IMG/VR virus record: IMGVR_UViG_3300048591_000519
Coordinates: 1 to 28,842 of that record
Direction: 5' to 3' (one strand)
DNA: 28,842 bases
From: a virus
The first letter of the stretch is position 1, and every line of letters starts with the position of its first letter. Below are positions 1-28,842 of this stretch, one piece after another. The notes beneath the pieces were generated by a model that saw only the letters and a program-made list of their open reading frames with translations, had not been told where the DNA came from and did not search any database. The translations under genes were made by a program, and so were the position numbers.

Positions 1-80
1 CGACCTCGCAATAGATCCGGTCCCGAGCGCAGGCTCAGGTTTCAGGAGACAAGCTGTGGCGTGTCCTGGTCGGGACCGGG

Positions 81-107
81 AATAAAAAACGCCGCCCGAA
101 GGCGGCG
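81..107 (-). terminator. Rho-independent terminator after the Q-like gene
   Basis: Read on the minus strand, a 7-bp perfect GC stem (CGCCGCC / GGCGGCG, 90-96 with 101-107) with a TTCG loop is followed by six T and then ATT. This is a textbook intrinsic terminator, about 40 bases past the stop of the Q-like gene at 148. It would end the minus-strand early transcript before anything further left. In lambda-like phages such a terminator is the target of the Q antiterminator, which fits the gene just upstream. Positions 1-80 and 108-147 show no gene. Confidence 0.85.
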
Positions 108-147
108 AAGACGTTGACGTCGGGAGAGTGACGACAACAGGGGGAGT

Positions 148-654
148 TCACGCGGAAGGCTCACAGGGTGAGCCTAGCTTTGCGGATTCAACCATCTGGG
201 ACCGGGCTTGATACAGAACTTTCGTGTCTAGAGTCAGACAGGTACGAATGCAGGCCTTGGCCGTGTCGCGCCGGTGGTAGTACTCGGCGAGGCTCAGGCC
301 GAGTCGCTGGGCGATGGTCTGCTGCTTGGTGGGCCGCCTCAGCCGCTCCCAGGTGGTCTGGTCGTAACAGCGGCCGATGTAGTGGTGCCAGATGAGGTCG
401 CGCTGGCCGGCGGCCATGGTCTTCAGCACGACGGCGACGACGAGCCCTGTGCCGAGGAACACCTCTGGCCAGCTGCGGCCGTGCTCGGTATTCGAGGCGG
501 CAGCGTCGGCGAGCTCGCGCACTCGGCCCAGCGTGCAGGACATCGGGCCGATGTAGCGGCCGGCGCGATCCGGAGCCCGCTTGAAGTTCGCGACCCACTG
601 CCACGCCCAGGCCGAGCAGGCGATATCGACGTCGTCCTCGTGCCAGCGGGCCAT
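148..654 (-). CDS. Q-like late-gene regulator (putative antiterminator)
   Basis: 168 residues starting MARWHEDDVD, with an ATG at 654 directly at the stop of the upstream gene. A longer reading frame extends upstream, but it only shadows the neighbouring gene. A C-terminal helix-turn-helix (about residues 109-137, containing QTIAQRLGLS and AEYYHRRDTAK) resembles the sigma-region-4-like helix seen in phage Q/ArpU-type late regulators. It is the last gene of the minus-strand early operon and is followed by a strong intrinsic terminator, exactly where lambdoid phages keep Q. The role as late regulator is inferred from position plus helix-turn-helix; it could instead be another DNA-binding protein. 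Confidence 0.6.
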   Translation of the reverse strand: MARWHEDDVDIACSAWAWQWVANFKRAPDRAGRYIGPMSCTLGRVRELADAAASNTEHGRSWPEVFLGTGLVVAVVLKTMAAGQRDLIWHHYIGRCYDQTTWERLRRPTKQQTIAQRLGLSLAEYYHRRDTAKACIRTCLTLDTKVLYQARSQMVESAKLGSPCEPSA

Positions 655-866
655 CAGCGATCCCTCCGCAGGAATCGCTTGGGAGGCCGGCTGCCCAGGT
701 AATCGCGCGCGGTCTGCGGGCTCACGCCCCAGCGACCCGCCAAGTCCTTCAGCCCTTCCCCGCAGATCCGCACCCGGAACGGCAGCGATTCCAGGGTGCT
801 GCGGATCGTGAGCATCTCGCCTATGTGTTCGGCCTTGATGGCTGGCGGGCGGCCGTACCACTTCAC
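654..866 (-). CDS. small helix-turn-helix protein
   Basis: 70 residues. The start is a GTG at 866 that overlaps the TGA of the VRR-NUC gene (GTGA), and it reads VKWYGRPPAIKAEHIG. A C-terminal segment (about residues 37-62, LKDLAGRWGVSPQTARDYLG) looks like a helix-turn-helix with a following recognition helix. It sits between the VRR-NUC gene and the Q-like gene and is coupled to both. It may be a small DNA-binding cofactor of the early operon. No family name is recognised. Confidence is high that it is coding, because of the overlap pattern, and low for any function. Confidence 0.6.
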   Translation of the reverse strand: MKWYGRPPAIKAEHIGEMLTIRSTLESLPFRVRICGEGLKDLAGRWGVSPQTARDYLGSRPPKRFLRRDR

Positions 867-1258
867 AGCTTCGCCCTCACGACGACCTGGAACGGTCCCT
901 TCTCCAGGTAGCGGAGGATGTCCTTCGCGGCCTCGGCCCAGTGCCAGTAGGTCTGCACGTAGTGGCCCATCGAACGCAACAGGGCATGCCAGCGCAGTTG
1001 CTCCTCGGTGGGCTTGTTCTTTCCGACCTTGAGCTCCCACCAGCCGGCGCCGTAGGTCTCGGTCCGCATCGGCAGCAGGATGTCCGGCAGCCCAGCCTTG
1101 ACGCCCATCGCCTTGAACCGAGCGGCCTCGATCGGGTTGCGCCACCCGCCAGCCGGATAGTGGGCCAACAGATCGGCCAGGGTGCCCTCGCCCACCCGGA
1201 CCAGAGTGGCCCAGCGCATCAGCGCGATCTGCTCCTGGTCCTCGAGGTGGCGTCGCAT
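863..1258 (-). CDS. VRR-NUC domain nuclease
   Basis: 131 residues starting MRRHLEDQEQ; the ATG overlaps the stop of the small membrane protein gene (TGATG at 1256-1260), which decides the start over a longer frame from 1285. The core carries the PD-(D/E)xK pattern of the VRR-NUC family: GLPD (D59), then WWELK (E75, K77), then a helix with EEQLRWH (Q87). Free-standing VRR-NUC proteins of this size are common in phages and are thought to process branched or structured DNA, such as Holliday junctions. It may supply resolution or end-processing for the RecT recombinase in the opposite operon, although that is inference. All expected catalytic residues are present. Confidence 0.88.
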   Translation of the reverse strand: MRRHLEDQEQIALMRWATLVRVGEGTLADLLAHYPAGGWRNPIEAARFKAMGVKAGLPDILLPMRTETYGAGWWELKVGKNKPTEEQLRWHALLRSMGHYVQTYWHWAEAAKDILRYLEKGPFQVVVRAKL

Positions 1259-1386
1259 CAGGCGAAGATCCGCCAGATCATCCACACCAGGGCGCCGATC
1301 GACGCCGTGATCCAGATCGAATTCATCAGGCCGGTGAAGAACCGGCGGCCGTTATCGAAGTCGTCGTGCTGGTCGGGGTCTTGCAT
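1258..1386 (-). CDS. small single-pass membrane protein
   Basis: 42 residues, too short for many gene callers. The ATG at 1386 overlaps the stop of the winged-helix gene (TGATG), and its own stop overlaps the VRR-NUC start. The N-terminal half is acidic (QDPDQHDDFDNGRRFF), and residues about 22-41 (NSIWITASIGALVWMIWRIF) form one hydrophobic transmembrane segment. It is probably an inner-membrane protein made early in infection. No family is recognised. Its presence is supported mainly by the exact overlap pattern on both sides. Confidence 0.65.
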   Translation of the reverse strand: MQDPDQHDDFDNGRRFFTGLMNSIWITASIGALVWMIWRIFA

Positions 1387-1751
1387 CACGGCTCCCTGTG
1401 GACGATGAACCAGGTCGTTTGCGGGCGCCCGTTGACCGTGCAGATCCTGGGCGGCCCGCGCCGGATGTGAACCGGTGACAGCTCGGCCGTGCGCCGGCTG
1501 ACGGCATAGCGATCGAGCCCGGCCAGGTGCGCGAGCTCCACGGCGGTCTTGCCCGGGTGAGCCCGTACGGCCTCCAGGACGGCGCGCTGCTGCTTGCCGA
1601 GCTCGCCTGAGCGTCGGATGCCTTCCGCGGCCTGGTGGCTCGTCTGCGGGTCCCTGCGGCGCGCTCGGGGCGTATCCGTGAGCAAGCCGCGGGTGCCGCG
1701 CTTGCGTTCGGCCTGGGCGTCGCTGAGCCAATCCACCTGCAGCTGGCTCAT
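1386..1751 (-). CDS. winged-helix DNA-binding protein
   Basis: 121 residues starting MSQLQVDWLS; the ATG overlaps the upstream stop (ATGA). The centre (about residues 55-105) shows a winged-helix layout: LGKQQRAVLEAVRAHPGKTA, then VELAHLAGLDRYAVSRRTAE as the recognition region, then a wing with ICTVNGRPQTTW. Similar small winged-helix proteins with a DPQTSHQAA segment before the domain occur in early regions of many proteobacterial phages. It probably binds DNA as a regulator or replication accessory protein; which one cannot be told from sequence. Confidence 0.65.
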   Translation of the reverse strand: MSQLQVDWLSDAQAERKRGTRGLLTDTPRARRRDPQTSHQAAEGIRRSGELGKQQRAVLEAVRAHPGKTAVELAHLAGLDRYAVSRRTAELSPVHIRRGPPRICTVNGRPQTTWFIVHREP

Positions 1752-1996
1752 GGCGTGAGCCCGTTCGTCGAGGCCTCGGCGAACCAGCCCTCCAGCCAGG
1801 TCGGGTGCAGCCAGCCTGGGAAGCGCCGGCTCCACTCCCGCCAGCGGGCCGTCAGGGCGATCTGCTCGGTCCGGCTCGGCAGGTATCGCGGGTTGATCAC
1901 CATGCCCTCGCGGTTCGTCGGCATGGCCGCATATGCCTGGCGGGCCTCGTCGGACCAGCGATCGAACGGTGCCCGGTATGGGTTCTGGCAGTTCAC
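1748..1996 (-). CDS. hypothetical early protein
   Basis: 82 residues, starting at a GTG (1996) that overlaps the stop of the upstream gene (GTGA). It is rich in tryptophan and arginine (RWREWSRRFPGWLHPTWLEGW), with no membrane segment or recognisable motif. The overlaps at both ends make it a convincing member of the minus-strand early operon. The function is unknown. Confidence 0.55.
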   Translation of the reverse strand: MNCQNPYRAPFDRWSDEARQAYAAMPTNREGMVINPRYLPSRTEQIALTARWREWSRRFPGWLHPTWLEGWFAEASTNGLTP

Positions 1997-2310
1997 GGGT
2001 TCGCCTCCGCGTGCTCGGCTGCCACCAGGCGCGCTCCCCTCGCCGTCGGGAACCCGCCGATCAGGCTCGGCGTGGGTTTGCGACCGTTCACCAGCGGGTG
2101 CCGGCGCCACAGCAGGAAGATCTTTGCCTCTGGATCCTCCGCGATCGGCCTCGCCGACCAGGTGATCGTGTAGCGGCCGCAGAAGGACTCCTTGACCCAC
2201 TCGAGGGTCTTGCTGGGGTCCTGCGGATCCGGGATGTCACGCCAGGCTGTGCTGCCGCGCAGGTCGGGCTGCACGAGGTCCTGGCTGAAGAGGTCCGCGC
2301 TTGAGCTCAT
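1993..2310 (-). CDS. hypothetical early protein
   Basis: 105 residues starting MSSSADLFSQDL, with an ATGA overlap at the upstream gene's stop. The middle contains SFCGRYTITWSARP and KIFLLWRRHPLVNGRKP, suggestive of a small mixed alpha/beta fold, but no family is recognised. It is soluble, with no signal peptide or transmembrane segment. It is one of three consecutive unknown genes between the nuclease-like gene and the winged-helix gene. Confidence 0.55.
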   Translation of the reverse strand: MSSSADLFSQDLVQPDLRGSTAWRDIPDPQDPSKTLEWVKESFCGRYTITWSARPIAEDPEAKIFLLWRRHPLVNGRKPTPSLIGGFPTARGARLVAAEHAEANP

Positions 2311-2672
2311 GGCCAGACCGTATCGAGAGGCTCATCCGCGGCGGTAAAGGTCAGGCTGAGTTGCGATCGTTCGCGCTCGACACGCTCCGCCCAGGTCTCC
2401 GCATCGCGGCAGTCCGTGGCGATCATGAGCAGGTCAAGGACATGGCTGACGGCCTCGCCGTCGAGTTCGAGCACGAACGCCTGATCGTCGGGATCGAAGT
2501 GCACCTGCCCCTTCGGGATGAACCCGTGCGCCTCGAGCTGCAGCAGTTTCTGCACGTCTCGGATGCGGGCCGGCGGGATCGTCAATCGGATACTCGCGCT
2601 CGCCACGGTCGCCCCCATGATTCGCAGGTTATCGATTTCATGATCCACGCTCAGCTCTCCGTGGCCGTTCAC
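2307..2672 (-). CDS. hypothetical early protein
   Basis: 121 residues starting MNGHGELSVDHEIDNL, ATG overlapping the upstream stop (ATGA). The protein is acidic; the central part (SIRLTIPPARIRDVQKLLQL) and the later helical segments suggest a compact mixed fold. No catalytic motif, membrane segment or known family is visible. Coupling with both neighbours supports expression as part of the early operon. Confidence 0.55.
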   Translation of the reverse strand: MNGHGELSVDHEIDNLRIMGATVASASIRLTIPPARIRDVQKLLQLEAHGFIPKGQVHFDPDDQAFVLELDGEAVSHVLDLLMIATDCRDAETWAERVERERSQLSLTFTAADEPLDTVWP

Positions 2673-3040
2673 TCGAATGACTCACTGACCAAGCCGACGA
2701 TGACCAGGTCACCGGGGGTCTGCAGGTCGAATGCCGGGTTCGGGTTTCGCAGTGCGATCACGCGGATCCAATCCCGCGATCGCAGCTTCACGACCGACTT
2801 CCTGCGCGGCCGCTCTCGATCGACTTCGATGGCGACCTCCTGACCACAGCAGCTGGCAACCACGTCGACTCGCCCTCCCCTTCCGTCGCCGCGCGTCGGT
2901 ACACGCACCTCGCGCTGCACTTCCCATCCGTCGTCGGCGAGCACCTCGGCGATGCACCGCTGGGCCGCTCCTGCATCGTCTGGAACGCTCAGCCCGCTCA
3001 ATCGCCCCATGACTCTCCGGACTGCTTCTTCTCTCTCCAC
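2669..3040 (-). CDS. putative PD-(D/E)xK-like nuclease
   Basis: 123 residues with a GTG start at 3040, preceded by a good ribosome-binding site (AGGAG about 6 bases upstream). After an N-terminal helical region there is a core reading GRVDVVASCCGQEVAIEVDR, then ERPRRKSVVKLR: an aspartate (D59) at the end of one strand, a glutamate (E72) in the next, and a basic helix with K81. This spacing resembles restriction-endonuclease-like folds, but the third residue after E72 is aspartate rather than lysine, so catalysis is not certain. It has an independent ribosome-binding site after a 213-bp non-coding gap, unlike the coupled genes that follow it. Confidence 0.5.
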   Translation of the reverse strand: MEREEAVRRVMGRLSGLSVPDDAGAAQRCIAEVLADDGWEVQREVRVPTRGDGRGGRVDVVASCCGQEVAIEVDRERPRRKSVVKLRSRDWIRVIALRNPNPAFDLQTPGDLVIVGLVSESFE

Positions 3041-3253
3041 TCCGGTCTCCTGTCGCCGTAGATCGGACGGAATTCGCCCTTACCCGTTGCGCCTGCGCGC
3101 GCGAGGTAGGGACGAAACCGTCACCTGCCACCGTGAGTCGGTTTCGCCGGACGGGAGCTGTTTTTGGTGCCCTCCCGCTACCGGAGCAACGCCCGGCACC
3201 CGCCAGATTTTTAGGCCCGTAGCGAGGGGCCGAGACTTACGGTCGAGCAGCGC
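3041..3253. other. non-coding gap with a long hairpin
   Basis: This is the only sizeable gap inside the minus-strand early operon. It holds an inverted repeat: CGAAACCG (3113-3120) pairs with CGGTTTCG (3139-3146), extended inward by TCAC / GTGA (3121-3124 with 3133-3136) around an 8-base loop. There is no T tract, so it is not a plain intrinsic terminator. It could be an attenuator, an RNA processing site or a regulatory leader for the gene at 3040. No convincing promoter was found. I see no coding sequence here. Confidence 0.4.
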
Positions 3254-3709
3254 TCAGCCGTGCCTCCCTGACGCGCCCTCGCCCGGAGAAAAAGGCAAAA
3301 TCTTGTTCGCCTTCTGCAAATTGCAGGGCCGACATAGCACCTGAAGGTTTGACAATTCACTGCTGCCGCCGGCATTCACGGGGATGACGTGATCGATGTG
3401 CAGATGATCGATTTCCGGCTCTGCACCGCAGCTTTTGCACTTGAGCCCATCGCGGGCGAAGACGGCATTTTTCTGCCGCTGAGATAAGTGCCTGCGGCGC
3501 GATCGTTGTTGCCGCTCTTCCGTGTTCTTCTGCTCGGCGTGCAGCAACGCCACAAATGAAAGCTCGTCAGCGACCCACTTGGCCAACACGTCGCGCACGA
3601 GCACCGATTTGTCGACTCCCAGAGCCTTGCTCTTGGCCGTCAGGACCACGTCGATTTCAATCGTGACCTTCGTCCGCAGATCGATATTCGTCAGATTCTT
3701 GCCTGTCAT
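3254..3709 (-). CDS. HNH endonuclease with N-terminal ribbon-helix-helix-like domain
   Basis: 151 residues starting MTGKNLTNIDLRTK; the ATG overlaps the stop of the preceding gene (ATGA). Residues about 10-60 match, position by position, the small protein encoded just upstream and look like a ribbon-helix-helix DNA-binding domain (TIEIDVVLTAKSKALGVDKS). A basic linker (residues 64-80) leads to a complete HNH domain with CKSC (C91, C94), HIDH (H104, H107), the asparagine of SNLQ, and CRPC (C126, C129). It may be a site-directed nicking or cutting enzyme. The first domain could give specificity. It is followed by the non-coding gap, which ends the coupled run from Cro. Confidence 0.8.
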   Translation of the reverse strand: MTGKNLTNIDLRTKVTIEIDVVLTAKSKALGVDKSVLVRDVLAKWVADELSFVALLHAEQKNTEERQQRSRRRHLSQRQKNAVFARDGLKCKSCGAEPEIDHLHIDHVIPVNAGGSSELSNLQVLCRPCNLQKANKILPFSPGEGASGRHG

Positions 3710-3957
3710 GGCCGGCCACCCTGCCGCCGGACTCCGTCGTCTTCCGTCACGAGTCCAGGCAACTCCGGCTGCAATCCGTTGGCGTGCATGCGGCGTGTAG
3801 CTACCTTGTAGGCATGTGCTTTTCGTTTCGCCCATTCCTGCAGGATCTCGCGCGCCACGGCGGCCTTGTCGGTGCCGAACGCGACGGACTCTGCGTCGAG
3901 CCAGATGTCGATCGCCTCAGTGATGCCGAGTCGGAAATCCTTGAGCGGCAGGCTCAT
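3706..3957 (-). CDS. ribbon-helix-helix-like small DNA-binding protein
   Basis: 83 residues, starting at MSLPLKDFRLGITEA; the ATG overlaps the Cro-like stop (ATGA). Residues 8-55 (ITEAIDIWLDAESVAFGTDK, then AAVAREILQEWAKRKAHAY) parallel residues 10-58 of the following HNH protein (TIEIDVVLTAKSKALGVDK, then SVLVRDVLAKWVADELSF). The pattern, a strand followed by two helices, fits the MetJ/Arc ribbon-helix-helix fold. It is probably an early regulator, and the two genes look like a tandem duplication in which one copy gained a nuclease. Confidence 0.6.
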   Translation of the reverse strand: MSLPLKDFRLGITEAIDIWLDAESVAFGTDKAAVAREILQEWAKRKAHAYKVATRRMHANGLQPELPGLVTEDDGVRRQGGRP

Positions 3958-4166
3958 GCGACCTCGGAGGGCGGGTAGATGTCGGGGCGCAATTCGTGAC
4001 GACAGACAGCCCCACCGGTGGCGGTCTCGATCGGGATGACCTTGGTCGCCGAGATCGGTCGTACGCCGTTCAGCCACTGCCAGACGAGCCCGGGCGTGAT
4101 GCCGAGGCGTCTGGCGAATTCGGATTGGCTGACCTGATGTGTTTCAAGGTAGGTCTGGAGGTTCAC
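3954..4166 (-). CDS. Cro/YdaS-family regulator
   Basis: 70 residues from a GTG at 4166. It has the helix-turn-helix of the YdaS/Cro family: SQSEFARRLGITPGLVWQWL (about residues 12-31), followed by GVRPISATKVIPIETATGG and the family-typical ending HELRPDIYP. It is the first gene of the minus-strand early operon and is divergent from the repressor gene, the standard position for Cro. The start codon lies only 7 bases after the -10 element, so the transcript is probably leaderless; there is no Shine-Dalgarno sequence. It would be expected to bind the same operators as the repressor and to favour lytic growth. Confidence 0.85.
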   Translation of the reverse strand: MNLQTYLETHQVSQSEFARRLGITPGLVWQWLNGVRPISATKVIPIETATGGAVCRHELRPDIYPPSEVA

Positions 4167-4173
4167 GGCCGAA

Positions 4174-4202
4174 ATACTAGCGGCGCTAGTTTGGCGAGTC
4201 AA
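4174..4202 (-). promoter_or_regulatory. PR-like early promoter (minus strand)
   Basis: On the minus strand, TTGACT (-35, 4197-4202) and TAGTAT (-10, 4174-4179) are separated by exactly 17 bases. Operators overlap the -35 by 2 bases and the -10 by 4 bases, so repressor binding would block it. The GTG of the Cro-like gene begins 7 bases downstream of the -10, close to the predicted first transcribed base. Confidence 0.75.
4176..4190. promoter_or_regulatory. repressor operator O1 (immunity region)
   Basis: ACTAGCGGCGCTAGT, a perfect 15-bp dyad around a central G. It covers part of the -10 of the PR-like promoter. It is the best-conserved of five copies in 4176-5591. Confidence 0.85.
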
Positions 4203-4215
4203 TAGCGGCGCTCGT
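4201..4215. promoter_or_regulatory. repressor operator O2 (immunity region)
   Basis: AATAGCGGCGCTCGT, which shares the TAGCGGCGCT core with O1; its centre is 25 bp from O1. It overlaps the -35 of the PR-like promoter by 2 bases. Confidence 0.8.
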
Positions 4216-4241
4216 TGGCCTGTTACTAGCGCTGCTACACA
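4215..4241 (+). promoter_or_regulatory. weak PRM-like promoter for the repressor
   Basis: A candidate -35 TTGGCC (4215-4220) and -10 TACACA (4236-4241) with a short 15-base spacer. The ATG of the repressor follows 8 bases later, with no Shine-Dalgarno sequence, suggesting a leaderless transcript like lambda cI from PRM. Operator O3 covers the spacer and part of the -10, which would allow negative autoregulation. The elements are poor, so this is tentative. Confidence 0.4.
4225..4239. promoter_or_regulatory. repressor operator O3 (immunity region)
   Basis: ACTAGCGCTGCTACA, a diverged copy of the operator (reverse complement TGTAGCAGCGCTAGT); its centre is 24 bp from O2. It lies over the repressor's own promoter region. 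Confidence 0.65.
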
Positions 4242-4249
4242 ATTCCACA

Positions 4250-4813
4250 ATGCCCAGACCAGCACAGAAATCGACGCTTGCTGACTGGCAAAAGGAAGAT
4301 GCCGCGCGTCTGCTCAAGCTCTTCAGGAGCCAGCCGAAAGAGACGCGACTCAGCCAGGAGGCCTTTGCGAGCCGACACGACATCGGAACACAGGGCAACC
4401 TGTGGCAATACCTGCACGGCTATCGAGCGCTGAACGCCGAGGTCGCGGTCAAGTTCGCCGCGGGCCTGGCCTGTCCAGTCGCAGCGTTCAGCCCGCGCCT
4501 CGCGAAGAAGCTGGGCGAGATGGCCTCTGCAGGAGCCGTTGCGCCTGTGAAGGCCGAGAACCGGGTCGCAGAATCGGTAACTCTCTATGGCACGACCGCT
4601 TCCGCCGAAGGCATGTTGCTCGGACGGGAGTGGGACAAGCTGACGGACCCACTGCAGAAGCGGTTGTATCGCGAGCTGATCGAGGTGGCCGTTGCAGCGC
4701 AGGAGCGGGCGAAGAGCGCCGCGGCAAAGAACCAGCAATCAGCGCGGAAAAAGCGATCGCGCACACCACGCACGACTCGCGAGAGGAACGTGATTTGTGA
4801 CCACAAGGAGTGA
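4250..4813 (+). CDS. CI-like phage repressor, short form
   Basis: 187 residues, divergent from the Cro-like gene across three operators. Residues about 17-85 form a helix-turn-helix domain (RLSQEAFASRHDIGTQGNLW, then QYLHGYRALNAEVAVKFA). The C-terminal part (about 120-160: GREWDKLTDPLQKRLYRELI) is helical and may mediate dimerisation. There is no S24/LexA-type peptidase domain, so the usual RecA-stimulated self-cleavage seems absent. The tail is strongly basic. The ATG has no ribosome-binding site and probably starts a leaderless message. The last bases carry the ribosome-binding site for the outer-membrane protein gene that follows. Confidence 0.8.
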   Translation: MPRPAQKSTLADWQKEDAARLLKLFRSQPKETRLSQEAFASRHDIGTQGNLWQYLHGYRALNAEVAVKFAAGLACPVAAFSPRLAKKLGEMASAGAVAPVKAENRVAESVTLYGTTASAEGMLLGREWDKLTDPLQKRLYRELIEVAVAAQERAKSAAAKNQQSARKKRSRTPRTTRERNVICDHKE

Positions 4814-4817
4814 CGAG

Positions 4818-5489
4818 ATGCGAAGATTCATTGTTGCCGCCCTGGCCGTTGCAGGTGCAATCGGCACCGCGAACGCGGGCGAAGAGGCTGGGTTCTACGT
4901 GGGATTCGACGCAGGACAATCGAGCGTCGATCTCGACCAGCGAGGCCTCGACAACTCGCTCATTGGTCTTTTCAATGACCTGGGATTTGCGGTGCTCGAC
5001 GGATCGTCGGAGACGAGCGAAGACTCGTTCACGTTTGGGTTGATCCTCGGCTACCAGGTGCTGCCATGGCTCGCGCTCGAGGCAACCTACATGGACCTCG
5101 GCGAGGCCGAGTACAAGGCGCGCGGCACGATCAGCGATGGCGTCGCAGTCGCGAGCAGCCGATTCGACTTCAAAGGCTCCGCGAAGGGGCCGGCGGTATC
5201 CGTGATCGGCATGTATCCCTTCGCGAACGGCTGGAGTGTGCTTGGTCGAGCCGGCATGGTGTTCACGGACATCGACTACGACATCAACGTGTCGGTCGAA
5301 GACCAGTCGTCGTCGCAAAGCATTTCGCGCTCGAACGAGAACTTCCTGTGGGGAGCCGGCGTGGGCTTCACCGCCCTACCCTGGACGGTTCGCCTCGAGT
5401 ATCAGCAGATCAGCGATCTGGGTGACAAAGACGTCGCCGGTGAGGCCGATGGCAGTCGTGTGACGCTGGCCACGATTTTCCGGTTCTGA
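4818..5489 (+). CDS. outer-membrane beta-barrel protein (lysogenic moron)
   Basis: 223 residues starting MRRFIVAALAVAGAIGTANA, a typical signal peptide cleaved near residue 20 (ANA/GEE). The rest shows alternating strands of an OmpA-like/OMP_b-brl barrel (FYVGFDAG, FTFGLILGYQVLPWLALEAT, AVSVIGMYPF, FLWGAGVGFTAL) and ends in ATIFRF, the terminal-phenylalanine signal of outer-membrane proteins. The ATG at 4818 is chosen because AAGGAG ends 8 bases upstream; an in-frame GTG at 4797 lacks this. It lies 4 bases after the repressor and before a terminator, in the position of lambda rexAB, so it is probably expressed in lysogens and alters the host surface, as lambda Lom may. The ligand is unknown. 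Confidence 0.88.
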   Translation: MRRFIVAALAVAGAIGTANAGEEAGFYVGFDAGQSSVDLDQRGLDNSLIGLFNDLGFAVLDGSSETSEDSFTFGLILGYQVLPWLALEATYMDLGEAEYKARGTISDGVAVASSRFDFKGSAKGPAVSVIGMYPFANGWSVLGRAGMVFTDIDYDINVSVEDQSSSQSISRSNENFLWGAGVGFTALPWTVRLEYQQISDLGDKDVAGEADGSRVTLATIFRF

Positions 5490-5510
5490 CCGCAGCCTGT
5501 TGACGCCCCG

Positions 5511-5540
5511 ACCGGCCGCCTTTGTGCGGCCGGTTCCATT
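5511..5540 (+). terminator. terminator after the repressor-OMP operon
   Basis: A 9-bp perfect stem, ACCGGCCGC (5511-5519) with GCGGCCGGT (5526-5534), and a 6-base loop, followed by a modest T-containing tail (TCCATTT). It separates the lysogeny transcript from the PL-like promoter downstream, like timm in lambda. Confidence 0.7.
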
Positions 5541-5551
5541 TGTGGCACTGA

Positions 5552-5566
5552 ACTAGCGGCGCTATT
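5552..5566. promoter_or_regulatory. repressor operator O4 (PL-like side)
   Basis: ACTAGCGGCGCTATT, which overlaps the first two bases of the -35 of the PL-like promoter, as O2 does at the PR-like promoter. Confidence 0.8.
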
Positions 5567-5593
5567 GACAAGAGAAAATAGCGGCGCTAGTGT
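5565..5593 (+). promoter_or_regulatory. PL-like early promoter (plus strand)
   Basis: A perfect -35 TTGACA (5565-5570), a 17-base spacer and a -10 TAGTGT (5588-5593). The ATG at 5602 follows 8 bases after the -10, again implying a nearly leaderless message. Operators overlap both elements in the same register as at the PR-like promoter. Confidence 0.75.
5577..5591. promoter_or_regulatory. repressor operator O5 (PL-like side)
   Basis: AATAGCGGCGCTAGT, with its centre 25 bp from O4 and covering four bases of the -10 of the PL-like promoter. Confidence 0.8.
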
Positions 5594-5601
5594 TGCGTCC
5601 C

Positions 5602-5814
5602 ATGACGACCTCACTCACCACCGCCCAAGTCGCCGCCGCCACTGACCCGCGCATGGGTCAGGCGCTGAACGCACTGTCGCGCCTGCGCGGCCGTGCCGAT
5701 GCGCTGGAAGAGGCGATTGCCGCGCGGGATCCCCGGGCCCGGCTGCGGGCCTTCCTCGAGCTTGCCGCGATCGTCGACGAGCTCGCCGACCTGACCTACA
5801 CGAGGGCTGCCTGA
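5602..5814 (+). CDS. hypothetical first protein of the plus-strand early operon
   Basis: 70 residues from ATG at 5602. An in-frame GTG at 5590 exists but falls inside the -10/operator, so it would not be transcribed. The protein is helical and alanine/leucine-rich (LNALSRLRGRADALEEAIAA, then LRAFLELAAIVDELADL), possibly a small coiled coil or regulator. There is no ribosome-binding site; the mRNA probably begins within a few bases of the ATG. It is immediately under repressor control. No family is recognised. Confidence 0.6.
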   Translation: MTTSLTTAQVAAATDPRMGQALNALSRLRGRADALEEAIAARDPRARLRAFLELAAIVDELADLTYTRAA

Positions 5815-6020
5815 TGAACGAATACGACAGGATCTCGATGGTGCTCGGCGACATCGCCGGATGGGGAATGCTGGTCATGGTGCTCGCCCTGGTCCTGGGC
5901 GCCATGGTCTTCGTGCTCTGGATCGTCCGGGGCCTGATGCAGCCGCGCCACCAGCGCCAGTTCTACAACCTCCACCGCAACACCCGCGGCCGTCGCGCGA
6001 TGGCCAGGAGCACCCGATGA
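5814..6020 (+). CDS. small single-pass membrane protein
   Basis: 68 residues; its ATG overlaps the preceding stop (TGATG). Residues about 16-40 (GWGMLVMVLALVLGAMVFVL) form a strong transmembrane helix, followed by a very basic C-terminal tail (QPRHQRQFYN, RNTRGRRAMARSTR) that would stay in the cytoplasm. It is an early-expressed inner-membrane protein of unknown role; exclusion or host-takeover functions are possible but unsupported. Confidence 0.65.
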   Translation: MNEYDRISMVLGDIAGWGMLVMVLALVLGAMVFVLWIVRGLMQPRHQRQFYNLHRNTRGRRAMARSTR

Positions 6021-6241
6021 ACAACGTCACTCCGCTGTGGCGCCGACGCCGCGCCGACCTGCGCCCGGTCCCGACCGCCCCCGAACTCAAGCTCCCCGCC
6101 GTCTCGCACACGCGGGCCGCCATTCACTGGAACGTGCCGATCACGGCCCTGGTCGAGGCCCTGGCGGAGCGCGGCATGACCCTCTCGAATCACCCGCAGC
6201 ACGGGTTGGTCATCCACCTGATGTCCGAAGGTGCGGCGTGA
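6017..6241 (+). CDS. hypothetical early protein
   Basis: 74 residues; ATG overlaps the upstream stop (ATGA). A basic N-terminus (LWRRRRADLRP) is followed by a segment that may be a small DNA-binding helix pair (HWNVPITALVEALAERGMTL). No family is recognised. It is coupled at both ends to neighbouring small genes. Confidence 0.55.
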   Translation: MNNVTPLWRRRRADLRPVPTAPELKLPAVSHTRAAIHWNVPITALVEALAERGMTLSNHPQHGLVIHLMSEGAA

Positions 6242-6369
6242 GCCACACCTGCCAGCGCTGCGGCGAGCCGAAGGGCGTCGACGACATGATTATCCGCGGC
6301 GGCAAGCCGTCGAAGACCTGCAAGGCGTGCTTCTCGGCGTCGTTCCAGAAGAAATCGGGGGGGGGGTAA
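6238..6369 (+). CDS. small zinc-ribbon protein
   Basis: 43 residues from a GTG that overlaps the preceding stop (GTGA). Two CxxC pairs (C5/C8 in CQRCGE and C28/C31 in CKAC) are spaced as in a zinc ribbon. The gene ends in a run of ten G that encodes three glycines just before TAA. If the run had nine G, the frame would run without a stop into the next gene. Such small zinc ribbons often bind nucleic acid or protein partners. Confidence 0.65.
   Translation: MSHTCQRCGEPKGVDDMIIRGGKPSKTCKACFSASFQKKSGGG
6357..6366 (+). repeat. ten-G homopolymer at a gene junction
   Basis: Ten consecutive G directly before the TAA of the zinc-ribbon gene. Loss of one G fuses that gene in frame to the next (6374). 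It may be a slippage site or an assembly or sequencing length error. Confidence 0.9.
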
Positions 6370-6373
6370 GCGC

Positions 6374-6589
6374 GTGACGAAGACGAAGGCCGAGCCAGCA
6401 CCCCAGCCGGTGAAACTCGACGGCCTGTCGCTCGAGCTTGCTCGGGGCTACGGCTTCCGCGCCAGCGCCGAGGATGGGCAGCTGGTGATCGAGCAGGATG
6501 CCGACGACGGCGCGACGGCGACGGTCGTGTTCAGCCGCACCGAGTTCAAGGTGCTGGCGGCGCAGTTCGCGGAGTGGGCTGGGTCGTGA
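6374..6589 (+). CDS. hypothetical early protein
   Basis: 71 residues from a GTG 4 bases after the zinc-ribbon stop. The pattern of short strands and a final helix (YGFRASAEDGQLVIEQ, TATVVFSRTEFKVLAAQFA) suggests a small alpha/beta domain. There is no good ribosome-binding site apart from the G run, which itself could serve as one. It may be the C-terminal part of a fusion with the zinc ribbon if the G run is mis-sized. Confidence 0.5.
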   Translation: MTKTKAEPAPQPVKLDGLSLELARGYGFRASAEDGQLVIEQDADDGATATVVFSRTEFKVLAAQFAEWAGS

Positions 6590-6915
6590 GCGCGATTACG
6601 CCAGGTCCATGGCGAGTAGAGGAAGCCTGCGGCAGCAACGGCCAGGTCTGTTTCGTGACAATTGTGCAGCACGGCGTGCCGCTTTATCGCGGCAGCGTAG
6701 CCACTGTCACCGACGCCGAGCACATGGGCGGCATCACCGTGGCCGAGCGCAACGCCAACGCCTGCCTGATCGCCGCCGCGCCGGACTTGCTAGAGGCATG
6801 TCAGACCGTTCTTGCGGGATTCGACCGCGGCATCGCAGTGGACGCGAACACCGTCAATGGCCTGGTGGCCGCGAGGCTTCGCTCCGCTGTTGCCAAAGCT
6901 GAGGGGCGGTCATGA
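6586..6915 (+). CDS. conserved phage protein of unknown function
   Basis: 109 residues from a GTG overlapping the upstream stop (GTGA). It has the signature of a widespread small phage family: an N-terminal TPGPWRVE, a middle ITVAERNANACLIAAAPDLL, and a helical end. The AERNANA..IAAAPDLLEA segment is characteristic. The function of this family is not known to me. It is an early gene in a run of small accessory proteins. Confidence 0.65.
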   Translation: MSAITPGPWRVEEACGSNGQVCFVTIVQHGVPLYRGSVATVTDAEHMGGITVAERNANACLIAAAPDLLEACQTVLAGFDRGIAVDANTVNGLVAARLRSAVAKAEGRS

Positions 6916-7484
6916 GCGCGCACAACACGCAGGGTGATGACGGGCGGTTCGTCGCGCGCCACGGCCATACCCGCCGCCGCGAGCGTACCGGCACGTTCAA
7001 GACGTGGACAGGAATGATCCAGCGCTGCACGAACCCGAGGGCGTTTAACTTCAGGCACTACGGCGGTCGCGGCATTACGGTCTGCCAGCGATGGTTCGAG
7101 TTCGAGGCATTCCTGGCGGACGTTGGCATTCGCCCGGACGGAACGAGCCTTGATCGAATCAACAACGACGGCAATTACGAGCCAGGCAACGTTCGCTGGG
7201 CGACGGCATCTGAACAACGCACCAACCAACGCAAGGGGCTCGTCGATTTGCGTGGTATTCGATACACGCGGCTGACCGTAATCGGATTCGTTGGTCGCAA
7301 TGCCCAGCGAAATTCGCTGTGGGCATGTGCCTGCGATTGCGGCTCGATAGTGACCCTTCCCGAGTATCGCCTGAAGAACGGCACGACCAAGAGTTGCGGT
7401 TGCCTTTGCCGTGAGCTATCCGCCGCGCGCGCCGCGAAACTGGCCGCCATCCGCTGGAGCTGCGCCGAGAGGGCTGAGCGATGA
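6912..7484 (+). CDS. HNH homing-type endonuclease with C-terminal Zn motif
   Basis: 190 residues; ATG overlaps the upstream stop (ATGA). Residues about 30-105 carry the phage HNH pattern seen in free-standing homing nucleases: WTGMIQRCTNP, YGGRGITVCQRW, then SLDRINNDGNYEPGNVRWA and QRTNQR. A second domain (about 125-170) contains WACACDCGS and KSCGCL, a cysteine pattern that looks zinc-binding and is common beside DNA-recognition modules. It is a probable mobile nuclease gene placed in the early operon, in frame with the coupling of its neighbours, so insertion has not broken the operon. Confidence 0.8.
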   Translation: MSAHNTQGDDGRFVARHGHTRRRERTGTFKTWTGMIQRCTNPRAFNFRHYGGRGITVCQRWFEFEAFLADVGIRPDGTSLDRINNDGNYEPGNVRWATASEQRTNQRKGLVDLRGIRYTRLTVIGFVGRNAQRNSLWACACDCGSIVTLPEYRLKNGTTKSCGCLCRELSAARAAKLAAIRWSCAERAER

Positions 7485-8032
7485 CCGCCCTCGCCGCGCG
7501 CGGCCTTCGTCCCATCGCCGAGCTCGGCGCCGAGCGCCCGCACGGCACGCGCCTGCGCTACCTGGCGGGCTGCAAGTGCTTCGAGTGCCGGCGGTCGAAC
7601 AGCGACTATGAGCGCGAGCGCGCGAAGGCCCGGGCTGCCGGCGACTGGAACGGGTTCGTCTCGGCCGACAAGGCGCGGGCTCACCTGATGAGCCTGTCCC
7701 GCCGCGGGGTCGGTAAACGCGCCGTGCAGTCTGCCTCCGACGTGGCGCTGTCCGTGCTGACCGAGATCCGCACCGGCCGCAAGCAGACGATCCGCGCTCG
7801 CACCGAACGCAAGATCCTCGCCGTGACGCCAGCGCAGGTCAGCGACCGCGCTCTGGTGAAGCCGGGCCGGACGCACCAGCTCATCGAGCAGCTCGTCGAG
7901 GAAGGATTCACGAAGCGGGAGCTCGCCCGACGGCTCGGCTATGCCAGCCCGGCGCTGCAGTTCCAGCCGAAACGCATGACCGCGCGGAATGTCGCGCGGG
8001 TCGAACGACTACACAGGGAGCTGACCACTTGA
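7481..8032 (+). CDS. DNA-binding protein with helix-turn-helix
   Basis: 183 residues, ATG overlapping the HNH stop. The N-terminus has a motif common in phage proteins, HGTRLRYLAGCKCFECRR, with cysteines spaced CxCxxC that may bind metal. The C-terminal part (about 128-165: HQLIEQLVEEGFTKRELARR, then LGYASPALQF) is a clear helix-turn-helix. It probably acts as an early regulator or as a recombination accessory protein, since it is coupled directly to recT. Confidence 0.65.
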   Translation: MTALAARGLRPIAELGAERPHGTRLRYLAGCKCFECRRSNSDYERERAKARAAGDWNGFVSADKARAHLMSLSRRGVGKRAVQSASDVALSVLTEIRTGRKQTIRARTERKILAVTPAQVSDRALVKPGRTHQLIEQLVEEGFTKRELARRLGYASPALQFQPKRMTARNVARVERLHRELTT

Positions 8033-8952
8033 ACGCAGTAACCAAACCAAACCCCGGCCGGGAATTCGGCGTCCAGTTGATCGAAATGAAATCCCACCTG
8101 GCGCAGGCGCTGCCGGCCGGGATCGCCGCGGACCGGTTCATCCGGGTGACGCTCACCGCGATCCAGCTGCAGCCCGAGCTGCTCGAGTGCGATCGCAAGT
8201 CGCTGCTGCTCGCCTGCCTGCGGGCGGCGAACGACGGCCTGATGCCCGACGGGCGCGAGGGCGCGTTCGTCGTGTTCAGGGACTCGAAGCGCAAGGTGAA
8301 GACGGCGACCTGGATGCCGATGTACGCCGGCCTGCTGAAGAAGGTCCGCAACACCGGCGAGCTGGTCTCGATCAGCGCGAACGTCGTGTACGAGCGCGAC
8401 CACTTCGACTACGAGCTCGGCGACGAGGAGCGCATCCTGCACAAGCCGGCGATCGGCGACCGCGGCAAGCCGGTGGCGGCCTACGCGATCGCCAAGCTCA
8501 AGAGCGGCGGGATCGAGCGCGAGGTGATGGACGCCACGGCCATCCGCCAGGTGCAGGCCGTGAGCCGCGCCACCAGCGACGACGGCCCCTGGGCGAAGTG
8601 GCCCGACGAGATGGCCCGCAAGACGGTCATCCGCCGGCTCTACAAGCGCCTGCCCTCCTCGACCGAGATGGATCGCTATCTGAACGCCGTCCCGGTCGTC
8701 GAGCGCGAGCTCGCGCCCCAGGTGGCCGACCAGCTGCGCCACGCCGAGCTGCCGGATCCGGCCAGCTACGAGTCGACCATGTTCCACCACGTCGCCGACG
8801 CGCGCCTGGCGATCTCGGAGGCCGACGACGCCGAGACCGTCGAGCGGATCTACACAGCCGTCTGCAAGGAGCTCGGCGAGCTGCATGCCGAGGTGCCGGA
8901 GGAGCTGCACCGCAGCCGGTCCGAGCGGCTGGCGGCCCTGACCGCGCAGTGA
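8029..8952 (+). CDS. recT: RecT-family single-strand annealing protein
   Basis: 307 residues. The start is a TTG at 8029, supported by AGGGAG 8 bases upstream and a TTGA overlap with the previous stop. The protein has the RecT core: QLQPELLECDRKSLLLACLR, AANDGLMPDGREGAFVVF, then MPMYAGLLKKVRNTGEL and VYERDHFDYELG, followed by PVAAYAIAKLK, PWAKWPDEMARKT and IRRLYKRLP. RecT anneals complementary single strands during phage replication and recombination. An exonuclease partner (RecE/YqaJ type) is normally adjacent, but none is visible next to it here. Confidence 0.95.
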   Translation: MNAVTKPNPGREFGVQLIEMKSHLAQALPAGIAADRFIRVTLTAIQLQPELLECDRKSLLLACLRAANDGLMPDGREGAFVVFRDSKRKVKTATWMPMYAGLLKKVRNTGELVSISANVVYERDHFDYELGDEERILHKPAIGDRGKPVAAYAIAKLKSGGIEREVMDATAIRQVQAVSRATSDDGPWAKWPDEMARKTVIRRLYKRLPSSTEMDRYLNAVPVVERELAPQVADQLRHAELPDPASYESTMFHHVADARLAISEADDAETVERIYTAVCKELGELHAEVPEELHRSRSERLAALTAQ

Positions 8953-9206
8953 CCGAGCGCATCCCCCTGATCCGCTCCGTCTGCGCCCTGCTGCGGGCGA
9001 TCGCGGACGGCGGGCGCTTGGTGTACCGGCAGACGTGGCAGGTCAGCCAGGACCGCGGCTGGCGGCAGTGGACGGTCGAGTACCGAAACAGCGACTGGCA
9101 AGCCGTCGATGCGCGCATTGCCGTGACGCCGGCACAGTGGCTGACGTTGTTCGCCTGGCTGGCCGCGGTTGCGGTCGTCGTGATCGTCGTGAAAGAGGAG
9201 CGGTGA
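8949..9206 (+). CDS. small C-terminally anchored membrane protein
   Basis: 85 residues from a GTG overlapping the recT stop (GTGA). The N-terminal two-thirds look soluble and tryptophan-rich (QTWQVSQDRGWRQWTVEYRN). Residues about 62-81 (WLTLFAWLAAVAVVVIVV) form one transmembrane helix, ending in KEER. The topology is tail-anchored, with the soluble part probably in the cytoplasm. The function is unknown. Confidence 0.6.
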   Translation: MTERIPLIRSVCALLRAIADGGRLVYRQTWQVSQDRGWRQWTVEYRNSDWQAVDARIAVTPAQWLTLFAWLAAVAVVVIVVKEER

Positions 9207-9207
9207 C

Positions 9208-9420
9208 TTGTTCCTGACGCTGGCCGAGCTCAAGTCGCTGACCGGGTACACCCGGCCGTCGGCGCAGGCCCGCTGGTTGCGCCGGCACGGGTACAAGTTC
9301 ACGATGAACGGCTTGGGGGAGCCAGTCGTCGCCGTGGCGGAAATGAATCGCCACCTGGTCGGCGGCCGGTCGGCACGACAAGAACCGAACTTCGAGGCGC
9401 TGAATGGGACGCCGGCGTAG
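9208..9420 (+). CDS. DUF4224 protein, candidate excisionase
   Basis: 70 residues from a TTG at 9208, supported by GAGGAG 7-8 bases upstream. It has the DUF4224 pattern: LTLAELKSLTGYTRPSAQAR, then WLRRHGYKFTMNGLGEPVV. The family consists of small basic helix-turn-helix-like proteins commonly found directly before phage integrases. Its 3' end overlaps the integrase by 17 bases. By position it may be the recombination directionality factor (excisionase) for this integrase, but the family's role has not been firmly established to my knowledge. Confidence 0.75.
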   Translation: MFLTLAELKSLTGYTRPSAQARWLRRHGYKFTMNGLGEPVVAVAEMNRHLVGGRSARQEPNFEALNGTPA

Positions 9421-10393
9421 ATTCGACAAGCACCTGCCGCGGCGCGTCTATTGCCGGCGGGGCGCCTACTATTTCGACAATCCGGACACCCACAAATGGG
9501 AGCCGCTCGGCCGGGACCTGGCTACGGCGCTGGCCACCTACGGGCAGAAGATCGGTGGCCGCTGGTCGGGGCGCACCCTCGGCGACGTGATCGACCGATA
9601 CCGGACTGAGGTGCTGCCGCTGAAGCGCAGCGAGCACACCCGTGATGATCAGGCGGCGCAGCTCACTCGGCTGAAGCTCGTCTTCGGTGACGTGATGCCC
9701 GACGGGGTCACCACGCAGCACTGCTACCGGTACGTCGACGGCCGGCGCGACAAGAAAGGCCGCTCGGTGCCGGTGATGGCGCGCCACGAGATCAAGCTGC
9801 TCGGGCACATCTTCGCGAAGGCTATCCGGTGGGGCGTAGCCACGAAGAACCCGGTCCGGGCCATGGAAAAAGAGGCGAAGGGGAAGCGCTCGAGGTACGT
9901 GTCGGACGAGGAATTCGCGACGGTGTATGGGCTGGCGTCGGAGCGCATGCAGATCGCGATGGATCTGGCGCTGCTGACGGGATTGAGGCGGGGCGACCTG
10001 CTGGCGCTGGAATGGTCGCAGGTGCGGGCGGATGGGATTGTCGTGAAGACCAGCAAGACCGGGGCCGGTCTGCAGTTTGAGCGGACGCCCGAGCTCGAGG
10101 CGGTGCTCGCCAGGGCGAAGCGGCTCTCGCCGCAGATCCCGCGTCGCTACGTGTTACGGACTCGTGCCGGCCAGGGCTACAGCGTCGAGGGGTTCTCGGC
10201 GATCTGGCAGCGGCTCATGGCCAAGCATGTCGCGGCTGGCGGCGAGCGCTTCACGTTCCACGACCTGCGGCGGAAGAGTGCCAGCGACAGCGATAGCGTG
10301 AAGGACGCCCAGGAGCGGCTCGGGCACGCCGACGAGGCGACGACCCGACGGTTCTACATCGCGAAGCCGGTGTCGGTGAGGCCGCTGCGGTGA
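9404..10393 (+). CDS. int: tyrosine-recombinase integrase
   Basis: 329 residues, ATG at 9404. The basic N-terminus (GRRRRFDKHLPRRVYCRRGA) is the arm-binding region found in many proteobacterial phage integrases, followed by a core-binding helical domain (about 57-150). The catalytic domain has all expected residues: R195 in TGLRRGDLLALEW, a lysine in VKTSKTG (about 215-218), H286 and R289 in HDLRRKSAS, H308 in LGHAD, and Y318 in RRFYIAKP. It catalyses site-specific integration and excision between attP and attB. The attP site, carrying a tRNA-Arg fragment, lies about 600 bases downstream, with one gene in between. Confidence 0.95.
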   Translation: MGRRRRFDKHLPRRVYCRRGAYYFDNPDTHKWEPLGRDLATALATYGQKIGGRWSGRTLGDVIDRYRTEVLPLKRSEHTRDDQAAQLTRLKLVFGDVMPDGVTTQHCYRYVDGRRDKKGRSVPVMARHEIKLLGHIFAKAIRWGVATKNPVRAMEKEAKGKRSRYVSDEEFATVYGLASERMQIAMDLALLTGLRRGDLLALEWSQVRADGIVVKTSKTGAGLQFERTPELEAVLARAKRLSPQIPRRYVLRTRAGQGYSVEGFSAIWQRLMAKHVAAGGERFTFHDLRRKSASDSDSVKDAQERLGHADEATTRRFYIAKPVSVRPLR

Positions 10394-10995
10394 GCCAATA
10401 TAGGCAGGATCTACGCCATCCGCGATGGCAGAGAAGAAGGCTTGAGATCCTCTCTCGAGCAAACTTCGCGTGCGAGCGATGCGGCGCCGGCGACCTGGAA
10501 CTTCATGTTCATCACGTCCGGTATAGGCGTGGGAAGGCCGCGTGGGATTATCCGGACAGCGATTTGCTCGCGCTGTGCACACTGTGCCACTCAGCAGAAC
10601 ATGGCCGCGAGGCCCCGCTAGCGGCGCTTAAGCCTATCGCCGGTCGCGGCAACCTGGTTCGGCAGGCGATCGGCATGCTGGTGCATTTTCCGGAAGCCGC
10701 GAGGGCGGTCGAGTGGCCGAATGGCCTAGAGGAGATCGACAGGTCGGGGATTCCGCTGCTGGTCGAGCTGCTGGTGCAGTTGCGCGAGGACCCGCCGCCG
10801 AATACCGCAGCGCTGCTCGATCGCTGGCGAGAGCGCCCGGACTACGGCCCCCTGTCGAAGCTCGCCAGCGGCGAGTGCCTGGTTCCGGATGCGGCGGCGG
10901 CGGCGGCCGATCTCCGCCAGGTGCTCGATCGGCTGCAGGCCGAGCATCGGCTGACGCGGATATCGGACACTCGCGCGGATATCGGACGCCGCTGA
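10390..10995 (+). CDS. HNH nuclease fused to DnaG-like helicase-binding domain
   Basis: 201 residues from a GTG overlapping the integrase stop (GTGA). Residues 10-72 are a complete HNH domain: CERC (C28, C31), LHVHHVRYRRG (H39, H41, H42), and CTLCH (C63, C66). Residues about 89-190 resemble the C-terminal DnaB-binding domain of bacterial primase DnaG: RQAIGMLVHFPEAARAVE, then IPLLVELLVQLRE, NTAALLDRWRERPDYG, LSKLAS and a final helix LRQVLDRLQAEHRL. No primase catalytic domain is present. The last 36 bases contain two copies of an attP repeat, so the coding sequence runs into attP. The fusion reading is by eye and needs a structure or profile comparison. Confidence 0.65.
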   Translation: MSQYRQDLRHPRWQRRRLEILSRANFACERCGAGDLELHVHHVRYRRGKAAWDYPDSDLLALCTLCHSAEHGREAPLAALKPIAGRGNLVRQAIGMLVHFPEAARAVEWPNGLEEIDRSGIPLLVELLVQLREDPPPNTAALLDRWRERPDYGPLSKLASGECLVPDAAAAAADLRQVLDRLQAEHRLTRISDTRADIGRR

Positions 10996-11179
10996 TGCTG
11001 AAGTGGCGCGCCCGGAGAGATTCGAACTCCCGACCTTCTGGTTCGTAGCCAGACCCGCTCTTGGGCTTAACCTGCTGACGAATCAGGCGGATTCGGCGGT
11101 TCTCGTGTCCAGTAATTTCAGCCGATCAACGCCGGGAAGTGCCTGTTTTCCAGAGGTAGGCCCCAGAATATCGGACGCC
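10960..11179. other. attP: phage attachment site
   Basis: A mostly non-coding 180-bp stretch between the HNH-DnaG gene and the late operon. It holds a 3' tRNA-Arg fragment (core, 11004-11053) flanked by three direct copies of ATATCGGAC(G/A)C: 10960-10970, 10979-10990 and 11168-11179. These fit arm-type binding sites for the nearby integrase. Phage genes on both sides show that this is attP rather than attL or attR. No terminator with a T tract was found for the late transcript ending nearby. Confidence 0.75.
11004..11053 (-). other. tRNA-Arg(ACG) 3' fragment (att core)
   Basis: On the minus strand it runs from the anticodon stem (TCTGG, loop CTACGAA with anticodon ACG, CCAGA) through the variable loop and T arm (GGGAG TTCGAAT CTCTC) and the acceptor strand to CCA. 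The D arm and the 5' acceptor strand (expected GCGCCCG) are absent upstream, so this is not a functional tRNA. It would restore the 3' half of a host tRNA-Arg gene after integration. Confidence 0.88.
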
Positions 11180-11376
11180 TAACCGCCCGCCTTCCTCGCA
11201 TCGATCAACGCCTGCAGCCGCGCCCGAGCGAGGTCATCCGCGGCCACGATCACCGCCCACTCCTCGTCGGTGAGCTCGGTGCGCCCCTCGGCGTTGAGCT
11301 TTGCGATCAGGATCGAGATCTCCTGCGTGCGGGCCAGCAGGGCGAGCAGCAGTTCCAGGGCAGCGGTGACGCTCAT
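11179..11376 (-). CDS. small lysis-cassette protein, unknown
   Basis: 65 residues; ATG overlaps the stop of the holin-like gene (ATGA). A hydrophobic N-terminal segment (VTAALELLLALLARTQEISI) contains acidic and basic residues, so it may be a helix rather than a true membrane span, followed by a charged helix ending in ARKAGG. It is the last gene of the late operon, beside attP. Position suggests an accessory lysis role, but there is no spanin motif. Confidence 0.55.
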   Translation of the reverse strand: MSVTAALELLLALLARTQEISILIAKLNAEGRTELTDEEWAVIVAADDLARARLQALIDARKAGG

Positions 11377-12017
11377 TTCACACCTCGGGCGTTCAGGTAG
11401 GCGACCAGCTGCTGCAGCACGTTCGTGGCGAGCGCCAGGCGGCCCTCGGCCGTCGTGACGTCACCAGCGCCGGCGGCGAGCCGGGCTGAGTCGAGCAGCA
11501 CGCGGGACTGGTCGGCGAGCGCCAGCACGGCCTCGGCGTCCTCGACCGTCAGGCTGCCCGCCTCGAGCGCGTTGGCAGCGGACTCCAGGACGGCCGTATG
11601 CGAGCTGTAGGCATAGGCGAGGTTCTGGTCGAAGCTCCGGGCGGGCTGGATGCCCAACGACTCGCAGCCTGTGACCACCAGGGCGACAGGCACGCTCACG
11701 GCCAGGAGGATGCCCAGCATGACCGGACGGACGAATCCGCCCTGGGACTGCTTGGACACCTCGACCGACCCACTCTGGCGCTCCTCGGTCTTGCGGACGG
11801 CCGTGTCCGTGATCGGCGGGTTCGCCCTGTTCGCCCGCGCCCAGGCGGCGTAGGCCGTCGCGGCGATCGCGATCACCTGCAGCAGCGCGTCGACCGCAAG
11901 CGTCGCGGCGCCATCGGGCAGCTGCTCGGCTACACCGGTCCAGACGATGACCTGCGACGCGAGCGCCACGAGCAATGCCCGCAGCGTGGTCGACTGATAC
12001 CACTTGATCTGTTCCAT
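11373..12017 (-). CDS. holin-like protein with internal lipobox
   Basis: 214 residues from the second of two adjacent ATGs, chosen because GGAGG lies 4 bases before it. Residues about 12-30 (LRALLVALASQVIVWTGV) and 41-60 (DALLQVIAIAATAYAAWA) are two transmembrane helices in a holin-like layout, followed by a charged linker. Near residues 100-118 a further hydrophobic segment ends in LVVTGC, a good lipoprotein box, preceding a helical periplasmic-type domain. An in-frame internal ATG at 11720 sits just before that segment. The gene may therefore encode a holin and a lipoprotein (possibly spanin-like) in one frame, or a single three-helix protein. It lies between endolysin and the last late gene. 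Confidence 0.65.
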   Translation of the reverse strand: MEQIKWYQSTTLRALLVALASQVIVWTGVAEQLPDGAATLAVDALLQVIAIAATAYAAWARANRANPPITDTAVRKTEERQSGSVEVSKQSQGGFVRPVMLGILLAVSVPVALVVTGCESLGIQPARSFDQNLAYAYSSHTAVLESAANALEAGSLTVEDAEAVLALADQSRVLLDSARLAAGAGDVTTAEGRLALATNVLQQLVAYLNARGVK

Positions 12018-12028
12018 CATTCCTCCGA

Positions 12029-12517
12029 TCAGGCGTTGAGAATGGGCTGCGGCGGGACGACGCCGAGCGCGTCCGAATAGAGGGAGTCCCAGGTGGAGCG
12101 GTGAGGCTTACCCGGGCGCCAGTTGCGGATGTAGTAGTCCCAGCTCGTCACGATCTGCCCAGGCGCCGGGAGTGGCCTCGGGTCGCTGTAGAGCAGCAGC
12201 CGGGCGAACGCGCAGCCGAGCAGGTCGTCCGTGAGCATCGCCGCGTACACCGCGTCGGGCGTCGCCTCGATGCCGCGCAGCACGCAGACCGCGTGGGCAT
12301 GGCGGGCGGTGGCCTTGTGTCGCAGCACGCCCACGATCCCGCCGCCCTTCTCGAACTGCCAGTAGGAGCGCGCGGGCCCGCCCAATTGCTGGCGGTACTT
12401 GAAGCGCGATTCCTGCAGCCCGATCGCGACCAGGAGCACGGTGGCCTCGAGGCTCGCGAATTTGCCGGGCAGGACCTCGGCATAGGTGCGGGCGATGATG
12501 TCGGTCGAAGTCGTCAT
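12029..12517 (-). CDS. lysozyme-like endolysin
   Basis: 162 residues; ATG overlaps the stop of the tail-tip gene (TGATG). Residues 28-50 read LLVAIGLQESRFKYRQQLGG, with a glutamate (E36) in the QESRF motif typical of lytic transglycosylase and lysozyme-like folds, followed by ARSYWQFEKGGGIVGVL. There is no signal peptide, so release would depend on the holin encoded next. It is a recurrent companion of holins in phages of this tail type. Muramidase versus transglycosylase chemistry cannot be settled here. Confidence 0.7.
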   Translation of the reverse strand: MTTSTDIIARTYAEVLPGKFASLEATVLLVAIGLQESRFKYRQQLGGPARSYWQFEKGGGIVGVLRHKATARHAHAVCVLRGIEATPDAVYAAMLTDDLLGCAFARLLLYSDPRPLPAPGQIVTSWDYYIRNWRPGKPHRSTWDSLYSDALGVVPPQPILNA

Positions 12518-15500
12518 CAGAGCGGCTCCTCGGCCGAGACGGTGTAGAACGACGGCGACCCGCCGGACAGGTTGCGGGCCTCGGCGGAGATCCAGTCATC
12601 AGTGAGGATTGAGGCGCGCAGGTACACGAACCCGACCTCGCCCGTCAGGTCCTCGCCGAGCGTCGAGTCGTCCATGCCGATATAGAGGCAATTCGCCGTC
12701 GTGTCCGGCCGCGCGGAGATGGTGGTATCCGTCGCCTCGTTGATGCCGTCGACGTAGAGCTTGCGGTTCGTGGTGCCGTTATGAGTGACGTTCAGGCGGT
12801 AGCGCTGATCCACCGTCGGTGAGGCAGAGCCGAGGATCCACAGATCCGTGGTGTTCCACAGGCCCCAGCGGTCGCTGGTGTTGTTGAAGGAAAGGGTCGC
12901 CCGAATCGAATTCGTCGCCACGCCTTCCTGGGCATAGCTGACGATCGCACAATTGGCGCCCTTCGCCGAAATCGACGCAGTGACGCCGGCCGTCCAGGTC
13001 GTGTACCGCGTGATGTCGGGCGCGAGCAGGTACGAATCCGAACCGCTGAGCAGAGCGCCGCCACCGGCGGCCACGTCCCGCGGCTCGAGGCGACGGACCA
13101 CGCCGTTTGAGCTGCCGGTCGTGTCGTGCATCAGCAGCAGCGCGTCGTCTGTGTGCCCGATGCCCTCGTAGTTGCCGCCCGTGATACCCCACACCCGGCC
13201 GCGGACCGTTCCGTTGCTCTCGACGCAGACGGTGGCATTCAGGCTATCGCTGTTGATCCAGAAACGCCGGCGCCAGTAGGTAACACCCTGAATCTGGGCG
13301 ATGGTGCTCGAGAGGCTGAGGCTGCTGACGTAGGAGAGGTCGTCCGGGTCATAGCGCCACAGCTTCGAGCCGTCGGCATAGCTGCTGACGTAAAGGTAGC
13401 CGTCGTCCGGGTTGTAGCAGCAGCTCGAGACCTCGTGGCCCTGTGCTGAAACGTCGACCGCGCCGATGAAGCTGAGGTCGGAAGCATTGAAGCGCGCGAC
13501 GTGCTGCGCGCTCCATGTCGTGATGTTGGTGTACTGCTCCATCGGGATGTAGAGCACACCGTTGATGATCTCCGGATCGCCGCAGTGATCGGTGCCGGAT
13601 ACAGAGGCGATCGGGTTCGAGTTGCTCGTGACCAGGGTGAACGACGAGTCGTACTTCTTGATCGCGTTGGTGTCGACGACGTAGTAGTGCTCGCCGTCCC
13701 AGCACACGCCCTGGTGCACGCCGAGGTCGGCCGACGTGGACACGTTGTCGAAGGTCTCGAGCAGCGTCCCGTTGACCTCGGCCGCCGATCCGTTGCCGGT
13801 GCGATCGACGAAGTCGTCGCCGAACATGAATACCCGGTGGTAACCGGCCCAGACGGCGTTGCGGCCGTTCGCCGCTCCCACGGGCACCGCGGAACGCGAC
13901 GGGTCGTCGTAGTGAATGTAGGCGTCGGTGTCAGCCGAACTCGACAGGGTCTGCCGATAGAACAGGGAACCGCGTCTGGCCTCTGGGTCGAACCGGACCA
14001 GGTCGAACGGAATGTCGGCGCCCGCGCCGGTCTTTACCCGGATGTCTCGGCCGTCGCTGAACTCTACGTGGTCCCAGAATCCGCTCGGCAAGTCGGCGAG
14101 GTCGACGAAGACCGGGAAGTCGGTCAGCGTCGCGGTCACGCTCGACGACGGCACCCGAATGCGAATCCGATAGGCCGCGCCCAGCGATAGCGCGACCTCA
14201 GCTGGGCAGCCACGGCCGACCGTGCCGGAAATCTGATAGATGCGCGCCAGCAGGCCATCCGGGACGGGACTGCCGAAGTCACTGGTTTGCTGTGCCGCGG
14301 TCCACGTGGCCGTGGCGGTGGTGGCCGTGATCGTCCGGATGACGGAGGCGCCCTCGACGATGTCGATCTCGTAGAGCTCTGACTCCTCGGCCAGGGGCAC
14401 CGATGGCCCGCTCGCGGTATCCAGCCCGAGACGACTGCGCCGATCCCAACTGATGACGATATCGCCATCGTCCTCGCGCAGCGCCTCGGCGTTGTACGGA
14501 GAGAACGGCTTGAGCGCCACGCCCTGGCCGGTAAAGTTGACCGCGTCGGTCGTCTCCAGGCTGCGGCCGACCAGCACGGCCTTGTGCGGTTGTTCGATGC
14601 CGAGCGCGGCCACATTGAGAGGCACGCGCACGATGGCCGAATCGAGGAAGACGAACCGATCGCCCGCCAATGACGTGCCGACATGGCAATCGCTGCCGCG
14701 GCGGCCACGCAGCAGGCCGGTCAGCCGCCAGTACGGCGGGCTGCCGAGATATTCCGCATCGCGGAACTGGATGATCTCCCAGCGGCCGTCGGCACCAATG
14801 GCGGCTGCGTTCAAGCCGGCCGCTAGCGAGACCTCGCTGATCGATTCCAGAGTGCCGGTATCCAGGCTCACCAGGAGCTCGTTGGTGGCGTCAATCTCGT
14901 CGGTCGGGCCCGCCGGCAGTGCACTCACCAGCTCACCAAGGGTCGCCTCGAGGGTTGCGGTCGCCACCTCCTGGTAGGTTGTGCCGCCGTCCGGTGACCG
15001 GTAGATGACCGCCCCACCAAAGGAAGTGCTGCCGATGGCTCTGACGGCCGCGTAGTAACCGGCATCATTGTCGGTGTCGCGCAGCAGCGGCAGGTCGAGC
15101 AGGACGAGATCGGCCGTACCGACGATGGCGAGCGACCCGCCGCCGGTGCCCGCGTAGGCCGCCGGCGCGCCAATGGCATAGGACTCGTAGACGCCGTCAT
15201 CATCGCGCACCAGGTCGACCCGCAGCAGGCCGGGCAGCGCGTGGTCGATGTTGACGATGCGCACCCGCTCCTGGCGGCCGTCGATCGGCATCGTGCCGGC
15301 GTCCGCGGGCTCGAGGTGAAGCCACGAATGATCGACGGTCGTCCGAATGCGGTTCCTGGCGACCCAGAGGTCGTAGAGCACGACGTCGGCAATCCGGGCG
15401 GCCTTCGTGTCGCTCATGGCGACGGCGACCTCCATGTCGCGGACTTCGACGTCGCCGGCGGCGAGGCGGGATGCGCCCTGCTCGCCGGGCTCGTAATTCT

Positions 15501-17424
15501 GCTCGGTTTGGGCGTAGTGCACGCGCAGGCGACGCGGCAGCTCGACCTCCTGCTGTCGATCGGTCTCGGCCGAAGAAGGCCGGCTGTCGCCGGCGATATG
15601 CGCCGCCAGGTCGTCCGCAGTGAAATCGAATACGGCCGCCTTGCCGCGGGTCGGCCACTTCAGTACGCCGTCGGATTCGACGCAGTCGAACCAGCCATAG
15701 GAGCGCAGCGGGCTGATGGCATCGCGCGCCGACATCACCCGCGAGACGACATATCCGTCGACGCATTCCGTCAGGTCAGAAACGTCGATCTGCTCAGCGG
15801 CGAGGCCGGCTCTGAGACAAAGATCGCTGACGATCTCGCCGAGCGTGATACAGCCATCGTCCACCCCGGCAACGCTGACGATGACCACGCCAGCGGCGCC
15901 GAAACCACCGTCGCCGGCAATCGAGGCCGGCGCGCCGAACGCAAGCGCACCGCCCCCGCCGCCGCCCCCGCCGCCGTATAGGCTTCCGTTACCACCATTG
16001 GCACCAGCAGCGCCCGGCTCTTGTGGTGAAGTGTATCCGCCGAGCCCACCTCCACCGCCACCTGCGCCCGCAACGTAGCCGGTGACGGCCGCTCCATTCT
16101 CACCGCTGGTCACGCCGGTATTGTTTGCGCGATCCGTGTGGCCGCCGGTGCCGCCCTCGTACAGCCCGTTCGGCGAATCCGCTCCGTCGCCACCATCGAC
16201 TCCTTTGGGCAGTTGTGAGAATCGACTGGTTCCACCAGCGCCGCCAGCGCCTGCGCCGAGTGAATTGTCGCCGTTCGGCTTTTCGTCGGAGCCGAAACTC
16301 TGGACAGTATTTGGGCCCCATGTAGCGCCGTGCCCTCCGCTCGAGGTCGTGCCACTGCCGCCATTGTTGTCGTTGAGGGCCCAATAAGAGCCGTTGGTGC
16401 CACCCTTGCCGGCACCACCACCACCAGCCGTGACGTGGGAACCGAATGAGCTCGAGCCGCCGGCCGTTCCGTCGAGGCCGTCCTCGTCTACGGTATGATC
16501 TGCGCCCAGACCGCCCGCGCCGCCCGCGCCCACGGTCACGGTTTCAGTTCCGCCAAGCGCACTAAGGGCCAGCGTCGCGACCGAGATCCCGCCACCGCCG
16601 CCGCCCTGGCCGCCGTATACGAATGCGTTACCTGAATTGCCGACTGCACCACCGCCGGCACCACCACCGCCGCCGATGGCGGTAACAGTCACGTCTCCGA
16701 CGGACGACGGCCGAACCCATGTACCGCTGGTGGTGAAAACCTGCTGCCCTGATCCCGACGCGACCGTCGACACTTCAAAGCGGAAATTCGGGATCCGGTT
16801 GCCGTACTCGTCCAGCTGGAAGTTGCTGAACACAACGTACACGAGATCTCGGAATGCCGAGACATTGCCGACGCCCTCGAAGCTCTCGATTGTCGGGTCC
16901 GCGAGCTGCGCCGCACTGCCTAGATATATCTCCGCATTGGCCAACAACGCGGCACTCGCGACGGCGCGCGCTGCATAGTCGGCATCGCTCTCGCCGTCGA
17001 GCTGCGGGCGAGCGTCATAGATCAGCTTGGCGTCGGCCCAGATGCGCGAAATGCCATTAACCTCGCCTTCGCACACTCCAACAGCACAGTTCACCGAATA
17101 GCTATAGGTCTTGGTCGTCTGGGTGGGGCCGCCCTTGCCGCCCTGCTTCTTCTTCGAGACGGCTTCGATGATGCCGCTCGACCAGATGACGTTGCCGGAA
17201 ATCGCGTACGTGCCGTAGACGATCGGGATCGGCGCACCGACCGCCGAGGACTGCACGTTCAGGTCGTTGAGCCGCGGGCCGCTGACGGTGCCGAGGTCGG
17301 TCGGGAAGAGCGCCGAGCCCGCCATGCTGCCGAGCGTCGCGCCGATCGCCCAGCCGACGCCTGGCAGCACGAAGCCGAGTGCTGCTCCGCCGATCGTCAG
17401 TGCGGCCTGGCCGAAATTCGACAC
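12517..17424 (-). CDS. modular tail-tip / host-specificity protein (J-like hub)
   Basis: 1635 residues from a GTG one base after the NlpC/P60 stop. Residues 1-220 are a hub N-terminus (LNVQSSAVGAPIPIVYGTYA, VGVCEGEVNGISRIWADAKL). Residues about 228-520 are a glycine-rich insert beginning FTTSGTWVRPSSVGDVTVTA, with many GGGGG runs, like glycine-rich phage fibre domains. The hub resumes at about 524 (CITLGEIVSDLCLRAGL) with a Phage-tail_3-like region to about 750. Further domains follow: a DUF2341-like domain (about 1083-1190, RIRIRVPSSSVTATLTDFP), a WD/NHL-like propeller (about 1235-1450), and a LamG/concanavalin-like end (about 1470-1630). It forms the tail tip and should recognise the host receptor. 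The domain boundaries are estimates. Confidence 0.88.
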   Translation of the reverse strand: MSNFGQAALTIGGAALGFVLPGVGWAIGATLGSMAGSALFPTDLGTVSGPRLNDLNVQSSAVGAPIPIVYGTYAISGNVIWSSGIIEAVSKKKQGGKGGPTQTTKTYSYSVNCAVGVCEGEVNGISRIWADAKLIYDARPQLDGESDADYAARAVASAALLANAEIYLGSAAQLADPTIESFEGVGNVSAFRDLVYVVFSNFQLDEYGNRIPNFRFEVSTVASGSGQQVFTTSGTWVRPSSVGDVTVTAIGGGGGAGGGAVGNSGNAFVYGGQGGGGGGISVATLALSALGGTETVTVGAGGAGGLGADHTVDEDGLDGTAGGSSSFGSHVTAGGGGAGKGGTNGSYWALNDNNGGSGTTSSGGHGATWGPNTVQSFGSDEKPNGDNSLGAGAGGAGGTSRFSQLPKGVDGGDGADSPNGLYEGGTGGHTDRANNTGVTSGENGAAVTGYVAGAGGGGGGLGGYTSPQEPGAAGANGGNGSLYGGGGGGGGGALAFGAPASIAGDGGFGAAGVVIVSVAGVDDGCITLGEIVSDLCLRAGLAAEQIDVSDLTECVDGYVVSRVMSARDAISPLRSYGWFDCVESDGVLKWPTRGKAAVFDFTADDLAAHIAGDSRPSSAETDRQQEVELPRRLRVHYAQTEQNYEPGEQGASRLAAGDVEVRDMEVAVAMSDTKAARIADVVLYDLWVARNRIRTTVDHSWLHLEPADAGTMPIDGRQERVRIVNIDHALPGLLRVDLVRDDDGVYESYAIGAPAAYAGTGGGSLAIVGTADLVLLDLPLLRDTDNDAGYYAAVRAIGSTSFGGAVIYRSPDGGTTYQEVATATLEATLGELVSALPAGPTDEIDATNELLVSLDTGTLESISEVSLAAGLNAAAIGADGRWEIIQFRDAEYLGSPPYWRLTGLLRGRRGSDCHVGTSLAGDRFVFLDSAIVRVPLNVAALGIEQPHKAVLVGRSLETTDAVNFTGQGVALKPFSPYNAEALREDDGDIVISWDRRSRLGLDTASGPSVPLAEESELYEIDIVEGASVIRTITATTATATWTAAQQTSDFGSPVPDGLLARIYQISGTVGRGCPAEVALSLGAAYRIRIRVPSSSVTATLTDFPVFVDLADLPSGFWDHVEFSDGRDIRVKTGAGADIPFDLVRFDPEARRGSLFYRQTLSSSADTDAYIHYDDPSRSAVPVGAANGRNAVWAGYHRVFMFGDDFVDRTGNGSAAEVNGTLLETFDNVSTSADLGVHQGVCWDGEHYYVVDTNAIKKYDSSFTLVTSNSNPIASVSGTDHCGDPEIINGVLYIPMEQYTNITTWSAQHVARFNASDLSFIGAVDVSAQGHEVSSCCYNPDDGYLYVSSYADGSKLWRYDPDDLSYVSSLSLSSTIAQIQGVTYWRRRFWINSDSLNATVCVESNGTVRGRVWGITGGNYEGIGHTDDALLLMHDTTGSSNGVVRRLEPRDVAAGGGALLSGSDSYLLAPDITRYTTWTAGVTASISAKGANCAIVSYAQEGVATNSIRATLSFNNTSDRWGLWNTTDLWILGSASPTVDQRYRLNVTHNGTTNRKLYVDGINEATDTTISARPDTTANCLYIGMDDSTLGEDLTGEVGFVYLRASILTDDWISAEARNLSGGSPSFYTVSAEEPL
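15865..16740 (-). repeat. glycine-rich coding insert in the tail-tip gene
   Basis: Encodes residues about 229-520 of the tail-tip protein. Dense GGC/GGT codons give many glycine runs with interspersed Asn, Ser and Thr. It interrupts the hub between FRFEVS and CITLGEIV, which would be continuous in a hub without the insert. The simple sequence makes it prone to length change. Confidence 0.75.
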
Positions 17425-17425
17425 G

Positions 17426-17830
17426 TCAGTACTCCACGCCCGGCAGCGCCCACGCGCTATGCGTCATGCGAATCCAGCGCCCGCGGTAACCGTGCTCAAC
17501 GACCCGGCCCACGGACTCGTAGGCGTGGATCAGCGTCTCGCCGGTGAAGACAGCGACGTGCGCGGCGATCTTCGTCCAGGCGATCACGACGAGCGCGCCC
17601 GGCACGGCCTTCGGGATCGGCCGGCAGTGCTCGCGCAGGCGCTCGACGAGCTCGCCGGTCGGCAGGCGGCCATAGTTCGCGATGTCGAGCCGCTGATCGA
17701 ACAGCCCGAGCGACTGCCCGACCACGATCGGCAGCCCGACGCAGTCGATGCCACTGTAGTCGCGGCCCTGGTGGCGAAACGGCACGCCGACCCAGTTGCG
17801 GGCCTCGTCGATCACGCGGGCCGGGATCAT
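17426..17830 (-). CDS. NlpC/P60 peptidase of the tail tip
   Basis: 134 residues; ATG overlaps the DUF2163 stop (ATGA). Family landmarks are present: catalytic cysteine C30 in YSGIDCVGLP, an early WVGVPFRHQGRDY, and histidines H91 (AAHVAVF) and H102 (LIHAYE). Proteins of this kind sit at the tail tip and cut peptidoglycan cross-links during DNA entry. The order DUF2460 - DUF2163 - NlpC/P60 - hub is the one found in gene transfer agents and related siphoviruses, with a cassette interrupting it here between the first two. Confidence 0.9.
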   Translation of the reverse strand: MIPARVIDEARNWVGVPFRHQGRDYSGIDCVGLPIVVGQSLGLFDQRLDIANYGRLPTGELVERLREHCRPIPKAVPGALVVIAWTKIAAHVAVFTGETLIHAYESVGRVVEHGYRGRWIRMTHSAWALPGVEY

Positions 17831-18807
17831 GGTTCCTCGAACTCGACGTCACGCGGCCAGTTGAGGAAGCGCGACGGGCGCGGCTTCTTCTCGGCCGTCT
17901 GGCCGCCGAACGCCGCGAGCTCGCCCATGCCGGGCACCCACGCGCCGTGGCCGCGGAAGTTGACGAGGTTCGCGAAGCGCCCCTTGCACATCGCCGCGGA
18001 CTTGTCGCAGCCTGGTCGGATCGTGAACGTGTCGCCGACCTCGATGTCGTAGGGCATCGGCAGGTAGAGCAGGATGTCGCCGGGGCTGCCGATCGCGTCC
18101 TGCTTGACCTCCATGCTGAAGGTGTCGTTCGCGCCCGACGTCCAGGTGACCAGGCCGCCGTTGAAGTAGCCCGCCTCGCCCAGCGCCGGGGAGCCATAGG
18201 CCACGCTCGCCGAAAACTGGCGATTGCTGCCGACGGCCGTCACGGTGCCCGTGCTGGTCAGCGCAGTGATGTCGATGCCGCAGCGCGTGTCGCCGAGCTC
18301 CGCATCGCAGCTCGAGCCATAGGTGCGGACGATGTTCTGGGTAAGGCGCTGAGCGAGGCCACGCAGCTCGGTCCGGTACTGGCCCTCGGCCGTGCGGCGG
18401 ATCTCGCCGATGTTGCCGGTCCTGAGCACGATCTGCCCGTCGTCCGGCGCCTGCCAGTTCACCATGAACAGCACGACGGAGGCGTCGTCGAACAGCCCCG
18501 CCTCGATGTCCGCGGCCGACAGGTCGATCAGGCTCAGGTCGCCCTGGTTGATCGCGCCCGTGACCTCCATGTTGTCGACGCTCATGTCTGAGGTCGAGCG
18601 CACATCGGAACCGGTGATGCCGGCGTGCGCGAGATAGGTGCCGGCGTAGGCGTTCGGCGGCGAGCCCCCGGTCGCAATCGTCAGGTCCTGGTCGTGCTCG
18701 GTGCCGAGGATCAGCACGCCGTCGCGGCGGGTGATGCGCCAGCAGACGGCGAGCGTGGTGACGTCGCCCTGCAGATGAGTCTGCAAAGCGACGGGAAGTG
18801 TTCTCAC
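17827..18807 (-). CDS. DUF2163 tail hub protein, probable Fe-S binder
   Basis: 326 residues from a GTG overlapping the upstream stop (GTGA), reading VRTLPVALQTHLQGDVTTLA. It has the DUF2163 N-terminal part (WRITRRDGVLILGTEHDQDL) and the BR0599-type C-terminal part (NFRGHGAWVPGMG). Four cysteines (C167, C176 in CDAELGDTRCG; C267, C274 in CDKSAAMCKGRF) are placed like the ligands of the iron-sulfur cluster reported for the related gene transfer agent hub and lambda gpL. It should form part of the tail-tip hub ring between the distal tail protein and the hub. It comes directly after the sugar-transfer cassette. Confidence 0.88.
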   Translation of the reverse strand: MRTLPVALQTHLQGDVTTLAVCWRITRRDGVLILGTEHDQDLTIATGGSPPNAYAGTYLAHAGITGSDVRSTSDMSVDNMEVTGAINQGDLSLIDLSAADIEAGLFDDASVVLFMVNWQAPDDGQIVLRTGNIGEIRRTAEGQYRTELRGLAQRLTQNIVRTYGSSCDAELGDTRCGIDITALTSTGTVTAVGSNRQFSASVAYGSPALGEAGYFNGGLVTWTSGANDTFSMEVKQDAIGSPGDILLYLPMPYDIEVGDTFTIRPGCDKSAAMCKGRFANLVNFRGHGAWVPGMGELAAFGGQTAEKKPRPSRFLNWPRDVEFEEP

Positions 18808-19523
18808 GCCACGCGATCCTTCATCAGGTGCTGCTCGGTCCACCACAGATCCGAGTGCTCGGCCTGTTCGTATCCCGGCATGAACGGCATGCCGAGCGTG
18901 TAGTGCGCGAGCTGCACGCCGGCCGGCTTCGGCTGCACGCCGACCAGCCAGTTCCAGGTATTCGGCAGCTCGCCGATCTCGGCGTCGGTCAGCCAGCAGA
19001 ACTGGTGCAGGTCGCGGCCCGGCACCCCGTTCGCGAGGCGCAGGTTGAGGGCCCTGTTGGATGGGTGGTCGCAGTTGAACAGCATGACGCTCGACCAGTT
19101 CTTCCGGCGGTAGCGGGTCTGCTCGCAGCCGTCCATCTTCGTGCCCTCGTCGCCCGCGTGCTCGTGCTTGACGCACATCACCGCGTACTTCGGGTCGGCC
19201 AGGGCAAAGAGGCGCGCGACGTCGCCGAGGAACAGCATGTCGCAGTCGATGAACAGAGCCCAGCCGGTCTGCGCGAGGATCGGCACCAGGAAGCGCGTGT
19301 TCGAGAACTGCGTCGAGCACGGCGCATCCGAGAGCACGTCCCAGAGCGAATTGCGGTGGATCCGGTACGGGCGCTGCGAAAGCCCGCAGGCCTGCAGCTT
19401 GTCGAGGACCAGCGGCGTGACCACGAGGGGTCGGGTCGAATGCCGGCGCAGCGAGAACTCCGCGACCCGGTAGGCTGGCTCTTCACGCGGGTCGAAGCCG
19501 ATGTAGACCCGCAGTGCCGTCAC
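18804..19523 (-). CDS. glycosyltransferase with DxD motif (GT8-like)
   Basis: 239 residues from a GTG overlapping the FkbM gene's stop (GTGA). The N-terminus (LRVYIGFDPREEPAYRVAEF) and the later ALFIDCDMLFLGDVARLF, with DCD at 93-95, are typical of nucleotide-sugar-dependent GT-A enzymes of the GT8 type. The C-terminal part has NWSSVMLFNCDHP and ELPNTWNWLVG, also common in this group. It would transfer a sugar from a nucleotide-sugar donor; donor and acceptor are unknown. It is the last gene of the inserted cassette and is coupled to the DUF2163 hub gene. Confidence 0.8.
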   Translation of the reverse strand: MTALRVYIGFDPREEPAYRVAEFSLRRHSTRPLVVTPLVLDKLQACGLSQRPYRIHRNSLWDVLSDAPCSTQFSNTRFLVPILAQTGWALFIDCDMLFLGDVARLFALADPKYAVMCVKHEHAGDEGTKMDGCEQTRYRRKNWSSVMLFNCDHPSNRALNLRLANGVPGRDLHQFCWLTDAEIGELPNTWNWLVGVQPKPAGVQLAHYTLGMPFMPGYEQAEHSDLWWTEQHLMKDRVA

Positions 19524-20251
19524 GACCACACCATGAAGTGATCGCCGCCGATGCAGAACTCCGAGCGCATGCCGAGCCGCTCGAGCCAGTGCAGCGCGCC
19601 GTCCGGCTCCATGCCGAGCCGCCCGTCCTCGCCCTTCTGCTCGACGACGACCACCGGCCGGCAGCGGCGCAGCGTCTGCTCGGCGCCCTTCACCACGTCG
19701 AGCTCGTAGCCTTCGACGTCGATCTTGATCAGGTCGACGTCCTTCAGGTCGAACGAATCCAGCGTGTCGATCGGGAACGGCCCGTCGCCGTCGATGCGCG
19801 TATGCCCGGTGTGTCCCTCTTGGAGCGCGAGTCCGACGGCGCCGGAGCGGTTGCCGAGCGCACAGCGCACAAGCGTGGCGTTCGGGTTCGGGACGTTCCA
19901 GGGCCAGATGTCCGCGGTCACTGGGTTCGGCTCGAAGGCCCAGACGGTATCGAACAGGTCCGCCAGGTGCATCGACCACAGGCCCACATGGGCGCCGATG
20001 TCGACCGCGCTGCGGCGCTGCTTGACGTGCTTCATCGCGTACTCGAGCTTTCGGTACTGGTAGGTCAGCCGGCCATTGACCTCCCGGACGGCGCCCGTGG
20101 TCATCATCTCGACGAGGTGATGCTCGCTGAGCGGCAGCCAGACCCGGCCTACAAGCTGGGAGTCCGGAGGACCGAAGCCACGGCGGTCCGAACAGTTGCC
20201 GGCGTGATCCGTGACCACGCGCGCGTGCAGGCTGGGTGCCGAATTCGCCAT
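19520..20251 (-). CDS. FkbM-family SAM-dependent methyltransferase
   Basis: 243 residues from ATG at 20251, preceded by GAGG 7 bases upstream. This start implies an unusual 103-base overlap with the upstream gene, but no other start in frame precedes the methyltransferase fold. The SAM-binding motif VDIGAHVGLW (83-92), WAFEPNP (104-110), and LIKIDVEGYELDVVKGAE (about 174-191) are the FkbM hallmark. The family methylates hydroxyl groups of sugars and polyketides. Next to several glycosyltransferases, it probably caps a glycan. Confidence 0.85.
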   Translation of the reverse strand: MANSAPSLHARVVTDHAGNCSDRRGFGPPDSQLVGRVWLPLSEHHLVEMMTTGAVREVNGRLTYQYRKLEYAMKHVKQRRSAVDIGAHVGLWSMHLADLFDTVWAFEPNPVTADIWPWNVPNPNATLVRCALGNRSGAVGLALQEGHTGHTRIDGDGPFPIDTLDSFDLKDVDLIKIDVEGYELDVVKGAEQTLRRCRPVVVVEQKGEDGRLGMEPDGALHWLERLGMRSEFCIGGDHFMVWS

Positions 20252-20886
20252 CCAAGTGCCTCGGGGTCGTCGACCGCCAGGTTGTGGTGTAAGTCGTAGC
20301 CGGTGTTCGCCGGTCGCAGGTAACCGCCGAACAGCACGACGACCCGCCGGCCGAGCGCGGCGGCGACGTGGTGCAGCGCGCCCTCGGGCAGCACGGCCGT
20401 GGCGCAGCCAGCCATCAAGTTGCAGGCGTCGGCGAAGTCGCGCGTTTCGAGCTTGATCACGCCGGCGAGCCACTTCGTGCCCGGGTTGCCGAGCTGCGCC
20501 CAGGGCACGTCCGGATAGTCGTGGACGAGCTCCTGCCATCGGCCCCACTGCTTGTTCGGGCTCGCCGTGGCCTTGATGTGCGGCTCGACGAGCACGAGGC
20601 CCTCGGCGCGCGGGTCCGGGCGCACGTCGAACAGCTCGCCCGGGCTCGCCCGCCAGCTGGTGAACGCCCAGCGGTCCTTCGTGGTGCGCTTGTAGTCGAT
20701 GTAGGGCCGGCAGCTCGGGCCGTTCACGATCGCAGGGAACTCGCCCGGCTCGCCAAGTCGCGCCACGTACGGCGCCCGCTCCCAGAGCCAGTGCCAGCGC
20801 CGGACGCCGCCCTTGCCGTGGATCTGCACCTTGCAGCCAGCGCGGCGCGCCTGGCCAAGGACCAAAAGCTCGTCGCCGAGGCCCAC
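20149..20886 (-). CDS. GT9-like glycosyltransferase
   Basis: 245 residues from a GTG immediately after the upstream TGA. The N-terminus MGLGDELLVLGQARR and the C-terminal LPEGALHHVAAALGRRVVVL (166-185), followed by FGG, match the heptosyltransferase-like GT-B fold (GT9), in which the second segment binds the nucleotide sugar. The usual lengths are about 300-350 residues, so this is a shortened form. It may add a heptose or another sugar. Its 3' end overlaps the FkbM start by 103 bases. Confidence 0.65.
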   Translation of the reverse strand: MGLGDELLVLGQARRAGCKVQIHGKGGVRRWHWLWERAPYVARLGEPGEFPAIVNGPSCRPYIDYKRTTKDRWAFTSWRASPGELFDVRPDPRAEGLVLVEPHIKATASPNKQWGRWQELVHDYPDVPWAQLGNPGTKWLAGVIKLETRDFADACNLMAGCATAVLPEGALHHVAAALGRRVVVLFGGYLRPANTGYDLHHNLAVDDPEALGWRIRHPACTRAWSRITPATVRTAVASVLRTPSL

Positions 20887-21507
20887 TCAGACGACCATCT
20901 GCAGTTTCTGGCTGTTCTTCCAGAAGCGCATCGCCGGGCCCTTCATGTACTCGGCGTAGCGGCGCAGCTCGATCGAGACGTCGCCGAGCGCATAGGTGCC
21001 CGGCGCCGTGGGCTGGCCGAGCGCGGTGTACAGATCGGCGAAGGCGATCGAGTCGCCGTGCCAGGCCTTGCGGTCGGTCGTCATCGGCTCGATGGCTTCG
21101 AGGACCCGCTCGAACACCGGCAGCGCAGATCGACGCGCCAGGCGCAGCGCCGGGCAGATGTGCGGCCCGCTGTCCTGCCGATACAGCAGCATGCAGTCGG
21201 CTTCAGTCGGTTGAACCGGCCGCAGGATCTCGGAGTCCGGCTCCGTGAACAGGTAATCGTCCGTGCCTGCCTCAGCGAGGAACGTCGAGAAGCAGACCTC
21301 GCGATTGTAGACCACCTCGGCCGGGTCGAGTCCGCTGAAGCGTATGGTGCGGTGCCCCCAGCCCTCGTGGCCGGGCAGCGTCAGGTGAATCACCTCGAGG
21401 TCGAGCTCCTCGCAATTGCGAAGGAACTTCTCGGCGATCCGCTTGTACAGTCCGGCCGGCGCGTCCCACAGGGGCTTGGCGTCGGCGTGGTAATAGACGA
21501 CCTTCAC
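20887..21507 (-). CDS. putative GT-A-like glycosyltransferase
   Basis: 206 residues from a GTG overlapping the upstream stop (GTGA). It begins VKVVYYHADAKPLWD and contains TDDYLFTEPDSEILRPVQ, a DxE-type metal-binding variant, and KAWHGDSIAFADLY, which looks like a GT-A acceptor loop. The length is short for a full transferase. No family name is certain; the call rests on these motifs and on lying between sugar-transfer genes in the same operon. Confidence 0.5.
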   Translation of the reverse strand: MKVVYYHADAKPLWDAPAGLYKRIAEKFLRNCEELDLEVIHLTLPGHEGWGHRTIRFSGLDPAEVVYNREVCFSTFLAEAGTDDYLFTEPDSEILRPVQPTEADCMLLYRQDSGPHICPALRLARRSALPVFERVLEAIEPMTTDRKAWHGDSIAFADLYTALGQPTAPGTYALGDVSIELRRYAEYMKGPAMRFWKNSQKLQMVV

Positions 21508-22265
21508 GGCTTCAGACGCTCCCAGACCTCGCCAGAGCGCATCTCTGCGAGAGTCCACTGGTGACCGGCGATACGGGCGAACAGGTCGCGGCGCTCGTCC
21601 TGCGTCGGTCGGTAAGGGTTCTCGATCTGTTCCCACAACGTCCCGAGGCGGGCGGCGCAGAACGTCGCCTCGGTGACGATCACCGGCACCCCGGCGGCCA
21701 GCGCATCGAGCGCCACGGCCGATGAGTGGGTGATCACCAGCCAGGCGTCCCGCAGCGCGACCTCGATCGGCTGCAGCCGGCCCCAGCGGTTCGGCTTCTG
21801 CCGGAACACGATCGGCCGGTCGGTGTGCTGCCGGACCTTCTTCGTGATGCGCTCGCTGAAGCACACCGGGGAGGTGCCGGCCCAGAGCTGGTAGAAGCCG
21901 GGCGACTGCATCGCGACCAGGACGTGCCGGCCGCCTGTGCGCGTCGGTGCCACGTTGACGCCGAGCAAGTCCAGGCGCGCGAAATCAGGCTGACCCCGGC
22001 CGTCGCACCAGAGCCGCTTGTGGCTGATCCGGTAATACTCGCCGCGGCGCCAGTAGCCGTGGTCGACCTGATACCAGTCCGGCAGGACGCCGGGCTGCAT
22101 CAGCGCCGCCTGGCGCGCGGCCATGCCGGAAATGAACCCGATGTTACCCCGCGCCTGCCAATCGATGACGACCTGGCCGCCGCAGCCGTCAGCCAGTGCG
22201 TTGCAGAGACTCAGGCTGTACGGCTTGCGATGGTCCGCGTAGCAGGTGACGGAAGGCGTGACCAG
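21504..22265 (-). CDS. capsule-type glycosyltransferase, paralogue of the upstream gene
   Basis: The ATG at 22124 gives 206 residues but has no ribosome-binding site and would lose a region conserved with the upstream paralogue. The open frame continues upstream as VTCYADHRKPYSLSLCNALA, then QVVIDWQARGNIGFISGM, which aligns with the paralogue's N-terminus. A CTG at 22265 with GAGGAG 7 bases before it gives 253 residues. This overlaps the upstream gene by 77 bases. The C-terminal part has AWLVITHSSAVALDALAAGV (a GT-B-like donor site) and EVWERLKP. The start is a hypothesis; the reading frame itself is not in doubt. Confidence 0.6.
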   Translation of the reverse strand: MVTPSVTCYADHRKPYSLSLCNALADGCGGQVVIDWQARGNIGFISGMAARQAALMQPGVLPDWYQVDHGYWRRGEYYRISHKRLWCDGRGQPDFARLDLLGVNVAPTRTGGRHVLVAMQSPGFYQLWAGTSPVCFSERITKKVRQHTDRPIVFRQKPNRWGRLQPIEVALRDAWLVITHSSAVALDALAAGVPVIVTEATFCAARLGTLWEQIENPYRPTQDERRDLFARIAGHQWTLAEMRSGEVWERLKP

Positions 22266-22992
22266 ACCCGATCTCCTCGACCGTCCACTGCGCCCAGGCG
22301 AGGCGCGTCAGAAATTCGCCGCGATCGCCCCGGAAGGGCTCGCCGAGCGTTTTGCCGAAGGGCCGGGCCGCCGGTGCGCCGATCCACTGCGGCAGGCCGT
22401 GATAGACCGGCACGCCGTAGAGCAGCGCCTTGATCGCCGCCCCGCTCGCCCAGGTGACGACGAACTTCGCGCCGGCGAGCTGGGGATACAGGGTCTCGTT
22501 GTGCTGCTTGGCGCCCGGGTGCCCGCGAACGACGACGCGGTGCCCCATGGCCTGCAGCTGCTTCGCGGCCCGCTGATGCCAGCCCGAGGGCTGCGCCACT
22601 GGCGGGGAGCCGATGCCGCGCTGGGCGAGCACCAGGGCGTAATCGCCACCCGTGCGCCACGGCCACCAGTCGGCGTCGAAGATGTCCGCACGTTCGGGCC
22701 CGCCGATCGGCCAGCGGCCCGCGCCGGCGTTCCAGTTGAGCGCCAGCGAGTACCAGACCTTGCCGGACCACTCGCGGCCGAGGTAGCCATTCTCAGCGAC
22801 GATGACCGTCCCGCCGGCGGCCTCGTACTGCAGCGCCATCTGATGACCGGCGCCGTACCTATTCCAGATCAGCAGCGCGTTGCCGGGACGTGGGTCTATG
22901 GGCCCGATCTCGTAGCCGCAGGCACGCAGGCCGTCGCAGAAGGCGTCCCGCCGGTAGTGCGGGGCCTCGCGGACGGCGACGTACGCCCTCAC
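22189..22992 (-). CDS. capsule-type glycosyltransferase
   Basis: 267 residues, ATG overlapping the stop of the coiled-coil membrane protein (ATGA). It has a GT-B-like plan: an N-terminal domain with ALLIWNRYGAGHQMALQYEA and GTVIVAENGYLGREW, and a C-terminal domain with HRVVVRGHPGAKQH, KFVVTWASGAAIKALLYGVP and WTVEEIGSG. The GHPGA and the TWASG..K.LL pattern resemble capsular polysaccharide export and synthesis proteins. It is paralogous to the next gene along most of its length. The C-terminal 20 residues after FRHLL are probably unstructured tail read over the neighbour's start. Confidence 0.6.
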   Translation of the reverse strand: MRAYVAVREAPHYRRDAFCDGLRACGYEIGPIDPRPGNALLIWNRYGAGHQMALQYEAAGGTVIVAENGYLGREWSGKVWYSLALNWNAGAGRWPIGGPERADIFDADWWPWRTGGDYALVLAQRGIGSPPVAQPSGWHQRAAKQLQAMGHRVVVRGHPGAKQHNETLYPQLAGAKFVVTWASGAAIKALLYGVPVYHGLPQWIGAPAARPFGKTLGEPFRGDRGEFLTRLAWAQWTVEEIGSGHAFRHLLRGPSQAVQPESLQRTG

Positions 22993-23276
22993 GGCCGCCG
23001 AGCAGCGTCGTCCAGCAGCGTTTCGATGCGGTCGAGTCGCTTCACGATGTCGACCTTGAGCTCGGCCTGGTAACGCTCCATCTGTGCGGAGCGCATCTCG
23101 AGAGCGTTCAGACGGGTTGCCGCCTCCAAGTGCTCGAGCTGCTGCATGCGACGGTCCATCTGGTCGAACCGTTCCATCATCTGCCCCGTCGAGAACACCA
23201 GCGACAGCACCAGGGCGCCGTCGACAATTAATGACCCGAGTGGCACGCGAAATCGCGTCATGCTTTCTGGGCTCAT
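22989..23276 (-). CDS. membrane-anchored coiled-coil protein
   Basis: 95 residues. Three adjacent start codons (GTG 23282, ATG 23279, ATG 23276) are possible; ATG 23276 best fits the spacing to GAGG. Residues about 13-32 (PLGSLIVDGALVLSLVFSTG) form one transmembrane helix. The rest is a charged heptad-like coiled coil (MMERFDQMDRRMQQLEHLEA, then MERYQAELKVDIVKRLDRIE). It is a common type of small phage protein. It begins the inserted cassette after DUF2460, and might anchor or scaffold the transferases, but that is speculation. Confidence 0.65.
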   Translation of the reverse strand: MSPESMTRFRVPLGSLIVDGALVLSLVFSTGQMMERFDQMDRRMQQLEHLEAATRLNALEMRSAQMERYQAELKVDIVKRLDRIETLLDDAARRP

Positions 23277-23297
23277 CATCACCTCGCAGACTGTTGG

Positions 23298-23936
23298 CTA
23301 ATCCGCGCTGACGCGGATTTCTTTGAGCGAGAACGAGACAGCCTGCTGTCGGTGACTGATGATCTCGACCGGGAAAGAACCGTCAAAGCGCATCGGCAGA
23401 TCGAACTCGCCGCCCCAGGTCAAAGTCCCGGCGGGCGTGAACAACAGCGACACACGCCCCGTCGTGTAGTCGACGGTGTAGTGCGTGGTCTCGGTCTTGA
23501 GCGTGCCACCGTCGGCGATCAGGATCGTCCCGCTCACCGGTTTGAGGATCGGCCGGTCCTGTGACAGCACACCGTAGGTGTAGCGCTTGACGAGCTGATA
23601 CTCCGCCGGGCTCTCGCCGACGACCGCGAGCAGCGGGCAATCGGTCGATGCTGGGCTGCTGCCGACCGCGCACGACTTGAAGTCGGTGTAGTCCTTGACC
23701 CGGAACCCGTAAGCCGGGCCGCCGACCGCGTGATAGAAGCGCAGCAGCTCCTGCACGGCCGGATCGCCACCCTCGCTCGGCCCCACGGTGAGTGTGATGC
23801 GAGTGAGCGGGTACGCCCAGTTGCGGTTGCGTCGCTCGACACCGCTCGCCCGCTCGATCGTGGTGACCGAGTACATGGGCTCGGAGACGAACCCGTAGCG
23901 CGGGCAGCCTGGGAAGCGTGGCGTTTCGAGAAACAT
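23298..23936 (-). CDS. DUF2460 distal tail protein
   Basis: 212 residues; ATG overlaps the tape-measure stop (TGATG). It matches the DUF2460 family along its whole length: FLETPRFPGCPRYGFVSEPM, then ERASGVERRNRNWAYPLTRI, LLRFYHAVGGPAYGFRVKDY and the terminal SFSLKEIRV. The family forms the distal tail ring that joins the tail tube to the tip in gene transfer agents and similar siphoviruses. Here its usual partner DUF2163 is separated from it by the seven-gene cassette. Confidence 0.92.
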   Translation of the reverse strand: MFLETPRFPGCPRYGFVSEPMYSVTTIERASGVERRNRNWAYPLTRITLTVGPSEGGDPAVQELLRFYHAVGGPAYGFRVKDYTDFKSCAVGSSPASTDCPLLAVVGESPAEYQLVKRYTYGVLSQDRPILKPVSGTILIADGGTLKTETTHYTVDYTTGRVSLLFTPAGTLTWGGEFDLPMRFDGSFPVEIISHRQQAVSFSLKEIRVSAD

Positions 23937-26059
23937 CAGTTATTCCGGCCGTTGGCGCGGGAAGCACCGCGCGCCGCGGCCGCCGCGATCTGCTGTTCCG
24001 TGGCCCGCGAGACGGTGCCGTTCGGTGCGTTGATCGTGAAGTTGTTCTGGACGGTCATGCTCGCCGAGCGCATGCCGAGCGTCGGGCTGCGGATCGGCGA
24101 AGGCATCGCGGCCACGAGCCCGCCCGCGGCGAACCCGGGCAACGACTGCAGCGCCTGCATGCCGACGCGGTTGAAGGACTCGAGGAAACTCATCGCGCCT
24201 GGCTGTCGCGTCACTTCGGAGCGCGTCACGAACTCGCCGGCGTGCACGATGCCGGCCGGCTCGAACTTGCTGCCGTCGCCCGTGTAGCCGCCACTCGCCA
24301 GGCCGATCGACGCGAAGTCGAAGCCGTTGATCGTGCCGATGCTGGAGCTGGCTGCGGACCCACCGCCGAACAGTCCGCCCAAGACGCCGGCCGCCTTGCC
24401 GAGCCAGCCGCCCCCGGAGCTCACGCCACCCGTGCCGAAGATCTTGCCGGCGATGTCCGCCGCGATGGCCTCGGCCGCCATGCGCTGCAGCATCTTCGCG
24501 AACGAGTCGACGAGCCCTTCGATGCCACTCTCGAACGGATCGAATATGAAGTCGGCCAGGATGCCCTGCACGTTGCGGCTGGCCTCCTCAAAGAACACGC
24601 TGAGCTGCTCCTGCTCTTTCTCCGGGAAGATCCGCTCGGCCGTGATGGTGATCGGCTCGAGTCCCTCCATCTCGAGGCGGGCGAGCGCCGCGGCAGCCTG
24701 GTCGGCCAGGTTCGGGTAGGTGGCTGCGAGCTGCTCGAGCGCGTACTTCGTTTCCTGGTACTGCGCGATCTGATCTTCGACGGGCGTGCGCAGTCCCTCG
24801 ATCGCGGCAATGCCCGCCGCGTAGACGTCCTGGTAGGCCTTGGCCTGGTCGCGCAGAGCGTCGGCGGTGTCGCGCGCAGGCTTCGCTGCCGGCTTGCCGT
24901 CGCCGCCCGTGCCAAGGTTGTATGGATCGTCTTTCTTCGTCGGCTCCGGTTTCACGAACGGCGCCTCAATGTTCTGGCCGTAGTCCCTCAACAGGCCCTC
25001 CAGCCGCTTCAGCTCGGCCTGCAGCTCATCCTCGGACCACCACTCGACGATGCCCTCGCGGCCGAAGAACCGCAGCCGCTCCGAGGGGTTCTCGAGCGCT
25101 GATCGAACCTTCGCGATGTCCTGATCGATGCGGACAGCGTCGCCCGCCGCGGCACCAAAGCGGATCGCCGCGATTTCCTCGCCCGCGAACTTCGCGGCAC
25201 CCGCGGCCGCCGTCAGACCCTCGACGGCTTTCTGACTCGCGAGAATCATGCCGGAAAACAGCGTGTCGGCAGATGCCTTCGTCTGCGGATCCTGCAGCAC
25301 CTTCACGAGCTCGTTGACCGCTTCGGTAACCGCCGGAACGCCCGTGTTCACCTCGAGCAGGTCGCCGAAGGCGTTCTGCACGGACTTGAGCGCGCCGCCG
25401 AAGGTGTTCCGGATCGCGCGCGCCTGGCCGCCGAACTGCACCCCGAGCTCCTTGAGGATGACCTCCTGGGCCTTCGCAACCTCGCCAGTTTCGATGAGGG
25501 ACTTGATGAGGTCCTTCTGCGACGCGGTGAGCTGGACGCCCGAGCGCTGCAGCGCCGTCGCACCCTTCACCGGATCGTTGAGCGCCTTGCCAACCAGCAG
25601 CGCCGCGGACTGCAGGTCCATGTTGAGCGCCGTCGACAGGTCGAGCACGGCTTCGGTGGCGGCTGTGAACTGGTCGCCGCGCACGTTCGTGAACGTGAGT
25701 AGCACGGCTTGCATGGCGACGACGGCGTCATCGCCGAACGCCGTGACGCGCTGCAGCTGGCCGGCGACCGCCTGCAGCTGCTTCGAGGTGAACCCGGAGA
25801 CGCCGCCCGTCGACTTGAGCACCTGCTCGAGCTTGGCCGTCGCCTGCTCGGCCTCGATCGTCGCCTGGACGATCTTGCCGAACCCGACGCCAGCCACGAG
25901 ACCCGTGATGACGCCCTGCAGCGTGCGGAACCCGGACTTCATCTTCCGGGTGAGCGCGTCCATCTCGCGCGTCGCCTGGTCCGCGCCTTTCTTGAAGCCG
26001 CCCGCGCGCAAAATTAAGTCGACAGTTAGCGCGCCGAGATTTCTGCTAGCCACGATCAT
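23936..26059 (-). CDS. tail tape-measure protein
   Basis: 707 residues from ATG at 26059, overlapping the end of the homing-endonuclease gene by 14 bases. The N-terminus (TVDLILRAGGFKKGADQATR) and the region TSKQLQAVAGQLQRVTAFGD, ALNMDLQSAALLVGKALNDP and LKSVQNAFGDLLEVNTGVP are typical of tape-measure proteins. The C-terminal part has glycine-rich hydrophobic stretches and GGYTGDGSKFEPAGIVHAGE, which is diagnostic of this class. It sets the tail length and would pass into the host membrane with the DNA. At about 0.15 nm per residue it implies a tail of roughly 100 nm. Confidence 0.93.
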   Translation of the reverse strand: MIVASRNLGALTVDLILRAGGFKKGADQATREMDALTRKMKSGFRTLQGVITGLVAGVGFGKIVQATIEAEQATAKLEQVLKSTGGVSGFTSKQLQAVAGQLQRVTAFGDDAVVAMQAVLLTFTNVRGDQFTAATEAVLDLSTALNMDLQSAALLVGKALNDPVKGATALQRSGVQLTASQKDLIKSLIETGEVAKAQEVILKELGVQFGGQARAIRNTFGGALKSVQNAFGDLLEVNTGVPAVTEAVNELVKVLQDPQTKASADTLFSGMILASQKAVEGLTAAAGAAKFAGEEIAAIRFGAAAGDAVRIDQDIAKVRSALENPSERLRFFGREGIVEWWSEDELQAELKRLEGLLRDYGQNIEAPFVKPEPTKKDDPYNLGTGGDGKPAAKPARDTADALRDQAKAYQDVYAAGIAAIEGLRTPVEDQIAQYQETKYALEQLAATYPNLADQAAAALARLEMEGLEPITITAERIFPEKEQEQLSVFFEEASRNVQGILADFIFDPFESGIEGLVDSFAKMLQRMAAEAIAADIAGKIFGTGGVSSGGGWLGKAAGVLGGLFGGGSAASSSIGTINGFDFASIGLASGGYTGDGSKFEPAGIVHAGEFVTRSEVTRQPGAMSFLESFNRVGMQALQSLPGFAAGGLVAAMPSPIRSPTLGMRSASMTVQNNFTINAPNGTVSRATEQQIAAAAARGASRANGRNN

Positions 26060-27038
26060 TTACCCATGCGAAGGTCTTGCCACGGACAACGTCGGCGACC
26101 GCCCAATAGCTGCAGCCAATCTCGCGAGCGACATCGGCATGCGGCGCGCCGGAGCGCTTCATTTCTCTAATTCTCCGAACCTGAGATTCATTCAGGGCGT
26201 TCTTGCTTTCTCTCATCGCTGCCGCGGTGTTGGCGATCCGCTCTGCCGAATATGGCCCGGTTCCTTTGCCTTTCCGGTTCTCAGACATCATGCGCAAGGA
26301 GTCAGTGGAATGCCTGCGACCCCTGAACGAACTCGGACGACCAACTGCGGCCGCCTTCATCTTCCCGATAGTTTCGGCGGTGTGTGTGTACCCGAGCTGC
26401 GACCCTGCCTTCGGCGCGCAATTGAGTTTCGGGCGCAGCACATCGATCGCGCGCTGCTCGTAGAAGATCAGGTGACGCCGATCGCAGCGGATCAAAGTGC
26501 GGAATCCGAACGCCTCAGGCCCGTGCTTGTTCCAAGCTCTTTGCAGCGCGACCGAGTGGTGCTGCCCGCGCTCAAGGTGCGCCAGGTGCTGACGCCACCG
26601 CTTCGCGAGGTCCGTGGCGCTACCAACGTAGCGACGATCGGTTCCTATCTGGACAATTTCATAGATTCCAGCCGCCCGCTTTTCAGGTCGCTGGCGATGG
26701 GTCAGAAGCGAGGCACCCGCGGCGATGACATTGATCGGCTTCGCCTTCACGGCCAAGTTCTCGATCCGATCATCGGCGGGGTCGCCATTGATGTGGGTCA
26801 AAATCCCTGCCGGCGCTGAGCCGTGGTGCCAGATCCAGACTAGGTGGGAGGTCATCACATTGCCGCCGAGGTAGGGGGCGCGCCGATAACCGCCGGCGAC
26901 GATGTGGCCGATCTCCACACCAACTCGTGCGCCTCGACCGCGCGCGACGCGGATCAATCGGCCGCTCTCCGGCACGTAATTAAAGGTCGCGCGCACGCGA
27001 TCTCCGGTGAGCCTTTTGACGCGCCCGAGTGTTGTCAC
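26046..27038 (-). CDS. double-nuclease homing endonuclease (HNH + GIY-YIG)
   Basis: 330 residues from a GTG overlapping the stop of the chaperone gene (TAGTG). Four modules are visible. HNH_3-like: HLVWIWHHGSAPAGILTHIN (H65, H82), G and the N94 of RIENL. GIY-YIG: GIYEI (124-128), RRYVGSATDLAKRWRQH, with E194 in FYEQRAID. NUMOD3-like repeats: YTHTAETIGKMKAAAVGRPS and SENRKGKGTGPYSAE. A C-terminal helix-turn-helix: SQVRRIREMKRSG and ADVAREIGCSYWAVADVV. Known homing enzymes usually have one nuclease core plus such DNA-binding modules; both HNH and GIY-YIG in one chain is uncommon. It lies between the tail chaperones and the tape measure and ends 14 bases inside the latter. Confidence 0.8.
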   Translation of the reverse strand: MTTLGRVKRLTGDRVRATFNYVPESGRLIRVARGRGARVGVEIGHIVAGGYRRAPYLGGNVMTSHLVWIWHHGSAPAGILTHINGDPADDRIENLAVKAKPINVIAAGASLLTHRQRPEKRAAGIYEIVQIGTDRRYVGSATDLAKRWRQHLAHLERGQHHSVALQRAWNKHGPEAFGFRTLIRCDRRHLIFYEQRAIDVLRPKLNCAPKAGSQLGYTHTAETIGKMKAAAVGRPSSFRGRRHSTDSLRMMSENRKGKGTGPYSAERIANTAAAMRESKNALNESQVRRIREMKRSGAPHADVAREIGCSYWAVADVVRGKTFAWVNDRG

Positions 27039-27346
27039 TACTTCTTACCTGCGAGGATCTTCATTGCATCGGCGATCGAAGCCGGCTCCTGGTCCGCCTG
27101 GAAGTGCGGCATGAATTCCGCCTGCGACCGTTGACCACCCATCGCGTTGTTGATCGCCGCGGCGATGAGCGCGAATCCCCATTCGAGACGTGTGCCCATG
27201 TGGAGCGACCCGCGTCGCGCCAGATAGGCTGACCACTGCTGAGCCTCGACGAAGGACATGCGCTCCTTGGCTTCCTCGATCGTCCTGCCGCCGACTCCGT
27301 TCAGCACGAGCTCGTGCCAGAACTCATCGGCGGCCGTCAGTTTTTT
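27038..27346 (-). CDS. tail assembly chaperone, frameshift extension (T part of GT)
   Basis: This frame has no strong start of its own and is read by -1 frameshifting from the upstream gene at 27340-27346. After the slip the sequence continues KLTAADEFWHELVLNGVGGR, then EAKERMSFVEAQQWSAYLAR and ends SIADAMKILAGKK. In lambda the matching gpGT fusion binds the tape measure and tail tube protein during assembly. About 100 residues are added to the 121-residue short form. Confidence 0.85.
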   Translation of the reverse strand, partial: KKLTAADEFWHELVLNGVGGRTIEEAKERMSFVEAQQWSAYLARRGSLHMGTRLEWGFALIAAAINNAMGGQRSQAEFMPHFQADQEPASIADAMKILAGKK

Positions 27347-27702
27347 GAGGAGGCCTCGCCGCCGTTCACGGCATTGATGGCACCGGTCAGGACCTCGGCC
27401 AGCGACGGATCGAGCGCCTCGGCCTCGGCGTACGTCAGCCGCTCCGTGCCATCCTCGCCGAGCAGCACGGCCTCGCTGATCACCAGCGCACGCTGGCTGA
27501 TGCCGGGGCCGCCACCCGTAACCGCGGCGCGGGCCGCTGCCTGTATGCGATCGATCACGCCGCAGGAGACCTTGCGGATGAACACCGTGAAGGTATCCGT
27601 GACCTCGGTTCCGTCTTCGGCGATGTGGGTCCAGGACACTTCCCGTTTCTCGGGCACGGACGGGACGAACCCGCCCTTCTCCCTCAGCGTTTTCAGATCC
27701 AT
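27337..27702 (-). CDS. tail assembly chaperone, short form (G-like)
   Basis: 121 residues starting MDLKTLREKGGFVPSVPEKR and ending GGEASSKN. The pattern (REVSWTHIAEDGTEVTDTFT, AVLLGEDGTERLTYAEAEAL, then SLAEVLTGAINAVNG) matches phage tail assembly chaperones that lie between the major tail protein and the tape measure. The stop TGA directly follows an A AAA AAC slippery run, so a fraction of ribosomes should read on into the T frame. Both forms are normally needed in a fixed ratio. Confidence 0.85.
   Translation of the reverse strand: MDLKTLREKGGFVPSVPEKREVSWTHIAEDGTEVTDTFTVFIRKVSCGVIDRIQAAARAAVTGGGPGISQRALVISEAVLLGEDGTERLTYAEAEALDPSLAEVLTGAINAVNGGEASSKN
27340..27346 (-). promoter_or_regulatory. 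-1 programmed frameshift site A AAA AAC
   Basis: On the minus strand the zero-frame codons TCA AAA AAC TGA contain the heptamer A AAA AAC, one of the most efficient -1 slippery sequences. A one-base backward slip avoids the TGA and enters the KLTAADEF frame. The run of six A appears as T6 on the given strand. Confidence 0.88.
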
Positions 27703-27714
27703 GCCGGCCTCGGA

Positions 27715-28179
27715 TCAGACCTTCGGGTGCAGGATCGGGAAGTCCGACACCTGGACCGAGATATTGCTGCTGACGACGCTGTTCAGCGCGAAGTCGAACG
27801 GCAGGTCGCTGATGTAGGCCTCGAATTCGATCCAGGAGCGGCTGGTCGGCAGGTTGAACTGTCCGCCCGACGCGCCCGAAGGCGGCAGGGTGCCATCGGA
27901 CCAGCCGAGCGCCCACTGCAGCTTCGTGCCGGCGCGATAGAGCTCGTGCATGCGCACATGGCTCGCGTCGCTAGTGTCGAAGTTGATCGTGAACGACGCG
28001 GCACCGGGCGTCGCCATGCCGGGCTCGTAGGTGCGGGCGTCCGAGTCGAGACAGGTCGTCTCGATCTGGTCGCGCGCCGCGGTCAAGCCCGTCATGCCGG
28101 TGATGCAGCCGACCGTCGTGATGACATCGCCGTCCGGGTCGATGAAATAGAGCTTGGTGCCCTGGGTTTTCATGGCCAT
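27715..28179 (-). CDS. major tail tube protein
   Basis: 154 residues; GAGAGG 8 bases before the ATG supports this start, with another ATG two codons later. It reads MKTQGTKLYFIDPDGDVITT, then GLTAARDQIETTCLDSDART and PGAASFTINFDTSDASHVRM, typical of tail tube proteins in siphoviruses with lambda V-like folds. The position before the chaperone pair supports this. It polymerises into the tube around the tape measure. Confidence 0.88.
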   Translation of the reverse strand: MAMKTQGTKLYFIDPDGDVITTVGCITGMTGLTAARDQIETTCLDSDARTYEPGMATPGAASFTINFDTSDASHVRMHELYRAGTKLQWALGWSDGTLPPSGASGGQFNLPTSRSWIEFEAYISDLPFDFALNSVVSSNISVQVSDFPILHPKV

Positions 28180-28225
28180 CGAAAATACCTCTCGTCAGCA
28201 GTGGTCTGTGGTCGAAACAGGTTGG

Positions 28226-28594
28226 TCAGCGATTCACGATCCAGTCGACCGTGAACGATTTGCGGTAGGCGCGGGTCTCCGTGTCGCGGCCCTCGCCATC
28301 CCAGGAGACGACGTGCGCCAGGGCCTCGAGCACGGCGACGAGTGCGTCGCTCACCTCGCGGGCCTCGGCAGCCGTCGCCCCGTATACGTCCAGGTGCGTC
28401 GTGATCGCGTCCGCGTCCGGCGCCGCGCCAAGATAGTTCTCGGGCTCGCCGCTGCCGATCGCCCACACCGCGTACGGCAACACCGCCTTCTGCGGCGCCT
28501 CGCCGAACGGGTACAGGCGCAGGCCGGTCGCGTCCTCGAGCAGTCCGGAGACGCTCGAATCGCCGGCGCAAGCTTCAAACAGCGGTGGGTACAT
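28226..28594 (-). CDS. tail completion protein (DUF3168)
   Basis: 122 residues starting MYPPLFEACAGDSSVSGLLE, containing GLRLYPFGEAPQKAVLPYAV and the family-typical HLDVYGATAAEAREVSDALV, ending RKSFTVDWIVNR. DUF3168 proteins act as tail terminator or completion proteins at the head-tail joint. The start overlaps the upstream gene by 20 bases. Confidence 0.88.
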   Translation of the reverse strand: MYPPLFEACAGDSSVSGLLEDATGLRLYPFGEAPQKAVLPYAVWAIGSGEPENYLGAAPDADAITTHLDVYGATAAEAREVSDALVAVLEALAHVVSWDGEGRDTETRAYRKSFTVDWIVNR

Positions 28595-28842
28595 TGGGTG
28601 TCAGCTTCTCGATCTCGCGCTCGAGGTACTCGGCGAGCAGTCCCTCGATGAGCTGCGCGTTCTCCTGCAGTGCCGGCACCAGAAACTCCTGGGCACTCTG
28701 GCGCTGGGTGCCGAGCTCGAGGAACCGCCAGTACCAGGTGTCACCGCCCGGGTTGTTTTTGCTCCCGGCGGTCTTGTACGTCCGGCCCACCCGCTGCTGG
28801 CGTCGGTTCTGGCGGGTGTTGGCGTACTGCTTCGCCCCGCCC
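28575..28842 (-). CDS. HK97 gp10-like tail protein, 5' end cut by the window
   Basis: The reading frame is open to the window edge, so the N-terminus is missing and the true start lies beyond 28842. The visible part includes YANTRQNRRQQR, RTYKTAGSKNNPGGDTWYWR and FLELGTQRQSAQEFLVPALQ, the C-terminal signature of HK97 gp10-type head-tail connector or tail proteins. An internal GTG at 28790 is in frame but not needed. It comes directly before the DUF3168 gene, the usual order. Confidence 0.85.
   Translation of the reverse strand, partial: GGAKQYANTRQNRRQQRVGRTYKTAGSKNNPGGDTWYWRFLELGTQRQSAQEFLVPALQENAQLIEGLLAEYLEREIEKLTPNVPTAV

Follow-up and report, generated by a model that had tools for sequence, protein, structure and literature searches.

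The window analysed here is the whole 28,842-nucleotide stretch of viral DNA recorded as IMGVR_UViG_3300048591_000519 (positions 1 to 28,842), from a phage that carries an integrase gene and is probably temperate. As a preliminary description of the sequence had noted, seven co-directional genes, designated A to G, lie between the genes for a DUF2460 tail protein and a DUF2163 hub-attachment protein (Table 1). The same description held these two flanks to be neighbours ordinarily, and they do abut or overlap in phages without the cassette here, such as L064 and L076; many relatives lack it at this site. The genes are tightly packed, with GTGA overlaps at four of the seven junctions (A/B, C/D, F/G and G/DUF2163), abutting genes at D/E, and longer overlaps of ~77 nt at B/C and ~103 nt at E/F. 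The GTGA overlaps reported earlier are thus real, as is the coupling of the last cassette gene to the downstream tail gene, while the ATGA overlaps reported with them occur at no junction inside the cassette. Purifying selection, as judged from substitution ratios, acts on all cassette genes: they are retained in relatives with dN/dS mostly of 0.05-0.4, which, together with the direct DUF2460/DUF2163 contact in cassette-free phages, argues that the cassette is not a chance assemblage. No sugar-nucleotide synthesis gene and no dedicated mobility gene was identified within it.

Table 1. The cassette and its neighbours in the window.
Feature	Position	Strand	Evidence or remark
Cassette genes A-G (seven, co-directional)	18804-23282	-	separates DUF2460 from DUF2163
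DUF2460 tail protein, flank upstream of cassette	23298..23936	-	Pfam PF09343 8e-39
Gene A, one membrane segment and coiled-coil-like helix	22989..23282	-	hydropathy
Gene B, KpsC-fold putative glycosyltransferase	22189..22992	-	AF2 pLDDT 86.9, Foldseek
Gene C, paralogue of B	21504..22265	-	profile similarity to B
Gene D, optional gene of allele I	20887..21507	-	relatives confined to cassettes of the window type
Gene E, GT9-like glycosyltransferase	20149..20886	-	Pfam PF01075 3e-4, TIGR02195 1e-4
Gene F, FkbM-family methyltransferase	19520..20251	-	PF05050 4e-19, TIGR01444 1.5e-21, phrog_8156
Gene G, GT-A/GT8-like transferase, invariant DxD	18804..19523	-	phrog_28018 3e-53
DUF2163 / phiJL001-Gp84 hub-attachment protein, downstream flank	17827..18807	-	Pfam PF09931 5e-52, PF09356 3e-23
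NlpC/P60 tail protein, context	17426..17830	-	Pfam PF00877 1e-4, phrog_329 2e-13
Hub / host-specificity protein with Gly_rich_2 insert, context	12517..17424	-	Phage-tail_3 5e-33, Rcc01698_C 3e-26, Gly_rich_2 1e-5

The product of gene A fits the membrane coiled-coil protein predicted earlier, with one hydrophobic stretch of 19 residues (Kyte-Doolittle 1.93) and, after it, a helix of heptad-like pattern; its profile matches are confined to close relatives, in which it accompanies the cassette, and it is absent from most distant cassettes. Genes B and C, which gave no usable Pfam match, resemble the two paralogous capsule-type glycosyltransferases that had been proposed: the AF2 model predicts a KpsC fold for B (best Foldseek match KpsC, E 1e-7, TM 0.57, with further matches to the Kdo transferases KrkA and WbbB), and gene C is assigned by paralogy, its match to the putative glycosyltransferase DUF6716 (0.004) lying below the cut-off. 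Comparison with PDB alignments gave a weak profile alignment of the B/C family with KpsC (E 0.018), in which no Asp occupies the position of the nucleophile D160; a KpsC (PF05159) reference was sought in Mesorhizobium and Rhodomicrobium genomes and none was found. Gene C likely starts at the CTG at 22265, judging from its context: there is no ATG, GTG or TTG upstream of the conserved N-terminus (the first ATG is at 22124), and a GAGGAG Shine-Dalgarno sequence lies ~7 nt upstream of the CTG, both being conserved in close relatives. Gene D had been called GT-A-like, a label we do not retain, as Pfam, PHROG, NCBIfam, hhalign and a single-sequence AlphaFold model (pLDDT 34.5) gave nothing usable.

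The family assignments of the remaining three genes come from profile comparisons. Gene F passes the curated cut-offs of both FkbM models (PF05050, 69.8 bits against 22.7; TIGR01444, 77.4 bits against 37.7), as expected from the earlier description. Gene E is GT9-like, as described earlier, with a PF01075 score (20.6 bits) just under the cut-off of 22 and a further match to LPS heptosyltransferase II; homologues are present in CcrColossus and CcrBL9. The description of gene G as a DxD GT8-like transferase holds in part: FxDxD is kept in 15/15 aligned sequences and its profile match makes it a member of a phage family of GT8-like proteins (phrog_28018), while the PF01501 cut-off is missed (15.9 bits, E 0.01, against 24.3) and PDB matches to GT8 and glycogenin appear only at E 0.07 and above. 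A scan of bacterial genomes with the G profile returned 7 loci. Taken together, searches against Pfam, PHROG and NCBIfam support F as a family member and E and G as likenesses.

Another gene, X, also transferase-like, keeps its place by the head genes, at a head-connector site 0.7-1.3 kb outside the window in a near-identical contig. It was recognised by iterative profile at L126:847-1494 (253 bits); its relatives match phrog_4603, and it has been described as MptE-like and annotated as sialyltransferase-like. The relatives of X include orf7 of phage D3, found among morphogenetic genes between MCP and Ad1, and pmgO and pmgP of P1, likewise among morphogenetic genes and with an annotated late promoter, LPpmgL.

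Comparison with related phages indicates that the cassette is mobile. A 4,833-bp collinear block with 87% DNA identity, bounded by the A start and the G stop, is shared by L045, where it lies between DUF2460 and DUF2163, and L048, where it directly follows the major capsid gene (MCP) and X; in sister phages of the latter arrangement DUF2460 and DUF2163 touch. Since the same block occupies both sites, we conclude from the alignments that it was transferred in one piece between the head and the tail site. The cassette also exists as two alleles, one with gene D (allele I) and the other with a radical-SAM gene, and these have been exchanged between phage backbones. Among virion genes, comparable groups made up of X, B/C, E, a methyltransferase and G turn up at varied sites: after MCP (L048, L049, L051), after Ad1 (L126, L045, L056), before TerL (L019, L115), and, in Caulobacter jumbo phages, between tail fibres and lysis genes; prophages also carry related cassettes, and the surroundings are frequently virion or lysis genes. 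The open-licence literature yielded no description of this cassette, a scope that makes the result weak evidence of absence.

Gene arrangement shows the cassette to be coupled to its operon: with almost no intergenic space for a promoter of its own and with mostly coupled translation, it appears dependent on the late structural operon, in keeping with the late co-expression suggested earlier. Promoter scans around the cassette were near chance. Expression would be late only, and the cassette most likely acts during virion assembly.

We hypothesize that genes A to G and X form a mobile, late-expressed virion-decoration cassette, and that one or more virion proteins are probably glycosylated and methylated in the cytoplasm late in infection. 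The soluble enzymes X, B/C, E and G would build a short glycan on these proteins, using host nucleotide sugars, as the cassette has no genes for their synthesis; the FkbM enzyme F would O-methylate a sugar, and the product of gene A may anchor the enzymes to the membrane. Sister phages exchange alleles and cassette position by recombination, and this would give their particles a different surface chemistry, in the manner of serotypes. We counted in favour of this reading the movement of the block, the recurrence of related sets among virion genes, the X homologues among morphogenetic genes, purifying selection and the lack of room for an autonomous promoter; against it, enzymes of these types (KpsC-fold, GT9, GT8-like) also serve LPS core and capsule-linker synthesis, A is a membrane protein, and some lone G relatives adjoin ribonucleotide reductase rather than virion genes. 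There are precedents: phage-encoded glycosyltransferases glycosylate the capsid and tail tube of mycobacteriophages, according to passages of PMC12619734 and PMC12363180 citing Freeman 2023, and glycosyltransferase and methyltransferase genes of Rhodococcus phages have been interpreted likewise (PMC13313380).

The acceptor is another matter. The tail had been proposed as the target, which fits poorly with a block that sister phages carry behind the major capsid gene and X, with related cassettes at several other late-operon sites and with X itself at the head-connector site. The glycine-rich insert of the hub protein, suggested as a possible acceptor, is 32-34% Gly in the clade with the cassette at the tail and absent in L062, L064 and L065; it is also missing from the hub of L013, which bears a cassette (C, E, F, G). 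Nor does insert similarity track the cassette allele, the window insert being closer to that of L045 (62%) than to that of L061 (51%), although the window cassette is of the L061 type. On these comparisons we rejected the insert, which is unlikely to be the unique acceptor. What we infer at this stage are the acceptor, the order of steps, the identity of the sugars and the benefit.

The principal alternative, modification of a host glycan, was also raised in the preliminary description. Near lysis, the enzymes would act from the cytoplasmic face on a lipid-linked glycan of the host, either LPS core or capsule linker; the target would then be the host surface, and newly released phages would neither stick to debris nor superinfect. 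Kdo transferases, heptosyltransferases and GT8 enzymes assemble LPS or capsule on the inner leaflet, and the KpsC/WbbB-like B, the heptosyltransferase-like E and the GT8-like G could serve the same synthesis; gene A has a membrane segment, and the Caulobacter jumbo phage set adjoins lysis genes. We nevertheless consider this unlikely: there is no flippase or polytopic transferase among the cassette genes, in several arrangements the block lies alongside capsid, connector and tail genes, and most distant cassettes lack A. Rather less probable is that the cassette is selfish or neutral cargo, inserted seamlessly at start-stop junctions with little benefit to the virion. Its movement as a block and its absence from many relatives would agree with this, as would the dispensability of P1 pmgO, pmgP and pmgQ for plaque growth (PMC10695390); purifying selection on all genes, the conserved DxD motif and the fact that unrelated phages have repeatedly assembled these gene families speak against it. 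Lysogenic (serotype) conversion, in which the prophage-expressed cassette would alter the lysogen surface, is very improbable: the integrase gene and one weak promoter-like match (9/12) ~80 bases upstream of A are outweighed by tight packing within the late tail operon, the lack of a gtr-type flippase or polytopic transferase, and the related sets in large Caulobacter phages. Glycosylation of modified DNA bases is known to involve several transferases in other phages (Pyle 2024, as cited in a passage of PMC12619734), and is the least credible reading here, given the late structural position, the unfitting Kdo-transferase-like and FkbM enzymes, and the failure to find any thymidylate-synthase or dCMP-hydroxymethylase-type gene in the window record and three related records (one a nearly complete 36.4-kb record).

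Virion glycosylation is established for a few actinobacteriophages. As far as the passages on mycobacteriophages go, the systems of Che8 (gp108-110), Corndog and Myrna resemble the cassette in pairing phage transferases with what looks like a methyltransferase (judged by eye, gp108 of Che8 has a C-terminal part of this kind) and in being nonspecific to any host pathway gene. Che8 gp108-110 gave profile scores <10 bits and hhalign probabilities of ~1% or less against A-G and X. The Che8 genes lie outside the structural operon although virion glycosylation is proven there, so that position is not diagnostic; our cassette lies in the late operon. Closer in content are the late clusters of CcrColossus (gp126-131) and CcrBL9 (gp527-522), which combine X, B, C-type, G, methyltransferase and E genes but differ in having a methyltransferase outside the FkbM type (Methyltransf_23 in CcrColossus), in lacking A and D, and in lying between tail fibres and lysis genes. 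P1 (pmgO, pmgP, pmgQ) and D3 (orf7, orf13) share the X family, an annotated transferase or methyltransferase and morphogenetic neighbours, but B, C, E and G homologues were not detected there. The beta-Kdo transferases KpsC, WbbB and KrkA share the fold of B, but TM-score similarity is only about half. The gtr serotype-conversion cassettes of temperate phages, which encode a flippase and a polytopic bactoprenol transferase, are likewise phage-borne, swappable sugar-modifying blocks; unlike them, A-G gave no Pfam match to gtr-type genes and are embedded in a late operon.

What the comparisons newly show is that the block has moved between head and tail sites and that its two alleles have been exchanged. 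We tentatively raise the possibility, somewhat short of an even chance, that tailed phages of Gram-negative bacteria share a modular virion-decoration kit giving serotype-like sugar coats, made up of an X core and interchangeable genes (B/C, E, G, D or radical-SAM, methyltransferase), and moving between head and tail sites of late operons while exchanging alleles between strains. Morphogenetic genes that are so far unexplained in the model phages P1 (pmgO, pmgP, pmgQ) and D3 (orf7, orf13) would belong to it. If true, movement as a precise unit and the link to these P1 and D3 genes would make sugar coats a general feature of phage particles, with bearing on adsorption, on particle survival in the environment and on the recognition of phages by antibodies.

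The cassette occupies different sites among related phages (L-numbered contigs and loci). L045, L060 and L061 carry it where the window does, between the DUF2460 and DUF2163 genes; in phages such as L064 and L076, which have no cassette at this tail site, the two genes adjoin or overlap each other. L048 and the contigs nearly identical to it (L010, L011, L047, L076, L077 and L130) have DUF2460 touching DUF2163 and carry the cassette among head genes, with the major capsid protein (MCP) gene and a further transferase-like gene, X, on one side and the head-tail adaptor gene, Ad1, on the other. L045 and L048 share a single collinear block of 4,833 bp (87% identity) that ends at the A start and the G stop, and beyond it similarity is limited to two short stretches; a block with these ends is direct evidence that the cassette moved as a unit between head and tail sites, whichever way the move went. 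A different pair, X and a GT8-like gene, fills the DUF2460/DUF2163 gap in L062 and L063.

Two alleles are found: allele I (the window, L061 and L012) has gene D and lacks a radical-SAM/SPASM gene, while allele II (L045, L060 and L048) lacks D and has an extra segment, which in L048 encodes a radical-SAM/SPASM protein between F and G. Such enzymes act as modifiers of peptides or sugars. The window's DUF2163 is nearer to L045 than to L061 (98% against 94% identity) while C and F are nearer to L061 (99% and 98%, against 70% and 64%): cassette and backbone have been exchanged among these phages. Values of dN/dS are mostly 0.05-0.4, with 0.7 for F between alleles.

Coordinates of the cassette and associated features
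Feature	Location	Strand
Cassette, genes A-G	18804-23282	-
Apparent CTG start of C	22265	-
Homing endonuclease-like ORF	26046-27038	-
Extra hub C-terminus	12517-14180	-
Radical-SAM/SPASM gene	L048:10794-11813	
X-Methyltransf_23 fusions	L024:8699-10471; L026:6182-7483	
X region of Klebsiella phage Eowyn	L137:790-2875	
Glycerophosphodiester phosphodiesterase-like gene	L070:2071-2733	

By sequence, F is unambiguously an FkbM methyltransferase and E is GT9-like; G falls within the phage protein family phrog_28018, in which FxDxD is invariant. A has a single hydrophobic segment and a coiled-coil-like helix, and D could be assigned to no family. The paralogues B and C have no usable family match. Modelled with AlphaFold (pLDDT 86.9), B matches the Kdo transferases KpsC, KrkA and WbbB in Foldseek (E 1e-7 to 1e-4), and KpsC is the top PDB match of a joint B/C profile, in an alignment that is itself weak (E 0.018) and gives the KpsC nucleophile Asp no counterpart, so that Kdo transfer is not to be assumed.

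At four of the seven cassette junctions the genes share a GTGA overlap, at two the overlap is longer, and at one they abut; about 15 nt separate A from the gene upstream, and scans for promoters and terminators there gave results near chance. Together these make it most likely that the cassette depends on late transcription, in line with the late co-expression with structural genes from which the preliminary description had argued. C apparently starts at CTG, with GAGGAG about 7 nt upstream; both are conserved in L061, L045 and L048, and the L051 counterpart has ATG instead.

The minus strand of the window, a linear record in IMG/VR, encodes the tail operon of a siphovirus, which runs from the tail terminator, major tail protein and chaperone, past an inserted homing endonuclease, to the tape measure; DUF2460, A-G, DUF2163, NlpC/P60 and a GTA-like hub follow. 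Integrase and RecT-like genes on the plus strand indicate a phage that is probably temperate. The near-identical contig IMGVR_UViG_3300048839_000968 (L006/L042; 36,405 bases; 99.8-99.97% identity over aligned stretches) brings the terminase, prohead protease, MCP, portal and connector genes missing from the window. Both its ends map to the interior of the cassette, separated by 1.87 kb of window sequence, as if strain variation had broken assembly there; were it circularly permuted, the genome would be about 38.3 kb. The endonuclease-like ORF (phrog_314/phrog_99) recurs in this contig and, diverged, in L064, and is absent from L045 and L061; the hub carries about 550 C-terminal residues absent from the L058 and L061 hubs.

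The best-supported reading is that the cassette glycosylates and methylates one or more virion proteins, which would occur in the cytoplasm while particles assemble. It is favoured by repeated placement within morphogenetic operons at different sites, by the failure to find a flippase, polytopic transferase or base-hydroxymethylase, and by the precedent of virion glycosylation by actinobacteriophage genes, as described in PMC12619734, PMC12363180 and PMC13313380. The cassette would work like the mycobacteriophage virion-glycosylation genes, and homology to Che8 gp108-110 is not detectable. The A-G block does not belong to the gtr serotype-conversion cassettes. Among the rival readings, the strongest has the enzymes modify the host LPS core or capsule linker at a late stage, given that the tools of that pathway are KpsC-fold, GT9 and GT8-like enzymes and that A is a membrane protein. 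Within the virion-protein reading, the block serves from head and tail sites alike, so position neither names the acceptor nor establishes the tail as the target. The candidate acceptor first suggested, the glycine-rich insert of the hub (Pfam Gly_rich_2), does not track the allele, and L013 lacks it despite carrying a cassette.

There is a fair chance that the cassette represents a broadly shared module. In the lineage of the window, X (phrog_4603, annotated "alpha-2,3-sialyltransferase", with an MptE-like Pfam match below cut-off) adjoins Ad1 at 0.66-1.3 kb outside the window, and it is the first gene of most related cassettes. Some phages have the X domain fused to Methyltransf_23, an independent link to methylation. 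Homologues of X are D3 orf7, between MCP and Ad1, and P1 pmgO and pmgP; their surroundings include a methyltransferase in D3 (orf13) and a gene annotated as a glycosyltransferase in P1 (pmgQ). In the Caulobacter phages CcrColossus and CcrBL9, a set made up of X, B, a C-type gene, G, a methyltransferase and E stands between tail fibres and lysis genes; in S20, a virus recorded from Tetraselmis culture, a pair of X genes, an FkbM-like gene and genes annotated as glycosyltransferases separate the head maturation protease from head closure; and on a Mesorhizobium contig TerL is preceded by X, G and three genes of the B/C type. In Eowyn the neighbours of X, at a genome end, are an unknown gene and one annotated as a methyltransferase, and in a related phage a glycerophosphodiester phosphodiesterase-like gene is found among the genes linked to X. 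A recognised virion gene lies within 6 kb in 28 of 50 representative loci, hand-picked and not mutually independent; among 84 neighbours from the remaining loci, PHROGs identified major head, scaffold, closure and terminator proteins but, where G stands alone, in some cases ribonucleotide reductase. P1 pmgO, pmgP and pmgQ are nonessential, plaques forming without them (PMC10695390), so any benefit of such genes would be conditional.
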